DNA of 64,000 nt, taken from an uncultured cyanobacterium. GTDB lineage: Bacteria; Cyanobacteriota; Cyanobacteriia; Cyanobacteriales; FACHB-T130. Location: assembly GCA_936920195.1 (NCBI GenBank), contig CAKZHE010000251.1:1-64000 (forward strand), written 5' to 3'. A program made the translations under genes and the position numbers. Shown in pieces: positions 1 through 64,000 of this stretch. Position 1 is the stretch's first letter, and each line of letters starts with the position of its first letter. The notes beneath the pieces are model-generated. The model was not told where the DNA came from. It made no database searches and was given only the letters and a program-made list of their open reading frames with translations.

Positions 1-2
1 TC

Positions 3-311
3 AAGCAAGGCGATCGCATCTTAACTTCTTCCTTGCCAGTAAATATAGATGCAGAAATAGATGAGTTAAAAATAGATACTGTCAAAAAAGTTTTGCCGCA
101 ATTGGAAAATAAAAAATTGATTGATTTTATAATTTATGCTCGCAATATTAGTCTGACTCTATTGTTTGAGGGTGACTATAAACTTATTTTAGAGCCAGAT
201 TTGCAAGATGATTCTGGACTGGCTTATTGGGAATTGTTCATGCCAACTGAGCAAGTTCTGACGGTTGGACCTGGATTTTTTTGGGAATGTAAATTGATTC
301 ACGATCGTTAA
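3..311 (+). CDS. Hypothetical protein, C-terminal fragment at window edge
   Basis: The reading frame is open from base 3 with no start needed, so this is most likely the 3' part of a gene that begins outside the window. A TTG at base 33 is the first possible start inside the window but has no clear ribosome binding site. The roughly 100 visible residues are soluble and acidic, with no motif I recognise; the tail is tryptophan/phenylalanine rich (FFWECKLIHDR). The family is unknown to me. Confidence 0.45.
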   Translation, partial: KQGDRILTSSLPVNIDAEIDELKIDTVKKVLPQLENKKLIDFIIYARNISLTLLFEGDYKLILEPDLQDDSGLAYWELFMPTEQVLTVGPGFFWECKLIHDR

Positions 312-761
312 AGTTAATAAATAATTATCTTTAGCATTTCTACAAATAGAAGGTTCTATGAAGGCGACAATGCACCAATCCAATCTTATGCTTTGTACAT
401 TTATCAAGAACATGGAATGCCGATAAGATTATTGGAGCATCGTAGAATTGATATTGATTCGCTATCGCTCAGTCTTTTGTTGGTTCACTTTCATCCCGTC
501 ACTCACCCTATCGGGTAGAGTGCGGGACTTCCCGTTCGCATTAGTTAAATATTTGCGTAAGTGCTGCCAAAGAAAAAGTACCGACTACCAGCACGCTCTA
601 AGTGCATTGGGCAAGGGTTGCCATATTGTGCGGCAGTCGATACTCATCAGGCTTTCTACTTTTGACATATTTTCAGCCAGATTGTACGATATGTCAAGTA
701 GTTTTGGGCAGCATTTTTAGCAATTCATGGCAAAATAAGTTATCAAAATGTCCAACAGTAT
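312..761. other. Gene-poor stretch with a structured-RNA-like hairpin pair
   Basis: No convincing gene is visible in these 450 bases. Short open frames exist on both strands but have no family resemblance or ribosome binding site. The one ordered feature is at 500-534: a hairpin (arms CACTCACCC and GGGTAGAGTG) followed at once by a second small hairpin (CGGG-ACTT-CCCG). A closely similar arrangement occurs at 5263-5287, suggesting a shared mobile-element or structured-RNA relic. Confidence 0.4.
500..534 (+). ncRNA. Hairpin pair, possible TnpB-type omega-RNA relic
   Basis: CACTC (500-504) pairs with GAGTG (518-522) and ACCC (505-508) pairs with GGGT (513-516); a second stem CGGG/CCCG follows at 523-534. 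The hairpin at 5263-5287 keeps the outer CACTC/GAGTG arms but changes the inner pair to AACGG/CCGTT, a compensatory change that argues for an RNA or single-stranded DNA fold. Such folds are common at the ends of IS200/IS605-type elements. No tnpB remnant is seen here, so the assignment is tentative. Confidence 0.3.
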
Positions 762-929
762 ATGAACCAACATACAATGTCCCGCAGAAAACGCCTCAAA
801 GCGCTACTCGCAAAACTCCAGAAACAAACCGAGGGGTCTGCTTCTAAGTTGGCACAGAAAATGGGCGTGTCTAAGCAAACTTTCAGTAATTGGGTTAACT
901 GTCGAGTAGATCCGGATAGAGCATTATGA
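762..929 (+). CDS. Small helix-turn-helix protein (XRE-like)
   Basis: A 55-codon frame starting at ATG 762 (or the in-frame ATG at 777). A basic N-terminus (SRRKRLKALLAKLQKQ) is followed by a helix-turn-helix-like stretch, SKLAQKMGVSKQTFSNWVN, which matches the usual XRE pattern of a scaffold helix, LA..xGVS and a recognition helix xTxSxW. It would be a minimal DNA-binding protein, or the leftover of a longer regulator cut short after the HTH. It sits just upstream of the MNT nucleotidyltransferase gene on the same strand, so an antitoxin or regulator role is possible but unproven. Confidence 0.45.
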   Translation: MNQHTMSRRKRLKALLAKLQKQTEGSASKLAQKMGVSKQTFSNWVNCRVDPDRAL

Positions 930-1010
930 TGCCTAATGCCTTTAATACCTCCAGATCCCCTGCGATTCATGTAGCCAGACTTGATATTATTCCTTGGAGC
1001 GAGCGGTTTG

Positions 1011-1319
1011 ATGGAAAGAACATTACCGATTCAGATTCCCCAGGACAAACTGACAGAGTTTTGTCAGCGCCATCATATCCGTAAACTATCGCTTTTTGGT
1101 TCCGTGCTACGGGATGATTTCACGGCAAAAAGCGATGTGGACTTTTTGGTAGAGTTTGAGCCAGAAACGCGAGTTACTTTTTTGGATTTGGCGGGGATGG
1201 AAATTGAGTTGTCAGATCTAATTCAGCGTAAGGCTGATTTACGAACTCCCAAAGAGTTAAGCCGCCATTTTAGGCAAGATGTATTGGACAAGGCAATGGT
1301 GCAGTATGCCAAAAATTGA
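1011..1319 (+). CDS. MNT-family nucleotidyltransferase (antitoxin-type)
   Basis: About 102 residues with the minimal nucleotidyltransferase signature: GSVLRD near residues 29-34 and then SDVDFLVEF, i.e. GS-x-DxD with the metal-binding aspartates present. Proteins of this family (MntA type) transfer nucleotides and typically act as antitoxins to a HEPN RNase encoded directly downstream. The ATG at 1011 is preferred over an upstream TTG (981) because a GGAG lies at 996-999. The downstream partner is reduced to a short overlapping stub (1306-1344), so this looks like an orphan. It could also act on another, unlinked HEPN protein. Confidence 0.8.
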   Translation: MERTLPIQIPQDKLTEFCQRHHIRKLSLFGSVLRDDFTAKSDVDFLVEFEPETRVTFLDLAGMEIELSDLIQRKADLRTPKELSRHFRQDVLDKAMVQYAKN

Positions 1320-1344
1320 CGATTCAACTCACTTTGATAGCTAG
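1306..1344 (+). pseudogene. Stub of HEPN toxin gene overlapping MNT stop
   Basis: An ATG at 1306 overlaps the MNT stop by 14 bases, the usual coupling for HEPN partners. It opens with MPKIDDSTHF, which resembles HEPN N-termini, but a stop follows after 12 codons and the next bases show no HEPN sequence in any frame before the convergent kinase gene. This is read as the remnant of a lost toxin. The match is short, so chance is possible. Confidence 0.3.
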
Positions 1345-1441
1345 AAAAGATTATAGATCTGGAAGGGCGATCGCAGTTGGGCGATCGCCAAAACTGAATG
1401 AAAAACTAGCAACACTGAATATAGGACTTTTTGGGATATTT

Positions 1442-2809
1442 CTACTTCAAGGGATTGCGAATATAACCCCACTTACCATTAATTTCGACTGCTGCCAGCC
1501 CATCGTCAAAGCCCCTAGCATCCTCAAATTGAGGAGAAATTACCTGTTTGCCGCTCTTGTCGATGAAACCCCACTTGGAGCCAACTTTTACCGGTGCTAG
1601 CCCGTCGGCAAAGTACCAAGCATCCTCAAATTGAGGAGAAATTACTTGTTGGCCGCTTTTGTCGATGAAACCCCACTTGGAGCCAACTTTTACCGCTGCC
1701 AGCCCGTCGGCAAAGGGCAAAGCATCGTCAAATTGAGGAGAAATGACGATGAGGCTGGCTACAGGGATGGGATAGGATGGCGACGGCGATGGGGGAACAA
1801 CGGGTTGAGGTGAAGATGATTGAGATCCTTGGGGAGTAGGAGCGTTAGTAGCAGTAGTATTTGTTGGTTGTGGCACTGGTATTTGCGAAATTGGAGGAAA
1901 AATCACCAAACCTAAAATCCCCACTACCGCCACTCCTGCTAAAACCCTACCCACAGCCAACTTTAAAGGTGGCGCAGGCGGTAGCACCGGAGGAGTTGAA
2001 ATCTGTAGCGTATCCAACCACGCCTTCATCGTCTTTGGACGGCGTTTTGCCTCTAACTCCATTGCCTTGAGAATTGCTCGATTGACTTCGTTACTCAATC
2101 TCGAATTATGTTCCTTGGGCGGAATTAATTTGGCTTTATTGAATTTTCTATCTAAAGCAAAAGCAGGCGATTCTCCAGTTACCGCATAATAAAGCGAAGC
2201 TCCCAAAGTGTAGATATCTACCGTTGGTTTTCGACTGCCGCTCATCTGTTCGTAAGGCGCAAAAGCTCTATTAGCATGGTGTGTATTAGTTAAGGTAGAG
2301 GGTAGAATTTCCCCGGCAATACCAAAATCAATCAAAACAGCTTCCCCTGCTTTGGGCAGCATAATGTTGCCGGGATGGGCATCGCGATGGACAATTCCCA
2401 GATTGTGTACCAAAATTAGTGCATTGCCGATTTGAGTAATATACTCTACAGCCTCCGTTTCCGGTAATTTGCCTTGCCGTTCGACCAACTTAAATAAATT
2501 CTCGCCAGCAATATAATCCATTGCCAAGCAAGGCAACTCATTCTCTTGAAACAAATCGCTAACTCGCACAATATGGGGGTGTCGTGCTTGTCCCAACTGG
2601 GCTAAAATCTGCCCTTCCTTGAGAAATCGCTGGACAAATTTGGGATACTCTCGGTGATTTTGGAGCTTGTCATTAGGCGTTTTAATGACAACTGGCTGGT
2701 TGAGAGCAACGTGCAGCGCTCGGTAAGTAATCCCAAAACCGCCTTCTCCCAGGACTTTCTCAATAACGTATTTGCCGCCTTGTAACTTTTCTCCGTTAGC
2801 CCAGGCCAT
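1442..2809 (-). CDS. Ser/Thr protein kinase with C-terminal WG repeats
   Basis: A 455-residue eukaryotic-type kinase. Numbered from the ATG at 2809 (a TTG lies four codons upstream): glycine-rich loop GEGGFGITY near 21-29, VVIK lysine at 43, catalytic HRD with aspartate 143 followed by HPGN, DFG near 161. A proline-rich linker and one hydrophobic segment (around 285-310) lead to three copies of a WG-type repeat (KWGFIDKSG, KWGFIDKSG, KWGYI) that probably lie outside the membrane as a sensor or binding region. The usual lysine after HRD is replaced in HRDAHPGN, a variant common in cyanobacterial kinases. It converges on the MNT gene. The substrate is unknown. Confidence 0.9.
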   Translation of the reverse strand: MAWANGEKLQGGKYVIEKVLGEGGFGITYRALHVALNQPVVIKTPNDKLQNHREYPKFVQRFLKEGQILAQLGQARHPHIVRVSDLFQENELPCLAMDYIAGENLFKLVERQGKLPETEAVEYITQIGNALILVHNLGIVHRDAHPGNIMLPKAGEAVLIDFGIAGEILPSTLTNTHHANRAFAPYEQMSGSRKPTVDIYTLGASLYYAVTGESPAFALDRKFNKAKLIPPKEHNSRLSNEVNRAILKAMELEAKRRPKTMKAWLDTLQISTPPVLPPAPPLKLAVGRVLAGVAVVGILGLVIFPPISQIPVPQPTNTTATNAPTPQGSQSSSPQPVVPPSPSPSYPIPVASLIVISPQFDDALPFADGLAAVKVGSKWGFIDKSGQQVISPQFEDAWYFADGLAPVKVGSKWGFIDKSGKQVISPQFEDARGFDDGLAAVEINGKWGYIRNPLK

Positions 2810-2840
2810 CGCTTTTATCAATAATTGACTTTAACGGTGC

Positions 2841-3007
2841 ATCGGGGCGGGTTTATTTAGGTTATTGGTGAGGATTAAAATTCATCCCCAAACCCGCCCC
2901 TACACTTGGGCTGATGATTTAGAATCGGGGCGGGTTTATTTAGGTTATTGGTGAGGATTAAAATTTATCCCCAAACCCGCCCCTACACACTTGGGCTGAT
3001 GATTTAG
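2841..3007. repeat. Two tandem copies of an ~83-bp hairpin repeat
   Basis: Two nearly identical units start at 2841 and 2924. Each holds an inverted pair, GGGGCGGGTTT and AAACCCGCCCC, separated by about 30 bases, and ends in TGATTTAGA. The second unit carries a 2-base insertion and one substitution. It lies between divergent genes (kinase and GTPase) and so may affect both promoters. Confidence 0.85.
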
Positions 3008-3076
3008 ACCCGCTATACTGACATAGTTATTGTATAAATAATATCCCTCAATAACTCGCTAAGTCAACAGCCTAGG
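3001..3076. repeat. Right end of a miniature element (GTCAACAGCCTA family)
   Basis: This stretch aligns closely with 29515-29590: both have GATTTAGAC, then a TAGTTATTG block, and end in AAGTCAACAGC(C/T)TAGG. Only the right half is present here; the matching left end (TAGGCTGTTGACTTT) is absent, so this is a solo end or truncated copy. See the fuller copies at 14197-14439 and 29313-29590. Confidence 0.65.
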
Positions 3077-3100
3077 CATTGCCTACCCTACAGAATAAAC

Positions 3101-5005
3101 ATGGTGCGATTAAAAGTTTGGCAGTGGGCTATCCTCATAGCTCCCGTAGCGATTATAACTGGCTTCCTGCTGGCGGCGGCGGGATGGCAGATTCATCAGT
3201 GGGGATTGAGTTGGATTTGGATCGCGATCGCCCTTTTATTTCTCGGTTGGCGTTGGTTGTTGGTAAAGTGGACTCAACCCGCTGTTGATCGGGTGGAAAA
3301 TATTTCGGCAACGGTGCTGGCAGAATTAGAATCGGAAGCGAAATCTGCCCCGATTGCTACGGCGGGAAGTACCACAGAACAGGCAGAAACGGCTTTACAA
3401 GAAATTTTGAAAGCTGCTCAAAATGACTTGCCGATTTGGAAAGATTGGCTCGCCTTTTGGCAGCGCTGTCAAGATTTGGTAGTGGCGATCGCGCACATCT
3501 ACCATCCCGAAGTAAAATATCCCCTATTAAATATTTACTTACCCCAAGCAGCAGGATTAATTCGGGGAACTGTAGATGATTTGGAAAGGTGGATGCAGAA
3601 GCTATCCCCCGCCCTCAATCACGTTACCGTGGGACAAGCTTATCAAGCCTACGAAGTCTATCGTCAATTGGAACCATCGGCGCGGAAAATTTGGCAACTT
3701 TGGAATTGGGCGCAATGGCTATTAAATCCAGTTGGAGCGGTGGCAAATTTGGCAACTAAGCGTTATGGCAATCAAGCCAATCAAGAATTATTAGTAAATT
3801 TAAGTCAATTGGTCCGAGAAGCGGCATTGCGGAATCTTTGTCGGCAAGCGATCGCCCTCTATAGTGGTAGTCATGCTCCCACTTTAACTGCTAATAGCCA
3901 ACCCGCTTTACCTAAAGCTAATACCCAAACTCTGCGGGAAATTCTCTCGCAAGCCGAACCCGTCGAAGTTGTCGAACAAAAACCTGTTAATATCCTCTTG
4001 GTTGGGCGAACTGGTGCAGGCAAAAGCAGTTTAATTAATACTCTTTTTCAAGCCGATTTAGCCGTAGTTGATGCCTTAGCCAGTACGGAAAAATTGCAAA
4101 GTTATCGCTGGCAAAGTTCCACTGGAGAATCTTTGATATTGTGGGATGCACCTGGATACGAACAAACCAATCGTGGCGATCTGCGAGAAGCTGTTTTAGA
4201 GTGCGTTCATACCGCTGATTTACTATTATTAGTTACTCCCGCCCTCGATCCGGCATTACAGATGGATGCGGATTTTCTCAAAGATGCCAAAGGTGAAATT
4301 TCCGACTTACCTGCGATCGCTGCCGTCACCCAAGTCGATCGTCTCCGCCCCATTCGAGAATGGCAACCGCCCTATAATTGGCAATGGGGCGATCGCCCCA
4401 AAGAAGTTGCGATTCGGGAAGCGGCAGGATATCGAGCCGAAATGTTGGGAGAATACTGCGATCGCATTTTACCAGTAGTCAACGGCGATCTCAAAACTGG
4501 TCGGGCAGCCTGGAATGTGGATAGCCTCTCCGTGGCTTTAGTGGAAGCGATCGCTCCAGCTAAACAATATCGTCTCGCTCGGTTTTTGTGCCATCTAGAA
4601 GCCCGTACCGTAGCTGCAGCGCAAATAATAGATCGCTATACCTTCCAGATGGCAACTTCCCAAGGATTAACCGCACTGCTAAAAAGTCCGGTTCTGCAAT
4701 TTATTTCTACCCTTTCCACAGGTTCTCCCACCCTCGCCTATTTGTTGGCAGAACAAATTCCGGTAGAGCAGTTACCTGTAGTCATTGGTAAATTACAAAT
4801 GGCTTACGATCTTTTTTCCCTGTTGAAAACCGATAGCGCCAACATTCTAGAATTTGACTTGTTGGCACTTTGGCCTTTATTGTTAGAAAACTCTACCCCT
4901 CCAGAAAGGAATGCTTGGGCATTTGGGCGAGTTTTAGTAGAGTATTGGACGCAGAATCTTACCAGTGATGATTTGCTAGCTCAATTTCGAGATTATTTGA
5001 ATTGA
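3101..5005 (+). CDS. Membrane-anchored Era/dynamin-like GTPase family protein
   Basis: 634 residues. Two membrane segments lie in the first 60 residues. The GTPase core has a P-loop GRTGAGKSS at 302-310, a DxxG switch (WDAPGYE) and the specificity motif as TQVDR in place of NKxD. About 130 residues follow the G domain, similar to cyanobacterial GTPase proteins of the Era/DUF697 type. Probable role: membrane-linked GTP switch; the partner is unknown. The next gene, a large membrane protein, is on the same strand 346 bases later, but hairpins and repeats between them make a single transcript uncertain. Confidence 0.8.
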   Translation: MVRLKVWQWAILIAPVAIITGFLLAAAGWQIHQWGLSWIWIAIALLFLGWRWLLVKWTQPAVDRVENISATVLAELESEAKSAPIATAGSTTEQAETALQEILKAAQNDLPIWKDWLAFWQRCQDLVVAIAHIYHPEVKYPLLNIYLPQAAGLIRGTVDDLERWMQKLSPALNHVTVGQAYQAYEVYRQLEPSARKIWQLWNWAQWLLNPVGAVANLATKRYGNQANQELLVNLSQLVREAALRNLCRQAIALYSGSHAPTLTANSQPALPKANTQTLREILSQAEPVEVVEQKPVNILLVGRTGAGKSSLINTLFQADLAVVDALASTEKLQSYRWQSSTGESLILWDAPGYEQTNRGDLREAVLECVHTADLLLLVTPALDPALQMDADFLKDAKGEISDLPAIAAVTQVDRLRPIREWQPPYNWQWGDRPKEVAIREAAGYRAEMLGEYCDRILPVVNGDLKTGRAAWNVDSLSVALVEAIAPAKQYRLARFLCHLEARTVAAAQIIDRYTFQMATSQGLTALLKSPVLQFISTLSTGSPTLAYLLAEQIPVEQLPVVIGKLQMAYDLFSLLKTDSANILEFDLLALWPLLLENSTPPERNAWAFGRVLVEYWTQNLTSDDLLAQFRDYLN

Positions 5006-5193
5006 CCTTTTTTGAATTCAAAATTCAAAATTCAAAATGAAGAATGGAAATAATTTTGAATTAATTAATTCGCTTGTTCAAGCCCCCACCACAATCTTTG
5101 ATTTGGCGGTCTTCAATTAGTGGTGAGTTCAAGCTCCCACTAATTGTCTTTAATTTTGAATTTTGAATTGGAGCGACCTTCTTGGTAGAAATT

Positions 5194-5232
5194 ATCGTCT
5201 AAAACCCTTGCAAAGCAAGGGTTTTAGACGAT
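5194..5232. repeat. Perfect 18-bp inverted repeat, 3-base loop
   Basis: ATCGTCTAAAACCCTTGC (5194-5211) and its exact reverse complement (5215-5232) flank an AAA loop. A stem of this length without mismatches is unlikely by chance. No T-run follows, so it is not a typical intrinsic terminator; a miniature-element core or recombination site is possible. Confidence 0.8.
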
Positions 5233-5262
5233 AGAAAATTCTAGCGTGAAACAGCCCTACGT

Positions 5263-5287
5263 CACTCAACGGAGTACCGTTAGAGTG
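5263..5287 (+). ncRNA. Hairpin matching the one at 500-522
   Basis: Outer arms CACTC and GAGTG are conserved with the 500-522 hairpin, while the inner stem is AACGG/CCGTT instead of ACCC/GGGT, so pairing is kept although bases differ. A G-rich GCGGGGCTTTCGC tract follows, as in the other copy. This is a likely remnant of a mobile-element end or a small structured RNA; no expression evidence is available. Confidence 0.3.
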
Positions 5288-5351
5288 CGGGGCTTTCGCT
5301 TAGGCGCTAAAGGAAGGTTATGGTGGAGAACAGCAGAGTGGAAAAATATTT

Positions 5352-7919
5352 ATGGCATCTATTCCCAAGTCGCTGCTGGAGGCTGGATTAGCAGCCTTGA
5401 AGCAGGGAGACTACCCCACGGCGATCGCTCATCTAGAAACAGTGTGCGACAATGAGTTGAGCCAGAAGTCTATTTTACGCGCTCAGATGGGCTTGGCGAT
5501 CGCCTACGAACGCAACCGCCACCCCCAAAAAGCGATCGCCCTTTGTCAAACTCTTTCCCAAAGTTCCCAAACCCAGGTGCAAGATTGGGCAGTTAAGGCT
5601 TTGGCTGACTTGACTAAACGCTATCCAGAAGAGGTAGCAAAGCTGGGGAAAGAGTCAAAAGCAGAGGTAGTAGCAGAAACTGGTTTTGTTCCCTTTGATT
5701 CTAAGCTACCAAAATCAAGCTCAGAACCAACAATTAGTACCTCTTCAACAGCTAATACTGGTTTTGTTCCCTTTGATTCTAAGTCACCAAAACCGAACTT
5801 AGAACCAGCAATTAATTCCTCGCCAGCAGCTAATACTGGTTTTACCCCCTTTGATTCCAAGTCTGAAAAAACAACTTTAGAGCCAACTGCCGAATCCGCC
5901 CCAATTGCGGAAAGCGATTTTATTCCCCTGGAGCCAACAGATCAAAAGTCAGTACCACCAGATTCAAAAGTAGAAAATATTCCAGTTACCAGCAATCAAG
6001 AAATAGCTACTGAACTGCAAGAATCACTCACTCAACTCCAATCTTCTGCTACTAAAGCATCTGCCACCAAGAAAAATGTCCCTGCAACTCAACCCCATAC
6101 TTGGAAACAAGCAGGACGAGCTAAAAAATGGCATCCCCTAAAAAAAGCCAATTTTCGGAAGTTGTGGTTAGGGGCATTTGGCACAGCGATCGCTCTCTTT
6201 TTCACTCTTCATTTTGTCCTTCAGTTGGCAATGCGTTGGGCAAACGATCTCCTCATTCAAATTCGCCTCCGCCCAATTCAGCTATTTTATCAAAATCCTA
6301 CTTTAGGAACGATCATCTTTCTAGTCCTACTGGTATGTGTTTCGCCTTGGCTTTTTGATTGGTTTTTAAAAACCTTTTATGGACTTAAACCCCTAACTTT
6401 TAATCAATTATCGGTTCGCAGTCCCGAAGCTACCAAAGTATTACAACGGCTTTGTCGCCAGCATAACTTACCCTTACCAACCTTGGGAATATTGTCTAGT
6501 TCTGCTCCCATTGCCATGACTTATGGTAACTGGAGTAAAACCGCTCGGATTGCAGTTAGCGAAGGTTTACTAGCTCAATTAGCCGATGATGAAATTGCGG
6601 CGATCTATGCTATCCAATTAGCACAGATTCGTAATTGGGATTTTGTTTTTATGTCGGCAACGGTACTATTTTTACAACTGCCCTATCTTGCCTATTGGCA
6701 ATTGGCTGAATTAGCGGAACGATTTCAAACTAATACTCAGGTGGCTAAAAATAAGTTGTTGGCAGGGATGTTTGCGATTTCAGCTTTTATTTTTACTGCT
6801 GTTTCCGCAATTAGTTATGGCTTGTATTGGCTATTTCGGGGGATTTTACTTTGGTTTTCCCGTCATCGCCTGGTTTATAGCGATCGCTTTGCCATTGAAG
6901 CTACTGGCAATCCGAATGGAATCGCTCGCGCTTTGTTAAAAATTGCCCTGGGGATGGCAGAACATATTAAACAGCAAAAGAAAACTACTTGGTTGCTAGA
7001 AAGCTGCGAACTGCTGATGCCTTTAGGTTATCAGCAAGCCATGAATTTAGGCAGTGCTGCCAATTATACATCCTTTGAATCGGTGTTGAACTGGGATTAT
7101 AGCAATCCTCAGCGGAATTATTTAGTCCTAGTTTACGCCCATCCAGTTACAGGCGATCGCTTACAATTACTTCATCGTTGCGCCCAATCCTGGAAAATAG
7201 AACCAGAACTGGATTTAACTTTACTGCCTGCGAATAAACAGAATAAATTTAATTTTATTCAGCAACTGCTCAACTGTACCCAAGGATTGCCCATTCTGCA
7301 AAAAGCTGGCATAGAAGCATTAATTTGGAGTATAGGTTTGCGCGGTATATGTTGGTTAATGGGGACAATTAGCCAAATTCTATCAATTGGTAGTTTTAGT
7401 TGGATGATCGGCGATCGCTCTTTATTTTGGGGCTTTTTACTAATTGCCTTCAGCACCAGCATTTTTCTGAATATCAACGCCTACTTCCCCGATATTCTGC
7501 CGACTACTTGGAAACTCAACCCCAGTTTGCCAGAACTTTATCAACCCATTGATAGTACACCTAGTAAATATCAACCTGTTTGTATTAAAGGTAAACTTTT
7601 GGGGCGACGCGGCATCAGCAATTGGTTAGAGCGCGATTTAATTCTCGATACTCCCACGGGATTGATTAAACTGAACTTTGTCAGTCGATTAGGATTTCTT
7701 GGTAATCTAGGTTTAAAAATTCGTCCCAGCAATTTTATCGACCGTCAAGTTACTGTAATTGGTTGGTTGCGACGGGGAACAACCTCCTGGATTGATATCG
7801 ACATTCTGCGCGGAGAAAATGGTTTACCCATTCAAGCTAACTATCCTCTCTGGATAACAATCATGGCTTGCGTTACCACAGTTTGGGGAGCTTACATTAT
7901 TTGGAAAGGAAATTATTGA
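5352..7919 (+). CDS. TPR plus M48-like membrane protein with degenerate zinc site
   Basis: 855 residues. An N-terminal TPR-like helical region (about 1-80) is followed by a low-complexity linker with three 26-residue repeats starting TGF(V/T)PFDSK (78-bp period at 5679, 5757, 5835), then a multi-pass membrane region with clear M48 peptidase likeness (DDEIAAIYA ... IRNWDF ... YSDRFA.EATGNP). In active M48 enzymes the sequence after DDEIAA is AHELGH; here it is AIQLAQ (421-425 = IQLAQ), so both histidines and the glutamate are gone, and the third ligand region (RLVYSDRFA) also lacks the usual glutamate. It is therefore probably a pseudoprotease or scaffold. The preceding gene encodes a membrane GTPase. 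Its function is not known to me. Confidence 0.75.
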   Translation: MASIPKSLLEAGLAALKQGDYPTAIAHLETVCDNELSQKSILRAQMGLAIAYERNRHPQKAIALCQTLSQSSQTQVQDWAVKALADLTKRYPEEVAKLGKESKAEVVAETGFVPFDSKLPKSSSEPTISTSSTANTGFVPFDSKSPKPNLEPAINSSPAANTGFTPFDSKSEKTTLEPTAESAPIAESDFIPLEPTDQKSVPPDSKVENIPVTSNQEIATELQESLTQLQSSATKASATKKNVPATQPHTWKQAGRAKKWHPLKKANFRKLWLGAFGTAIALFFTLHFVLQLAMRWANDLLIQIRLRPIQLFYQNPTLGTIIFLVLLVCVSPWLFDWFLKTFYGLKPLTFNQLSVRSPEATKVLQRLCRQHNLPLPTLGILSSSAPIAMTYGNWSKTARIAVSEGLLAQLADDEIAAIYAIQLAQIRNWDFVFMSATVLFLQLPYLAYWQLAELAERFQTNTQVAKNKLLAGMFAISAFIFTAVSAISYGLYWLFRGILLWFSRHRLVYSDRFAIEATGNPNGIARALLKIALGMAEHIKQQKKTTWLLESCELLMPLGYQQAMNLGSAANYTSFESVLNWDYSNPQRNYLVLVYAHPVTGDRLQLLHRCAQSWKIEPELDLTLLPANKQNKFNFIQQLLNCTQGLPILQKAGIEALIWSIGLRGICWLMGTISQILSIGSFSWMIGDRSLFWGFLLIAFSTSIFLNINAYFPDILPTTWKLNPSLPELYQPIDSTPSKYQPVCIKGKLLGRRGISNWLERDLILDTPTGLIKLNFVSRLGFLGNLGLKIRPSNFIDRQVTVIGWLRRGTTSWIDIDILRGENGLPIQANYPLWITIMACVTTVWGAYIIWKGNY

Positions 7920-8036
7920 GGGAACAGGGAATTGGGAATAGGGAACAGGGAACAGGGAACAGGGAACAGGTGGGAGAGGGAATAGGGAATTAGGGAATAG
8001 GGAATAGGGAATAGGGAATTAGGGAATTGGGAATTC
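7920..8036. repeat. Heptamer tandem repeats (GGGAACA / GGGAATA)
   Basis: About sixteen tandem copies of a 7-bp unit, GGGAACA in the first part and GGGAATA or GGGAATT in the second. This is the short tandemly repeated repetitive (STRR) type known from filamentous cyanobacteria. It lies directly after the stop of the M48-like gene. Confidence 0.9.
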
Positions 8037-8085
8037 TTATCCCGTAGAGCCGGAGCAAAGGCTTTTTAACTCAATCCCAACCAGA

Positions 8086-8168
8086 ACTTACGCAACTATC
8101 CTAGAAATAGGGGCAATCCCCCTGTGGTTGCCCCTACAAAACGCTATATATAGAGGCTCTACGTAAGT
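8086..8168. repeat. 83-bp miniature inverted-repeat element, copy 1
   Basis: Terminal inverted repeats ACTTACG (8086-8092) and CGTAAGT (8162-8168) enclose a core hairpin GGGGCAA...TTGCCCC and a second small stem, CTATATATAG. A second copy lies at 15985-16070 with the same flanks but the core hairpin in the opposite orientation. No coding capacity. Likely a non-autonomous MITE-like element; no transposase relative is visible in the window. Confidence 0.75.
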
Positions 8169-8512
8169 CCTGCCAACAATGAAAAACCAGGTGCGATCGC
8201 ACCTGGCGCGTCTTGCTGTGTTGGGAGGATAAAACCCCGATACCGAGATCCTTCTACTTTGCCAAGTTTCTGAGCCAAAACTAAGGCACTCTCTAGGTAT
8301 AAAGGCTTATGTGAATAAATGTAACAAACTATTTGGAAAAATGCAACTTTTTGCTTAAGACGAGGCGGTGGGGAGATGCCAGCGGTGTCAAAAAGTCTGT
8401 CTAGCTTGGGAGAGGGACTTTGAGAGATTCGCCAATTGTCATCAAGTTTCAAGGTAAATTGGGGTAAGGTTTTGGGAGGGCGATCGCCCTGCAACTACTA
8501 ACTAATGGTACA
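8169..8512. other. Gene-poor stretch upstream of Rpn gene
   Basis: Apart from a HIP1-containing palindrome near 8190-8205 (CCAGGTGCGATCGCACCTGG) I see nothing clear here. A 111-codon minus-strand frame starting at a TTG covers most of it, but has no recognisable family, is proline-rich and runs through the repeat element, so it is not called. The palindrome could serve as a binding site or simply be a HIP1 context. Confidence 0.5.
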
Positions 8513-9511
8513 ATGATTGACCACGATCGCTTATTTAAAGAACTGATCACCACCTTCTTCTGGGAATTTATCCAATTATTTTTCCCGGAAGTGGCAGCTT
8601 ACCTGGAACCAGACTCGATTACTTTTCTGGATAAAGAATTATTCACCGATATCACTGTAGGAGAAAGATACGAAACTGATATCGTCGCCAAATGCAAATT
8701 TAGAGGGCAAGAAGCCTGTTTTTTGATACATATAGAACATCAAGCCCAAGAACAATCCAATTTTGGGGAACGGATGTTTCGTTATTTCGCCCGCTTGTTT
8801 GAAAAATACCACTTACCAGTTTATCCCATCGTCATTTTTTCCTACCCTTATCCCCTCGCCCCAGAACCCAATGCCTATCAAGTAGCCTTCCCGAACAAAG
8901 TAGTGCTAGAGTTCAACTATGATGTCGTGCAACTCAATCAACTTAACTGGCGGGACTTCCTGCGGCAAGAAAATCCCGTAGCAGCGGCACTGATGGCCAA
9001 AATGCGAATTGACAAAAGCGATCGCCGTCGGGTCAAATATGAGTGTTTGCGGTTGATGGCCACATTAAAACTGAATCCAGCTAAAATGAAACTAATTGCT
9101 GGGTTTGTGGATGTTTATCTGCGCTTGAATGCGGAAGAAGAGGTATTGTTTAAAGCGGATATTGCCAAGTTGGAACCAGAAAAACAGGAAGTAGTTATGG
9201 AAATTGTGACTAGCTGGATGGAAGAAGGTTTACAACGGGGTTTACAACAGGGTTTGCAACAGGGTTTAGAACAGGGTTTAGAACAGGGCTTAGAACAGGG
9301 TTTAGAACAGGGCTTACAACAGGGTTTACAACAAGGAGAGTTAGCCATTGTTCAACGCCAACTGACACGGCGAATTGGAAATATTCCCCCAGAGTTACAA
9401 GAGATAATCAGTCAGTTGTCTTTAGCCCAACTAGAAAACTTAGCAGAGGCATTGTTGGATTTTGACTCAGATGCAGATTTAATTGCCTGGTTGCAACAAG
9501 TTTCACTTTAA
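8513..9511 (+). CDS. Rpn family PD-(D/E)XK nuclease with DUF4351 and GLEQ repeats
   Basis: 332 residues. The N-terminus (DHDRLFKELI ... LFTDITVGERYETDIVAKCKF ... FLIHIEHQAQ) is the Rpn/YhgA-like recombination-promoting nuclease type, with the D...ExQ-like active-site pattern of the PD-(D/E)XK fold. Residues 239-274 are nine glycine-led tetrapeptides (GLQQ/GLEQ) encoded by 12-bp tandem repeats, a hydrophilic helix. The C-terminus (QLTRRIGNIPPELQE ... LSLAQLENLAEALLDF) is DUF4351. Family members cut DNA and can promote RecA-independent recombination. The unit number is likely to vary between strains. It is a single-gene unit with an ATG at 8513. Confidence 0.85.
   Translation: MIDHDRLFKELITTFFWEFIQLFFPEVAAYLEPDSITFLDKELFTDITVGERYETDIVAKCKFRGQEACFLIHIEHQAQEQSNFGERMFRYFARLFEKYHLPVYPIVIFSYPYPLAPEPNAYQVAFPNKVVLEFNYDVVQLNQLNWRDFLRQENPVAAALMAKMRIDKSDRRRVKYECLRLMATLKLNPAKMKLIAGFVDVYLRLNAEEEVLFKADIAKLEPEKQEVVMEIVTSWMEEGLQRGLQQGLQQGLEQGLEQGLEQGLEQGLQQGLQQGELAIVQRQLTRRIGNIPPELQEIISQLSLAQLENLAEALLDFDSDADLIAWLQQVSL
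9227..9334 (+). repeat. In-frame 12-bp tandem repeat, nine units
   Basis: Nine units of the type GGTTTAGAACAG or GGTTTACAACAG inside the Rpn gene, preserving frame as GLEQ/GLQQ tetrapeptides. Units differ at synonymous sites (GGT/GGC, TTA/TTG), so the array is not freshly expanded. A similar array with a different unit occurs in the Rpn gene at 49107. Confidence 0.95.
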
Positions 9512-9673
9512 TGACTAGCGCAAATAACTCCAGATAATCTGTATGGCGAAATTGAGACAGGTAAAGCATTGGGTAACGAAATTGGGTAGAGGTTGATTCA
9601 AAATTTGTAACCGTTTAGCTGTCTGCCTGCCAACTGGGATAAATTGAAAAACAGCCACACCAAATAACTAACC

Positions 9674-11878
9674 ATGAAAAATCCTGTCCCCGCCCTAGTC
9701 TTATTTGCCCTTGCCGCCTTCTTTACCCTCGCTGCACCAGCCTTCATCCCCGGCAAAGGCATTGCCCAAACCTCCCCTGCTCAAGCTCCCAGCCTATTTT
9801 CACCCATTGATTCTGGCAGCACCAGAGGAACCCTTGGCCCCAACGATCCCACTGTAGTGCGGCAAAGATTGACTAAAATAGACTTTGATTTACTTGTACC
9901 CACCAGAGGGCAAGCTGTTCAACTAAATCTTTTTGATGACGTTTCTTTTAATGTGATTTTTGATCGCGTTGAAGCCTCAACTGCCGAACAAACTAGAGGT
10001 GAAGCAGCTTCTGTGCGAATTGGCAAAATTGAAGGTAGTCCCAATAGCGAAGTTTACCTGGTCAATCGCGGCGATACCATGTCCGGTAATATTAGATTAC
10101 CTGATGGCAGACTTTATGAAATCCGTTCTGTCACTCCCGGCGTTCATGCCATTCGGGAAATTAATCAAGCTGCCTTTCCTGCCGAAGCGCATCCCCATCC
10201 AATTAACTCCAATAATTCGGGAACTAGAGGCGGAGGCAGTCAAGAATTTGAAGATAGTTCTGCGGCTAGAGGCTCAAAATTGCCGACTAATAATGATGTC
10301 ATTGAAGATAGTTCGGGCAGTTTTGGCAACAACTTAAAATCCCCGGAAAAAAAAATAGTTAAAACGGCTGCTCCTGTGCCGGAAGAGAGGGTTAACTTGG
10401 GAAAGTCGTTGAAAGATGACTTGCCGAAACGTAGCAATCCCAGCAGCACAGGAGCAACTACTGGTGACGATGGAATTATTGATGTAATTGTGGTTTATAC
10501 CTCCCAAGCTGCTCAAGCGGCGGGAAGTAATGCCGCGATGAATAACTTAATTGATTTGGCGCAAACTGAAACTAATCAAGGATATGCTAATAGTGGGGTG
10601 ATTCGCAAAGTCCGAATTGTCCATCGTCAACAGGTCAAATATCCCGAATCTGGCGATCCCGATCTGGATTTAGATAGATTAAGCAATCCTACAGATGGCT
10701 ATATAGATAATATTCACGATCTGCGGAAAGAATATCATGCTGATGCCGTTAGTTTGTGGGTAAAAAATTTTCAACCCTGTGGCATTGGCAATTTAATGTC
10801 TACTCCTAGTCATAATTTTAAAGACCTAGCTTTTAATGTTGTCAAATTAGAATGTGCTACCGGATATTTTTCTTTTGCCCACGAATTAGGTCATAATTTT
10901 GGCAGCGCTCACGATCGCCAAAATTCTCAAAATCCCGGTTCCTATCCTTATTCCTATGGCTATCAAGACCCCGATGGCAAGTTTCGGACAATTATGGGCT
11001 ATAACTGTACTAATGGTTGCCCTCGGATCAATTATTGGTCAAATCCGAAGTTAAAATATAATGGCAAACCTTTGGGCATAGCAGGGAAAGCTGATAATAC
11101 TAAGTCTTTAAATAATACGATGGCGATCGCCGCTAATTGGTCGGGAGATGCCACGGGAGAAAATGCAGTTACTGCTAAACCTTGTTTTGACGATCAAGTA
11201 TATAAATTCAGTGGAGAATTTCCCCAAAATTGGATCCAGGATAAATGGCAAAAAGGCTTTGATATTACCAATGTGGCAGAAACCGAGGGGACATGGACGG
11301 TGGTGATGTCCAAGCCGATCAATTATAATCAAACATGGCGAACGGCGGCGGATTTTCCCAAAGATTGGATTCGCGGCAAATGGGACGAACAGTATGCAAT
11401 TAGTAATTTTGGCACAACAGAGCAATCCTGGGCGGTGGTGATGTCAAAACCAATTAATTATCAGCAGCAATCTTGGATATCAGATAGTCAATTCCCTGAA
11501 GATTGGATTCAGGCCAGAAGAAAGGATAATTATGATATTACCAGTGTGGGCGGCAGTAATCAAGAATTTAGTATAGTCATGTCTAAACCTGCTAATTATA
11601 CTCGGCAAGTGTGGACAACTAGCGAGAATTTCCCTAAAACCTGGATTGAAGAAAAATGGAAGGAAAATTATGGCATTACTTCCGTAGGCAATGATGGGAG
11701 CAAATGGGCGGTAGTCGCGTCAAAACCAGTAGTTTATCAATCGCAAGCTTGGGTAAATGCCGAAGGTTTGCCGAGAGACTGGATTAAGGAGGGTTGGAAT
11801 CGCGGTTTTCAAATTACTGATGTTTCAGCAGCTAATGGTAAATGGGTAGTAGTGATGTCTGAATGTCCAGCAAGTTAA
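9674..11878 (+). CDS. Secreted metzincin (reprolysin-like) metalloprotease with C-terminal repeats
   Basis: 734 residues with an N-terminal signal peptide (KNPVPALVLFALAAFFTLA). A propeptide-like region is followed by a metalloprotease domain whose zinc motif HELGHNFGSAHD is complete at 403-414, with a Met-turn (IMGY, Met 441). The last ~210 residues are five copies of a ~44-residue module with pattern W..FP.dWI..kW...Y.IT.v.....W.vVMSKP, resembling DUF7477-type repeats, possibly a binding module. The protein is probably exported and active. The gene is directly followed, after a hairpin, by a caspase-like protease gene on the same strand; the two could act together in secretion or cell death, but that is inference. 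Confidence 0.88.
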   Translation: MKNPVPALVLFALAAFFTLAAPAFIPGKGIAQTSPAQAPSLFSPIDSGSTRGTLGPNDPTVVRQRLTKIDFDLLVPTRGQAVQLNLFDDVSFNVIFDRVEASTAEQTRGEAASVRIGKIEGSPNSEVYLVNRGDTMSGNIRLPDGRLYEIRSVTPGVHAIREINQAAFPAEAHPHPINSNNSGTRGGGSQEFEDSSAARGSKLPTNNDVIEDSSGSFGNNLKSPEKKIVKTAAPVPEERVNLGKSLKDDLPKRSNPSSTGATTGDDGIIDVIVVYTSQAAQAAGSNAAMNNLIDLAQTETNQGYANSGVIRKVRIVHRQQVKYPESGDPDLDLDRLSNPTDGYIDNIHDLRKEYHADAVSLWVKNFQPCGIGNLMSTPSHNFKDLAFNVVKLECATGYFSFAHELGHNFGSAHDRQNSQNPGSYPYSYGYQDPDGKFRTIMGYNCTNGCPRINYWSNPKLKYNGKPLGIAGKADNTKSLNNTMAIAANWSGDATGENAVTAKPCFDDQVYKFSGEFPQNWIQDKWQKGFDITNVAETEGTWTVVMSKPINYNQTWRTAADFPKDWIRGKWDEQYAISNFGTTEQSWAVVMSKPINYQQQSWISDSQFPEDWIQARRKDNYDITSVGGSNQEFSIVMSKPANYTRQVWTTSENFPKTWIEEKWKENYGITSVGNDGSKWAVVASKPVVYQSQAWVNAEGLPRDWIKEGWNRGFQITDVSAANGKWVVVMSECPAS

Positions 11879-11882
11879 AAAA

Positions 11883-11930
11883 GTTCGTAGTTGGGCTTGA
11901 TCTGATTGGGGCTAAAGCCCAACTACGAAC
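11883..11930. terminator. 16-bp perfect inverted repeat between protease genes
   Basis: GTTCGTAGTTGGGCTT (11883-11898) and its exact complement (11915-11930) form a long hairpin just after the metalloprotease stop. Related hairpins lie at 36682-36734 and 59321-59371, so this is a repeated element that may double as a terminator or attenuator. No long T-run follows on the plus strand. Confidence 0.55.
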
Positions 11931-11959
11931 CTAGATATATCTTATTAAGGGGGTTTTTT

Positions 11960-14161
11960 ATGCCACAAATTAAACGCCGTCACTTTTTACAATTTGCAGG
12001 TTCAACTCTAGCAGCTTTAGGATTGAGCCAATGGGATGTTATCGGTAAAAGCGATCGCTATGCCCAAGTCCTTGCCCAAAGTACCAATCGCAAGTTAGCT
12101 TTATTGGTGGGAATCAATACCTATCCTGGGGGAGACAACTTATCTGGTTGCGTAATGGATGTGAATTTGCAGCGCGAGTTGCTCATTCACCGCTTTGGAT
12201 TTAATGAAAAGGATATTTTGGTAGTTACCGATAAACAGGCTACTCGCCAAGGGATTTTAGCTGCCTTTGAAGAACATTTAATTAAGCAAGCTAAACCGGG
12301 AGATGTGGTAGTATTTCACTATTCTGGACATGGTTCGCAAGTGGCAGATCCCGAAAGTGGCGAACAGGATGGATTAAATAGCACTTTTGTCCCCGCTGAT
12401 AATAACTTGTCTTTAACTCAACGACTAGATGGGGGCGTTGTACCTGATATTACCGGGGGAACTTTATTTCTGTTAATGTCTGCTTTGCAAACCGATAATT
12501 TTACCGCTGTGCTTGATAGCTGTCATTCGGGAGGAGGTAAGCGCGGGAGTTTAACTGTCAGAGCTTTGGAAGGTGGCGTACAGTTAAAACGAAGCCCACA
12601 AGAAGCGCAATATCAACAGCAACTGCTTTCTCGGTTGAAGATGTCGCCGGAGGAGTTCAAAAAGCGACGGCAGGCAGGAGTGGCTAAAGGCGTAGTAATT
12701 GCTTCCACTAACCGACGGCAATTAGCGGCAGATGCTCGATTTAGCGGCTTTGCAGCGGGGGCATTTACCTACGTGATGACACAATATCTCTGGCAAGCTA
12801 CAGGAGATCAATCTCTCAGCAGTGCGATTGGGAATATTGCTCGCAGCACTACTCAAGCTTCTTCTACTGCTCAAGTACCGGAATATGAAGCCAAATCAGG
12901 CGGCGATCGCCAGCCTGTTTATTTTCTCACGAAACAAGCCCCACCAGCCGAAGGTGTCATCACCAAAGTTAACGGAGATCAAGTGGAATTGTGGTTAGGC
13001 GGGGTGAATTCCCAAAGCATTCGCGCTTTTGATAAAGGCGCTTTATTCACCTTAGTAGATCCTAGCGGCAAAGACATCGGACAAGTGCAAGTAGAACCAA
13101 ATTCCCGTAAAGGTTTAATTGCCAAGGGCAAACTCAAGGATTCGCCCTCATCTTTACCTACCGGAACATTATTACAAGAAAGAGCGCGGGGTATCCCTAC
13201 CGATCTTAGTTTACGGATTGGTTTAGATAGTTCCTTGGGCAGCGATCGCGAGCCATTTGCCAAAGCGATCAAAGCCATGAAACGAATAGAAGTTGTTTCT
13301 GGTAACGAGGAAGTATCCTATCTCTTAGGAAAAGTCACCGCTGACAATCAGAAATTCCAAAAAGCTGCTGGCGAAGACTTACCCGTAACAGGCAGTATTG
13401 GGGTATTTTCTCCCGCTCTCGATATTATTCCCGGTTCCTTTGGTCCAGCGGGGGAAACTGTGGCAGAAGCTAGCACTCGGTTAAAAGCGAAATTTAAATC
13501 TTTGCTCGCCGCCAGAATGGTGCGAATGATCCTCAATCCTGGTTCTTCCCGTCTGAATGTTTCTGTTTCCATGACTCCTGCGGGAGGAAAAGAAGTTTTG
13601 GCAAGTGCTTTTGCGGCTCGCGGAGTAGCCAAAGGTGACGGAAATAGCGCGGCAAAACCAGTATCTAATTCCAAACAATTGCCCGTCGGCACACCTTTAG
13701 AATTTTCTGTAACTAACAACGAAAAACGCGATCTCTATGTCAGCGTCTTAGTCATCGATCCTACCGGAGATATGACCGTAATTTTCCCCAATAGTTGGGT
13801 AGCTTCCGAAGATGCCACCATCGTCAAAGCTGGGGAAACTTTGGCAATTCCTGATATGGGGAAAGACAAATTCCGATTGACAGTGCAGAAACCTTTAGGA
13901 ACAATTGAAGTATTGGCGATCGCTAGTGCTACTCCTCTCACTGATGCCCTAAAAGCCTTACAAGGGATTGCGTCGCGGGGCGGGCAACGGGGCGGACCAG
14001 TAGATTTAGGCGATGATCCTCCGGAAGTAATCAATCATTTATTGGACGATTTGAATCAAGGAACGCGGGGGATTGCGGTAGAATTTGATAGTAATGCGCG
14101 GGGTGTCAGTACCACGCAATTGGCAGCTATGTCCATTACCTTTGAAGTGATTGCAAGTTAA
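11960..14161 (+). CDS. Tat-exported caspase-like protease (metacaspase/C14) with DUF4384
   Basis: About 733 residues from the ATG at 11960, chosen over upstream starts because AAGGGGG lies six to seven bases before it. The N-terminus has a twin-arginine motif (KRRHFLQFAGS) and a hydrophobic stretch, so Tat export is likely. The p20-like domain holds the catalytic dyad: His124 in YSGHGS and Cys188 in DSCHSGG. Near 575-670 lies a DUF4384-like domain (LPVGTPLEFSVTN ... GDMTVIFPNSW). This orthocaspase architecture is frequent in filamentous cyanobacteria, where such proteases cut after basic residues. The neighbour is a secreted metzincin. Confidence 0.9.
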   Translation: MPQIKRRHFLQFAGSTLAALGLSQWDVIGKSDRYAQVLAQSTNRKLALLVGINTYPGGDNLSGCVMDVNLQRELLIHRFGFNEKDILVVTDKQATRQGILAAFEEHLIKQAKPGDVVVFHYSGHGSQVADPESGEQDGLNSTFVPADNNLSLTQRLDGGVVPDITGGTLFLLMSALQTDNFTAVLDSCHSGGGKRGSLTVRALEGGVQLKRSPQEAQYQQQLLSRLKMSPEEFKKRRQAGVAKGVVIASTNRRQLAADARFSGFAAGAFTYVMTQYLWQATGDQSLSSAIGNIARSTTQASSTAQVPEYEAKSGGDRQPVYFLTKQAPPAEGVITKVNGDQVELWLGGVNSQSIRAFDKGALFTLVDPSGKDIGQVQVEPNSRKGLIAKGKLKDSPSSLPTGTLLQERARGIPTDLSLRIGLDSSLGSDREPFAKAIKAMKRIEVVSGNEEVSYLLGKVTADNQKFQKAAGEDLPVTGSIGVFSPALDIIPGSFGPAGETVAEASTRLKAKFKSLLAARMVRMILNPGSSRLNVSVSMTPAGGKEVLASAFAARGVAKGDGNSAAKPVSNSKQLPVGTPLEFSVTNNEKRDLYVSVLVIDPTGDMTVIFPNSWVASEDATIVKAGETLAIPDMGKDKFRLTVQKPLGTIEVLAIASATPLTDALKALQGIASRGGQRGGPVDLGDDPPEVINHLLDDLNQGTRGIAVEFDSNARGVSTTQLAAMSITFEVIAS

Positions 14162-14196
14162 AGGGAGAAAAAGGCGAATCAGACAGGGGTTAAAAC

Positions 14197-14439
14197 TAGG
14201 CTGTTGACTTTGTGCCTTTTTAGGAGTTTTTTGCTCATACAGTTTCCGATCTGTTTACTCGTTCCCAGGCTCTGCCTGGGAATGCCATCCAGAGGCTCTG
14301 CCTCGCTTGGTCATCCGAGGCAGAGCCTCGCGATTCGGTTTCCAGGCAGAGCCTGGGAACCAGTTCAAGGGGAGTGAGATATCGAACACGGTTATTGCAT
14401 GAATAAAATTGCTGAAAAACTGATAAAGTCAACAGCCTA
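14197..14439. repeat. Miniature element with 15-bp terminal inverted repeats (copy A)
   Basis: Starts with TAGGCTGTTGACTTT (14197-14211) and ends with the exact complement AAAGTCAACAGCCTA (14425-14439). The subterminal blocks (GTGCCTTTTTAGGAG... and TTATTGCATGAATAAAAT...) are shared with the copy at 29313-29590, but the interior is different: here it consists of AGGCAGAGCCT palindromes. This suggests a MITE that has been invaded by another repeat. Confidence 0.75.
14259..14372. repeat. Cluster of CCAGGCAGAGCCTGG palindromes
   Basis: Three palindromic blocks: TCCCAGGCTCTGCCTGGGA (near 14263-14281), AGAGGCTCTGCCTC with its partner GAGGCAGAGCCTC, and CCAGGCAGAGCCTGG. Related copies are at 14440-14485, 28226-28300, 41691-41714 and 54682-54732. 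It is a dispersed family in this genome; function unknown. Confidence 0.75.
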
Positions 14440-14579
14440 GGCAGAGCCTCTGGATATCTGTTCCCACGCAGAGCCTAGGAACCAGTTCAAGGGAAGTTAG
14501 AATATCGAACACGGTTATTCACAATGATGAATTGTTTTTTGAAATTGAATTGATATTGGTTTCTACCTCTTAAAATATA

Positions 14580-15902
14580 TTATTCCGGGGGAGGAGAAAA
14601 ACGAGTAGCAAAGTTTTGCGCTCTGGTTGGCGATAGCGCCCTGGCTTTGAGAATGGCAGCGGCTAAAAAGGCATAGGAAAACATTCCCACTACTGCCAAA
14701 ATGAAGATATTTAGGGAACCTGTGGAATTCCAAAGGGCATGAAGGATGGCTGAACTAAAATAGCCGATACCTAAAATTTGCCAGCGCTTGCTGGGAATGA
14801 GAGCGCTTAAACCGATAAAATAACCAAAGTAGCCGCTGTAGGCCATGTGTCCGGCAACAGAGCCTAAAATTCGGGGAATGAGCAATTGCAAACCTAATAA
14901 TTCTCCTGTGCCTGCATCAGCTTGCAATCGGACATTGTTAACAATTTCTGGCACATATTGTCCCAGGGTTTCCAATAAAGTAAAACCTACGGCTGAGGCA
15001 GTACCAAGTAAAATTCCATCTAGGGGTTCCCAAACTCCAATTCGTTCTCGCCAAGGCGATCGCAAACGCATTCCTATGAAGTAAGCTGCAAATATGGGTA
15101 ACGCTTTCAGCAATTCCTCCATCAATCCTGCCCCAAAGAACATTCCAATAAAGATGGTAGGAAAGGGGGTATTGCGACCTACCTCAATGCCTCCAGGTAA
15201 GATTTCCCGAAAGACAAAGATGAATAATGATAGTAGGGGACTAAGTAAAATTATGACAGTGGCGATCGCCGAACCAACCAGCATCCACCAAGGTTTCGTT
15301 TTGCCGCACAGTTGATAAACAAAATAATAGGCGGCTCCAGCTAAATAGGAAGCTAAAACCAAATTAAATAGTTTGGGCGTTCCCAAGGTAGCGAACATCA
15401 GTACCACAAAGGTAACTGTTAAGATGCCAGGAATTAAGAAGGCTTTTTTGCTTAAATCTTTGCCAGTAGAAGCAATGGGGAATAGTTGACTAAAGCTTAC
15501 GGCATCGGGATTATTTCCAGAAACGCCTGCGCCGACTGGGGAGGCGACAGTGGGCGCTTGGTATTCAAAGATAAATTCCGCACTGTCGCGACCGAGTAAA
15601 ATGCGATCGCCTGGTTTTAATCTTTGGCATCCTGGCAATCGTTTACCATTAATAAACGTTCCGTTGGCGCTGTTTAAATCGCAAATTTCCCAACCGGGAG
15701 AACCTGTTGTCACGGGACGAACTTCGGCATGACGACGAGAAACGCCTTCATATATATTTGAATCCAAGACAATTTGACAGCTAGGTTCTCGCCCAATGCT
15801 GACGGCACTATCTAGGGATAATTGATAGGTGGGGAGTTGCTGTCCAGCCGTTTTACCTCCAGACAGCAGCCGGAGAGATCCGCTATAAGCTTGATTGCTC
15901 AT
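14580..15902 (-). CDS. FHA domain fused to PrsW-type intramembrane protease
   Basis: 440 residues. Residues 25-115 form an FHA phosphothreonine-binding domain (SIGREPSCQIVL, SRRHAEV, LNSANGTFINGKRL). After a short linker come about eight membrane segments with PrsW family hallmarks: MEELLK with glutamates 262-263, a histidine-containing helix (AGHMAYSGYFGYFIG) and AILHALWNS. PrsW proteins are glutamic-type intramembrane proteases known from anti-sigma factor cleavage. The fusion suggests recruitment to a protein phosphorylated by a Ser/Thr kinase. No substrate candidate lies next to it. Confidence 0.85.
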   Translation of the reverse strand: MSNQAYSGSLRLLSGGKTAGQQLPTYQLSLDSAVSIGREPSCQIVLDSNIYEGVSRRHAEVRPVTTGSPGWEICDLNSANGTFINGKRLPGCQRLKPGDRILLGRDSAEFIFEYQAPTVASPVGAGVSGNNPDAVSFSQLFPIASTGKDLSKKAFLIPGILTVTFVVLMFATLGTPKLFNLVLASYLAGAAYYFVYQLCGKTKPWWMLVGSAIATVIILLSPLLSLFIFVFREILPGGIEVGRNTPFPTIFIGMFFGAGLMEELLKALPIFAAYFIGMRLRSPWRERIGVWEPLDGILLGTASAVGFTLLETLGQYVPEIVNNVRLQADAGTGELLGLQLLIPRILGSVAGHMAYSGYFGYFIGLSALIPSKRWQILGIGYFSSAILHALWNSTGSLNIFILAVVGMFSYAFLAAAILKARALSPTRAQNFATRFSPPPE

Positions 15903-15984
15903 GCTGTAACACTAGGCGATTAATAGCTATTAGCTTATCAGCTTACCAATGATGGGATCGGGGCGATCGCTTAACTTTATCAAG

Positions 15985-16070
15985 ACTTACGCAAATATCC
16001 TAGAAATAGGGGGCAACCACGGGGGGATTGCCCCTACAAAACTCTATATGTAGAGGTTCTGCGTAGGCTT
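15985..16070. repeat. Miniature inverted-repeat element, copy 2
   Basis: Same flanks as 8086-8168 (ACTTACGCAA, ATCCTAGAAATAGG, CCCCTACAAAAC, CTATATGTAGAGG) but the core reads GGGCAACCACGGGGGGATTG, the reverse complement of the core of copy 1. The right end (GCGTAGGCT) is degraded. It abuts the stop codon of the small membrane protein gene. Confidence 0.75.
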
Positions 16071-16260
16071 ATGATTGGGCATTGCGAACGGCAGCATAAA
16101 ACAGCAGCACCACTGAGGGGATGCTAACTGCTAAAATCGAGCCAGTGGCAAAAGTGCCTAATTCCGGATTGCCCGAACTTAATTCAAACACCGAACCCAC
16201 ACCTGCGATCGCGGCAATACACGCACCAAACAAGAACAAGCCGCTTTTGGGAGTCATCAT
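16069..16260 (-). CDS. Small two-helix membrane protein
   Basis: 63 residues with two predicted membrane helices (GLFLFGACIAAIAGVGSVF and ILAVSIPSVVLLFYAAV) joined by a short polar loop. The start (ATGATG) lies three bases after the def stop, so it is probably translated with def. Its 3' end touches a miniature element. I do not recognise the family; it looks like the small conserved membrane proteins of cyanobacteria. Confidence 0.65.
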   Translation of the reverse strand: MMTPKSGLFLFGACIAAIAGVGSVFELSSGNPELGTFATGSILAVSIPSVVLLFYAAVRNAQS

Positions 16261-16263
16261 AAC

Positions 16264-16827
16264 TTAATCAATCCGATTCACAGCTTGAGCCGAGAAACCA
16301 TGTTTTTTCAGTTCCTCACTTAAGGCCAGGTTATTTTCTACCCGGTCTACAAATAGTACGCCGTTTAAGTGATCCATTTCATGCTGAATGGCGCGGGAGA
16401 GCAAACCCGTCGCCGTTAACTTCTTTGGTCGGCCTTGCTCATCCTTATAGGTCACTTCTACCACTTCCGGGCGCTTCACATCCATATACACCCCCGGCAC
16501 GCTCAAACAACCCTCTTGGAAAACACAAACATCCCCCTGCAACTTCTGAATTGCCGGATTGATTAGCACTAGAGGTAAATTTTCCGGTTTATCGGGGTCG
16601 CAGTCAATCACAATTAGTTGCTTGTGAACGGCGACTTGGGGAGCCGCCAAGCCAATACCATCGGCACTATACATAGTTTGCAGCATTTCCCGAATCAACT
16701 GGCGGATTTCGGCATCCACGCGGTTAATCCGTTTGGCAGGTTGACGCAAAACGCGATCGCCGAGATAGTGAATCTCTAAAGGCGGCTTCTCTAACTTTTT
16801 CTTTTCAACGGCAACTTCAGAGGGCAT
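16264..16827 (-). CDS. def: Peptide deformylase
   Basis: All three deformylase motifs are present: GIGLAAPQ, EGCLSVPG and QHEMDH, with the metal-binding cysteine and two histidines. The enzyme removes the formyl group from new protein N-termini. The frame can be extended upstream to an ATG at 16944, but those extra 39 codons read through a GGGAATAG-type intergenic repeat, so the ATG at 16827 is preferred, giving 187 residues, normal for the family. The gene is divergent from rpsO and runs into a small membrane protein gene. Confidence 0.93.
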   Translation of the reverse strand: MPSEVAVEKKKLEKPPLEIHYLGDRVLRQPAKRINRVDAEIRQLIREMLQTMYSADGIGLAAPQVAVHKQLIVIDCDPDKPENLPLVLINPAIQKLQGDVCVFQEGCLSVPGVYMDVKRPEVVEVTYKDEQGRPKKLTATGLLSRAIQHEMDHLNGVLFVDRVENNLALSEELKKHGFSAQAVNRID

Positions 16828-16975
16828 GGGCGAATTATGGCTAGCTGGTAGTTGATCTATCTTAACAGCAGCTTTCCCCTTCCCCATTCCTAATTGCCCA
16901 TTTGCTATTCCCCAAATCCGTGATAACATCAAAGATTGCGGCAATTGGATAAATTTTAACCGTCAACGTATAACT

Positions 16976-17245
16976 ATGGCTCTAGATCAACAGCAAAAAC
17001 ACAAAATCATCACCGAATACCAAGTCCACGAAACTGATACGGGTTCCTCCGACTTGCAAATCGCCATCCTCACCGAGCAAATCAATCGGTTGAGCCTCCA
17101 CCTGAAAACCAATAAAAAAGACCACTCTTCTCGCCGGGGACTGCTGAGAATGATTGGTCAACGGAAGCGCCTGCTGGCTTACTTGCAAAGACAAGACAAA
17201 GGCCGCTACCAAGCCTTGATTGCTCGCCTGGGGATTCGCGGTTAG
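16976..17245 (+). CDS. rpsO: 30S ribosomal protein S15
   Basis: 89 residues, the standard length. The sequence [19 protein letters not shown] followed by [16 protein letters not shown] and RKRLLAYL is the canonical S15 signature. S15 binds 16S rRNA early in assembly of the small subunit. It is divergent from def and followed ten bases later by the PAM68 gene, so the two are probably co-transcribed. Confidence 0.97.
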
Positions 17246-17254
17246 GCAGAATTT

Positions 17255-17701
17255 ATGTCTTCAGAACCTCCCCGCGATCGCTTGCCCTTTGAGCCAAAGA
17301 AAGTTCGCCCAAAAAACACTGCCAAACCTGCTCCTGAGTCAGGAAATCAACACAATTCCCCCACCCCTGAATCTAGCGCGATCCCCCAAGCGATCGCCCA
17401 GCGGATGATTCAGAGGATGGTGCTATTCTGCGGAATTCCCACAGTTTTAGGGATGTCAACTTTTATTACTAGCTATATCATAGTTAGTCAGGGTTGGTTT
17501 AAAGTACCGAACATTGCCGTCGTCTTTGTCAGCATGGGCTTTTTTGGCTTAGGTGTTTTCGGTTTAACCTATGGAGTTCTCTCCGCATCCTGGGATGAAG
17601 AAATACCAGGTAGTGCGCTAGGGTGGGCGGAATTTACGGAAAACTGGAAACGATTAACATCAGCTTGGCGCTCAAAAAAACCACTGAAGACAGAAGACTG
17701 A
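17255..17701 (+). CDS. PAM68-family photosystem II assembly protein (DUF3464)
   Basis: 148 residues: a charged, proline-rich N-terminus, then two membrane helices (roughly 60-82 and 92-114) and a short tail with LSASWDEEIPGSALGW, the conserved signature of PAM68/DUF3464. Plant PAM68 and its cyanobacterial homologue help insert chlorophyll into CP47 during photosystem II assembly. It lies directly behind rpsO, an arrangement I recall as common in cyanobacteria. Confidence 0.9.
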   Translation: MSSEPPRDRLPFEPKKVRPKNTAKPAPESGNQHNSPTPESSAIPQAIAQRMIQRMVLFCGIPTVLGMSTFITSYIIVSQGWFKVPNIAVVFVSMGFFGLGVFGLTYGVLSASWDEEIPGSALGWAEFTENWKRLTSAWRSKKPLKTED

Positions 17702-17730
17702 TTGCGGAACGGAAATCGATCGGAAGATGA

Positions 17731-17770
17731 AGGCTGAAGTCAAACACTTCAGGCTTCAGCTTTTGTCTTT
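17731..17770 (+). terminator. Probable terminator after the rpsO-PAM68 unit
   Basis: AGGCTGAAGT (17731-17740) pairs with ACTTCAGGCT (17746-17755), one mismatch, with a CAAAC loop, followed by a T-rich tail (CTTTTGTCTTT). It is about 30 bases after the stop. Confidence 0.55.
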
Positions 17771-17803
17771 AAAACTGCTCTTTGTTATTTAGGAATTTTT
17801 GCC

Positions 17804-18859
17804 ATGATTGTGGTAATGAAAGTTGGCTCCCCCGAACAAGAGATCGCCCGGATTAGCGAGGAACTAAACGCCTGGGGTTTAACACCAGAAAAGATTGTTG
17901 GCAAACACAAAGTTGTCTTGGGGTTAGTAGGTGAAACGGTGGATTTGGACCCCCTACAACTGCAAGAAATTAGTCCTTGGATTGAACAAGTTCTCCGAGT
18001 AGAACAACCCTTTAAACGAGTTAGTCGAGAATATCGCCACGGCGAGGGCAGCGATATTATCGTTAATACCCCCAATGGACCAGTACATTTTGGTGAACAA
18101 CATCCCTTGTCAGTAGTGGCAGGTCCCTGTTCTGTCGAAAATGAAGAAATGATTATTGAAACGGCACGGCGCGTCAAAGCCGCCGGAGCGCAGTTTCTCC
18201 GAGGTGGGGCATACAAACCTCGGACTTCTCCCTATGCTTTCCAAGGTCATGGCGAAAGTGCTTTAGAATTGCTGGCAGCAGCTAGGGAAGCCACTGGTTT
18301 GGGCATTGTTACCGAAGTGATGGATACTGCCGAGTTGGAAGTTGTTGCCAAGTTCGCCGATATCGTCCAAGTCGGGGCGCGGAATATGCAAAACTTCTCC
18401 CTCCTGAAAAAGGTGGGAGCGCAGGATAAGCCAGTGTTGCTGAAACGAGGCATGGCAGCCACCATTGAAGATTGGTTGATGGCAGCGGAATATATTTTGG
18501 CAGCAGGCAATCCCAACGTGATTTTATGCGAACGGGGGATTCGGACATTTGACCGTCAGTATGCCCGAAATACCTTGGACTTGTCGGTAATTCCGGTATT
18601 AAGAACTCTAACTCACCTACCGATTATGATCGATCCCAGTCACGGTACTGGTAAAGCCGAATATGTGCCTTCTATGGCACTAGCAGCGATCGCAGCTGGT
18701 ACAGATTCTCTGATGATTGAGGTTCACCCCAATCCTAAGAAAGCCCTCTCTGACGGTCCCCAATCCCTAACTCCAGATCGTTTCGATAGCTTAATGCAAG
18801 AACTGTCTGTGATTGGCAAAGCAGTCAAACGTTGGCCTCAAGCTGCCGCCTTAGTTTAA
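17804..18859 (+). CDS. aroF: 3-deoxy-7-phosphoheptulonate synthase (DAHP synthase)
   Basis: 351 residues of the I-beta class: an N-terminal ferredoxin-like regulatory domain (about 1-80, MIVVMKVGSPEQEIA...) and a TIM-barrel with VVAGPCSVE, RGGAYKPRTSPY, QVGARNMQN, LKRG and DPSHGTG. It condenses phosphoenolpyruvate with erythrose 4-phosphate, the first step of aromatic amino acid and quinone synthesis. AGGAA precedes the ATG, and a strong terminator follows at 18901. It forms a single-gene unit. Confidence 0.96.
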   Translation: MIVVMKVGSPEQEIARISEELNAWGLTPEKIVGKHKVVLGLVGETVDLDPLQLQEISPWIEQVLRVEQPFKRVSREYRHGEGSDIIVNTPNGPVHFGEQHPLSVVAGPCSVENEEMIIETARRVKAAGAQFLRGGAYKPRTSPYAFQGHGESALELLAAAREATGLGIVTEVMDTAELEVVAKFADIVQVGARNMQNFSLLKKVGAQDKPVLLKRGMAATIEDWLMAAEYILAAGNPNVILCERGIRTFDRQYARNTLDLSVIPVLRTLTHLPIMIDPSHGTGKAEYVPSMALAAIAAGTDSLMIEVHPNPKKALSDGPQSLTPDRFDSLMQELSVIGKAVKRWPQAAALV

Positions 18860-18900
18860 TTTGGATGGCAACGACAACGGTTTTTTGAACTTGAAACCGA

Positions 18901-18930
18901 GTAGGCTGGTAAAATCTCAGCCTACTTTTT
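18901..18930 (+). terminator. Intrinsic terminator of aroF
   Basis: A perfect 8-bp stem, GTAGGCTG (18901-18908) with CAGCCTAC (18918-18925), is followed directly by TTTTT. It is about 40 bases after the aroF stop and separates it from the convergent nuclease gene. Confidence 0.85.
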
Positions 18931-18939
18931 CAATAATTC

Positions 18940-19728
18940 TCAATCTTTTTTCTGGTGGGCATTAACTTGAGCCGCAAGCGATCGCACTAACTCGACATCT
19001 AACCCTAATCCTGCGGCGATTTGTTCTACCGTGATGCCAGAATTTAACATGAAAGGAATTGTTTCTAATTTCCCTTCTTCCTTGGCTTCTTGATACACCT
19101 TGGTTTGTTTTAATTCAGTAAGTCCAAACATTTTTTCAATCTCCTCTCTACTCTTTTGTGGAAATTTATAGACAACGATTGTTTCAATTAGTTTGAGAAA
19201 TTCCTTTTGGGTAACTTCCGAAGCTATTTGCTGCTTGGCAAGTTCAATTAATTCTCTGGTTTTGGCAACAGCCGTTGATTCTGGTTCTATGACTAATTTA
19301 ACAGTTCCGATGCCAATTGACTGCGTTTCTCCAGCGTCTAGTTCATCCAAATATATCCGGCTGACTCTTCCCGATGCTAGTAGTTCTGCATATCTTTCAG
19401 TTTCGCCAACGTCAATTCCTCGCCGGGGATAAACTACTACTCCCTGCCAGTTGTTAGTCAGTTCAGTTTTATCCAGGTACAGGAAGATTTCGGCAAATAA
19501 GCGGGAATAGAGTTTTTTATCGGGTTGAAATTGGACTTCGACAAAGTAGATGGGGGAGGCAGCATTACTTGTCGGTAGAAATACGCCGTCGATGCGGAAG
19601 GCTAGTTGTTTAACTTCGACGGAGGCAAATTGGTAGGCGTTGGCGGTTTCTGGGGGTTGGTGAATTAGTTCAAAGAAGATGCTGGGGAAGCTTTGGAATA
19701 GGCGGTAGAATATGGTGTCTGTTTTCAC
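18940..19728 (-). CDS. DUF2887 Rpn-family nuclease, copy 1
   Basis: 262 residues beginning at a GTG. FRIDGVFLP followed by YFVEVQFQ supplies the D...ExQ core of the PD-(D/E)XK fold, as in DUF2887 Rpn-like proteins. The C-terminal third (REEIEKMFGLTELKQTKVYQEA ... GITVEQIAAGLGL) is helical and probably a dimerisation or DNA-binding part. A second gene at 20440-21252 is nearly identical; this copy lacks four residues (AEGK) in the tail. The function of DUF2887 proteins is not established; a role in recombination or transposition is a family guess. Confidence 0.8.
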   Translation of the reverse strand: MKTDTIFYRLFQSFPSIFFELIHQPPETANAYQFASVEVKQLAFRIDGVFLPTSNAASPIYFVEVQFQPDKKLYSRLFAEIFLYLDKTELTNNWQGVVVYPRRGIDVGETERYAELLASGRVSRIYLDELDAGETQSIGIGTVKLVIEPESTAVAKTRELIELAKQQIASEVTQKEFLKLIETIVVYKFPQKSREEIEKMFGLTELKQTKVYQEAKEEGKLETIPFMLNSGITVEQIAAGLGLDVELVRSLAAQVNAHQKKD

Positions 19729-19817
19729 TTGGATTGAGGCTGGTTTGATGGAAATGAAGACTTAGTTTATTTTAACTTATTAGGAAGTGAGGCGATCGCA
19801 TCTAGCTAGCATCATCG
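18945..19817. repeat. Segmental duplication, unit 1
   Basis: This segment (coding region plus upstream promoter module) is duplicated at 20458-21348 in the same orientation. Divergence is low in the coding part and rises in the flanks. UPF0175 and a DUF3368 relic lie between the units. Confidence 0.85.
19766..19800 (-). promoter_or_regulatory. Shared promoter-like module (unit 1 of 4)
   Basis: Read on the minus strand: GCGATCGC, then CACTTCCT, then AGTTAAAATAAA. The TAAAAT looks like a -10 box, about 40 bases before the GTG start. Near-identical blocks precede UPF0175, DUF2887 copy 2 and xisH. Confidence 0.5.
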
Positions 19818-19831
19818 CATAAATTAACCGA

Positions 19832-20034
19832 CTAAAGTAATTCTCCCGCTAATTTTAGTACAGAAATTCTAGTTGCTGGAGCGATACGAAAATTCAAAGC
19901 ATTTAACCGATCTAAAATATCAGTAATTTAACTACAGCTTGAGGAAGTATAATGTTACCGTATAGAGTTGGCAGTAAATGCAGTAAATCAGTTTGATAGA
20001 GGTATTGAATGGGCGAAGTATTAACAATGATATT
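19832..20034 (-). pseudogene. Decayed DUF3368 (PIN-like) toxin gene
   Basis: Directly downstream of the UPF0175 stop the frame encodes IIVNTSPIQYLYQTDLLHLL followed by LYGNIILPQAVV, the N-terminus of DUF3368 PIN-like toxins, ending at a stop at 19912. It continues in another frame as DRLNALNFRIAPATRISVLK, matching the family's C-terminus. So about half of a normal ~150-residue protein is missing and a frameshift is present. The start is also damaged: AATATC stands where the usual TAATG overlap would be. DUF3368 is the standard toxin partner of UPF0175. Confidence 0.7.
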
Positions 20035-20284
20035 ATGCAAGCTCCAGATCCTCCATTAATTCTGCTTCTGTTAAGTCAAAAGTGTTGACTCCATATTCAG
20101 CCAGTTTGGATAAAAACACTACTTTGGGAATGCCTGCCAGGGTTGCGGCAGCACCAGAGGAAAGTTTTCTTAATTCATAAAGTTTCACTGCTGCGGCTAA
20201 ACGCATTTCTTCCCCTAATTTTTCGGGGGTAAGTTTTAGTGCTAAGGCAGTTTCTTCTGGTAATTCAAGGGTGATTTGGTGCAT
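20033..20284 (-). CDS. UPF0175 family antitoxin-like protein
   Basis: 83 residues. An N-terminal strand (ITLELPEETALAL), a central helical part (LRLAAAVKLYELRKLSSG style) and AATLAGIPKVVFLSKLAEYGV then DLTEAELMEDLE are the full UPF0175 pattern, a small DNA-binding antitoxin type. Its expected toxin partner (DUF3368) follows but is broken, so this antitoxin is an orphan. It has its own copy of the shared promoter module upstream (20309-20340). Confidence 0.85.
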   Translation of the reverse strand: MHQITLELPEETALALKLTPEKLGEEMRLAAAVKLYELRKLSSGAAATLAGIPKVVFLSKLAEYGVNTFDLTEAELMEDLELA

Positions 20285-20308
20285 GGCAATAAATTGTGGG
20301 TTTCTAGA

Positions 20309-20340
20309 TCTATTTTAGCTTAGAGAAGTAGCGCGATCGC
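20309..20340 (-). promoter_or_regulatory. Shared promoter-like module (unit 2 of 4)
   Basis: On the minus strand: GCGATCGC, then TACTTCTCT, then AGCTAAAATAGA, about 25 bases before the UPF0175 ATG. This unit is two to three bases shorter between blocks than the others. Confidence 0.45.
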
Positions 20341-20378
20341 TCTGTAAAATGATCAGGCGATCGCTTTTCCAAAACCAG

Positions 20379-20418
20379 CCCAAAACCTCTCAGCACTCAG
20401 TTGTTGAGAGGTTTTGGG
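20379..20418 (-). terminator. Probable terminator of DUF2887 copy 2
   Basis: A perfect 14-bp stem, CCCAAAACCTCTCA (20379-20392) against TGAGAGGTTTTGGG (20405-20418), lies 22 bases after the nuclease stop on the minus strand. The T-run is weak (GGTTTTGG), so termination may be partial. Confidence 0.6.
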
Positions 20419-20439
20419 CAAATCAGATCTACAACTCTA

Positions 20440-21252
20440 CTAAGGTAATTCATCGTTTTTTTTCTGGTTGGGATTAACTTGAGCCGCGAGCGATCGCACT
20501 AACTCGACATCTAACCCTAATCCTGCGGCGATTTGTTCTACGGTGATACCAGAATTCAACATGAAAGGAATTGTTTCTAATTTCCCTTCAGCTTTCCCTT
20601 CTTCCTTGGCCTCTTGATACACCTTGGTTTGTTTTAATTCAGTAAGTCCAAACATTTGTTCAATCTCCTCTCTACTCTTTTGTGGAAATTTATAGACAAC
20701 GATTGTTTCGATTAGTTTGAGAAATTCCTTTTGGGTAATTTCTGAGGTTATTTGCTGCTTGGCAAGTTCAATTAATTCTCTGGTTTTGGCAACAGCCGTT
20801 GATTCTGGTTCTATGACTAATTTAACAGTTCCGATGCCAATTGACTGCGTTTCTCCAGCGTCTAGTTCATCCAAATATATCCGGCTGACTCTTCCCGATG
20901 CTAGTAGTTCTGCATATCTTTCAGTTTCGCCAACGTCAATTCCTCGCCGGGGATAAACTACTACTCCCTGCCAGTTGTTAGTCAGTTCAGTTTTATCCAG
21001 GTACAGGAAGATTTCGGCAAATAAGCGGGAATAGAGTTTTTTATCGGGTTGAAATTGGACTTCGACAAAGTAGATGGGGGAGGCAGCATTACTTGTCGGT
21101 AGAAATACGCCGTCGATGCGGAAGGCTAGTTGTTTAACTTCGACGGAGGCAAATTGGTAGGCGTTGGCGGTTTCTGGGGGTTGGTGAATTAGTTCAAAGA
21201 AGATGCTGGGGAAGCTTTGGAATAGGCGGTAGAATATGGTGTCTGTTTTCAC
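20440..21252 (-). CDS. DUF2887 Rpn-family nuclease, copy 2
   Basis: 270 residues from a GTG, nearly identical to the copy at 18940. It has the same D...ExQ core (RIDGVFLP, YFVEVQFQ) but four extra residues (AEGK) in the helical tail and a different last dozen residues. The high identity, extending into the upstream promoter module, points to a recent segmental duplication. Which copy is ancestral cannot be told from the sequence alone. Confidence 0.8.
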   Translation of the reverse strand: MKTDTIFYRLFQSFPSIFFELIHQPPETANAYQFASVEVKQLAFRIDGVFLPTSNAASPIYFVEVQFQPDKKLYSRLFAEIFLYLDKTELTNNWQGVVVYPRRGIDVGETERYAELLASGRVSRIYLDELDAGETQSIGIGTVKLVIEPESTAVAKTRELIELAKQQITSEITQKEFLKLIETIVVYKFPQKSREEIEQMFGLTELKQTKVYQEAKEEGKAEGKLETIPFMLNSGITVEQIAAGLGLDVELVRSLAAQVNPNQKKNDELP

Positions 21253-21348
21253 TTGGATTGAGGCTGGTTTGATGGAAATGAAGACTTTTAGTTTATTTTA
21301 GCTTGTCAGGAAGTGGGGCGATCGCTTGCATCTAGCTAACATCATCGG
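20458..21348. repeat. Segmental duplication, unit 2
   Basis: The counterpart of 18945-19817. Differences are the 12-bp AEGK insertion, a few substitutions and short indels in the flank, for example GACTTTTAG against GACTTAG. Confidence 0.85.
21292..21325 (-). promoter_or_regulatory. Shared promoter-like module (unit 3 of 4)
   Basis: On the minus strand: GCGATCGC, then CCACTTCCT, then AGCTAAAATAAA, about 40 bases before the GTG start of DUF2887 copy 2. Confidence 0.5.
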
Positions 21349-21353
21349 CGCAA

Positions 21354-21689
21354 TTAGTCAACAGCATACCCAGTAAATTGTCGCTTGAAGGGAGACTTAT
21401 ACGCCAAAACAATATCTGTTTTCGGTACACCTGCTTCAACCAATTCATTCGCTACTGCCACTTCTGTGCCATCGCTCTGAATCCAAATTTTGTTATCCTT
21501 AATATCAACGTGAATTAAACTACCATATTCTCGGTTTTGCTTGTGCCAACCCGCCACCATAATTAAGTAATGATGGCGTTCTACATCCAAAATTAATTGC
21601 ACTTCAGTTTCATCTCGATCGTCTTTGAGATTGTCAAAGTGGGATTTCAGGATTGTTTGCACCAGTTCTGAGTAATTTAGTTTTTCCAT
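21354..21689 (-). CDS. xisI: XisI-like element excision controlling factor
   Basis: 111 residues with the XisI pattern: LVQTILKSH ... DVERHHYLIMVAGWHK ... VHVDIKDNKIWIQSDGTE (compare VHIxIKdgKIWIQ) and DIVLAYKSPFKRQFTGYAV. In Anabaena XisI acts with XisH in controlling excision of the fdxN element in heterocysts, but many cyanobacteria carry xisHI copies with no such element, as here. The start overlaps the end of xisH by 13 bases, so translation is coupled. Confidence 0.92.
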   Translation of the reverse strand: MEKLNYSELVQTILKSHFDNLKDDRDETEVQLILDVERHHYLIMVAGWHKQNREYGSLIHVDIKDNKIWIQSDGTEVAVANELVEAGVPKTDIVLAYKSPFKRQFTGYAVD

Positions 21690-22093
21690 AGCACGATCTC
21701 CTGGGTATTATCATCAAATACTAATAATTTAACCTGATATTCTTGAATGGCATCTTGAATAAACTGGCGACTAAATAAAGTATTATGAATATCTGTTGGT
21801 ATAGCTAAATATAAAACTATGTCCGGTAATTTTTGTTTGAGGGCTAACCGATAATTTAGAAATTGTCCCAATGCTAAATGAAACTCAGTCATTTCTGACT
21901 CTCTTAAAAAACTTTTGATTTCTACTGCTATCTTTTGTTCGCCTTTTTGAGCGGCAATTAATCTTTCTGCTGCTAAATCTATATACATTTCAGTTTTACC
22001 AATTTTTATATATAAAGGATCGTTGGTAATCCTCCAACCATCTTTTTCTAGAGCTAATCGGACAATATCGTGAAAAATATCTTTGGCTGGCAT
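21677..22093 (-). CDS. xisH: XisH-like protein, endonuclease fold
   Basis: 138 residues. MPAKDIFHDIVRLALEKDGW is the standard XisH opening; IDLAAERLIAA followed by KIAVEIKSFL forms the E...D...ExK arrangement of a PD-(D/E)XK-like fold. It is encoded just before xisI with overlap. No neighbouring recombinase gene is present, so excision function is unlikely; the pair may be a toxin-antitoxin-like or mobile cassette. It carries the shared promoter module upstream. Confidence 0.92.
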   Translation of the reverse strand: MPAKDIFHDIVRLALEKDGWRITNDPLYIKIGKTEMYIDLAAERLIAAQKGEQKIAVEIKSFLRESEMTEFHLALGQFLNYRLALKQKLPDIVLYLAIPTDIHNTLFSRQFIQDAIQEYQVKLLVFDDNTQEIVLWKN

Positions 22094-22145
22094 AGGTGGG
22101 GGTAATGAAACTGTGGCTAATGGTAAGTGGTTTGGAGTTTATGCT

Positions 22146-22180
22146 TCTATTTTAGCCTATAAGGAAGTTGAGCGATCGCA
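22146..22180 (-). promoter_or_regulatory. Shared promoter-like module (unit 4 of 4)
   Basis: On the minus strand: GCGATCGC, then CAACTTCCT, then GGCTAAAATAGA, about 55 bases before the xisH ATG. The four modules are the only long similarity between these otherwise unrelated units. Confidence 0.5.
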
Positions 22181-22279
22181 TTTGATGACTCATGGTTGAA
22201 CTTCCACCAGCATCCCTCTATGAAGATGTTCCTGGATTCCTCTAAAGTAGAATAGAAGTTATGAGCTAGTGAGTGTAAT

Positions 22280-22396
22280 ATGAAAGCATCAACAGAAATT
22301 CGCCAGAGAGCGATCGCGCTGCTTGATAGATTGCCAGAAGCCATGTATTACTCTAATACCACTCCTTCCCCCTCAACGCTGCAAGTGCTCCTCTAG
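22280..22396 (+). pseudogene. Truncated antitoxin-like N-terminus
   Basis: ATG 22280 opens MKASTEIRQRAIALLDRLPE, which resembles the start of small cyanobacterial antitoxins of the RelB/DUF2281 kind. After about 22 codons the similarity ends and the frame runs antisense into the last codons of the phosphorylase gene. This is read as a relic left by recombination at that point; the call rests on a short match. Confidence 0.3.
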
Positions 22397-24077
22397 AGAA
22401 GCCATGCATACGACTAAATCCGTCTCTATCTAGCTTTGAAGCTGTTGTATCGAAAATGCCGAGCAGTTCTTCCATAGAAGGATACAAACTGAAAAGCCAC
22501 TGAGAGGAATTCTTTAGGTAGGCTGTAAGAATTGGACTTGCTTCAGAGAAATACAGATAAAGTCCTTGTAAGGAAAGATCTTTTTCGTTTGATAAGTGAG
22601 GAGGAGCTTCAATATTAGCTAGTCCCAGTACAAATTCCCCTTGATAAAAGGCAGTATCAGCATCAGTCAAAATCTCTTCAAGCAAGGGAGTCAAAATTCT
22701 TTTAATTCGTTTAGCAACAGGTGCATAGTAAGGAGTACCACCTAGGACGTTATTAAATATTGAGCGCGAGTAGCCATCAAGATAACTTAAGACATAAACA
22801 AGAGGTAAATCTGGAATTGAGCGAGCTTGCCAATTCAACCGAATCTCCAGAACAGTTCTAAGTAGTTGCCCTCTTTGTTCTTGAACTCCGACAATGAATA
22901 CTGCATATATTGCTAGTGCTAATGGATACAGTCGGATATAGAAACCTTCATTACTAAAGCTAGTAGGGATAGGTTTTTTAGCTATAATTCTAAAAGCTTT
23001 AGCTATTAGCTCAATCAATTTTTCTTGTTTTCCATGATAAACAATCGTTGCTAACGTTCTGACAAATCGCTCGCTTTTAGTCTCCAAATATTCAAGACAC
23101 TGCTGGCACTGAGCTTGATTGTCTGAGTACAGTACCCAAGGACAATCTTTAAGCTCTCCCTGGATTATCGCAGCTAAAGCTTTGGCTTCCCGTACTACTA
23201 ATTTGTCTAAGGAAATGTAATCCGCATTGGACAAATATTGCCCAACTTCATCAATCAGATGATCGGTGGTCTGGGGTAAATTGTTAGTAGTCTCAATGAT
23301 GCCGGGATTGACATTAAGCTTTGCCAAAATTTCAAATGCAAAAGCACTAGCATGACGCGCAGCTATTTCCTGAGAACCAGCAGCATCTGCATGACTCTTG
23401 CCGTCAACAAGATCGGAGATACCGCGAATAATTAAAGCATTTATTTCTCGATTAGCACGAACAGCTTTGAGAAAACCATGACTCTCCATCTCTACCGCCA
23501 CCGCGTCGCTGTAATTTGAACGCAGCCGCCTATAAACATCCGAATTACTTGCAGATACAACTTTGTCACCTGCGGCTATAGCCTTAACTAAAGCACGAGG
23601 TTTTGTTGTTGGCATAGGTTCAATTCGCTGTAGCCAATCGTCCTTTCTTGCTTCAGCTTTAGCTCTCTGTTCCAAGGTATAACTCACTTCGCTGACATTT
23701 GGCCTTGGTAAAAAACTTTCTTCTATAACTTTGCCAGACTCATAACCATAAACTTTTGTCGCTGCTACTACATCGCCTAGCGCAACATCTTTTAGTCCAC
23801 CTGCTACACCAACAAAGAGTACAACACTAGGCTTGAAGTAATCGATTGCTCGTTTAGTTTCGACAGCAGCCTCAACATTACCTGCGCCAATTTCAACAAT
23901 TCCTACTTGCCAAAACTGACCGTTGGATGAGAACGTTCCGCGTTCGTAAACAGTTCCTTCTGGGTGGACTTCTTCTTGGCAGTTGCTTAAGTGGGCGCGA
24001 ACTGCCCTAAATTCGACAGCAATAGCAGTTAGAATAACTGCACAAGGCAAATTTTGGCGCTCTGGTCTTGATTGCAC
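22353..24077 (-). CDS. Nucleoside-phosphorylase-superfamily protein with large helical C-terminal domain
   Basis: 574 residues from a GTG (GGAG about 12 bases upstream). Residues about 10-255 form a PNP/UDP phosphorylase-superfamily domain, as in MTA/SAH nucleosidases: LTAIAVEF, VVLFVGVAGGLKDVALGDVV, AVAVEMESHGF and IRGISDL are the characteristic segments. Residues 260-574 are helical and match no family I know. Standalone metabolic nucleosidases are about 230-250 residues; long fusions of this domain are typical predicted effectors of bacterial conflict systems. It sits in an accessory island beside xisHI. An enzymatic role on adenine nucleosides cannot be excluded. Confidence 0.75.
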   Translation of the reverse strand: MQSRPERQNLPCAVILTAIAVEFRAVRAHLSNCQEEVHPEGTVYERGTFSSNGQFWQVGIVEIGAGNVEAAVETKRAIDYFKPSVVLFVGVAGGLKDVALGDVVAATKVYGYESGKVIEESFLPRPNVSEVSYTLEQRAKAEARKDDWLQRIEPMPTTKPRALVKAIAAGDKVVSASNSDVYRRLRSNYSDAVAVEMESHGFLKAVRANREINALIIRGISDLVDGKSHADAAGSQEIAARHASAFAFEILAKLNVNPGIIETTNNLPQTTDHLIDEVGQYLSNADYISLDKLVVREAKALAAIIQGELKDCPWVLYSDNQAQCQQCLEYLETKSERFVRTLATIVYHGKQEKLIELIAKAFRIIAKKPIPTSFSNEGFYIRLYPLALAIYAVFIVGVQEQRGQLLRTVLEIRLNWQARSIPDLPLVYVLSYLDGYSRSIFNNVLGGTPYYAPVAKRIKRILTPLLEEILTDADTAFYQGEFVLGLANIEAPPHLSNEKDLSLQGLYLYFSEASPILTAYLKNSSQWLFSLYPSMEELLGIFDTTASKLDRDGFSRMHGFSRGALAALRGKEWY

Positions 24078-24187
24078 TTGTTCAAAGTTCTCCGCTCAAT
24101 CATCTTATTAATTATAACTTTTATAGGTGGTAGGGACGAAGGGCAGAACTGAGCTAACAATCCCACGGCTTCGCCCCTATCGGGATG

Positions 24188-24913
24188 CTACAAAAATGAT
24201 GGTTGATGGCGAATTAAGTTGAGAAACTCTTCGCGGGTTTTTTGATCTTCTTGGAATGCTCCCAACATGGCGCTAGTTACTGTCCACGAACCGGGCTTTT
24301 GAACTCCCCGCATCACCATACACATATGGGTGGCTTCAATGACCACTGCAACACCTTGGGGTTCCAGAATTTCCTGGACGGCTTCGGCAATTTGACGGGT
24401 TAAACGTTCCTGTACCTGCAACCGTCGCGCATACATTTCCACAATCCGCGCCAATTTACTTAAACCCACTACTTTTTGATTAGGAATGTAGGCCACGTGG
24501 GTTCTGCCCATAAAGGGCAACATATGATGCTCGCAAAGACTGAAGACATTGATATCCCGCACCAAAACCATTTCGTTATGACCTTCGTCAAAAATGGCTC
24601 CGTTAACTAGGGCTTCTAGGGATTGATTGTAACCGCCTGTCAGAAACCGCATCGCTTCGGCTACTCGTTTGGGCGTTTTCAGCAATCCTTCCCGTTCTGG
24701 ATCTTCGCCTACTCCCAAAAGAATCGTTCGCACTGCCGCTGCCATCGCCTCTTCAGTGATTTCTTCGGGGGGATGGAGGTTCGGTTCTCTGCCGTTGAGG
24801 GTGTTGCGGTCTGGGTGGACAATGATGCGATCGCCTTTATTTTCCTGCGATGCGTCATTGGACGCACCCTGAATTTTGGAACCACTGGAACCATTAGAAG
24901 CAGCAATAGTCAT
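24188..24913 (-). CDS. folE: GTP cyclohydrolase I
   Basis: About 241 residues from the ATG at 24913. The frame extends 35 codons further up, into the SDR gene, but that part ([13 protein letters not shown]) is the antisense of intergenic sequence and is not FolE-like. [44 protein letters not shown] and [11 protein letters not shown] are family signatures with the zinc cysteine and histidine ligands. The enzyme starts folate and pterin synthesis; in cyanobacteria pterins also become glycosides. It is followed downstream by the divergently unrelated accessory island. Confidence 0.95.
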
Positions 24914-25001
24914 GATTTGAAGTTTGGTGAGTTGGGGTAAATGCTGAAAGCAAAATGGCAATGAGCCGCTGGCTAATTGGGTTGAGCAGGCTTGGCTCAA
25001 G

Positions 25002-25733
25002 TTACAAATTGCCTCCATTGGGTAACAAGATCAATTCTTCAATTAATGCCTGTTCTGACATCAAAGTTAGTTGTAAAATCGCTTGGGCGATCGCTTCTGG
25101 TGTCAGCATCAGAGAACGGTCAAAATCTCCTTGGACTGCCTTTGCGTCCCACAGAGCGGTATCCACAGCCCCCGGATAAATGGTAGTCACCCGAATGCCT
25201 CGGCTGCGTTCTTCTAGGGAGAGGTTTTTTGCTAGAGCCATCAATCCAGCTTTACTGACGCTGTAGGCTCCCCAGTTGGGAAAAGCTTGTTTGGCTGCCA
25301 CAGAAGCCACATTGACAATTGTTCCCCCACCTTGGGCGCGCATCCCTGGTAAAATTCCTTGAATACACTGAAAAACGCTGGTCAGATTCAGATTGAGGAT
25401 TTCTAACCAGTCCGCAAGGGATGTATCGGCAATGGGATTGGTGTAGGCAATGCCCGCACTATTAATCAAAATATCAATGGGGCCAAAATCAGCCGCGATC
25501 GCGCTAATCTTTTCTTTGACTAAATCCACTTCTGCCAAGTCTAAGGGATATACCTGGGCTTTCACGCCCACTTCGCTAGCTGCTTGGGCTACTGCGGCTA
25601 ACTTATCTGCCGAACGGCTGACTAAGGCTAAGTGGATGCCAGCTTTGGCAAAGGCTAAAGCGGTTGCTTTCCCAATCCCACTGCTAGCTCCAGTAATTAA
25701 GGCTCGTTGTTCTTTGGGAGCAATAAAACTCAT
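25002..25733 (-). CDS. Short-chain dehydrogenase/reductase
   Basis: 243 residues of the classical SDR type: TGASSGIG cofactor loop near 14-21, NSAG near 90, the catalytic serine in NVASVA and YSVSK (Tyr-x3-Lys), then [11 protein letters not shown]. The N-terminal loop and the arginine after it (VSRSADKL) suggest NADP(H) preference. The substrate is not evident. It is about 90 bases upstream of folE on the same strand, so it may be transcribed with folE; similar SDRs next to folE are common in cyanobacteria. Confidence 0.88.
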
Positions 25734-25930
25734 GCAATTTTTTTGCGGAGGAATGCTGGAGTCTACCGAAAATGAGTTTCTGTAACTTTTCGTTACATCT
25801 AAAAAATTATATCACTTGCCCTTGGCGATCGCAGGCGTTCAATGATACATTGCCATATTTTCTCTCGTTCCAACCTGACATGATAGCGGGAACTTCTCAT
25901 CTAAATTATTGATGGCAGCAATTTCTAACT

Positions 25931-26911
25931 TTAGGCAGATGTTTCGATAAAAAAGCCGATTTTCCGAAATTTCTGATAGCGCAACTGCCGACGCTCCGAT
26001 GCAGTCATTGCCAGTAATTTCTCTAGGTTCTCCAATAACCCTTGTTTGAGAATTTCCGCCGCTTGAACTGGTTCGGCATGGGCAGCGCCCAAAGGTTCGA
26101 TTAAAATTTGGTCGAGAATGCCCAAATCTTTCAAATCGCGAGCCGTAATTTTCAGCGCTTCCGCAGCTTGGGGGGCTTTAGCCGCATCTTTCCAGAGGAT
26201 CGCAGCGCAGGCTTCCGGGGAAGCCACAGTATAAACCGAGTGTTCCAACATTAATAGGCGATCGGCAACCCCAATCCCCAAGGCTCCGCCAGAACCGCCC
26301 TCACCAATCACAGTAGTGATAATTGGCACATCCAGACTAAACATTTCTCGGAGATTATAGGCGATCGCCTCTCCCTGACCTAATTTTTCCCCATCAATCC
26401 CCGGATAGGCTCCAGGAGTATCAATAAAGGTCAAAATTGGCATATTAAAGCGATTGGCGTGTTCCATTAACCGCATCGCCTTGCGATAGCCACCGGGAGC
26501 CGCCATGCCAAAATTCCGCGCCACATTATCCTTCGTATCTCGCCCCTTTTGATGCCCTAGCATCACCACCGGCTTACCTGCCAACCGCGCCACCCCGCCC
26601 ACAAGCGCCGGATCGTCCGAACCCCCGCGATCGCCATGTAACTCCATCCATTCATCAGTAATCGCCTGAATATAATCCAGCGTACTAGGGCGGCGAGGAT
26701 GGCGAGCCAACTGCAATCGCTGGGCTGGCGATAAGCCACTGAAAATTTCTTGGCGCAACTGAACCGCCCGCGCCTCTAGCTGGTGGATTTGCTCGGAAAC
26801 ATCAACATCATTCTCTTCCGCTAGTTCGCGAATTTGGTTAATGCGGATTTCTAGCTCAGAAAGGGGCTTTTCAAAATCCAGAAGAAATTGTTTGCGCTCA
26901 GTATTGGACAC
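25931..26911 (-). CDS. accA: Acetyl-CoA carboxylase carboxyltransferase subunit alpha
   Basis: About 326 residues. [17 protein letters not shown] opens cyanobacterial Acc[17 protein letters not shown]-type, [32 protein letters not shown] and [12 protein letters not shown] are the carboxyltransferase signatures. It joins AccD to transfer CO2 from biotin to acetyl-CoA, making malonyl-CoA for fatty acids. A GTG at 26911 matches the family start; a TTG 60 bases further up is also open. It lies directly downstream of aar, which uses fatty acyl-ACP, a conserved neighbourhood. Confidence 0.95.
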
Positions 26912-26998
26912 TTTAGAAATTTTGCCGCTCTCAAAGACACTCTTTCTAGATCCTACATCATCTGATCTCAAATCCTCTCAACTCAAATTTCTCTTCCC

Positions 26999-28021
26999 CT
27001 AGGAGGAAAGCAAAGGTTTAAATCCATGCTTGACTGACATCTGACCAATCCGTTCCATCTTTTCCACCGTAATTTGGTTTCTGCCCCAAGAAAAGTTAGT
27101 ATATAACTTCTCAAACTCCAGCAACATTGCTTCAGCAAAGCAGGCAAATAGCTGTCTACCTGGCACTTCCATATTGACGATTTGCATAATCTTCCATTCA
27201 ATATCTAAAGAATGTTCGACAATGCCCCCATTCAGCACAAAAATCTCTGGGTGTTTAACCTTCGTTGCCAGATTCTTGGGATAGCCGCCATCAATAATCA
27301 AACAGGGTTTTTTCAAAACTTCGGGGTCAATTTCAACCCCTCTGGGCATACTCGCCACCCAAACAATAATATCCGCTAGGGGTAAAGCCTCTTCTAACCC
27401 CAAAATCTTCCCCCTCCCCAATTCCGCCTGCAAGTTTCGCAACCGCTCTTGGTTGCGAGCAATCAGCAACAACTCTTTCACATCAGTTTTGGCATCTAAC
27501 CAGCGACAAACCGCACTGCCAATGTCCCCAGTTGCGCCGCAGATTGCCACTGTTGCCTGAGACAAATCTATGCCCAATTTGGGGGCAGCCTGTTCCACTT
27601 GCCGACACAAAATATAGGCTGTATGAGTATTTCCGGTAGTAAACCGCTCAAATTCTAACTTGATATTCCGGACTTGGGGATTATCTTGCAAATTGAATTC
27701 TTCAAAAATAATTGAAGAAAATCCCCCTAAAGCAGTGATATTAATGCCATGCTTTTGAGCATGAGCCATCGCATTCAGAATTTTGCGGATAGCAGCTTTT
27801 ACGCGCCGATTTGCCAGCATCTCTGGCAGAAAACAGGATTCGACATATTGGCCTTCAATTTCTTGCCCAGTAATACTGGTAACTTTGATGCTATCAACAA
27901 TCTGGGGAGGCGCACTACACCAAAAATCTAATCCTTGGTCGGCATATTCTGGGTAGCCCAGATCTTGAGCGACGGCTTGGGCGTGTTGCAAACTGGTAAG
28001 GTGACCGATTAAACCAAACAT
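26999..28021 (-). CDS. aar: Long-chain acyl-ACP reductase (alkane synthesis)
   Basis: 340 residues, the usual length. [18 protein letters not shown] is the typical AAR start; the Rossmann part has [17 protein letters not shown], and the catalytic cysteine region is [10 protein letters not shown]-like. AAR reduces fatty acyl-ACP to fatty aldehyde with NADPH; the aldehyde then goes to ADO. The gene follows ado on the same strand with 323 bases of repeats and a terminator between them, and it precedes accA. Confidence 0.96.
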
Positions 28022-28095
28022 GAACTTTTTAGGGGTGTTTTAAAATTAGGCAGTAGCGGGCAAAGGGAAAATAATCCGGGATTCTTAAAAAGAGT

Positions 28096-28125
28096 ACAAA
28101 AACAGCCCCTCTATGAAGAGCGGCT
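28096..28125 (-). terminator. Intrinsic terminator downstream of ado
   Basis: On the minus strand AGCCGCTCT pairs with AGAGGGGCT (one mismatch, TCAT loop) and GTTTTTGT follows. It lies about 75 bases before the aar start, so aar probably has its own promoter in the remaining space. Confidence 0.7.
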
Positions 28126-28148
28126 AATTAAGTTTATTTCTTTTTAGC

Positions 28149-28330
28149 TACTCAAGTGGGATTTAATTCAAAATTCAAAATTCAAAATTCAAAATTCAAA
28201 ATTTTGAATTTTGAATTTTACTCATTCCTAGGCTGGAGCCTCTCCGAGAACCAAGTGAGGCAGAGCCTCTTGATGTTTCCAGGCGGGAGCCTAGGAACCA
28301 GTTTAAATTTTGAATTTTGAATTTTGAATT
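28149..28330. repeat. AAAATTC heptamer palindrome split by a second repeat
   Basis: Five AAAATTC units (from 28153) run into their inverted counterpart TTTTGAA (to 28218); a CTAGGC..GAGCCT element (28226-28300) follows, and three more TTTTGAA units come after it (28306-28330). The arrangement reads as one repeat type inserted into another. Confidence 0.75.
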
Positions 28331-28344
28331 GTTACCGTTTGAGG

Positions 28345-29046
28345 CTAGGCAGCAGTGGCAAGTCCATGAGCAGAAAGTTTCATCAACTCCCGACTATTAA
28401 AGCCAATATTACCTAGAGCTTCACCATAGGCAATCATAAAGTCTTCAATCAGAGAGTCTTTTTCCATCCCTAGGACTTTGGCATCTTGCTCAACTTGGTT
28501 GAGCATTTTCCAGACCAAGGGCAGATTTTGCTTGTTGGCTTCCTCTAACTCGGCTTTAGATGTCTCGAAGTTGGCTTGTAACCAGGTTTCGCCAAAATTG
28601 AGGTGCGAGTATTCGTCTTTGACTACCCCTTCAGTGATTTTACGGGCAAAGTCATCGGCTACGGGGATATAGATTTGATAGGCAGCGATCGCAAAGCATT
28701 CAATAATCAATGCTTGAATCAGCAGACAAGTGACGATTTTGCCCTCGGCAGCGGCATCTTTAAAGTTTTGGTGCAAGCTGGCGAAGAATTTTTGGGCAAA
28801 TTCTAGGTCTGGTGTTACCCCCAAATTGCGCCCACAGGCTTCAAAGCCTTTTTTGTGGCGACTTTCCATTTTCGCCAAGGCGATTAAATTGTCTTTGAAC
28901 TCTGGCGGCAGCAGTTCAGCGATTTGAATGTAATTGTCGTAAGCTTCCTGTTCGCCCTCGATCACAATGGCGTTGATCCGGCTGTAGGCATCTTTGTAGG
29001 TTTCTGATTTAAAGTCAATCGTTGAAATGGTGGCAACCTGCTGCAT
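28345..29046 (-). CDS. ado: Aldehyde-deformylating oxygenase (alkane synthesis)
   Basis: 233 residues, within the usual 231-235. The ferritin-like di-iron ligands are all there: Glu32, Glu61 with His64 (ESRHKK), Glu116 (IIECFAI) and Glu145 with His148 (DEYSHLNF). ADO turns fatty aldehyde into an alkane or alkene and formate, using O2 and ferredoxin electrons. It works with aar, the next gene. The 5' region is about 270 bases without a gene up to a miniature element. Confidence 0.97.
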
Positions 29047-29655
29047 AAGATTTTTTGGCTCCTGAGTGCATGAATAGACTGAGGTTGAGATCCCCCAACT
29101 GGTTCGCTAGAGGTTTAAGTTCCCAATGGAAGTTAAATTAACAAATCTTTATGAATTATAGGCTATCTGTGTTTCGCTATTGTACCAAATCAGGCAAGCA
29201 TCCCAATCAGTATAGGACTAATTTAGTATATATGCCTAGTTTGGCGAGTAGCAGTCACAGGACTGGCACAACACCTGTACCACTTCTTCTCAGATATCAG
29301 GGGGGGTTAAGCTAGGCTGTTGAATTTGTGCCTTTTCAGCGGTTTTTTGTTCATGCAGTTTCTGAGTAGTAGTAGGGTGCGTTAGCGATAGCGTAACGCA
29401 CCGCCTACCAGTTAACGGTGCGTTACGCTGCCGCTTTAGCGAAGCCATGCCGATAGCGCAGCGTGGCGACAGCCATAGGCTATACGCACCATACTAAATA
29501 CAGATTTGTGTCAATGATTTAGACGCATTCTGCTGACGTAGTTATTGCATGAATAAGATCGCCGAAAAACGCCCAAAGTCAACAGCTTAGGGTTAAGCTG
29601 TCGGATTGCCCCAACCAAAAGCCTTTCATCGCCTATAAGTCCTGCTCCTGATAAT
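29047..29655. other. Upstream region of ado plus miniature element
   Basis: 29047-29312 is AT-rich with no gene and should contain the ado promoter; I cannot mark a convincing -10 box. 29313-29590 is a miniature element. The rest borders the stop of the ATP-grasp gene. Confidence 0.6.
29313..29590. repeat. Miniature element copy B, with possible 8-bp target duplication
   Basis: Starts TAGGCTGTTGAATTT, ends AAAGTCAACAGCTTA(G). GGTTAAGC lies on both sides (29305-29312 and 29591-29598). Its interior (29371-29493) is a different repeat with GTAGGGTGCGTTA...TAACGCACC and GATAGCGCAGCGTGGCGACA, also found at 41570-41660. It thus shares ends with 14197-14439 but not its filling. Confidence 0.75.
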
Positions 29656-31311
29656 TTAATTCCAGGTAATCGAAAGACTAGGATAGGGAGATTCTGCCGT
29701 TGCCAGAGTATGGGGTTTAGTTTCCCGATCCAACACTGCAATCACTTTATTATAAATTTCTTCGGCTTGCAATCGAGAATCACCAATACTGGTTAATCCC
29801 AACTTGCCAAATTCCGAAAGACAACCCATCAGATGAAAAACTGTCCCGGTTTCGGTGCTGGTATCAAAATGCAATTGATGGTAGGCAATGATATCCATTA
29901 AATCATTAGGCAACAAACCTTGATAGCGGTCTTTTTGCAAATTGTCAGAAGCAATGTAATATTTCGCTCGCCCTTGGGGATTAAAAAATAAACCTGTTGC
30001 GAGGTCATAACGCCCATTGGTTAAAAATTTCAAAGTCATAAAGGGGTGGGTTGTTCCTCCTTTCCGCAAGTTGATTTCTAAGGCTTGTAAATCCCAGTAA
30101 GGTCGTCCCGGTCGATCGCGGCGACGGACAGCTAAAAAATCCACGGCAAAGCGTTCTAGCGCTCCCTTTTCAGCTAAATTTCGCCCAATTCGCCACCCCA
30201 AATCTTGCAACCGCAGACGATAGGCTTCATCGGCAGGAAAGCGACAACCGAGGAAAGTTTGATTATTCAAACCGCCTAAAATTTGATCGTGGGTAGAGAG
30301 AATTTCTACTTCTTGATTGGGGGTAATTCGACCTTGAACGCTGGGCGATCGCGTCACTTCTCCCCCCACAAAAACCTCGACAATTGCCCCTAGTTCCCCA
30401 ATCCGACTGGCAAAATTTTCCCAAGTTTCGCTGGCATTTTGAAACCGCAGAAATGGCAGTTGGTCGCGAATCCAAGTCACTCGCTGCCGGGGAGAAATTT
30501 CGCTAGTATCTACCAGGGAACTGAGGTCAAGTAAGGCATTTCCTGCCCCAGAAAACCCTTGATTGAGTTTAACTACAAACTGTTTTTCCCCAGGCTGCTG
30601 CGCCCACAGTTCAGCGGCGGCATCGGCTAATTCTTCGGCGCTCCAAACCGTATCGCTGCCGAGAGGATGGGGAACACCGCACTCTGCAAAAATTTGCCGA
30701 CTGCCACTTTTTGTCCCCCAATTCCGCAATTCCGGATCGAGGGCAAACAGGGGTACATCTAATTGTATAGATAGATCTCGCTCCAAAAAGGTAGAATTGT
30801 AGCAAATGGCAAAGGATTTATTGGGTCTCAGCGCCTGCCGTATCCGTTCCATTAACCTAGGTCGTTCTAGGATTTTTTGAGTCAGGGGTTTGGGAGCAGA
30901 ATCATAGGCCGAAAAGAGCAGCAAGCGATCGCGGGCATGGGAAAAAGGAATTCCCGGCAACAATTGTAAATAATAATCGATAATACTGGGATGCAGGGGT
31001 TGAGAAGTCACATAAACAATTCGATTGCGAGGATTTTGCAGGCGAATCAACGAAAATAGTAACAGTTCTTCATAATGGATAAATCCCGAAATTTTCAACA
31101 ATTCGCGGCGGTCAATACTCAGGGAGGGAACCACCAAAATATCGCAACCGCTGAGATCGAAAGCTTCAATGCTCCCCCAGCGATCGCGCAAACTGGCTTG
31201 CAATTGCCCAAACCGCTCTCCATCCTGGGAAGAGGAAATATTCACCTTTGACATCGCATCACCCACAAAATTCCCTGCTCCCCAAAATACCTTTTCCCCA
31301 ACCGAATTCAT
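29656..31311 (-). CDS. ATP-grasp ligase-like protein (PGM1-type)
   Basis: 551 residues. The middle shows an ATP-grasp fold: QFVVKLNQGFSGAGNALLDL (ATP-binding lysine and glycine loop), GAIVEVFVGGEV, and the metal-binding end FAVDFLAVRR ... LQALEINLRKGGTTHPF. The N-terminal half is a pre-ATP-grasp-like domain, and the tail resembles that of peptide ligases such as PGM1. Such enzymes join a carboxylate to an amine with ATP. The substrate is unknown. The start may instead be an ATG 19 codons in (31254). It is divergent from the hybrid kinase gene. Confidence 0.75.
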   Translation of the reverse strand: MNSVGEKVFWGAGNFVGDAMSKVNISSSQDGERFGQLQASLRDRWGSIEAFDLSGCDILVVPSLSIDRRELLKISGFIHYEELLLFSLIRLQNPRNRIVYVTSQPLHPSIIDYYLQLLPGIPFSHARDRLLLFSAYDSAPKPLTQKILERPRLMERIRQALRPNKSFAICYNSTFLERDLSIQLDVPLFALDPELRNWGTKSGSRQIFAECGVPHPLGSDTVWSAEELADAAAELWAQQPGEKQFVVKLNQGFSGAGNALLDLSSLVDTSEISPRQRVTWIRDQLPFLRFQNASETWENFASRIGELGAIVEVFVGGEVTRSPSVQGRITPNQEVEILSTHDQILGGLNNQTFLGCRFPADEAYRLRLQDLGWRIGRNLAEKGALERFAVDFLAVRRRDRPGRPYWDLQALEINLRKGGTTHPFMTLKFLTNGRYDLATGLFFNPQGRAKYYIASDNLQKDRYQGLLPNDLMDIIAYHQLHFDTSTETGTVFHLMGCLSEFGKLGLTSIGDSRLQAEEIYNKVIAVLDRETKPHTLATAESPYPSLSITWN

Positions 31312-31428
31312 CTCAAGCGATCGCTATAGCCATCCTAAGTCATTTCTGAAGCGTCAAAACACAGCTCAAAAAACTATAATTCCGATTCCGGTTCCCAGCT
31401 TCTTAAAAACAATAATTTTTTTTAATGC

Positions 31429-34400
31429 GTGGAGGCAATGAATCAATTGATCTGGCTAGATCTATTTTTGACAGTTGACATCATCAGACAAAATTGGTGG
31501 TGGCAGCTATCTGTAGTCGGAGAAGGAATCGTAATTGCCATTTTGAGCGGAGCTTTGTATATTGTTGGACAACAAGCTGCTCAAAAACTGCGAACAGCCC
31601 CCACCCAAAGAAAATTGCCCGAACTACCGACCACCTCAGAATTTTCAAACCTGCTAGTTGATAGCAGCCCAGATGGGATTTTTGCCTTTGATACCAATTT
31701 CCGATACATCCTCTGGAACCCCAGCATGGAAAGAATGTTCGGGATTGGCAAAGCCGAAATTCTCCAGCAATGCGCTTTTGATGTCTTTCCTTGGTTAAAA
31801 GAAACAGGCGAAGATCGGTATTTTTTGGCAGCACTGGCAGGGAAAAGCAGCGTAGCGCCCACCCGCGCTCAGTGCTTTGTGAGAGATCGACCCTTCAATC
31901 GGCAAGAATGTATAGAGTGCCATTATTCCCCCCTCAAGAACGATCGTGGCGAGATTATTGGCGGGATGGCAGTGGTGCGGGAAACTGGACAGCGCCAGCA
32001 AGCAGAAGAGCAACGCATCCAGCTGATGCGCCAACAAATATCTCGCATCCAAGCCGAGGCTACCCAATGGCGGTTTGAATTTCTGGCTCAGGCTAGTACC
32101 CTTCTTGCCGCCTCCCTAGATTATGAAACCACCCTAACTAATGTGGCGAAACTGATTGTGCCGGAACTAGCAGACTGGTGTCTGATTGATTTGCTTGCCG
32201 AAGATATGATTGAGCGAGTTGCCGTCGCTCACATTGATCCCAACCAAGTAGAATTAGCCCATCAAAGACCGCGCTACTATTTACTAGATCCCAATGCTAC
32301 CTACGGTGTATGCCGGGTATTGCGAACTGGACAATCAGAACTGTACGCCCATATCGTGGAGGAAGGAATTGTAGAAACTGCCATTGGCCTAACCGCCGCC
32401 CAGAGTTTCAGCCTCAATCAGTCCCAGAATTTTGATCCCAAACAACTGCAAATCTTACCAGAAATCGGTTGCAAATCTGCCATGATTGTTCCCCTACTGG
32501 CACGGGGACAAATTTTAGGAGCCATTACCTTAGTGGCATCTGATTCCGAACGCCACTATGAATCATCAGATCTGGCTTTAGCTGAAGACTTGGCTAACCG
32601 GGCTGCTCTAGCCGTAGATAATGCCAGAATTCACCGCGAAGCCCAGCGAGCGCGACAAGCTGCCGAACGCGCTGCCAACCGCACCGCCCTCTTGCAAAGG
32701 ATTACTGCGGCTCTTTCAGAATCTTTAACCATTGCTCAAGTTGCCAAAGTAGTTGTTACCCAAGGTACAGTTTCCCTAGGGGCGGCGGCGGGGGTAATTA
32801 CCCTGCTCAGTCACAGCGATGATATTCTCCAGATTGTGCAAGCGGTGGGCTATCCCCAAGATATTATTGATGGTTGGCAGCAATTCCACCTGGATACCCC
32901 GGCTCCCTTATCAGATACCGTCAGAACTGGCGAAGCGATTTTTTTGGAAAACCAAACAATTTTTCTAGCTGCCTATCCGGATTTGCGGGAGATAATTGCT
33001 CAAACACCCTATCAATCTTGGGCGAGCATTCCCCTGATTATTGAAGGTTATCCAGTGGGCGGGATGGGGTTAAGCTTTGAGCAACCCCGACATTTTAGCG
33101 ATGATGACCGCAATTTTATGCGCTCTTTAGCCCAGCAATGCGCTCAGGCGATGGAACGAGCCTACCTCTACGAAGCGGAACAAAGCGCTCGCACGGCTAG
33201 CGAAGCGGCTAGAAGTGCTGCCGAAGCAGCCAACCGGATGAAAGATGAATTTCTGGCGATTGTCTCTCACGAATTACGGACTCCCCTGAATTCAATTCTA
33301 GGTTGGGCGCAACTGCTGCGATCGCGCAAATTCGATCCTGCCAAAACCGCCGCTGCCATTGAAACCATTGAACGCAATGCCCGCTCCCAAAATCAGTTAA
33401 TTGAAGATATCCTAGATGTTTCTCGAATGCTGCGGGGCAAACTAAAATTAGAAATTCGCTCTGTTGATTTAGTGGCTCTGATTGAGGCTGTTATTGAATC
33501 CGGACGACCTGCCGCCACTGCCAAAGCCATTCAAGTCGAGTTTGTGGTTGAGATTAAAATTGGGGCGATTTCTGCGGATTGGAATCGCCTGCAACAGGTG
33601 GTGTGGAATCTGCTTTCCAACGCGATTAAATTCACGCCTGCGGGGGGGCGAGTGGAAATCCGACTCTCGGCAGCCGAAAAGTTTCTGGATGAAGACGACA
33701 GTCAAAGTACCGCCACCGCTTGCGTCCAAATCCAAGTCACTGACACAGGACAAGGAATTAGTGCCGAGTTTTTGCCCTACGTTTTTGAACAGTTCCGCCA
33801 AGCTGACAGCGGTACTACCAGAGCCTACGGGGGATTGGGATTGGGATTAGCCATTGCTCGCTACCTAGTGGAGTTGCATGGCGGCAAAGTTTGGGCAGAA
33901 AGTCCGGGGAAAGGACTAGGTGCTAGGTTTACTGTCCAATTACCCTTATTATCTGGCAGTCCCGCCCTGATCAAACTGGCGCATAATACTCCAGAAGCAT
34001 TACCCCTAGATTTTTCGACACCGTTACCTTTGGCAACAACGGCAGCACGACTGGATGGATTGCAAGTGCTAGTAGTTGATGATGAGGCAGATACGCGGGA
34101 GTTTCTGAGAGCAGTGCTGGAAGAGTATGGCGCAAAAGTGACCGCAGTAGCATCGGCAGCAGAAGCTTTATTAACCTTGGCAAGCGATCGCCCCGATGCC
34201 ATTGTCAGCGATATTGGGATGCCAGAGCAAGATGGCTACTCCCTGATCCGGCAAATACGGGATTGGGAAACCCAACAAGGATGGCAAATTCCTGCCTTGG
34301 CGCTGACAGCCTATGCCCGGGATGAAGATTGTCATCAGGCACTGTTAGCTGGTTTTCAAAAGCACGTTACTAAGCCAGTGGAACCTGCCTATTTGGTGGA

Positions 34401-34440
34401 AGTTTTAGCCCATCTTACCTCCAGCCTAACTCCCCATTAA
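31429..34440 (+). CDS. Hybrid histidine kinase: TM-PAS-GAF-GAF-HisKA-HATPase-REC
   Basis: 1003 residues if the GTG at 31429 is used; an ATG three codons later is the alternative, but GGAGG is too close to it. A membrane helix (about 24-48) is followed by a PAS domain (72-190), two GAF domains (about 215-400 and 425-590), HisKA with phospho-His614 (FLAIVSHELRTPLNS), the ATPase (N-box VVWNLLSNAIKF, DTGQGIS, GGLGLGLAI) and a C-terminal receiver (VVDDEAD; phospho-Asp928 in IVSDIGMP; lysine in TKPVEP). No bilin-binding cysteine is evident, so the GAF ligands are unknown. Its 3' end overlaps the next gene by 15 bases, tail to tail. Confidence 0.92.
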   Translation: MEAMNQLIWLDLFLTVDIIRQNWWWQLSVVGEGIVIAILSGALYIVGQQAAQKLRTAPTQRKLPELPTTSEFSNLLVDSSPDGIFAFDTNFRYILWNPSMERMFGIGKAEILQQCAFDVFPWLKETGEDRYFLAALAGKSSVAPTRAQCFVRDRPFNRQECIECHYSPLKNDRGEIIGGMAVVRETGQRQQAEEQRIQLMRQQISRIQAEATQWRFEFLAQASTLLAASLDYETTLTNVAKLIVPELADWCLIDLLAEDMIERVAVAHIDPNQVELAHQRPRYYLLDPNATYGVCRVLRTGQSELYAHIVEEGIVETAIGLTAAQSFSLNQSQNFDPKQLQILPEIGCKSAMIVPLLARGQILGAITLVASDSERHYESSDLALAEDLANRAALAVDNARIHREAQRARQAAERAANRTALLQRITAALSESLTIAQVAKVVVTQGTVSLGAAAGVITLLSHSDDILQIVQAVGYPQDIIDGWQQFHLDTPAPLSDTVRTGEAIFLENQTIFLAAYPDLREIIAQTPYQSWASIPLIIEGYPVGGMGLSFEQPRHFSDDDRNFMRSLAQQCAQAMERAYLYEAEQSARTASEAARSAAEAANRMKDEFLAIVSHELRTPLNSILGWAQLLRSRKFDPAKTAAAIETIERNARSQNQLIEDILDVSRMLRGKLKLEIRSVDLVALIEAVIESGRPAATAKAIQVEFVVEIKIGAISADWNRLQQVVWNLLSNAIKFTPAGGRVEIRLSAAEKFLDEDDSQSTATACVQIQVTDTGQGISAEFLPYVFEQFRQADSGTTRAYGGLGLGLAIARYLVELHGGKVWAESPGKGLGARFTVQLPLLSGSPALIKLAHNTPEALPLDFSTPLPLATTAARLDGLQVLVVDDEADTREFLRAVLEEYGAKVTAVASAAEALLTLASDRPDAIVSDIGMPEQDGYSLIRQIRDWETQQGWQIPALALTAYARDEDCHQALLAGFQKHVTKPVEPAYLVEVLAHLTSSLTPH

Positions 34441-34827
34441 ATCAGTCAAATCTATCAATTTAAGTTCCGGTAATTTCTTTTTCCCCAACCGGAACAATTC
34501 AATAAAATTAAACGGCTTGCCGATACATCCGCTTGCCCCTAAGTTCAGAAGTTCTTGATGGATATTATCAGTAATATTCTCACCGATAAAAATCACCGGA
34601 ATATTCGCTGTTTTGCTTTGGGAGCGGAAGGCATATAAAATCCCGTGGCCTTCCGCCAAAGATATATCTAAATCAAAAAAAATCAATTCTGGTTGTAGGG
34701 CGATCGCCTGCTGCAACCCAGTGACACTATCTTGGGTATCAACAATTGCAAAATTCGCTAGTTCTAGGAACATCGTCAGAGATGCCCTTAAGTCACTGTC
34801 TTGTTCAATTAATAAAGCTTTCTTCAT
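34426..34827 (-). CDS. Single-domain response regulator (receiver only)
   Basis: About 133 residues from ATG 34827 (an upstream ATG at 34863 adds 12 codons). MKKALLIEQDSDLRASL is the receiver start, with phospho-Asp52 in IFFDLDI, the threonine/serine region in IPVIFIGEN, and GKPFN with the conserved lysine. The tail (LKLIDLTDLMGS) has no output domain. It converges on the hybrid kinase gene and could be its downstream receiver, though opposite orientation means separate transcription. Confidence 0.85.
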   Translation of the reverse strand: MKKALLIEQDSDLRASLTMFLELANFAIVDTQDSVTGLQQAIALQPELIFFDLDISLAEGHGILYAFRSQSKTANIPVIFIGENITDNIHQELLNLGASGCIGKPFNFIELFRLGKKKLPELKLIDLTDLMGS

Positions 34828-35179
34828 CGAATTCAATGCAAAGCTAAGGCAATGTCTTAACATTCATGCCCCGTTATTGATGGTATTTTTCTACTCTAAT
34901 TCAAAAAAAATTGGAATGGTTTGAGGCTTCTATAAAGCCCTTAAGTATGAATGCGATCGCCTAATAAAATTGATCTTAAAATTAATTGAAAATACTGACA
35001 AATTTGCCCAAATAGCCATTAACCAATATAGAATTTACGTACTGGACAAACTGACCATGATATGAGTAGGCGAAATGGGGAGTTCTAGGCTACTTCCCCG
35101 CCACTCCCCTAGTAGGCTGTCAAGGTGGTTTGCCGACTAGCCGCATTGCAACTAAAAGTTTAAAAAGAGAGATAAAAAT
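34828..35179. other. Gap with one GC-rich hairpin
   Basis: No gene. GGGGAGT (35077-35083) can pair with ACTCCCC (35103-35109) around a loop that contains TTCCCC. It lies about 70 bases upstream of the small orphan antitoxin cassette and could be a leader structure. Nothing else stands out. Confidence 0.5.
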
Positions 35180-35299
35180 ATGACATTTGCTGGTCAAGTA
35201 GCAAACTCGCTGGGCAATCGCTACGAAGGTAGTTGGACTGTGCATTGTATGGTCGATGTTATGGATGAGAAAGCAGATTCGATTAAACTAGGAGATTGA
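35180..35299 (+). CDS. Short 39-residue open frame before MqsA-like gene
   Basis: ATG 35180 with GAGAG upstream, 39 codons, ending one base before the MqsA-like gene, whose AGGAG lies inside this frame. The position is that of the DUF4258 or MqsR-like toxin that usually precedes such antitoxins, but the sequence (MTFAGQVANSLGNRYEGSWT...) matches none I recognise. It may be a truncated toxin or a leader peptide. Confidence 0.35.
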   Translation: MTFAGQVANSLGNRYEGSWTVHCMVDVMDEKADSIKLGD

Positions 35300-35300
35300 A

Positions 35301-35528
35301 ATGATGATCTGCGTAATTTGCAAGCACGGACAAACCAAACCAGGGATAACCACAGTGACTCTGCACCGAGATGAATGTACAATTATTCTTAAAGGTGTTC
35401 CCGCAGAGATTTGTGACAATTGCGGCGAATATTACTTGAGCGATACTGTCACCGAACAAGTGTTGCAGCGAGCCGAAGTCGCCATCAATAATGGTGCAGA
35501 AGTGGAAATTCTACGATATGCTGCCTAA
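35301..35528 (+). CDS. MqsA/YgiT-type zinc-finger antitoxin
   Basis: 75 residues with two CxxC pairs (CVICKHG near 4-10 and CDNCGEYYLSD near 38-48), the zinc-binding N-domain of MqsA/YgiT-type antitoxins. The HTH C-terminal domain of full MqsA is absent; this short form is common beside DUF4258 toxins. No intact toxin is next to it, so it appears to be an orphan. Confidence 0.8.
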   Translation: MMICVICKHGQTKPGITTVTLHRDECTIILKGVPAEICDNCGEYYLSDTVTEQVLQRAEVAINNGAEVEILRYAA

Positions 35529-35543
35529 AAGCGATCGCCTCTC

Positions 35544-36662
35544 CTAATGTTTTTTCAGGTAGATGACAAGGGCAATAATGGCTCCAGCTAATAAAATCCC
35601 CCCTACAACTGCTAGAGCAATCTTCCAGGCGCTGTAAGGGCGATCGCCTTGGACTTCCCCGGTGCGAGCATTAATTAATACTTGATATCGTTTATTTTGA
35701 TATCGATAGGTTGCCATCCATACCGGGAGAAAAATATGCTTAAAAGTTATGGAATTGTAACTTGTGGAAATATTACTTACTCGCTGTTCATCTCCACCAA
35801 TATCGCGACAGACATCGGAGTGAATGACATTTTGCATGACAGTTTTAGCAGTTTCAAAACCCTCTTTCAAAGTCACTTGCGCTCTTTGGGCTTGAAATCC
35901 CGCTAAATAAGAAGGTTCGTAAGTTACCAAAGATTGTTTTAAATGCCAAGGCTCTAAAGCATCTAACCGCTGGCGATTAACTAACTTGGTGGCAGCAATC
36001 AAAACATCATCAAAAAAACGATCGACTCTGCCAGTTACCCAATACCAATTGGTGTAACGTACCTCGCGGGTTTTTGTTTCCGATTCCCCCTGTTCGTTTC
36101 TTTCTTCGTAGGTTTCGGTCACATAATAATATTCCCCCCGTTCCCCAGAATAGTTGCTGGTGGTATAGGCATCGTAAGTCCAAAAGGGTAAATAAACTCC
36201 TTCAATTTTTTCTTGTTGGGCTAGTTGCTGCAACTCATTGGGAGCAAACCATAAACCTTTTAACCACTGACGAATATTTTCTCTGGCAACTTTAGATCCA
36301 ACCACAAATGGTACAATGGCTTCGGGAGCAATGGTAGGTTGAGCAGTTTTGGGTTGGGCAACAATGGCAGCAGCACAAAAGGGACAATTCCCGGCGACGT
36401 GAGAAGGTTCAAAAGTTACTTTTGCGCCGCAGTTGTTACAACCCACTTCTAGGGCGGTGGCAGATAAAACAGCTAACTTATTTTGATTGGTTTCGAGATA
36501 TTCTTGATAGGAGCGCTCTTGAACTGTTTCTAAACTTGGGGCGATCGCTTCTTCATAACCGCAGTAGGGACACTTCAATTTACTAACTTTGGGATTGAAT
36601 TCCAAGTTAGCGCCACACTGAGTACAGGGATATTGTTGTGCGGATGATGGTGATATTGTCAT
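35544..36662 (-). CDS. Zinc-ribbon membrane protein (YdjG-like)
   Basis: 372 residues. Two TFIIB-type zinc ribbons at the N-terminus (CTQCGANLEF...CPYCGYEE; CNNCGAKVTF...CPFCAAAI), a large soluble region with YLPFWTYDAYTTSNYSGERG, and one C-terminal membrane helix. The architecture resembles Bacillus YdjG, which acts with an SPFH protein (YdjI) and a PspA-like protein in membrane stress. The SPFH gene is directly upstream on the same strand, which supports a joint role. No PspA is in the window. Confidence 0.8.
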   Translation of the reverse strand: MTISPSSAQQYPCTQCGANLEFNPKVSKLKCPYCGYEEAIAPSLETVQERSYQEYLETNQNKLAVLSATALEVGCNNCGAKVTFEPSHVAGNCPFCAAAIVAQPKTAQPTIAPEAIVPFVVGSKVARENIRQWLKGLWFAPNELQQLAQQEKIEGVYLPFWTYDAYTTSNYSGERGEYYYVTETYEERNEQGESETKTREVRYTNWYWVTGRVDRFFDDVLIAATKLVNRQRLDALEPWHLKQSLVTYEPSYLAGFQAQRAQVTLKEGFETAKTVMQNVIHSDVCRDIGGDEQRVSNISTSYNSITFKHIFLPVWMATYRYQNKRYQVLINARTGEVQGDRPYSAWKIALAVVGGILLAGAIIALVIYLKKH

Positions 36663-36681
36663 AGCAATATTGACTCTTCCA

Positions 36682-36734
36682 GTTTGTAGTTGGGCTTTAG
36701 CCCTAATCCGGGATGCTCAAGCCCAACTACGAAC
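36682..36734. terminator. Long hairpin repeat between SPFH and zinc-ribbon genes
   Basis: GTTTGTAGTTGGGCTT (36682-36697) and AAGCCCAACTACGAAC (36719-36734) pair with one mismatch. The inner part shares the GGGCTTTAGCCC core of its relatives at 11883 and 59321. It could end or attenuate transcription from the SPFH gene. Confidence 0.5.
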
Positions 36735-36743
36735 TTTTTCTAA

Positions 36744-38006
36744 TTAAGGTAGCAAAGAGGCTAATTCTGGTAATTCCGAGGCTTTTTTCCAGCCATTTTG
36801 TCCCGCTTTCCACAACAAGGTATCGGGAACAATCCCTTGTTGGGCTAATTGACTTGGACTAAAAGGCCCTAAACGCTGATTATTTTGGTAAATAAACCAC
36901 TCCGTTTGCACTGGTGGCGGTGGGGGAGCCACTGGCGGCGGCGGCGGAACTGCGGCAAAGGCTGAGGTCAATTCCGACAATTCCGAGGCTTGTTTCCAAC
37001 CATCCAATCCCGTGCGCCAAACATAACTTTGGGGAGTAATTCCCTGTTGGATTAATTGATTGATGGTAAATGGTCCTAACCGCTGTCCGTTGTCAGAAAT
37101 ATACCATTGGGTTTGTCCCAGAGGTGGTGGGGGAGCCGCCGGGGGATTTTGCTGTTGTTGAAATCCGGCTACTAGCTGCTGTCCCATCGCCAATCCTACC
37201 CCCAAATCTAGGGCGGGATTGCCCCCACCAGGATTTTTAGAAGAGTTTTCAATGGCATTAGCCGCTTGATATTGGGCATATTGCTGCATATTTCCCAATA
37301 GTCCAATGGAAGCTCTTTTATCCAGAGCGGCTTCCACTTCTGGCGGCAAGGAGATATTTTCAATTAGCAGTTGGGTGACTTGCAATCCCAACCCCTGCAT
37401 ATCAGATTGAATTCCAGCACAAATTTGGTTGCTCATTTCCCGGTATTGGGAGGCAAAATCCAGCAGGGGAATGTTACCTTTGCCAATCCAACTAGCAACG
37501 GAGGTGACAATATTGTTGCGGAGGTGGTCGCTAATTTCGTCTACTTGGAATAGTCCATCGGTGCTAACTATTTCCTTGAGGAAAACTGCTGGGTCTGCCA
37601 CTCTAATACTATACGTGCCAAAGGCGCGAAGCCGCACTGGACCTAATTCCGGATCGCGAATGGTGATGGGGTTGGCGGTTCCCCATTTCAAGTTAGTAAA
37701 GACGCGGGTGCTAAAGAAGTAAACTTCGGCTTTGAAAGGGGAGTTGAAACCGTACTTCCAGCCTTGGAGAGTGCTGAGGATGGGTAAGTTGCGGGTATAG
37801 AGTTCGTGCATCCCTGGATCGAAGATATCCGCAACGTGACCTTCATTGACAAATATAGCTACTTGACCGGGACGGACGGTTAATTTCGCACCCTGTTTAA
37901 TTTCGTTGTTGTGGCGCTCGAAACGGTAAACAATTGTGTCGTTGCTGGAATCCAGCCATTCAATAATGTCAATGAATTGACCGCGAATGCTCTCAAAGAG
38001 ACCCAT
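36744..38006 (-). CDS. SPFH-domain protein with two GYF_2 domains (YdjI-like)
   Basis: 420 residues. Residues 1-260 form an SPFH/virion-core-like domain (MGLFESIRGQFIDIIEW..., VRPGQVAIFVNEGHVAD, DLRNNIVTSVASWI-type helix, LPPEVEAALDKRASIGLLG). After a glycine/proline linker come two GYF_2 repeats (QWYISDNGQRLGPFTINQL, EWFIYQNNQRLGPFSPSQL), each with a following WK-ASEL segment, likely protein-binding. SPFH proteins form membrane microdomain scaffolds. It is the first gene of the pair with the zinc-ribbon gene. Confidence 0.87.
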   Translation of the reverse strand: MGLFESIRGQFIDIIEWLDSSNDTIVYRFERHNNEIKQGAKLTVRPGQVAIFVNEGHVADIFDPGMHELYTRNLPILSTLQGWKYGFNSPFKAEVYFFSTRVFTNLKWGTANPITIRDPELGPVRLRAFGTYSIRVADPAVFLKEIVSTDGLFQVDEISDHLRNNIVTSVASWIGKGNIPLLDFASQYREMSNQICAGIQSDMQGLGLQVTQLLIENISLPPEVEAALDKRASIGLLGNMQQYAQYQAANAIENSSKNPGGGNPALDLGVGLAMGQQLVAGFQQQQNPPAAPPPPLGQTQWYISDNGQRLGPFTINQLIQQGITPQSYVWRTGLDGWKQASELSELTSAFAAVPPPPPVAPPPPPVQTEWFIYQNNQRLGPFSPSQLAQQGIVPDTLLWKAGQNGWKKASELPELASLLP

Positions 38007-38040
38007 GGGCTGACCTCCAGCTTAGTAAAAATCATGATTT

Positions 38041-38105
38041 TGTAGGGGTAGCGCCCCCGTGCCTACCCCAATCTGGCGGGGCAACCACGGGGGGATTGCC
38101 CCTAC
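38041..38105. repeat. GGGGCAACCACGGGGGGATTGCCCC-type hairpin core
   Basis: A first arm TAGGGGTAGCGCCCCCGTG... and a second GGGGCAACC...GGATTGCCCC hairpin (38079-38103). The second is the core found inside the miniature elements at 8086 and 15985, here without their ACTTACG ends. Confidence 0.6.
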
Positions 38106-38187
38106 ATAGAATGAACAGCCTTGCTCTCCCGAAGGGAGTTGAAACGGAGTACAATTATCAGCAAAACTCAACATTTAAAATTATAAT

Positions 38188-40287
38188 ATGGCGATCGCTC
38201 CCCCAGGAGTATTTTTCAACAATGCTTTGGGATATTTCCTCTCTGCGCTCGATGCCACGATGGTATTACAGAGCGATGTAGAGGTTTGGCAGTGGTTCGC
38301 ACTACTCATGGGAGCGATCGCACTTTTCTTTTGGCTTCAGCAGCATGGTTCTTCCCCTCCCAAAACTGCCTGGGATAGCAATGTGCATCTGCGCGATCGC
38401 GCTTTAGCTGCTAGTTACAATGGCATTGTGATTTCTGATGCCCGACAGCCTGACTTACCTGTAATCTATGTTAATCCAGCTTTTGAAAGGATTACAGGTT
38501 ATTCCGCTGCGGAAGTTTTAGGTAAAAATTGTCGATTTCTCAAAGGCTCCGACTGCGATCAGCCCGAATTAACTCAATTACGGGCGGCGTTGCAAGCTGG
38601 CAAACCTTGTATTGTGATTTTGCGGAACTATCGTCGGGATGGTACGCTATTTTGGAACGAACTCAGCATTTCGCCGATTTATGACAATGCGGGAACCCTA
38701 ACTCACTTCATCGGCATTCAAACCGATGTAACGGAGCGGAAGCAATTTGAAGCTGCTTTGCAACAAGCTAGGGATCAGATGAGAGCAATCTTAGACGCAG
38801 TGCCAGGGGTAGTATCTTGGATTAACTCCGATTTGCGTTACATCGAGGTTAACCGTCACTTAGCCAGAAATTTTAATCTGCCGCCGGAAGATTTCGTCAA
38901 TCAACAAATTGGTTTTATTAAACATCGATCTAGCGCTCAATTTGCCGAATTAATGGCACAGTTTTTTGCTAGTTCCATGACTGAGATTTCTCAAGAAACT
39001 GTGGTTGAAGTTGATAATCAGGAGCGTAATTATCTGTTAGTAGCGCAAAAATACGATCGCGATCGCGCTGCTTTTTCGGTGGGGATTGATATTACCGAGC
39101 GCAAGCAAGCTGAAGAAGCTCTCCGGGCAACTACTTCTAGACTGACAGCGCTGATGGCGAATTTACAAGCCAGTGTCTTAGTCAAAGATGAGTGGCAGCG
39201 GGTAGTCCTAATTAATCAGACTTTCTGCGATACCTTTGGCATTGCCACTCCGCCATCAGAATTAATTGGGACTGATTTTTCCGAATTTTCCGAACAACAA
39301 AAATGCCGATTTGCCGAGCCAGAGAAATTTGTCCAACGAATGAAAGAAATCTTAGCAAATCGCCAAGTTGTGACTAATGAAGAATTGCTGCTGGCAGACG
39401 GAAGAACCTTTGAGCGGGATTATGTGCCAATTTTTGTGGCAGAAACCTACTGCGGTCACTTGTGGATGTATCGGGATATCACCCAACGCAAGCAAGCTGA
39501 AAAAGCCCTATTAGTTACTCAAGAAGAATTGCGGCAAGCCTTAGCCAAGGAGAAAGAATTAAATGAATTAAAATCTCGATTTATTTCCATGACTTCTCAC
39601 GAATTTCGTACCCCCTTGAGTACGATTCTGTCTTCGGCAGAATTGCTGGAACATTATCGGCACAAGTGGACGCAAGAAAAGCAACTCTCCCACATTCAAC
39701 GAATTCAAATCGCCGTCAATCACATGGTACATTTGCTGAATGATGTGCTGATTGCGGGTAAAGCCGAGGCGGGAAAATTAGAGGCGAGCAGAACTAAATT
39801 GAACTTGGAGAAGTTCTGCCGGGAGTTAGTAGAAGAAATTCAACTCAGCAGCCAAAATCACCACGCGATCGCCTTTTCTTGTCAAGGCGACTGCACTGAT
39901 TGCTACTTAGACGAGAAATTGTTACGCCAAATTCTCAGTAACTTACTCTCCAATGCCCTGAAGTATTCTCCCCTCGGCAGTGCTGTCACCTTTCAGCTTG
40001 CTTGTCAGGAGTTAACAGTTGATAATAATTGCAGTCAGGGCGAACAAGTGGTACTTTTCCAGATTCAAGATCAGGGGATTGGTATTCCTGTCGGCGAACG
40101 GGAATTATTATTTGATTCTTTCTACCGAGCCACCAATGCTAGTCATATTCCCGGTACTGGGTTAGGATTAACCATCGTCAAACGATGCGTGGAGGCTCAT
40201 GGGGGTCAAATTAGCGTCAATAGTACCGCAGTAGGGACAACATTTACTGTCACCCTACCGATGGCAGTTGAGGACAGAAAAATTTAA
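38188..40287 (+). CDS. LOV-domain sensor histidine kinase (blue-light receptor candidate)
   Basis: 699 residues. A membrane helix (about 34-51), then a LOV domain (70-185): GKNCRFLKG carries the photoactive cysteine (Cys115), and flavin-contact residues Asn147 (LRNYRRDG), Asn157 (FWNEL) and Gln178 (FIGIQ) are in place. Two further PAS domains (about 190-310 and 315-440) lead to HisKA with His471 (FISMTSHEFRTPL) and an ATPase domain (ILSNLLSNALKYSP, DQGIGIP, GTGLGL). It should bind flavin and react to blue light. The REC-EAL gene starts 21 bases later, so this is an operon and the likely phosphotransfer partner. Confidence 0.9.
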   Translation: MAIAPPGVFFNNALGYFLSALDATMVLQSDVEVWQWFALLMGAIALFFWLQQHGSSPPKTAWDSNVHLRDRALAASYNGIVISDARQPDLPVIYVNPAFERITGYSAAEVLGKNCRFLKGSDCDQPELTQLRAALQAGKPCIVILRNYRRDGTLFWNELSISPIYDNAGTLTHFIGIQTDVTERKQFEAALQQARDQMRAILDAVPGVVSWINSDLRYIEVNRHLARNFNLPPEDFVNQQIGFIKHRSSAQFAELMAQFFASSMTEISQETVVEVDNQERNYLLVAQKYDRDRAAFSVGIDITERKQAEEALRATTSRLTALMANLQASVLVKDEWQRVVLINQTFCDTFGIATPPSELIGTDFSEFSEQQKCRFAEPEKFVQRMKEILANRQVVTNEELLLADGRTFERDYVPIFVAETYCGHLWMYRDITQRKQAEKALLVTQEELRQALAKEKELNELKSRFISMTSHEFRTPLSTILSSAELLEHYRHKWTQEKQLSHIQRIQIAVNHMVHLLNDVLIAGKAEAGKLEASRTKLNLEKFCRELVEEIQLSSQNHHAIAFSCQGDCTDCYLDEKLLRQILSNLLSNALKYSPLGSAVTFQLACQELTVDNNCSQGEQVVLFQIQDQGIGIPVGERELLFDSFYRATNASHIPGTGLGLTIVKRCVEAHGGQISVNSTAVGTTFTVTLPMAVEDRKI

Positions 40288-40308
40288 TCAATAGCTGAAA
40301 TAGCTGAT

Positions 40309-41532
40309 ATGGCAAAGATCTTAGTGATTGAAAATGAGATGCTAGTGCGAGAAAACCTGCTAGAACTCCTAGAAGCAGAGTCATTTGTGGCGATTCCCGC
40401 TGCCAATGGAAGAGAAGGGGTAGAGATGGCGATCGCCCAGCAACCGGATTTGATTCTTTGTGATATTATGATGCCAGAGTTGGATGGTTATCAAGTTTTA
40501 AAAGCCTTGCGCCAACATCCCCTAACGACAACTATTCCCTTCATTTTTTTAACTGCTAAGGTAGCCAAAGCTGATTTCCGACAAGGGATGGAATTAGGCG
40601 CAGATGACTATCTTACCAAACCATTTACTAGAGAGGAATTGCTGGGAGCGATCGCCAGTCGGCTAGCCAAACAAAATTCGATGCGATCGCGGGGAATGAA
40701 GGAAATTTCCCCCGCCGAACTCTCCCTAGAAACTAGCCTCCGGGAAGCTTTAGAACGGGATGAATTGCAACTTCACTACCAACCCCAAGTCCATCTAACC
40801 AGCGGGGAAATTATTGGCGTTGAAGCCTTAGTCCGCTGGCAGCATCCCGAAAAAGGTCTGGTTTCCCCAGTGGAATTTATTCCCCTTGCCGAAGCCACAG
40901 GTTTAATTATTCCGATTGGCGAATGGGTGTTGCGAACTGCCTGCCAACAAGCGAAAGTTTGGCACTCGGCTGGATTTACCGACTTGCGAGTATCAGTTAA
41001 TTTGTCTAGCAGTCAATTTGCCCAACCCCAACTTAGTCAAAGAATTATTGAAATTTTAAAGAGTACGGGACTAAATCCCAATAACCTAGAATTAGAAATT
41101 ACTGAAAGCCTGTTAGTCAAAGATATTGCCGGGGCGATCGCCATCTTCAGCGAATTACAATCCTGGGGGATTCACATTGCCATTGATGATTTTGGTACAG
41201 GTTATTCTTCTTTAAACTATTTGAAACAATTCCCCCTCAACAATCTCAAAATTGACCGCTGTTTTATCCGCAATATTAATGGCGATCCTGCCAACATTGC
41301 CATTACCACCGCCGTGATTCAAATGGCGCACAATCTTAATTTAGAAGTCATTGCGGAAGGCGTGGAAACTGAAGCCGAATTACTATTTTTATCCCAACAC
41401 GGCTGCGATGCCATTCAGGGTTATTTCTTCAGCCGCCCATTACCAGTATCGGAATTTGAAGAGTTGTTATTTTCGGGCAAGCGCTTACCTCTGCAAATTT
41501 GTGAATGTTTTGGTTCGCCGTTCAAAATTTAA
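40309..41532 (+). CDS. Response regulator with EAL domain (c-di-GMP phosphodiesterase)
   Basis: 407 residues. The receiver (1-125) has phospho-Asp52 in LILCDIMMPELDG and the lysine in LTKPF. The EAL domain (about 150-395) keeps its catalytic set: EALVRW (Glu172), NLSSSQF, ELEITES, IDDFGTGYSS, LKIDRCFI, IAEGVET and QGYFFSRP. It should hydrolyse cyclic di-GMP when phosphorylated. It is co-transcribed with the LOV kinase upstream, so blue light probably sets c-di-GMP level and thus motility or aggregation. Confidence 0.93.
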   Translation: MAKILVIENEMLVRENLLELLEAESFVAIPAANGREGVEMAIAQQPDLILCDIMMPELDGYQVLKALRQHPLTTTIPFIFLTAKVAKADFRQGMELGADDYLTKPFTREELLGAIASRLAKQNSMRSRGMKEISPAELSLETSLREALERDELQLHYQPQVHLTSGEIIGVEALVRWQHPEKGLVSPVEFIPLAEATGLIIPIGEWVLRTACQQAKVWHSAGFTDLRVSVNLSSSQFAQPQLSQRIIEILKSTGLNPNNLELEITESLLVKDIAGAIAIFSELQSWGIHIAIDDFGTGYSSLNYLKQFPLNNLKIDRCFIRNINGDPANIAITTAVIQMAHNLNLEVIAEGVETEAELLFLSQHGCDAIQGYFFSRPLPVSEFEELLFSGKRLPLQICECFGSPFKI

Positions 41533-41569
41533 GCGATATCTGTGGTAATATCGACTATTGCAGCGTAAC

Positions 41570-41715
41570 GCACTGCCTACCAGTTAACGGTGCGTTACGC
41601 GATCGCTTGAGCGCAGCCGATAGCGCAGCGTGGCGACAGCCATAGGCTATACGCACCCTACTACTTGATAAAAAGGCACAAAGTCAACAGCCTAGGCAGA
41701 GCCTAGGAACGAGTA
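41570..41715. repeat. Composite repeat downstream of EAL gene
   Basis: A GTAACGCACTGCCTACCAG...TGCGTTACGC block and GATAGCGCAGCGTGGCGACA match the interior of element B (29371-29493). They are followed by GGCACAAAGTCAACAGCCTA and AGGCAGAGCCTAGGAACGAG. Several repeat families are thus joined head to tail here. Confidence 0.75.
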
Positions 41716-41734
41716 GAATCTTTACTGATATTTT

Positions 41735-42499
41735 ATGGCAGGACACAGTAAATGGGCGAATATTAAACGGCAAAAAGCCAGAGTTGATGCCGTCAAAGGT
41801 AAAACTTTTACCCAACTCTCGCGGGCAATTATTGTGGCAGCGCGGCAAGGTTTGCCAGATCCAGCGGGGAATTTTCAGTTACGAACAGCCATTGAAAAAG
41901 CCAAAGCTGCCGGGATTCCCAATGAAAATATTGAACGCGCGATCGCCAAAGGTGCAGGCACTTGGGGAGCCGGAAATGCGCTAGAATCCCTCCGTTATGA
42001 AGGTTATGGACCAGGAGGTGTAGCGATTTTAATTGAAGGGTTAACAGACAACCGCAACCGTACTGCCGCTGATTTACGCGCCGCCTTTACTAAGCGTGGC
42101 GGCAACCTGGGAGAAACAGGTTGTGTTGGTTGGATGTTTGAGCAGAAAGGTGTTGCCAGAATTACTGGGGTGGTAGATGAAGAAAAGTTATTAGAAGCCT
42201 CTCTGGAAGGCGAAGCCGAATCCTACGAGTTAATTACCGAAGAGGATTTTCAAGGGGCTGAGGTGTTTACCAAAGTTGAAAATTTAGAAAATCTCGAACG
42301 CACCTTAAAAGGTCAAGGTTTTGTTGTTAGTGAAGTAGAATTGCGCTGGATTCCTCATAATACTGTAGAAGTTAGCGATCCAGAATTAGCGCGATCGCTC
42401 CTCAAATTAATTGATGCCCTAGAAAGTTTAGACGACGTACAAAGCGTCACCGCTAACTTTGAAATGGCAGAGGAATTAATCTCTATCAATATTACTTGA
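41735..42499 (+). CDS. YebC/PmpR-family protein
   Basis: 254 residues beginning [20 protein letters not shown], the invariant family start; [14 protein letters not shown] and [14 protein letters not shown] follow. YebC proteins are described both as transcription regulators and as ribosome-associated factors that ease translation of proline stretches; the sequence does not decide between these. A Uma2 gene follows 24 bases later. Confidence 0.95.
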
Positions 42500-42523
42500 T
42501 GCTCAATTATAACTCTGACTACC

Positions 42524-43186
42524 ATGAGCGATTTCCCCACCGAACTCCCTCTCATTCCCCAATGGCAACCTGCCACTTGGGATGATTATCTAGAAATTTC
42601 TGAAGATCCCAATCTAGCTTTAGACCAAGTGAGGATATTTTTTAATCAAGGATATCTGTTAGTTGAAATGGGAAAAGAAGGAATCAGCCATGCTAGTATT
42701 AACAATCTATTCACGACGATCTTTGCTTTCTGGTTTAGTCGCCAACCAGGGGAAAGTTTTAGTTCTTTGGGTGGTTGTGTAATTGAGAAGCCCAAACAGC
42801 GAGCCGCCGCCCCAGATCAAGTTTTATATATTGGCGACGGCGCACCTCATTGGGAAGAGGGAGAACCAAGGCGAATTAATCTCAGGAAGTGGCGAGTTCC
42901 CGATTTAGTTGGTGAAGTTGCTGATACAACTTTAGCGAGCGATTTAGATGAGAAAAAACAGCTTTATGCCGCCTTAGAAATTCCTGAGTATTGGGTGACA
43001 GATGTGAAAGGAAAACAGGTATTGGCATTTCGCTTGCAAGAGGATGGCAGATATCACCAATGCCAATATTCGGTGGCACTTGAGGGGTTGCCCATTGCGC
43101 TCTTGGAGCAAACTTTAGAACAACTAAATCGGGTAGATAATGGCATAGCGGCACTTTGGTTTGCCGAACAAATTGCCAATTTATAG
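42524..43186 (+). CDS. Uma2 family protein (DUF820, restriction-endonuclease fold)
   Basis: 220 residues. WDDYLEISEDPN..., then a core of PDQVLYIGDGAP, PDLVGEVADTT and ALEIPEYWVTDVKGKQVLAF, the Uma2/DUF820 pattern with a PD-(D/E)XK-like fold (D...ExA type). These proteins are highly multiplied in cyanobacteria and their role is unknown; a link to mobile DNA is often proposed. It is probably expressed with yebC. Confidence 0.88.
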   Translation: MSDFPTELPLIPQWQPATWDDYLEISEDPNLALDQVRIFFNQGYLLVEMGKEGISHASINNLFTTIFAFWFSRQPGESFSSLGGCVIEKPKQRAAAPDQVLYIGDGAPHWEEGEPRRINLRKWRVPDLVGEVADTTLASDLDEKKQLYAALEIPEYWVTDVKGKQVLAFRLQEDGRYHQCQYSVALEGLPIALLEQTLEQLNRVDNGIAALWFAEQIANL

Positions 43187-43258
43187 GAAAAAACGGTAAT
43201 TTCTCTGCCAGATGCTAATTATTTCCGGAGCGGGGAGTTTAGGTAGCGATGTTAACTA

Positions 43259-44266
43259 ATGCAGGCATTGCTACCGAGGGCGCTACCAATCTTGACTACT
43301 ACCACTTCTACTCGCATTGGCGATCGCCACTATACAGATCCGCCTAAACTTTGGCAATCTTTAATCGTTGCCTCGATTTTAGTTCATTTCTTTGGGCTAG
43401 GACTGGTACAACTGTTGATGATGCGGCAGAGTGGAGTCACCTCAAAGGCCGCGCCAGTAGGAATTGAACTGATTGCCGATAATTCTAAAATTACTACGCG
43501 ATCGCCCCAACCGCCCACCAAATCTTTACCCCAAAAGCCGACTAATCAAGTCGCCACAGCCACCCCTAAAAAACCAGCAATTCCTTCTCCAGCGCCCCAG
43601 GCTCAAACCTCACCTGTGAAAGTGAGATCTCAACCCAAAGTTTTGCCGCCAACTTCTGCGCGTCAACCAGCGCCAGTCTTGAAAATCACACCCAAAACTC
43701 CCAGCAAAATTGCTACTGTTCCCAGAGAAGTCCCACCAACTATTCCCAAAAAATCAGAAGCGCCTAAAACAGTAACGCCGTCAATTCCTCCCACACCTCC
43801 CAAAACCGCTGGCTCTCCTCCGGTTGCTCCTCCCTCATCCCCACCGCTGCAAAAACCCCAATTTCATGAGGAAAACCCCGCTAAGAAGGTATCCCCGGCT
43901 CAGGAAGGTAGTGGAATGATGGCAACTTTATTTGAAGTCCACCTCGCCAATGGCGGCAAAGACATCCCCGACAAACCCGCCAAACCCAAGAAAGAAAAAA
44001 AGGAATTTTCGTCTATTCTCTATCCAGCTAAGCAGGGACAAAAGTCAGAAGGCTTGCTGGTTTTGCGAGTGCTGCTATTAATTGACAATACTGGTAAGCC
44101 GACCATACAATCTGCTAAGGTATTACAGGGGAACCCCAACTTTAATCCCGATGAGTTTGTCAAAGGGTTAATTCAAGATTGGCAGTTTGAGCCTGCGTAC
44201 TCTGCTGGTCAGGCCGTTGACAGTCTATTGGAGGCATCGATTAAGATTAGTCCCATGACGAATTAA
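43259..44266 (+). CDS. TonB-like protein with proline-rich linker
   Basis: 335 residues. One membrane helix near 40-60 (SLIVASILVHFFGLGLVQLL), a long proline/lysine/serine linker (about 70-215) that could span the periplasm, and a C-terminal domain (GLLVLRVLLLIDNTGKPTIQSAKV ... PAYSAGQAVDSLLEASI) of TonB_C type. This is the layout of energy transducers that drive outer-membrane receptors. No ExbB/ExbD or receptor genes are nearby. GGAG lies before the ATG. Confidence 0.75.
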   Translation: MQALLPRALPILTTTTSTRIGDRHYTDPPKLWQSLIVASILVHFFGLGLVQLLMMRQSGVTSKAAPVGIELIADNSKITTRSPQPPTKSLPQKPTNQVATATPKKPAIPSPAPQAQTSPVKVRSQPKVLPPTSARQPAPVLKITPKTPSKIATVPREVPPTIPKKSEAPKTVTPSIPPTPPKTAGSPPVAPPSSPPLQKPQFHEENPAKKVSPAQEGSGMMATLFEVHLANGGKDIPDKPAKPKKEKKEFSSILYPAKQGQKSEGLLVLRVLLLIDNTGKPTIQSAKVLQGNPNFNPDEFVKGLIQDWQFEPAYSAGQAVDSLLEASIKISPMTN

Positions 44267-44345
44267 CTAAAAGATGCGCGATCGCCTTGCCATTCCATTG
44301 CCGATCGTGTTATGATGAGCAAGCACTAAAGTTAATAGATCAATT

Positions 44346-44416
44346 GCGGGCATGGTTTAGTGGTAAAACCTTAGCCTTCCAAGCTAAAGATGCGGGTTCG
44401 ATTCCCGCTGCCCGCT
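44346..44416 (+). tRNA. tRNA-Gly (anticodon UCC)
   Basis: A 71-nt cloverleaf: acceptor GCGGGCA pairs with TGCCCGC; the D-arm includes TGGTTTAGTGGTAAAA; anticodon stem TTAGC/GCTAA with loop CTTCCAA gives anticodon TCC; T-arm GCGGGTTCGATTCCCGC. The 3' CCA is not encoded. It reads glycine GGA. Confidence 0.95.
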
Positions 44417-44458
44417 TAGAAAAACACCTATAAAGCACAATCTCAGGAGTTTGGGAGA

Positions 44459-45025
44459 ATGACCATCTCAACCGAGAAGAAAGTCTGGACAGATGAAGAA
44501 TTTATGGTGCTATCCAAAGATGGGCATCGCTATGAATTGGTAGATGAGGAGTTGGTGGATATGGGCAATTCAGGCATGGAACATGGCTATATTGCCTGCA
44601 TTTTGGTGACATTTCTGACCGCGTTTGTACAACAGCATAAGCTAGGCGCTGTCTGTGATTCAAGTACAGCCTTTACATTGCAGAAGGGAAATAAGCGATC
44701 GCCTGATGTTTCTTTTGTATCTAGAGAAAGACTTAAGGGCTTAAAGCGTCCACCACGCGGTTTTTTTCAGGGTTCCCCCGATCTCGCCGTGGAAATTCTT
44801 TCCCCCAGCAATACCATCGCCGAAATCCACGACAAAATTGTGGAATATTTCGAGAATGAAACCCGTCTAGTTTGGGTCATCCATCCCGATCAAAAATATA
44901 TTTTAGTTCACCATACTCCCGAACCAGATCGTCTTTTACGCTCTTTAGATCGACTTGACGGAGCAGATGTCATCCCCGGTTTTTCTATGGCAGTTGCAGA
45001 ACTATTTGCCGAATGGGATTTTTAG
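44459..45025 (+). CDS. Uma2 family protein (DUF820)
   Basis: 188 residues. WTDEEFMVLSKDGHRYELVD, then SPDVSFVSRERL, SPDLAVEILSPSNT and HDKIVEYFENETRLVWVIHPD are the Uma2 hallmarks with all expected acidic residues. It is not closely related to the Uma2 protein at 42524. The start has GGGAGAATG, a fair ribosome binding site, just after the tRNA. Confidence 0.9.
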   Translation: MTISTEKKVWTDEEFMVLSKDGHRYELVDEELVDMGNSGMEHGYIACILVTFLTAFVQQHKLGAVCDSSTAFTLQKGNKRSPDVSFVSRERLKGLKRPPRGFFQGSPDLAVEILSPSNTIAEIHDKIVEYFENETRLVWVIHPDQKYILVHHTPEPDRLLRSLDRLDGADVIPGFSMAVAELFAEWDF

Positions 45026-45356
45026 TAGAATCGCTAAGTCAAGATATGATTGAAGTTATAGTCTATCGCCCCCGCGCTCTGGCAATTGCGGCAGGCGATC
45101 GCCTTTAGCGCTGGGCTTCGCCCAATCGCGCTAGCGCCCCGCAGGGCTGCGCTTAACTGACAGAATCCATCGGCTTTGAGCAAAAACAGAATAACCGGGA
45201 AGTTGCGACTAGCAAAAACAGAATAACCGGGAAGTTGCGACTAAAAGTAGTTGGCACTGCCAACTGTCCCATTAAGCTGACAACGATGTTGATCCAGTCT
45301 AGAATTCTTGCCTCCCTTCACTATTTCCCCTCACGACCAGGCATTGAGTAATCTGA
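45026..45356. other. Gap with palindromes and a 32-bp tandem repeat
   Basis: No gene. It holds a G/C-rich palindromic patch (about 45105-45150, GCGCTGGGCTTCGCCCAATCGCG) and the exact tandem repeat at 45180-45243. Confidence 0.6.
45180..45243. repeat. Two exact 32-bp tandem units
   Basis: The unit begins GCAAAAACAGAATAACCGGG and ends AAGTTGCGACTA; both copies are identical, so the duplication is recent or maintained. It lies about 115 bases upstream of the phosphatase gene. Confidence 0.9.
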
Positions 45357-46118
45357 ATGAGTAGTAACAATATCCCTCGACGCATTATTATTGGCGACGT
45401 TCACGGTCACTTCGATGGTTTAATGAGCCTATTGGAGGCGATCGCCCCTGGCTCTGAGGACAAGGTTTATTTCTTGGGAGACTTAATTGACCGGGGACCC
45501 AAAAGCTCCAAGGTAGTAGAATTTGTCAAACAAAGTGGTTATCAGTGTCTGCTCGGAAACCACGAACAAATGTTACTTGATGTGCTGGTGGATGGACAGT
45601 CCCACGGACCAGCACTGCATTCCTGGCTGTATAGTGGGGGACAAAATACTGTAAATAGTTATGGCGATCGCGGCATTCCCCAAGAGCATCTGGACTGGAT
45701 TGCTTCTTTGCCTGTCTACTTAGATTTAGAAGATATTTGGCTAGTTCACGCAGGCATCAATCCTCGTTTGCCCCTAGAAGTCCAAACTGCGGATCAATTC
45801 TGTTGGATTCGAGACGAATTTCACAGCCTCTCCCAACCCTACTTTCCAGATAAACTAATTATTACCGGACACACTATTACCTTTACCTTACCCGGCGTTA
45901 TGCCCGGAAAACTAGCCCAAGGCCGGGGCTGGTTAGATATTGACACTGGTGCTTACCATCCCAAAAGCGGTTGGTTAACGGGTTTAGACATTACCAACCG
46001 CCTAGTTTATCAAGTGAATGTGTTGCGGAAGAAATCGCGCCAAATGCCTTTAGCCAAAGCCATATCTCGCGTCGAACCCTCCCAAATCATCCCGCGCCGC
46101 CCGATGCTACGCTCTTAA
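45357..46118 (+). CDS. PPP-family Ser/Thr protein phosphatase
   Basis: 253 residues with the metallophosphoesterase motifs GDVHGHFDG, GDLIDRGPKS and GNHEQM, then HAGINP and GHT; all metal-binding residues are present. Bacterial PPP enzymes remove phosphate from Ser/Thr (sometimes Tyr) or cut dinucleoside polyphosphates. It could counteract kinases such as the one at 1442, but that is speculative. Its 3' end overlaps the convergent M48 protease gene by 12 bases. Confidence 0.9.
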   Translation: MSSNNIPRRIIIGDVHGHFDGLMSLLEAIAPGSEDKVYFLGDLIDRGPKSSKVVEFVKQSGYQCLLGNHEQMLLDVLVDGQSHGPALHSWLYSGGQNTVNSYGDRGIPQEHLDWIASLPVYLDLEDIWLVHAGINPRLPLEVQTADQFCWIRDEFHSLSQPYFPDKLIITGHTITFTLPGVMPGKLAQGRGWLDIDTGAYHPKSGWLTGLDITNRLVYQVNVLRKKSRQMPLAKAISRVEPSQIIPRRPMLRS

Positions 46119-46955
46119 CAAAGCTTTCAGTTTAGCTTTGTAAGCTTTACTATCTAAGCCAGCGCCTTGATTCGCTTGAGCAGGATTGAGGGATTGATTC
46201 ATCGAAGCAATCCGATCTTCTGTGGCGGGATGAGAGTTTAAGAAAGTTGGGGTTGACGAAGAACTGACGAGCTTTTTCATAAAAGCTGGCATAGCAGACT
46301 GAGCATAACCAGCCCTACCTAAATTTGCCAAACCTCTTTGATCGGCATTAAATTCATCTTCCCGACTCATGGGCAACCGGAGAGCCAATTCTACCCCAAT
46401 TTGCACTGCTGTATTGGTATCCAACCCGGTTACTGAAGCTACGCCCCGCGCTAAGGCCATTTGCTTCATTTGCTCAACGGCGTGCCGTCCGGCAATATGA
46501 CCAATTTCGTGACCAATTACGCCAGCTAATTGGGCTTCATTATCTGCTGCTACCATTAAACCAGCATTGATATAGACAAAACCACCCATAGTCGCAAAAG
46601 CATTAATGGCTTTATCGGCAACTACTTGGAAGGTGTAGGGTATGTTGGGGCGATCGCTTTTCGCTGCCAGTTGCTGTCCGATATCATTGACGTAACGAGT
46701 CAGTTGGGGATTATTATAGATGGGAACTTGGCTAGTTACTTCTTGATTGATCTGCTGTCCCAGCTGGACTTCCTGTTCGTCAGACATACTAGACAGCTGG
46801 ATATACTGCACGCCTTGGATCAGGATGTCCCAAATAGAGAAGGCTTGACCGGGACGGGGAACAGTCAAAACCAGGCTCAGTGCTACTAGGACAGATACCA
46901 AGGGGTAAAACCAGGAACGGAGCGATCGCGCTAAAAAGGCCAAGGGGTTATACAT
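46107..46955 (-). CDS. M48 family metalloprotease, exported
   Basis: About 282 residues from ATG 46955; an upstream start would add 17 residues before a good signal sequence (SWFYPLVSVLVALSLVLT). The zinc motif HEIGH is intact in GVIGHEIGHIAGRHAVEQM and the third ligand is in REDEFNADQRG. It resembles BepA/LoiP-like envelope quality-control proteases. It contrasts with the M48-like gene at 5352, where these residues are lost. Confidence 0.92.
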   Translation of the reverse strand: MYNPLAFLARSLRSWFYPLVSVLVALSLVLTVPRPGQAFSIWDILIQGVQYIQLSSMSDEQEVQLGQQINQEVTSQVPIYNNPQLTRYVNDIGQQLAAKSDRPNIPYTFQVVADKAINAFATMGGFVYINAGLMVAADNEAQLAGVIGHEIGHIAGRHAVEQMKQMALARGVASVTGLDTNTAVQIGVELALRLPMSREDEFNADQRGLANLGRAGYAQSAMPAFMKKLVSSSSTPTFLNSHPATEDRIASMNQSLNPAQANQGAGLDSKAYKAKLKALLRA

Positions 46956-47173
46956 ACTACTTGTGTGGGTGAAATTAAACCAGAAACATTTATAACTAGA
47001 ACACATCTAAAAATTAGTAGACGCAATTTCCTAGCATAAAGTTGCCCTACCTAGTAATTGCTGGCAAACTAGCAAAGATTCTCTTTATTATAAGATTTTT
47101 CCCGATTCCCTGTTCCCTGTTTCCACCCCGAAGGGGCTTGGTCATGTTAATCTGATCTCTTGTTCCTACGAAA

Positions 47174-48480
47174 TTGAGTTGTCATCTTGCGTAGCTCAAC
47201 TTACAATTAGACAACAGGCGAATCCTAACCCACAGCATGAAAGCTAGGTATCAGTACAGATTCTACCCAACTAACCAACAGCGACAGAGCCTAGCTCAGT
47301 TGTTTGGTTGTGTTCGGGTAGTTTGGAACGATGCCCTAGCAATTTGCCAGCAGTCTGAGAAGTTGCCAAGCAATAACGATTTGCAAAAAATGGTAATTAC
47401 TCAGGCCAAGAAAACCGAAGCGCGAGAATGGTTGGCTAGGGTTTCAAACATTCCTTTGCAGCAGTCAGTGGCTGATTTGGGGGTGGCCTACAAAAACTTT
47501 TTTGACTCGCTTAAAGGCAAGCGGAAGGGGAAGAAAGTAGGGAGTCCTAAATTCAAAAAGAAGACGGGGAAGCAATCAGCACGATTTAGAATTGGGGGAT
47601 TTTCAATCAAAGGTAGAGAAATCTATTTAACCAAAATTGGCAACATCAAGCCGATTTGGTCTAGAGAACTTCCCTCTTCTCCGTCATCTGTCACCGCGAT
47701 CAAGGATGCGGCTAACCGCTATTTTTTGAGCTTTGTCGTAGAAGTTGAACCCGTTCAACTTGATGCTGAAAACCAAAGTATCGGGATTGATTTAGGGATT
47801 AAAACTTTTGCCGTAATGTCTGATGGATCTAAAGCCCAAAGCCCTAACTACTCAAAAGCAGACCGCAAAATTCGCCAGCTTCAGAAGAGGTTGGCACGTC
47901 AACAGAAAGGCTCAAATCGCCGAAATAAAACTCGTCGCCAAATAGCCAAACTGCACAATCAAATCGCCGATACCCGTAAAGACTTTTTGCATAAGCTATC
48001 TACCAAAGTCGTTAGGGAAAACCAAGCGATCATTTTGGAGGATTTAAACGTCTCGGGCTTGGTCAAAAATCGCCGACTTGCTAGAGCAATTAGTCTCCAA
48101 GGATGGAGAGAATTTAGGACGCTATGTGAAGCTAAGTCCCAGAAGTTTGGGAGAGTTTTTCACGTTATAAGTCGATGGGAACCAACCAGCCAAATTTGTT
48201 CTAAGTGTGGCTATAAATGGGGTAAAATCGATTTAAAAGTTCGTTCGGTTCGATGCTTGAAGTGCGGTACTGAACACGACCGAGACGAAAATGCCGCCAA
48301 AAATATAAATCAAGTCGGGATAGGGCATTGCCACGACTCTAAACGGACGCAGAGACAGAGTAAGACTATTATCGCCAGTGGCGAAGCTGCGCGTTCGCGT
48401 AGCGATGCCCAAGGCATACGGTAGCATCAGTCAGTGAAGCGTCAAGAATCACCGTGGCTTCAGCCCAGTGAGTATGTCAA
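47174..48480 (+). mobile_element. TnpB-only IS200/IS605-like element
   Basis: A possible left-end hairpin (TTGAG 47174-47178 / CTCAA 47195-47199) precedes tnpB, and a right end with a folded GAATCAC...GTGAG block ends in GTCAA at 48480. There is no tnpA, so movement would need a transposase in trans. The left boundary is uncertain. Confidence 0.65.
47237..48424 (+). CDS. tnpB: TnpB RNA-guided nuclease (IS605 OrfB family)
   Basis: 395 residues, full length. RuvC residues are intact: Asp185 (GIDLGIKTFAV), Glu268 (ILEDLNVSGL) and Asp350 (HDRDENAAKNI). The zinc finger has Cys321, 324, 340 and 343. The start MKARYQYRFYPTNQQ is typical. TnpB uses an RNA from its own 3' end (omega-RNA) to cut DNA and keep its element in the genome. 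All catalytic residues being present suggests it is active. There is no TnpA partner. Confidence 0.95.
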   Translation: MKARYQYRFYPTNQQRQSLAQLFGCVRVVWNDALAICQQSEKLPSNNDLQKMVITQAKKTEAREWLARVSNIPLQQSVADLGVAYKNFFDSLKGKRKGKKVGSPKFKKKTGKQSARFRIGGFSIKGREIYLTKIGNIKPIWSRELPSSPSSVTAIKDAANRYFLSFVVEVEPVQLDAENQSIGIDLGIKTFAVMSDGSKAQSPNYSKADRKIRQLQKRLARQQKGSNRRNKTRRQIAKLHNQIADTRKDFLHKLSTKVVRENQAIILEDLNVSGLVKNRRLARAISLQGWREFRTLCEAKSQKFGRVFHVISRWEPTSQICSKCGYKWGKIDLKVRSVRCLKCGTEHDRDENAAKNINQVGIGHCHDSKRTQRQSKTIIASGEAARSRSDAQGIR

Positions 48481-48496
48481 AAAAGATTGAGCTAGG
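48360..48496 (+). ncRNA. Probable omega-RNA (reRNA) with guide
   Basis: In TnpB loci the RNA covers the end of the gene and the right end. Here AGAATCACCGTGGCTTCAG and CCCAGTGAGTATGTCAA form a stem (CAC/GTG, GGC/GCC), ending at 48480 with TCAA, the usual right-end cut. The guide would then be the next ~16 bases (AAAAGATTGAGCTAGG), lying in the 5' leader of the DUF4330 gene. The 5' boundary is a guess. Confidence 0.5.
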
Positions 48497-48507
48497 AAAA
48501 GTTGTTA

Positions 48508-49017
48508 ATGAAGATTCTGGACGCGCAAGGTCGCTTATTCGGTAAAGTCAGTATTTTAGACTTGCTGGCTGGCTTAATGATTTTGCTGATATTGGTAGGC
48601 GTTTTCCGGCCTTCTGTGGCTCAAGTCATTTCCACTAAACCCATTGAAGTCGATGTAGTGGTGCGAGGGTTGAGTGTATTGAAGCCTGAAGAATTGCGCC
48701 GCCAATTTGAGGAAGAGAAGAAGACCAATATTATCATTCGCAATCAGCCTTATGGACAGATAGACATTAAATCTGTCCAACCCCTCCCCAGAAATGTCGT
48801 TGTACCGCAACCAGATGGCTCGGTGAAAGCTCTGCCCGATCCCAGACCAGAGGCATTCAGCGTTGATATGATTATGACTCTGAGTGGCAATGCTCAAATT
48901 ACCAATAATGGGCCAGTCCTAGGAAATACCAAAATTAAGGTAGGGATTCCAGTGGAACTGGAAGGTTTGGAGTACGATTTCAATGCCACCGTGATTGATA
49001 TTCGCATCAAGGAATAA
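48508..49017 (+). CDS. DUF4330 family protein
   Basis: About 169 residues from ATG 48508 with AGGA upstream; a TTG two codons earlier is less likely. DAQGRLFGKVSILDLLAGL then a membrane helix (about 18-37), and an extracytoplasmic beta-rich part ending in VGIPVELEGLEYDFNATVIDI. This is the DUF4330 pattern, widespread in cyanobacteria, function unknown. The TnpB element ends only 27 bases before it, so the promoter may have been affected. Confidence 0.85.
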   Translation: MKILDAQGRLFGKVSILDLLAGLMILLILVGVFRPSVAQVISTKPIEVDVVVRGLSVLKPEELRRQFEEEKKTNIIIRNQPYGQIDIKSVQPLPRNVVVPQPDGSVKALPDPRPEAFSVDMIMTLSGNAQITNNGPVLGNTKIKVGIPVELEGLEYDFNATVIDIRIKE

Positions 49018-49106
49018 GAGGTGACAACCCACTGGTTTGTGGTTGATGCCAGATAAGTCTAAGCGATCGCCGGATAGCATTAGTCTATATAACGCAACCC
49101 CCGCCC

Positions 49107-50102
49107 ATGATCTTCATCAATCCCAAAATTGACTTTGCTTTCAAAAAAATCTTTGGCTCCGAAGATAGCAAAGATATCCTAATTAGTTTCCTCAATGCCC
49201 TGATCTACGCAGGCCAACCCGTTATCCAAGACCTAGAAATCCATCCCTATCTTGCCCCAAGAATTAGAGGACTTAAATCGACTTATCTAGATATCAAAGC
49301 CAAAATCGTTGAGGTAGACACAGCCGAAGAGCGCACTGTCATTATTAAGATGCAAGTTCTGAACATCGAAGGATTTGAGAAAAGGATTTTATACAATGCT
49401 GCCAAATCCTATTCCATCCAACTTGGTTCAGGATATGACTATAGCTTACTCAATCCCGTAATCGGCTTAACTATTACCGATTTTGTGATGTTTAAAGAAC
49501 TGGATAATGTCATCTCCAAATTTATTTTAAAGGAAAAAGATTTTCTGATTGATTACCCCGTTTATGACATTGAACTGATTTTTGTAGAATTGCCCAAATT
49601 CAAGAAGGAACTATCAGAATTGACAACCATTATCGATAAATGGCTATATTTCATGAACAAAGCCAGATATCTCAATGATGTTCCTGAAGTGATGGGTGAT
49701 ATTCCTGAAATTAAGAAAGCATTTCATATTGCTAATCAAGCAAATTTAACCCCTGAAGAATTGGACGATCAGGAAAAAAACGAGTTTTTTATTCACGATC
49801 AACGCAATTTCCTGAACAAAGCTGTGACTAAAGCCGTGAAGCAAGCTGTTAAGGAAGCTATGCAGGAAGGGCGAAATCTTGGTATCCAACAAGGAATTGA
49901 ACAGGGAATTGAACAGGGAATTGAACAGGGAATTGAACAGGGAATTGAGCAGGGAATCGAGCAGGGAATTGAACAGGGAGCGCAGCAAAAAGCGATTGAG
50001 ATTGCGAAAAAGATGCTGAATTTGGTGGAAGATCGCACGATTTGCGAAATTACTGGTTTATCTATAGATGAGTTGGACAGACTAAAAACTTCGCAAGAGT
50101 AA
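49107..50102 (+). CDS. Rpn family PD-(D/E)XK nuclease with GIEQ repeats
   Basis: 331 residues. INPKIDFAFKKIFGSEDSKD is the start of Rpn/PDDEXK-transposase-type proteins; the core is YLDIKAKIVEV followed by IKMQVLN, where the usual E-x-Q is replaced by KMQ, a possible weakening of the active site. Residues 259-294 are nine GIEQ-type tetrapeptides. The tail (KAIEIAKKMLNL ... TGLSIDELDRLK) is a short helical domain. It is distinct from the Rpn gene at 8513. A hypothetical gene follows four bases later. Confidence 0.83.
   Translation: MIFINPKIDFAFKKIFGSEDSKDILISFLNALIYAGQPVIQDLEIHPYLAPRIRGLKSTYLDIKAKIVEVDTAEERTVIIKMQVLNIEGFEKRILYNAAKSYSIQLGSGYDYSLLNPVIGLTITDFVMFKELDNVISKFILKEKDFLIDYPVYDIELIFVELPKFKKELSELTTIIDKWLYFMNKARYLNDVPEVMGDIPEIKKAFHIANQANLTPEELDDQEKNEFFIHDQRNFLNKAVTKAVKQAVKEAMQEGRNLGIQQGIEQGIEQGIEQGIEQGIEQGIEQGIEQGAQQKAIEIAKKMLNLVEDRTICEITGLSIDELDRLKTSQE
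49881..49988 (+). repeat. In-frame 12-bp tandem repeat, nine units
   Basis: Units of GGAATTGAACAG with few changes (one ATC, two GAG, ends GGTATCCAACAA and GGAGCGCAGCAA). Four central units are identical, so it is a younger array than the one at 9227. Confidence 0.95.
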
Positions 50103-50106
50103 AAAT

Positions 50107-50667
50107 ATGAACAGAAATTTAAAAACCATGAAAATTCCAGAAAATATCACTTTTGAACAGGCGATCGCCTTGACTGAATCATTACTAGATAAAATGGCAA
50201 AGGGAGAGTTACCCCCAGAAGAAATTACCAATGCTATCGCCGAATTAGTCCCAACTCAAAATGGGGCGCGAGGCTTTTTTGTCGCCTACCTCACCTCAGA
50301 TCATCCCTTTGCCGACAATCATCCCCCAGAAGTTTTACAGGGGTTGAGTTCTCATCCCCTGGCTATTGCCGAACTGTTAGCCAAAAATCTCGCCATGTCA
50401 GCCGCTATGGTACTAACTCATCAGCGAAATGGCAACGAAGAGATGGCACAATCTTCGGCAAGAGTGCGCGATCGCTCCAAAACTCTGATTAATCAACTAA
50501 ACTTACCAGAAGTTTGGGAAAAGTGCCAGCAACTGCAAACCGCTGCTACCACAGGGGAAGGTCAATATCAAGCTTTTTTAGAACGTTGGGGCTACGATCG
50601 AGAACAACTACAGTTAATGATTGACAATCTCACTTTTGCTCCTGAAGTTCGACTACATCCCGCTTGA
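50107..50667 (+). CDS. Conserved hypothetical protein
   Basis: 186 residues; a second ATG (50128) seven codons in is a possible start. It is soluble and mostly helical (TFEQAIALTESLLDKMAKGE ... AELLAKNLAMSAAMVLTHQR). It looks like a family seen only in cyanobacteria, but I cannot assign a function. It probably forms an operon with the Rpn gene (4-base spacing), and its 3' end overlaps the convergent protease gene by 38 bases. Confidence 0.7.
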   Translation: MNRNLKTMKIPENITFEQAIALTESLLDKMAKGELPPEEITNAIAELVPTQNGARGFFVAYLTSDHPFADNHPPEVLQGLSSHPLAIAELLAKNLAMSAAMVLTHQRNGNEEMAQSSARVRDRSKTLINQLNLPEVWEKCQQLQTAATTGEGQYQAFLERWGYDREQLQLMIDNLTFAPEVRLHPA

Positions 50668-51547
50668 TAGTGACATCATACTTACCAAAAAAGTCATGTC
50701 CCAGCAGTCCCAAATCTAACCCTGAACCAGCGATTGAAACTTGCACATCTGTCGCCACAATTCCCCCCGCTGCCATCGAACTGACATAGCCAAAGGAAAA
50801 TTCTACTCCATTCGAGCTAGCCGTATCAGCCTTAGTTTTACCCGCTGGCACAATCGCCAAGGCATCCGCCATTTTTTGGGTAATTAAAGTGTTACTAGCC
50901 CCAGTATCTAAAATCATCTCAAAGGTTTGGCTCCCATTAAAAGTAACATCAATTACTGGCGCACCCCCAGAACGCCGTTTAATGGGAATCGTAAATACCT
51001 CCGGTGCAGTAGTTGGTTCGATACCAGTAGATTCTCCCATCGTCACAGTCACTGGTGTTTTGGGATCTTTGGCAGCAGATTGATTTGGTGACTGTGCGAT
51101 ATTGGTTTTAGCACCCTTTGCCCGCTTAGTGGCATCTGCCAATTGCTGTTGGTATTGAGTAATTTTACTTTTAGCATCTTTACTATAGGGACTAGAATTA
51201 GGCACAGCTTTGAGCAGACTAATTGCCTCTTGCCAGCGACTAACCGCTAAACTCCAATCATCAGGAGATTGGGCAGATTCCGCGATGGTAGTGGCATTGG
51301 CAGCCAAATCTAGCGCCCTTTCATAGGCCACCGCAGGCGAGAGACTGGGTTTTGGTTTGGCTGGGGTGGGCGATTTTTGAGGACTCGCTGGAGTCTGAAC
51401 AGCTAATTGAGGGCTGGGAGAGGCAGCGCGAGAAGTAGGACGCTTCAACAAATCAAGATAACTGCAAGCAGTACCAAATACAGCTAAGGAGCTAGCTAAA
51501 ATTATTAAAATACCGCTCTGTCGAAGACCTTTCCGCATAAACTCCAT
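50630..51547 (-). CDS. Retropepsin-like aspartic protease, lipoprotein
   Basis: About 305 residues from ATG 51547. A lipoprotein signal (LIILASSLAVFGTAC) places it on the membrane; a helical part of about 100 residues follows, and then an aspartic-protease domain with FEMILDTGASNTLI and the matching LLGHDFFGKYDVTI. One-domain proteases of this type act as dimers. Substrate unknown. Confidence 0.85.
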   Translation of the reverse strand: MEFMRKGLRQSGILIILASSLAVFGTACSYLDLLKRPTSRAASPSPQLAVQTPASPQKSPTPAKPKPSLSPAVAYERALDLAANATTIAESAQSPDDWSLAVSRWQEAISLLKAVPNSSPYSKDAKSKITQYQQQLADATKRAKGAKTNIAQSPNQSAAKDPKTPVTVTMGESTGIEPTTAPEVFTIPIKRRSGGAPVIDVTFNGSQTFEMILDTGASNTLITQKMADALAIVPAGKTKADTASSNGVEFSFGYVSSMAAGGIVATDVQVSIAGSGLDLGLLGHDFFGKYDVTIKRDVVELQEQK

Positions 51548-51792
51548 CAAATTTCGATTACTGGCAGCAATTACAGGTATTATAAAACCTCATTCCGGCT
51601 TTAGTCGAACGAACAGGATTTCGAGACAAAATTAACTAAAAGTCTTAAAATCTGAGCTAATAGCCAGAATTGGTCATCGGATGGAGGGTGCGATAGTTCA
51701 CCCAGTCAGGGTTACGCCTGCAAAGTAGACCTGAAGATCTTTGTCTAGGGTTTGCTAAACTATTTAGACCGTTATTCTCCAAGGGTGTCGCG

Positions 51793-51900
51793 ATGAGTGA
51801 ATTAGATACGACAGATATTGTAGGAATCACCGTTACTCTTTTAGGAGCGGCTGGTTTCCTGTGGCTGTCATGGCAAGCTTTACTAGCGATGAAGCAATAG
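51793..51900 (+). CDS. 35-residue single-helix membrane peptide
   Basis: ATG 51793 with AAGGGTG seven bases before it, then 35 codons: a short polar start (MSELDTTDIVG), one membrane helix (ITVTLLGAAGFLWLSW) and a short tail. Size and layout are those of small subunits of photosynthetic or NDH-1 complexes in cyanobacteria, but I do not recognise the exact family. It is easy to miss because of its length. Confidence 0.6.
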   Translation: MSELDTTDIVGITVTLLGAAGFLWLSWQALLAMKQ

Positions 51901-51999
51901 ACAGAAGTCAGAAGTAAATTAGCATCCTCCCAAAGTCTGTTAATTCACTTCTGATGCCAAAAATATTCTTCAATCGCCAATTATAAATCGGAGGGGTAC

Positions 52000-53289
52000 G
52001 TGACAGCACTAGATGCCAACTTTATATTAGGAGTACCTCCAAAAAATATATCTGATAATAGTAGCCTTAATGGTCATGAAATCACTGATATAGTCCTAGC
52101 TGCTGCTAATTTTAAAGGTCATAATCTGCGCGGGGCAGACCTAAAAGGGAAAGACCTCAAAGGTGCAGATTTTCAAGGAGCCAACCTCAGCGAAGCTAAT
52201 CTTAGCTATGCAGATATGATTGAGGCGACACTAATTGCTGCTAATCTGTCTTGGGCAAATTTGAGTGGAGCCTGCCTAAATTTAGCCCACCTGAGTGCGG
52301 CGGACTTGAAATGGGCTGACTTGAGATGGGCAAATTTAGTCGGAGCGGATCTCACTTCCGCTGATTTGAGATCGGCAAATCTCAAAAAAGCTAATCTTGT
52401 GGGAGCGAATTTAGAATTAGCCCAGATGTCTGGGGCTAATTTAGTCGGAGCCGATTTGAGTGCGGCTAATTTGACTGGGACAAATTTACGAAAAGCTGTT
52501 TATAATCAAACCACTAAGTTTACAGAAGGAATTAGTCTGCGAGAATTAGGAGCGTTCTTAATTGCCCCCCATGTTTCTTTATCAGGAGTCGATCTAAGCG
52601 AAGCAGATCTGAGCAGTGCCGAATTGAAATCTGCCGATCTCAGTGCTGCTAATTTGAGTAAAACTAATTTAGTTGGGGCTAGCTTAGAAAATGCTCACCT
52701 TGCTGGGGCGAATTTAATTGATGCTGATTTGAGCAAAGCTAATTTAAGATTAACTGTGTTTAGAAAAGCTGTTTATAGTAAAAAAACTAGGTTTCCTGAT
52801 GGCTTCGATCCTAGAGAAGTGGGAGCTTATTTGATTGCTCCTGAAGCGGTTTTAGTGGGGGTAAATTTAAGCGGAGTAGATCTGAGTGGAGCCAATTTGA
52901 GAGCATCCGATCTGAGGGAAGCTAATTTTAGTAAGGTGGTGCTACGTGGGGTAGATTTGACCAAAGCTAATATGAGAAAGATTAACTTAGAAGGTGCTAA
53001 TCTGAGCGATGCTGACCTGCGGGGAGTAGATATGACGGGGGCGAATTTACAAGATACTTATTTGCATCAGGCGGATCTCAGGAATGTTGATTTTACTAAA
53101 GCGGTTTTGCAAGGGGCTAATCTGATTGGGGCAGATTTGCGGGGCGCGGATTTGACTAAAACTGATTTGACGGGAGCTAATTTGAGTGGGGCAGATTTGA
53201 GTCAGGTAGACTTGAAAAGGGCTGTGTTGACAAATACCAATCTGACGGGAGCTGATTTGAGTGGTGCGATGTTGCCAGAGGGGTTTTGA
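52000..53289 (+). CDS. Pentapeptide repeat protein
   Basis: 429 residues, nearly all A(D/N)Lxx pentapeptides, which fold as a right-handed quadrilateral beta-helix. The run is broken twice by a ~30-residue insert of similar sequence (AVYNQTTKFTEG..., AVYSKKTRFPDG...). The start is GTG at 52000, fixed by GGAGGGG at 51990-51996. Function of such cyanobacterial proteins is mostly unknown; scaffold or nucleic-acid mimic roles are known for a few. Confidence 0.95.
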   Translation: MTALDANFILGVPPKNISDNSSLNGHEITDIVLAAANFKGHNLRGADLKGKDLKGADFQGANLSEANLSYADMIEATLIAANLSWANLSGACLNLAHLSAADLKWADLRWANLVGADLTSADLRSANLKKANLVGANLELAQMSGANLVGADLSAANLTGTNLRKAVYNQTTKFTEGISLRELGAFLIAPHVSLSGVDLSEADLSSAELKSADLSAANLSKTNLVGASLENAHLAGANLIDADLSKANLRLTVFRKAVYSKKTRFPDGFDPREVGAYLIAPEAVLVGVNLSGVDLSGANLRASDLREANFSKVVLRGVDLTKANMRKINLEGANLSDADLRGVDMTGANLQDTYLHQADLRNVDFTKAVLQGANLIGADLRGADLTKTDLTGANLSGADLSQVDLKRAVLTNTNLTGADLSGAMLPEGF

Positions 53290-53518
53290 AATGGGCGATC
53301 GCTTTCTCCCAAAATACCTCTGTTCGCAACCCTTGAATCCTAGTCAGCGCGATCGCCGAACTAATTATCTTTGATAAACTATATTCCTGTATGGGCATAT
53401 AGATTATTAGTTAGCTCAATATATTAATTTTTGTAAACCTATTGACTTTGTTAAATTGTGAATTTAGTATCGTGATGGCAAATTAGCCAAGTTTTTTAAT
53501 AATAGGAAGGATCGCGCC

Positions 53519-54592
53519 ATGAGCATTAAACTAAGATTCCGACCAATTTCATTTAGCTGGGTGGCAGTACATCCAGAGCCAAAAGGGGTGATTCAATTCA
53601 TTGCCGGGGCATTTTTTGGTACATTTGTTCCTAATCTTTTTTATCGCAATCTACTCCACTTTTTGTTCGAACAAGGTTATACAATCGTTTTACTACCCTA
53701 CGACTTTACCTTCAACCATCTGAAAGAAGCTAGTTTTTTGATGGAAGAACAGTACCGGATCATTCCGGAAATTATTAGAATTGCTAAATTTGCAGGCTAT
53801 CAATACGAAGTTTATTTTCAACAAAGGAACTTTTCTTGGATTGGTCATAGCCTGGGTTGCAAATATATTGCCCTTTTGGAAGCACTGAGTAGTATATTCA
53901 GTATGGAAAAAATTCGTTCAGTAAAGAAACTCCAAATAGCCAACGAAGAATTATTAGCATCTTCCCCCGCAGATGACAAAAAATGGATTGACCAAATTCT
54001 CTCTAAGGCAGAAATTAAATGGATTAGTTCAGAAGAAATTAACGATCTCATCCAAGAAGTCAAAAAGACAGCTAATCAATCATTAAAATTAACTCGGTTT
54101 TATTTGCAAGATGAAGATACTGATTCCTTTGAAACCGACAATTTTGTATTCTATAATTGGTTTATCAACGACCAAGCTTCTATTTTGTTAGCTCCGGCAA
54201 TTACCGATACAGATGCAGCAATTCAGCCAAAGTTTTTGGCAGACTTTATTGATAGATTGGGGTTAGGAGTAAAGCCGACAAGGGATCAAACCTTTGAGTT
54301 AATTCAAAAAAATAACTTGTTTACTCTCATGGGTTTAGTCGCTTTTAAGTCCGATAACATTGCGAAATCAACAGTGGAAGAATTAGCCAAGCTCAAAAAA
54401 CCATTGCCAGAATACCAGGAAACCCTCCCCGGCGGTCATTTAAAGCCTTTGGGGATTAGGTTATATAATCATTGCGTTCTGAATATCTTTGACAAACCTT
54501 GGCTGGAATCAGTTCAAGCTCGTAATGCAGCCCTTGAGCAGCATATTATTAATTTGCTCGTAAAGGTGAAAGATCTTTTGCCCAAGGTATGA
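53519..54592 (+). CDS. DUF1350 family alpha/beta-hydrolase-like protein
   Basis: 357 residues. ISFSWVAVHPEPKGVIQFIAGAFFGTFVP is the DUF1350 start (split here for length: WVAVHPEPKGVIQFIAGAFF); the nucleophile elbow GHSLGCK (Ser about 116) marks an alpha/beta hydrolase fold, with LPGGHLKPLG near the end providing a histidine. It is found in cyanobacteria and plastids; substrate unknown. A palindromic repeat follows its stop. Confidence 0.85.
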   Translation: MSIKLRFRPISFSWVAVHPEPKGVIQFIAGAFFGTFVPNLFYRNLLHFLFEQGYTIVLLPYDFTFNHLKEASFLMEEQYRIIPEIIRIAKFAGYQYEVYFQQRNFSWIGHSLGCKYIALLEALSSIFSMEKIRSVKKLQIANEELLASSPADDKKWIDQILSKAEIKWISSEEINDLIQEVKKTANQSLKLTRFYLQDEDTDSFETDNFVFYNWFINDQASILLAPAITDTDAAIQPKFLADFIDRLGLGVKPTRDQTFELIQKNNLFTLMGLVAFKSDNIAKSTVEELAKLKKPLPEYQETLPGGHLKPLGIRLYNHCVLNIFDKPWLESVQARNAALEQHIINLLVKVKDLLPKV

Positions 54593-54614
54593 TAGTCAAT
54601 GGAGGAATTGCTTT

Positions 54615-54689
54615 CAGGCAGTTTCTGATCGATCAGAAACTGCCTGAACAAAAAGCCCCTAAAAAAGCACAAAGTCAACAGCCTAAGCA
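54615..54689. repeat. 32-bp perfect palindrome joined to a GTCAACAGCCTA element end
   Basis: CAGGCAGTTTCTGATC and its exact complement (54615-54646) lead into AAAAGCCCCTAAAAAAGCAC then AAAGTCAACAGCCTA. The last part is the reverse complement of the left end of element A (14197 onwards), so this is an isolated, inverted end. The palindrome may end transcription of the DUF1350 gene. Confidence 0.7.
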
Positions 54690-54732
54690 GAGCCTCTCAA
54701 TCGGCATTCCCAGGCAGAGCCTGGGAACGAGT
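54682..54732. repeat. AGGCAGAGCCTGGGAACGAG-type palindrome
   Basis: AGCAGAGCCTC and CCCAGGCAGAGCCTGGGAACGAG-like sequence, the same dispersed family as at 14259-14372. Confidence 0.65.
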
Positions 54733-54789
54733 AAAAACCTAACTACAAACCTCGTTAATGTCAAATAGAATCTATGGGGAGTATTGCGA

Positions 54790-55212
54790 GTGAATGCCGC
54801 TGAACAAGCCACAAACATTAAATTCGCCAGTAAAATTGCCAGCATTGTTAATTTGTTTCGATTGGAATTTCCTGATGCCAAAGCTGATTTAAAGCCCTGG
54901 ATGAATGACCCCGATACAAAAGAATTAGTCGATCCAGATTCGATTGATATCGGCTTTCATTTTCCCGGCAGAAGCCGATTATTTCAAAGTCGCAGCATCC
55001 TCTTGCAAATTCGCTTGTCCAAAAGCGATCTCTATGGTTCTTGGCGAGCAATTGGCGTTGAATTAGCGGGATTTGACCATACAGGAAAGCAATGGTGGCT
55101 GTCTACTGTTGATGATTGGAGTTTTATCGGGGTGTCGCAACCAGTTACCGATGTGGCAGCAAAACTGAAACATTTTTGTCGGCAAACCTATGAAGTTTTT
55201 AATGGCGATTAG
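54790..55212 (+). CDS. Conserved hypothetical protein
   Basis: About 140 residues. The GTG at 54790 is chosen because GGGGAG lies eight bases upstream; a TTG two codons earlier is too close to it. The protein is soluble (AAEQATNIKFASKIASIVNL ... IDIGFHFPGRSRLFQSRS) with no motif I know. It is convergent with the SemiSWEET gene. Confidence 0.7.
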   Translation: MNAAEQATNIKFASKIASIVNLFRLEFPDAKADLKPWMNDPDTKELVDPDSIDIGFHFPGRSRLFQSRSILLQIRLSKSDLYGSWRAIGVELAGFDHTGKQWWLSTVDDWSFIGVSQPVTDVAAKLKHFCRQTYEVFNGD

Positions 55213-55218
55213 GAGTAT

Positions 55219-55476
55219 TTAACTTTTATACCTGATTTTCAAACTCAAAATGATCCCATTCAAAATCAAGGTGACTAAATTGGCCAAAATAATCGGTAAG
55301 GCTTGCAAATACAGGCCGTAAATCAACCACAAAAATACCCCGATGTTGAAAGTTATCAACATTCCTAGGGAAAAATCCTTGGCTGATTTGGTTTGCCAAG
55401 TTTTGATGACCTGGGGTAAAAAAGCAATGGTAGTAAAAACTCCTGCCACTAAACCTAAAATATTAATCCAATCCAT
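55219..55476 (-). CDS. SemiSWEET family sugar transporter
   Basis: 85 residues from ATG 55476 (a longer frame reaches 55521 into the neighbour). Three membrane helices form one triple-helix bundle: WINILGLVAGVFTTIAFLPQ (with the conserved FLPQ), TFNIGVFLWLIYGLYL and a last helix. SemiSWEETs work as dimers for passive sugar movement. It starts 26 bases after the vte6-like gene stop, so the two are probably one transcript. Confidence 0.9.
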   Translation of the reverse strand: MDWINILGLVAGVFTTIAFLPQVIKTWQTKSAKDFSLGMLITFNIGVFLWLIYGLYLQALPIILANLVTLILNGIILSLKIRYKS

Positions 55477-55502
55477 GTTTTGACTAATTATGCTAAAAGA
55501 TT

Positions 55503-56282
55503 TCAGGTTGCCCAATGCCATATTAGGGCAAGGAGAATGGCAGCGATCGCGCCAATCACAGTATTAATAATATTCACGACTTCGTTGGTTAACCAGTCAA
55601 ATTTGGTTTGTAAAGTTGCCCCAATCAAGCTTTCTAAATTGGTGGCAATTAAAGCGGCGATCGCGCACCAAATTATCCCCAAGCCATCAATTAAACCCAC
55701 CGCCCAGGCAATGAGGGCGATCGCTATTGATGCCACCACTCCCGCCAAAGTTCCCTCTAAGCTGACTGCGCCTTCCGTGCCGCGTGGCACAGCTTGCCAA
55801 GTGGTAATCAGATAGGTACGCTGTCCATATGCTTTCCCAACTTCGCTGGCACAGGTATCAGAGAGTTTGGTACTCAGGCTGGCGGTATAGCCCAACAAGA
55901 GTAAAGCTCGCAGTTGAGGATCGGGAAAAATCAGCACGCCCAAGGCGCAAATTGTGCCTGCTAAAGCTGAACCCCAAACATTTTCTGGTCCCCTGGCTCC
56001 CGATCTTTTTTCAGCAATGCCTTGAGCAACTTTTTGCTCCCAACCAATCCGAGTGGCGCTGGAGCCAACTAAAAAATAAAACATCACGACTAAGTAACCT
56101 TGCCAACCGAGGATGCCCCAGATCGTTACCCCTAAAAACCAGGCGTGGAGCAATCCGGCGGGGGTAAGCAGCTTTTTGGGGGCAAACCAAGCGATCGCGG
56201 CTAAAAAGGAATTGAGGGCGATCGCAATTATCCAAGGATTGAACAGAATTGTCGGCGATAACCAGGTAAAAGAGTTAGACAT
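55503..56282 (-). CDS. DUF92 family protein, phytyl-phosphate kinase-like (VTE6)
   Basis: About 259 residues from ATG 56282 (a TTG lies five codons further up). It has about seven membrane helices with KLSDTCASEVGKAYG, GAVSLEGTLAGVVAS and ATNLESLIGATLQ, the signatures of DUF92/TIGR00297. The plant and Synechocystis members phosphorylate phytyl phosphate to phytyl diphosphate, recycling phytol from chlorophyll into tocopherol and quinone synthesis. It is divergent from the VOC gene. Confidence 0.88.
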   Translation of the reverse strand: MSNSFTWLSPTILFNPWIIAIALNSFLAAIAWFAPKKLLTPAGLLHAWFLGVTIWGILGWQGYLVVMFYFLVGSSATRIGWEQKVAQGIAEKRSGARGPENVWGSALAGTICALGVLIFPDPQLRALLLLGYTASLSTKLSDTCASEVGKAYGQRTYLITTWQAVPRGTEGAVSLEGTLAGVVASIAIALIAWAVGLIDGLGIIWCAIAALIATNLESLIGATLQTKFDWLTNEVVNIINTVIGAIAAILLALIWHWAT

Positions 56283-56311
56283 CGTAGATTTGCTCAAATA
56301 TCAAAGTAGCC

Positions 56312-56743
56312 ATGAATCAAGTTTTATTCCATCTTGCCTTTCCTGTCACCGATCTTGCCCAAACCAAAACCTTTTATGGGGAGGGGTTGGGTTGCGAATT
56401 TGGGCGGGAAAACCAGTATTCCCTAGTTCTCAATCTCTATGGGCATCAAATCGTTGCCCATTTGACAAAGGAACCCCTAACTCCCCAAAAAACCATTTAT
56501 CCCCGCCATTTTGGGTTAATTTTCACCGCTGCCGCCGATTGGGAAGCCTTGCTTACCAGAGCCAAACGGCAAAATTTACCCTTTCGGGAAGAACCTTTTC
56601 TGCGCTTTGCGGATTTGCTGATTGAGCATCGCACCTTCTTTTTGGAAGATCCTTTTCACAACTTGCTGGAATTTAAGTTATATCGCTATCCCGAAGCGAT
56701 TTTTGGGGGGCGGGAATATGCCCAGGTGGGCGATAGGGTTTAA
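56312..56743 (+). CDS. VOC family (glyoxalase-like) protein
   Basis: 143 residues with one VOC module pair: FHLAFPVTDLAQTKTFYGE and later FLEDPFHNLLEFKLY, with the metal-site histidine and glutamate positions kept. These are small metal-dependent enzymes with varied reactions. Substrate unknown. Its last 71 bases overlap the convergent hydrolase gene. Confidence 0.85.
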   Translation: MNQVLFHLAFPVTDLAQTKTFYGEGLGCEFGRENQYSLVLNLYGHQIVAHLTKEPLTPQKTIYPRHFGLIFTAAADWEALLTRAKRQNLPFREEPFLRFADLLIEHRTFFLEDPFHNLLEFKLYRYPEAIFGGREYAQVGDRV

Positions 56744-57338
56744 GGGGTTGTCTCAGCGCCGCTGCCACCGCCTGCAAACTTTGAGCATCCTGCACCATCA
56801 TCGCATGGGCAAAAACCCGCACCTGAATATTTTCGGCCTCTGGCATTTCGGAACTATTGGCTGGGACAATAATAAAATCCCAAGGTGTCCAAATTGAAGT
56901 GAAGTTTACCTGCCGCAACCTTCCGGCATCGCGATTTAAATCCTGTAAAAAAGCACTTTGTGGACGCATTTGTTCAGTACCAATTCCCGGTAACAAATGC
57001 GCCATTTTTGTGCCGTGATGGGGGGCAGAAATGGTAATGAAGCGCCCAATCCGATCAATTCCTCCTAAGCGTTGCAGATAGTAGCGAGAAACAATTGCCC
57101 CCATACTAAAGCCTACTAAATCGATGGGTTGATGGGGGTCAAAATTTTGATGAATATACGCCGCCACTTCTTCAGCTAATGAATCTAAACCTATTTCTCC
57201 TAGATTAGATTTCAGATTCGGAGTCCAAACCTGCCAACCTTCTTGATTGAGGTAAGTTGCCATTGTCCGAAATACGCCAGCTTTTCTAAAAATGCCGTGA
57301 ATCAGCAGCACTGGATTGCGGTTTTTCACTGTTTCCAT
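56673..57338 (-). CDS. Alpha/beta hydrolase (lipase-like)
   Basis: 221 residues. VLLIHGIFRKAGVFRTM gives the oxyanion part, GFSMG the nucleophile elbow (Ser about 96), and ISAPHHGTKMAHLLPG is typical of lipases of the LipA/PGAP1-like type. No signal peptide, so probably cytoplasmic or membrane-associated. The stop lies within the end of the VOC gene. Confidence 0.85.
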   Translation of the reverse strand: METVKNRNPVLLIHGIFRKAGVFRTMATYLNQEGWQVWTPNLKSNLGEIGLDSLAEEVAAYIHQNFDPHQPIDLVGFSMGAIVSRYYLQRLGGIDRIGRFITISAPHHGTKMAHLLPGIGTEQMRPQSAFLQDLNRDAGRLRQVNFTSIWTPWDFIIVPANSSEMPEAENIQVRVFAHAMMVQDAQSLQAVAAALRQPLKPYRPPGHIPAPQKSLRDSDIT

Positions 57339-57439
57339 TTCAACACCGTCTTTATTTGTCAGTTGTTCAGTAGGGTGCGTTACGCTGGCGCTAACGCACC
57401 ATCAACGCTAAATCTAGAGACATTACAGAGTAAAATTGT

Positions 57440-58168
57440 TTATTGACGACGATACCATTGAGCAATTTGCTGAGGAGAAACACCTACAAAGTAGGCAATA
57501 ATTATCAGTTGATTAATTAAGGTGGTTTTCCACACGCCTAGTTTTTGCCACCTCCGCGCCGAAGTTACCACTGGTAAAGGAATGATGGCGATTTTTCCGC
57601 GTTTCTGCGATCGCTGCATGATCTCAAAATCTTCCATAATGGGTAAATTGGCAAATCCCCCCAATGCCCAAAAAGTTTTGGTTTTTAAAAACATCCCCTG
57701 ATCTCCATAGGGGAGGGAAAAAAAGCGCGATCGCCAATTCACTAAGTTCTCTATAATTCGGAAAATCCAGCGGGAATTATCAATTTTTAACTCAAAGGCT
57801 CCCACAACCAACTGAGAATTATTCTTTAAGGTTTGCCGAATGGCAGTATCAAAACCCCCAGGTAAATGAGTATCAGCATGGAGAAACAATAAAATCTCCC
57901 CCGTTGCCATTTTAGCTCCGGCATTCATTTGGTTAGCTCGCCCCGGAGCCGATGATAAAGTTTGGATTGGTAAGGATTGGGCAATGGCAACAGTTTGATC
58001 TTGACTGCCGCCATCAACTACAATAATTTCAACATCATGGCCTTGCTGAACTAATTGAATCGTTGTCGTCAAATTTGCCGCTTCATTTAAAGTAGGGATA
58101 ATAATTGAGATTTTATCCAAATTTTTATCTCTTGATTTTGGTTGAAAATACTGCAATTTGCTATTCAA
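57440..58168 (-). CDS. TIGR04283-type glycosyltransferase
   Basis: 242 residues from a TTG at 58168; a later TTG is also possible. ISIIIPTLNEAANL, VVDGGSQDQT, GRANQMNAGA and LLFLHADTHLP are GT2 features with the DxD-like HAD; YGDQGMF and PIMEDFEIM follow. Members are linked to arsenosugar synthesis in some bacteria, which I cannot confirm here. It overlaps the end of the WG-repeat gene by 8 bases, so translation is coupled. Confidence 0.85.
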   Translation of the reverse strand: MNSKLQYFQPKSRDKNLDKISIIIPTLNEAANLTTTIQLVQQGHDVEIIVVDGGSQDQTVAIAQSLPIQTLSSAPGRANQMNAGAKMATGEILLFLHADTHLPGGFDTAIRQTLKNNSQLVVGAFELKIDNSRWIFRIIENLVNWRSRFFSLPYGDQGMFLKTKTFWALGGFANLPIMEDFEIMQRSQKRGKIAIIPLPVVTSARRWQKLGVWKTTLINQLIIIAYFVGVSPQQIAQWYRRQ

Positions 58169-59288
58169 ATTGCGGTTTAATTATTATGCGACCTTTCCGG
58201 TCAATATAACCCCATTTACCGTTAATTCTCACTCCGGCTAATCCATCGGAGAAGAAAGAATTATTTTCAAACTTAGATGGAATTACTTCCTTCCCAGATT
58301 TATCTATATAGCCCCATTTTTCGCCTACTTTCACCTCTGCCAATCCCTCCGAAAAGACAGAAGCATTGTCAAATTGCGGCTTGATGACAAAATTACCAGT
58401 TTTGTCAATATAACCCCATTTACCCTCAGCTACTACCCCTGCCAATCCTTCCACAAACCCAAAAGCATAATCAAATTGGGGTTTAATGACAATATTGCCA
58501 GATTTATCAACATATCCCCACTGATTATTTACTTGGACTGGAGCTAGTCCTTCTAGAAAGAGAAAAGTCCCCTCAAATTGCGGCTTGATGGTCAAATCAC
58601 CTTGCTTGTTAATATAACCCCAGCGGTTATTCACGCTAACGGCGGCTAATCCTTCAAAAAATGGCGAACTACTGTCAAATTGGGGCTTAATAGCTGTTCT
58701 ACCGGATTTATCAACATATCCCCATTTTTTATTCACTTGCACTGCCGCCATTCCTTCTAAAAACGGCAACCCATTCTCAAATTGGGGTTTGAAAACAAAA
58801 TCACCCTGTTTATTAATATACCCCCATTCCTCGCCCACTCTGACTAACGATAATCCCTCCAAAAAAGGATAAGCTAGATCGAATTTGGGTTGGATTTTAA
58901 AATTACCTTTTTTATCAATAAATCCCCATTTGTCAGCAATACTAACGGCGGCTAGTCCTTCAAAAAAAGGAGAAATTGCATCAAACTTAGCGGCAATCTT
59001 AAAATTACCTTGCTTGTCGATATATCCCCATTTGTTGCCATCTCCTACGCCAGCTAATCCTTCCAGGAAAGGAGAGTAATCGTCAAAACCAAAGAAGATT
59101 TTGAGAAAGATATTACCGATGTTATTATTGGATGGGGATGCGGTTTGAGCGATTAAAGTTCTCAACGGCTTAGGAGTAGCGATAGCAGAACTTATACCAA
59201 AGTTTAAACTAACTACGGCGATCGCTGTCAGAATCGCCAAACCCATTAACTTAACGATTGGATTTGCCAGAATTTTTTTTAACAACAT
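58161..59288 (-). CDS. WG-repeat protein, exported
   Basis: 375 residues. An N-terminal hydrophobic signal (VKLMGLAILTAIAVVSLNF) is followed by nine WG repeats of about 35 residues (KWGYIDKQG, KWGFIDKKG ... FFEGLAAVSV). The function of WG repeats is not well known; they are thought to bind ligands. The same repeat type ends the kinase at 1442. It is followed by the glycosyltransferase gene in an overlapping arrangement. Confidence 0.9.
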   Translation of the reverse strand: MLLKKILANPIVKLMGLAILTAIAVVSLNFGISSAIATPKPLRTLIAQTASPSNNNIGNIFLKIFFGFDDYSPFLEGLAGVGDGNKWGYIDKQGNFKIAAKFDAISPFFEGLAAVSIADKWGFIDKKGNFKIQPKFDLAYPFLEGLSLVRVGEEWGYINKQGDFVFKPQFENGLPFLEGMAAVQVNKKWGYVDKSGRTAIKPQFDSSSPFFEGLAAVSVNNRWGYINKQGDLTIKPQFEGTFLFLEGLAPVQVNNQWGYVDKSGNIVIKPQFDYAFGFVEGLAGVVAEGKWGYIDKTGNFVIKPQFDNASVFSEGLAEVKVGEKWGYIDKSGKEVIPSKFENNSFFSDGLAGVRINGKWGYIDRKGRIIIKPQFE

Positions 59289-59320
59289 GATTTTCTCGGC
59301 GAATATTTTGACAAATTTAA

Positions 59321-59371
59321 AAGTTTGTACTTGAGCCTCCCGAATTAGGGCTAAAGCCCAACTACAAACTT
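59321..59371. terminator. Long hairpin repeat after thioredoxin-NHL gene
   Basis: AAGTTTGTA...TACAAACTT arms with an inner GGGCTAAAGCCC core, two bases after the stop of the NHL gene. Same family as 11883 and 36682. Confidence 0.55.
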
Positions 59372-59373
59372 TT

Positions 59374-60864
59374 TTACAATCCCACTAATTCTACAGTAGA
59401 TACAGTTAAGGTTGCCAAATCGACTTGACGAATCGCATGATTATTGGTATCTGCAATAAATAGGCGATCGCTCGTCACGCTCAATCCCCCCGGCTCAGAA
59501 AATTTAGTCTGGACTCCTTGACCATTTTGATGACCTGAAGTTCCATCCCCTAATATTGTTTCGCATTTGCCTGTTTGGGGATTAACTCGCTTAATTTTAT
59601 GATTGTAGGTATCTGCCACCCAGAGAAAATTTTGGGCATAGTCCACACCTAAACAGTGCTGCAATCGCACTTCAAACCCTTCATTATCAATATCACCAAA
59701 GCCAAATAATTCGCCACTACCACAGACGGTTCTAACTTGGGGTTTTTCTCCCAATCCCACAGCCCGAATGGAACTAACTTCGCTATCTGCTACAAATAAT
59801 TCTTGTCCATCGCTGGCAATGCCACTAGGTTGAGCAAAAGCTGCTTGAGTTAGGACATCATCAATACAAGCTTCTTGTCCATTACCTGCATAGGTTCTGA
59901 TTCTACCCGTACCCAGATACATTTCCCAAATTTGGTGAGAACCAGCCATAGCAATAAATAAAATATTGCCCTCTTTGGTTAAATCCCAAGGAGAATTTAA
60001 AGCTGTTTCCAAACCATTCCCACTAGGAGGGCGAATTTGATAGGTTTGTTCCCCTGTTCCCGCAATAGTTTTGACTACTTGATTGTTAAAATCAATGGAG
60101 CGCAAAACATGATTTTCGGTATCAGCAACATAGAGTAATTGGTTGACAGCATCAAAAGCCATCCCTTGAGGGGCAAAAAATTGGGCTTCTGCAAAAGAAC
60201 CATCTGTTAAACCAGACTTGCCTGTGCCAATCACCTCTATCACTTTACCCGCCAGATTGCTGACGACAATCCGATGATGTCCAGAGTCGGAAATAAAAAG
60301 GCGATCGCTTTCTTCATCTGCTAACACTTTACCTGGAAATGCCAAGGGAGTTGATAATGGCTGGCGCTGTTTTTCCAGAATAATGCTAATTTCCCCAGGA
60401 TTAATGGTTCCCTTTTTGGTATGGTCTTGAATTACTTGTTCCACCAACCGATCTAATACTTCTCGGTTGCCTTCTCCGGCTACGTAACCAATTACATATC
60501 CTTCGGGATCAATTAACATCAAAGTAGGCCAAGCACGGACTGCGTATTGCTGCCAAACCTCAAAGCCGCTATCTACTAATACGGGATGTTCGACATCATA
60601 ACGCAGTACCGCTTGCCGAATATTTTCAACTTCCTTTTCATTATCAAACTTAGCCGCATGAACGCCGATTACTGTCAAGTTATCTGGATATTTTTGTTCC
60701 AAATACTTTAAATCTGGCAAAATGTGCAGACAGTTAATACAGCAATAAGTCCAAAAATCCAGAATCACCACTCGCCCTTTTAATTCTTTCAGAGAAAGTG
60801 GTTTTTCTGTATTTAGCCAAGGTTGATCTTGAGGAAGTTCCGGCGCTCGTACCCTGGGGGTCAT
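59374..60864 (-). CDS. Thioredoxin-like plus NHL beta-propeller protein (NHLRC2-like)
   Basis: 496 residues. The thioredoxin-like domain (about 1-145) has FWTYCCINCLHILPDL, the CCINC motif of NHLRC2-type proteins, and AWPTLMLIDPEG with its cis-proline. After it comes a six-blade NHL propeller (LFISDSGHHRIVV, LYVADTENHVLR, LFIADTNNHAIRQ). No signal peptide is visible. A redox or scaffold role is likely; partner unknown. Cyanobacterial and animal homologues share this order. Confidence 0.9.
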   Translation of the reverse strand: MTPRVRAPELPQDQPWLNTEKPLSLKELKGRVVILDFWTYCCINCLHILPDLKYLEQKYPDNLTVIGVHAAKFDNEKEVENIRQAVLRYDVEHPVLVDSGFEVWQQYAVRAWPTLMLIDPEGYVIGYVAGEGNREVLDRLVEQVIQDHTKKGTINPGEISIILEKQRQPLSTPLAFPGKVLADEESDRLFISDSGHHRIVVSNLAGKVIEVIGTGKSGLTDGSFAEAQFFAPQGMAFDAVNQLLYVADTENHVLRSIDFNNQVVKTIAGTGEQTYQIRPPSGNGLETALNSPWDLTKEGNILFIAMAGSHQIWEMYLGTGRIRTYAGNGQEACIDDVLTQAAFAQPSGIASDGQELFVADSEVSSIRAVGLGEKPQVRTVCGSGELFGFGDIDNEGFEVRLQHCLGVDYAQNFLWVADTYNHKIKRVNPQTGKCETILGDGTSGHQNGQGVQTKFSEPGGLSVTSDRLFIADTNNHAIRQVDLATLTVSTVELVGL

Positions 60865-60926
60865 TAGAGTCTCCTTTTTGCGCGATCGCGCAGATTTTTA
60901 GAAGCGGATAGAACAGCTATATTTTC

Positions 60927-62414
60927 CTACTTCACAGCAGGAGATTTTTCTTCATCTGTTGGCACTGATAAAGTCTCTGGTACTGGAATGCTAGTAGGAG
61001 ATATTTCGGGTTTTGGCAAGTACCGACTGGGAATATTGACTTCTTCAGTTTTAGGAGCAATTGCTGGGGCTAATTTTTCTGTTTCAACCTCAATAGATGG
61101 TGTTGCTTTCACTTCAGGTATGGAATTTTCTACCTTTGGTGTCTTTGTTGGTTCTGGTTGGGGAGTAACTTCTACAGGAGTTGCTGGTTCTGATTTTGGC
61201 GCTTTTAATACTTCTGGTGCTGGAGTTGACTGGGGAACTTCGGGACTTGCCTCAGTTTTAGCAGGATTCCAGAAGCGATTGAAGAAACTACCTATTTTAG
61301 GTTTTTTGGTTTCCTGCTTTTCTTCTGTCTCTGGTGCGGATGTTTCTAATCCAGTTTCTACTGCATCAGTTACTGGGTTTGGACTTGCCGATGGCGATGG
61401 TATTGGTGTTACCGATGGCGATGGTTTTGGTGTTGCCGATGGCGATGGTTTTGGACTTGGCTGGACTTTTACCTTGTAATTAGGATCGATAATTCCTAAC
61501 GCATCAGTTGCACTAATTTCACCCCGCAGCAATTTAGAAAGAGTATCTTTACCTTGCGGTTCGTAGATAATTAGTCTGGCAGTATTATTGAAAGTATTTT
61601 GAACTGGGTTGCCCTGTTCGTCTAGAAATTCTAGAGACACCAAATTTTTCCCAGGTTTAAAACCCTTGAGATAAATTGACTGCCATTGATCTAAAACAAA
61701 ACTTTCGCCGTTCACTGTTGCCCGAACTCGCCAGTCCGCAATTTCATCCTGGGAATTAGCTTGCGCTACCAAATGTAGCGGCGCATTGGTGAGATAGAAG
61801 TCGAGCATAATTGGCTCGGCTCCATAACTACCCTGGGGACGACTGTAGGTAAGTAGCGGTTGGGCAGGATCGGGTTGATTTTCTCCCGTTTTTGCTAAAA
61901 CATGAAAAGTAGTTTGGGCATAAGCACCTTCATTTTTAAAGCTTTCGTGCCAAGGCCGAGAAGCAAAGGCTCGCAAAGTATGGGTTCCAGGCAGGAGATC
62001 TTTAAAAATTAGCGGTTGGCTTAAATCATAAACGGCCTGATAGGTGCGGTTATCTAAAAGAACGTGCAGATGAGGTCCTAAACCAAGATCGGGATTTTGG
62101 AAAATCGGCAGGTCTTTTACCTGGAAGCGCACTTCTACTGTTGTATCGGGCAATACCGCATCTGCCTGCGGACTAATAATGCTGACTTGAGGCTGATAAA
62201 TTTCTAATTTCTGGCGCAACTGCTGAATCACTTCTGGCGGGGATACTTCCGAAATTGTCCCTGCCACTTGGGTTCTAGACGTTCCTGGCGAATTAAACCC
62301 CGATGAATTGGAGGCGCGATCGCCACAACCAGCCATAACTACTACTAACATTGCGGCGATCGCCCACGAAAACAGCGATCGCCCCCATTGCCACTGCCAA
62401 TTTATGCCCAACAC
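60927..62414 (-). CDS. Proline-rich lipoprotein, function unknown
   Basis: About 495 residues from GTG 62414, which has AGGAG nine bases upstream; the TTG at 62423 directly follows the AGGAG and is rejected. A lipoprotein signal (SWAIAAMLVVVMAGC) is followed by beta-rich folds (about 50-310) with VSIISPQADAVLPDTTVEV and GPHLHVLLDNRTY, then a long P/S/T/E-rich tail. The first part looks like an Ig-like or DUF4399-type domain. It is divergent from psaA. Confidence 0.8.
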   Translation of the reverse strand: MLGINWQWQWGRSLFSWAIAAMLVVVMAGCGDRASNSSGFNSPGTSRTQVAGTISEVSPPEVIQQLRQKLEIYQPQVSIISPQADAVLPDTTVEVRFQVKDLPIFQNPDLGLGPHLHVLLDNRTYQAVYDLSQPLIFKDLLPGTHTLRAFASRPWHESFKNEGAYAQTTFHVLAKTGENQPDPAQPLLTYSRPQGSYGAEPIMLDFYLTNAPLHLVAQANSQDEIADWRVRATVNGESFVLDQWQSIYLKGFKPGKNLVSLEFLDEQGNPVQNTFNNTARLIIYEPQGKDTLSKLLRGEISATDALGIIDPNYKVKVQPSPKPSPSATPKPSPSVTPIPSPSASPNPVTDAVETGLETSAPETEEKQETKKPKIGSFFNRFWNPAKTEASPEVPQSTPAPEVLKAPKSEPATPVEVTPQPEPTKTPKVENSIPEVKATPSIEVETEKLAPAIAPKTEEVNIPSRYLPKPEISPTSIPVPETLSVPTDEEKSPAVK

Positions 62415-62887
62415 GCAATTCAACTCCTAAGCAACCGACATCAAATTTAACACTGACTGGCAACCCAGCGCGTTACTTAACCTATAACTCAACCGAAAGA
62501 TCATTACCAGTTTTTGCGGATTGTTGTGTTTTGTAAACTAAATTCAAATCCCCTTGACTTTTTACCCCTGGCTATGAAACTACAAGTCAAAGGGCATCAG
62601 CAATTGGCGAAGTTTGAATTATTGTTAACAGCTTTATAACTCTTTGTAGAGCAAGACCTATAATTCACCAAAAGAACTTGTTTGCGTCCAGCCTGCTGGC
62701 ACGAACTATCTAGCGGTCGGCTCGATCGCCCCTGGGTGAGGCTCTGCACCTGTATGAAGTTACAGATCTGTGAGAGCGAATCCTAGGAAGTGGATGACAA
62801 AATCTGCTAGTTCTAGTACAGAATTACAGATGTGGAATTCCACAGAGCAAATTTCCCCGTTCTTTGTCTCAGGAGAGGAGAGTCCCA
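62415..62887 (+). promoter_or_regulatory. psaA upstream and leader region
   Basis: About 470 bases with no gene between the lipoprotein gene and psaA. GGAGAGGAG at 62873-62881 is a strong ribosome binding site. A TTGACT at about 62552 and AT-rich blocks could be promoter parts, but spacing is not convincing and I mark no start. Long light-regulated leaders are usual for psaA. Confidence 0.55.
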
Positions 62888-64000
62888 ATGACAATCAGTC
62901 CTCCGGAGCGCGAAGCAAAGGCAAAAGTTGCAGGTCAAGACTCGGTACCCACTTCCTTTGAAAAGTGGTCTCAGCCGGGACATTTCGACCGCACTCTAGC
63001 CAAAGGCCCCAAAACCACTACCTGGATTTGGAACCTTCACGCCAACGCTCACGATTTCGACAGTCATACCAGTGACTTAGAAGACGTATCTCGGAAAATC
63101 TTTAGCGCTCACTTCGGTCACCTGGCTGTCATCTTTATTTGGTTAAGCGGCGCATATTTTCACGGCGCTCGGTTTTCAAACTACGAAGCTTGGTTAGGCG
63201 ACCCGACTGGAATCAAGCCTAGCGCCCAAGTGGTGTGGCCGATCTTTGGTCAAGAAATTTTAAATGCTGATGTCGGCGGCGGTTTCCACGGGATTCAGAT
63301 CACCTCTGGTCTGTTCTACCTGTGGCGGGCCTCTGGCTTTACCAACTCATTTCAGCTTTACGTCACTGCCATTGGCGCTTTAGTGATGGCTGGCTTGATG
63401 TTGTTTGCGGGCTGGTTCCACTATCACAAAAAGGCTCCCAAACTGGAATGGTTCCAGAACACCGAGTCCATGCTGAACCACCACCTAGGCGGATTGCTAG
63501 GTTTAGGCAGCTTGGGTTGGGCTGGTCACCAGATCCACGTTTCTCTGCCAATTAACAAGCTGCTGGATGCAGGCGTAGCGGCGAAGGACATTCCCTTGCC
63601 CCACGAGTTCATCCTCAACCCCAGCTTGATGACAGAACTCTATCCCAGTTTTGCCAAAGGTTTAGCCCCCTTCTTCACTTTAAACTGGGGCGCTTATGCC
63701 GATTTCCTCACCTTCAAGGGAGGATTGAACCCAGTCACAGGCGGTCTGTGGTTGTCTGATTCAGCCCACCACCACCTAGCGATCGCCGTCCTGTTCATCA
63801 TTGCTGGACACCAATACCGCACCAACTGGGGCATTGGTCACAGCATCAAGGAACTTTTAGAATCCCACAAAGGCCCCTTCACTGGCGAAGGCCACAAGGG
63901 TCTGTATGAGATTCTGACCACTTCCTGGCACGCTCAACTGTCGATTAACCTAGCCCTGATGGGTTCCCTGAGCATCATTGTGGCTCAACACATGTATGCG
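62888..64000 (+). CDS. psaA: Photosystem I core protein PsaA (5' part)
   Basis: 371 codons visible, about half of the ~750 expected, open to the window edge. [20 protein letters not shown] is the usual PsaA start; [40 protein letters not shown] and [17 protein letters not shown] are invariant core segments with chlorophyll-binding histidines. PsaA and PsaB form the heterodimer that holds P700 and the first acceptors. psaB probably follows outside the window. No frameshift is seen. Confidence 0.98.

Follow-up and report, generated by a model that had tools for sequence, protein, structure and literature searches.

Locus and surroundings

What does the locus at 38188-41532 sense, and on what does it act? 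The earlier note on this DNA described a LOV histidine kinase and a REC-EAL protein in one operon and proposed that the pair converts blue light to c-di-GMP loss by phosphorelay. We examined both genes, their relatives in other cyanobacteria, and their surroundings in the window, which is the whole 64-kb stretch of DNA analysed here. The surroundings include a gene for a PAS-GAF-GAF-HK-REC hybrid kinase (31429-34440, + strand), the 3' end of which overlaps a convergent single receiver gene (34426-34863, - strand) by 15 nt. Positions 35544-38006 (- strand) hold the gene for an SPFH protein with two GYF_2 domains; adjoining it is one for a protein of 372 aa that has paired CxxC motifs and matches no Pfam family. 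The SPFH gene diverges from the kinase gene, and an imperfect inverted repeat, gtaggggtagcgcccccgtgcctacccc ... ggggcaaccacggggggattgcccctaca, can be seen by eye in the interval separating the two, at 38040-38110. The sequence GCGATCGC occurs 101 times within the 64 kb, which, together with the nearest named match of REC-EAL (below), points to a cyanobacterial source. A promoter scan gave no signal above chance level.

Domain architecture of the kinase

The kinase gene (38188..40287; this and all other features of the pair lie on the + strand) encodes a 699-aa sensor histidine kinase for which the open reading frame, Pfam and alignment give the order TM(?)-LOV-PAS-PAS-HisKA-HATPase. On re-reading, its coordinates, the GKNCRFLKG motif with Cys115, and Asn147, Asn157 and Gln178 all proved to be as first reported. 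Pfam matches place PAS_9 at residues 79-183 (1.3e-36), corresponding to the LOV domain (38422..38736), HisKA at 462-529 and HATPase_c at 575-693. The kinase core (39571..40266) has the acceptor histidine, H471, together with the N box (N585-N589) and the G boxes (D628-G632 and G656-G660). Two PAS domains, absent from the earlier note, lie between the LOV domain and this core. The first of them (the second PAS domain of the protein; Pfam, residues about 190-311, 38755..39120) is 64% identical to the post-LOV PAS domain of the relative L290, and the other (residues about 312-445, 39121..39522) is assigned from Pfam and relatives. These domain assignments are not in doubt. Also new is a possible single transmembrane segment at about residues 31-50 (38281..38340), for which hydropathy is borderline (a maximum Kyte-Doolittle value of 1.57 for the best 19-residue stretch); comparison of this region with the N-termini of relatives found no similarity. 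Profile searches, which had been suggested as a check on the LOV domain, gave a divided answer: the PAS_9 match stands, whereas the kinase falls below the cut-offs of the LOV-specific families, scoring 136 against 450 bits for NF052306 (blue-light-activated histidine kinase) and 157.6 against 250 bits for NF052652 (YtvA family), with the LOV part alone matched in each case.

The signaling helix (D430-H471, 41 residues, 39475..39600) was defined by its spacing in comparison with 23 relatives. Counting from the D-I/V-S/T motif Asp in the final PAS domain to the acceptor His gives 34 residues for every one of the 23, against 41 for the window kinase, whose linker is thus exactly one heptad longer. 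Light responses in YF1 recur every seven linker residues (PMC6798134), and by this rule the insertion should preserve coupling because the register is retained. The heptad spacing is in line with selection for a working signaling helix, but carries no information on the sign of the response to light.

The LOV domain and its predicted flavin pocket

The best PDB sequence matches to residues ~57-200 are all LOV proteins (8a3u, 7r5n, YtvA 2pr5/4gcz, phototropin and Brucella LOV-HK), which places LOV identity far beyond chance. The LOV part matches 7r5n at 4e-41, and engineered LOV-FixL chains reach about 1e-49, a score to which the kinase part contributes. In addition to a PAS fold like that of known LOV proteins, the domain has the adduct cysteine in N-C-R-F-L and the Asn, Asn and Gln flavin contacts. 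From established LOV structures we take C115 to be the adduct cysteine, R116 and R132 to be the FMN-phosphate arginines, and N147, N157 and Q178 to contact the flavin. Flavin binding and photochemistry are predicted for this domain on the basis of these residues.

The residue after NCRFL is commonly Gln in LOV domains, without being strictly defining, and in the window it is replaced by Lys119. Among about 60 distinct LOV domains from relatives, only that of the window has Lys here. Moreover, a DNA pattern for G-x-N-C-R-F-L-K gave 3 matches in 390 genomes of the class; the two outside the window were rejected as LOV domains on inspection, leaving the window as the sole NCRFLK LOV. The shorter NCRFL pattern was matched in 180 genomes of the same 390-genome sample, with some matches due to chance. 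A role for Lys119 in tuning the photocycle had been suggested and is unsupported: the residue is unusual, yet in known LOV structures its position is in contact with the ribityl/phosphate tail of FMN, far from the reactive C4a. Because the position touches this tail, Lys119 is likelier to affect flavin affinity or cofactor choice than the photocycle.

Variation of the sensor in related cassettes

The photoactive cysteine is not constant among relatives. In seven cassettes of one family (f6; L120, L121, L123, L125, L126, L128 and L131), Phe occupies the Cys position of a LOV-like domain that is 50-62% identical to the window LOV, and in the tree these domains form a single clade nested among Cys-containing LOVs. 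They were considered as direct sisters of the window LOV and rejected, since they form their own clade (100/99) with the window LOV outside it. Alignment and tree also reveal separate changes of Cys to Ser or Asp in L265, L266, L273, L283 and L286. The close relatives L265, L266 and L270 (genomes G471, G498 and G458) carry the same gene with Ser, Asp or Cys at the photoactive position.

Natural cysteine-less LOVs exist and can signal via flavin reduction (PMC4682037). The flavin domain of the window kinase, or its two other PAS domains, might then respond to redox state or another cue, so that REC-EAL would be under a flavin redox sensor and light would be secondary; the extra PAS domains and the presence of the same cassette in the seven relatives with Cys to Phe domains favor such a reading. 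The window, however, retains all of the canonical photoactive residues, unlike those seven relatives, and the nearest full-length relative (in genome G472) also retains NCRFLQ; we regard a primary redox input as rather unlikely and blue light as the better candidate for the signal.

Sensors other than LOV are also found in related cassettes, including an ethylene-receptor N-terminal domain (PF25487, 1.8e-39) in L114 and CBS or multi-PAS/GAF domains elsewhere. These other sensors on the same output suggest that light need not be the sole input. In L114 (G001:C54:45300-52000), a REC-EAL protein 63% identical to that of the window is encoded downstream of the PF25487 kinase, which retains the Cys and His of FCGTGH, and this pair could possibly link ethylene to c-di-GMP.

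The REC-EAL regulator

The second gene (40309..41532) encodes a 407-aa REC-EAL response regulator, as judged from its open reading frame, Pfam and alignment. The receiver domain (Response_reg, residues 4-115; 40318..40653) and the EAL domain (residues 143-377, 2.7e-80; 40735..41439) together account for its Pfam matches. The EAL domain has its catalytic and metal residues at all nine positions checked: E172, N231, E263, D293, D294, K314, E353 and Q370 are invariant in the 30 aligned sequences, and E350 is kept in 28 of the 30. Both the full catalytic set and the start of this gene 21 nt downstream of the kinase gene agree with the original description, and the protein is predicted to be an active phosphodiesterase. 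A search of genome contigs with the REC-EAL alignment gave mainly unrelated EAL proteins from other phyla, since the patterns used for scanning lay within generic motifs; the nearest named match was to a Microcoleaceae cyanobacterium.

The receiver has the Asp acceptor, D52, together with T82, Y101 and K104. Its acidic pair, by which receivers bind the Mg needed for phosphorylation, reads E8-N9 (N9 codon AAT) instead of E/D-D, a substitution that the earlier note did not mention. We take the Asn9 position to be the Mg-coordinating equivalent of CheY D13. Asp occupies this position in 113 of 115 distinct related receivers, and Asn occurs in only 1 of the 114 others, i.e. the cyanobacterial L298 (IENE). 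Asn9 could weaken phosphorylation of the receiver and calls for caution over the phosphorelay. If the receiver were phosphorylated poorly or not at all, REC-EAL would be a constitutive or partner-regulated phosphodiesterase, and the near-constant Asp of an Mg-binding pair argues for this. Nevertheless, D52, T82, Y101, K104, E8 and E10 are intact, the L298 receiver has the same IENE, and both the pairing and the heptad-spaced kinase appear to be maintained; we consider a non-responsive receiver distinctly unlikely, and a receiver that takes part in phosphotransfer remains our preferred reading.

Pairing of kinase and regulator

The two genes are co-directional (+) and separated by 21 nt. Relatives of REC-EAL were drawn from the 390 genomes of the class and from family members, and the DNA upstream of each was read. 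In 13 of 26 relatives, the gene immediately upstream of REC-EAL encodes a kinase of the same family, and co-directional adjacency is conserved in these as well as in G472. Moreover, kinase-core and receiver distances are correlated across 18 neighboring pairs (r = 0.94, reached by none of 5000 permutations, with shared ancestry uncontrolled). The search for full-length relatives of the kinase, in 196 genomes of the order, yielded one that extends from LOV to HATPase (G472; 56% identity over 629 residues). This kinase region lies inside a 1517-aa protein, has the same LOV-PAS-PAS-HK order and keeps GRNCRFLQ, and it is followed after 54 nt by a REC-GGDEF-EAL protein with a degenerate GGDEF motif (SDREF). 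At least two families of the order thus have a LOV-PAS-PAS-kinase paired with REC-(GGDEF)-EAL; in the window pair, the long N-terminal part and the GGDEF domain of G472 are missing.

That the genes are mere neighbors, the kinase serving another regulator and REC-EAL another kinase, might be supposed from the many kinases and regulators in the genome and from the related LOV kinases L146, L147 and L290, which precede REC-HK proteins and not REC-EAL, but is highly improbable given the short intergenic spacing, the kinase/REC-EAL order in 13 relatives, the correlated divergence and the orthologous pair in G472. The proposal that one operon encodes a LOV histidine kinase together with its cognate REC-EAL protein is well supported, with the domains, the G472 pair, the correlated distances and the heptad spacing all in agreement, and phosphotransfer from kinase to REC-EAL can be predicted from these features. 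In related cyanobacteria the same kind of gene pair bears other sensors, and the version described here is compact.

Larger related clusters

Several genomes of the order have a larger cluster, in which a multi-PAS LOV protein of 1450-2330 aa is followed by a separate REC-HK protein. The kinase cores of these REC-HK proteins are mostly 54-60% identical to that of the window (41% in L298), and many of the clusters also carry REC-GGDEF-EAL and further receiver proteins. Across L290-L299, clusters of giant multi-PAS LOV, REC-HK, REC and often REC-GGDEF-EAL proteins are seen in several families. The C-terminus of the giant LOV protein is HisKA_2 in both examples given Pfam analysis. L290 and L291 share the LOV-PAS-PAS order of the window, with identities of 69-71, 61-64 and 64%, respectively. 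From this shared order and the existence of larger related clusters, the window pair may derive from their phosphorelay by shortening, although the kinase tree does not separate a nearest sister of the window kinase. As a tentative and somewhat doubtful extension, the pair may represent a kinase/REC-EAL cassette that is widespread in cyanobacteria and in which acquiring or losing a single Cys (Phe, Ser or Asp in relatives) has turned the LOV sensor from light to redox or back. The window would then hold a photoactive form, cut down to two genes from a LOV multi-kinase cluster of far greater size, with Asn9 altering the strength of coupling between light and c-di-GMP.

Proposed mechanism

We consider that the two genes probably form a blue-light two-component system in which the LOV kinase acts on the co-transcribed REC-EAL protein, so that light could either lower or raise c-di-GMP. 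The LOV domain would bind FMN and, on exposure to blue light, form a cysteinyl adduct at Cys115; the signal would then run through the two PAS domains and the coiled-coil signaling helix to the HisKA/HATPase core, shifting its kinase/phosphatase balance. Phosphoryl groups would be exchanged between His471 and Asp52 of REC-EAL, the phosphodiesterase activity of which, and hence local c-di-GMP, would track the light signal. LOV kinases may be either light-activated or light-repressed. The idea that blue light leads to c-di-GMP loss by phosphorelay therefore holds as regards the cognate pair, whereas loss as the direction is not established, because LOV kinases go either way and sequence does not give the effect of phosphorylation on the EAL domain.

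Relation to known systems

The window pair is a new combination of known parts and not a new type of system. In Erythrobacter flavus, the LOV-1477 kinase signals blue light to DGC-2902 and, as in the window, a LOV histidine kinase acts on a separate receiver-bearing c-di-GMP enzyme (PMC12172448). That output, however, is a diguanylate cyclase, i.e. synthesis, whereas the window has an EAL phosphodiesterase, adjacent genes and two further PAS domains in the kinase. Synechococcus elongatus SL2 (LOV-GGDEF-EAL), a blue-light phosphodiesterase active in vitro, likewise places an EAL phosphodiesterase under a cyanobacterial LOV domain (PMC8846402), but does so in one polypeptide without histidine kinase or receiver, in contrast to the two proteins of the window. 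At least two further single-chain LOV and EAL proteins are encoded in the same genome as the window pair (G000:C61:52909-55932 and G000:C148:132-1793), the latter reading NCRIL, not NCRFL. YF1, Brucella LOV-HK and Caulobacter LovK also couple a LOV sensor to a histidine kinase by a coiled coil; the window kinase differs in the two PAS domains between LOV and kinase, in its HisKA type and in its REC-EAL output. The REC-EAL protein resembles PvrR-type regulators along its whole length (NF052596, 235.6 bits, under the family cut-off of 580 bits) and differs in being cyanobacterial and in having a LOV-kinase partner. Anabaena CdgK-CdgS similarly joins a cyanobacterial histidine kinase to a receiver-carrying c-di-GMP enzyme (PMC13001216), although the enzyme there, CdgS, is a diguanylate cyclase, and PMC13001216 does not describe CdgK as a LOV protein; the window pair differs in both respects. 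We found no description of a LOV histidine kinase with a REC-EAL partner in the open literature, which is weak evidence because subscription journals were mostly outside its scope.

Links between receptors and enzymes via histidine kinases have been named as a gap in c-di-GMP signaling (review PMC8846402). If a LOV kinase controls a separate c-di-GMP phosphodiesterase, the known route from LOV kinase to cyclase would have its counterpart on the degradation side. The compact pair, of 699 and 407 aa, is a tractable light-controlled phosphodiesterase system, and light and redox sensing can be compared in nature between cassettes that have the Cys and those that lack it.
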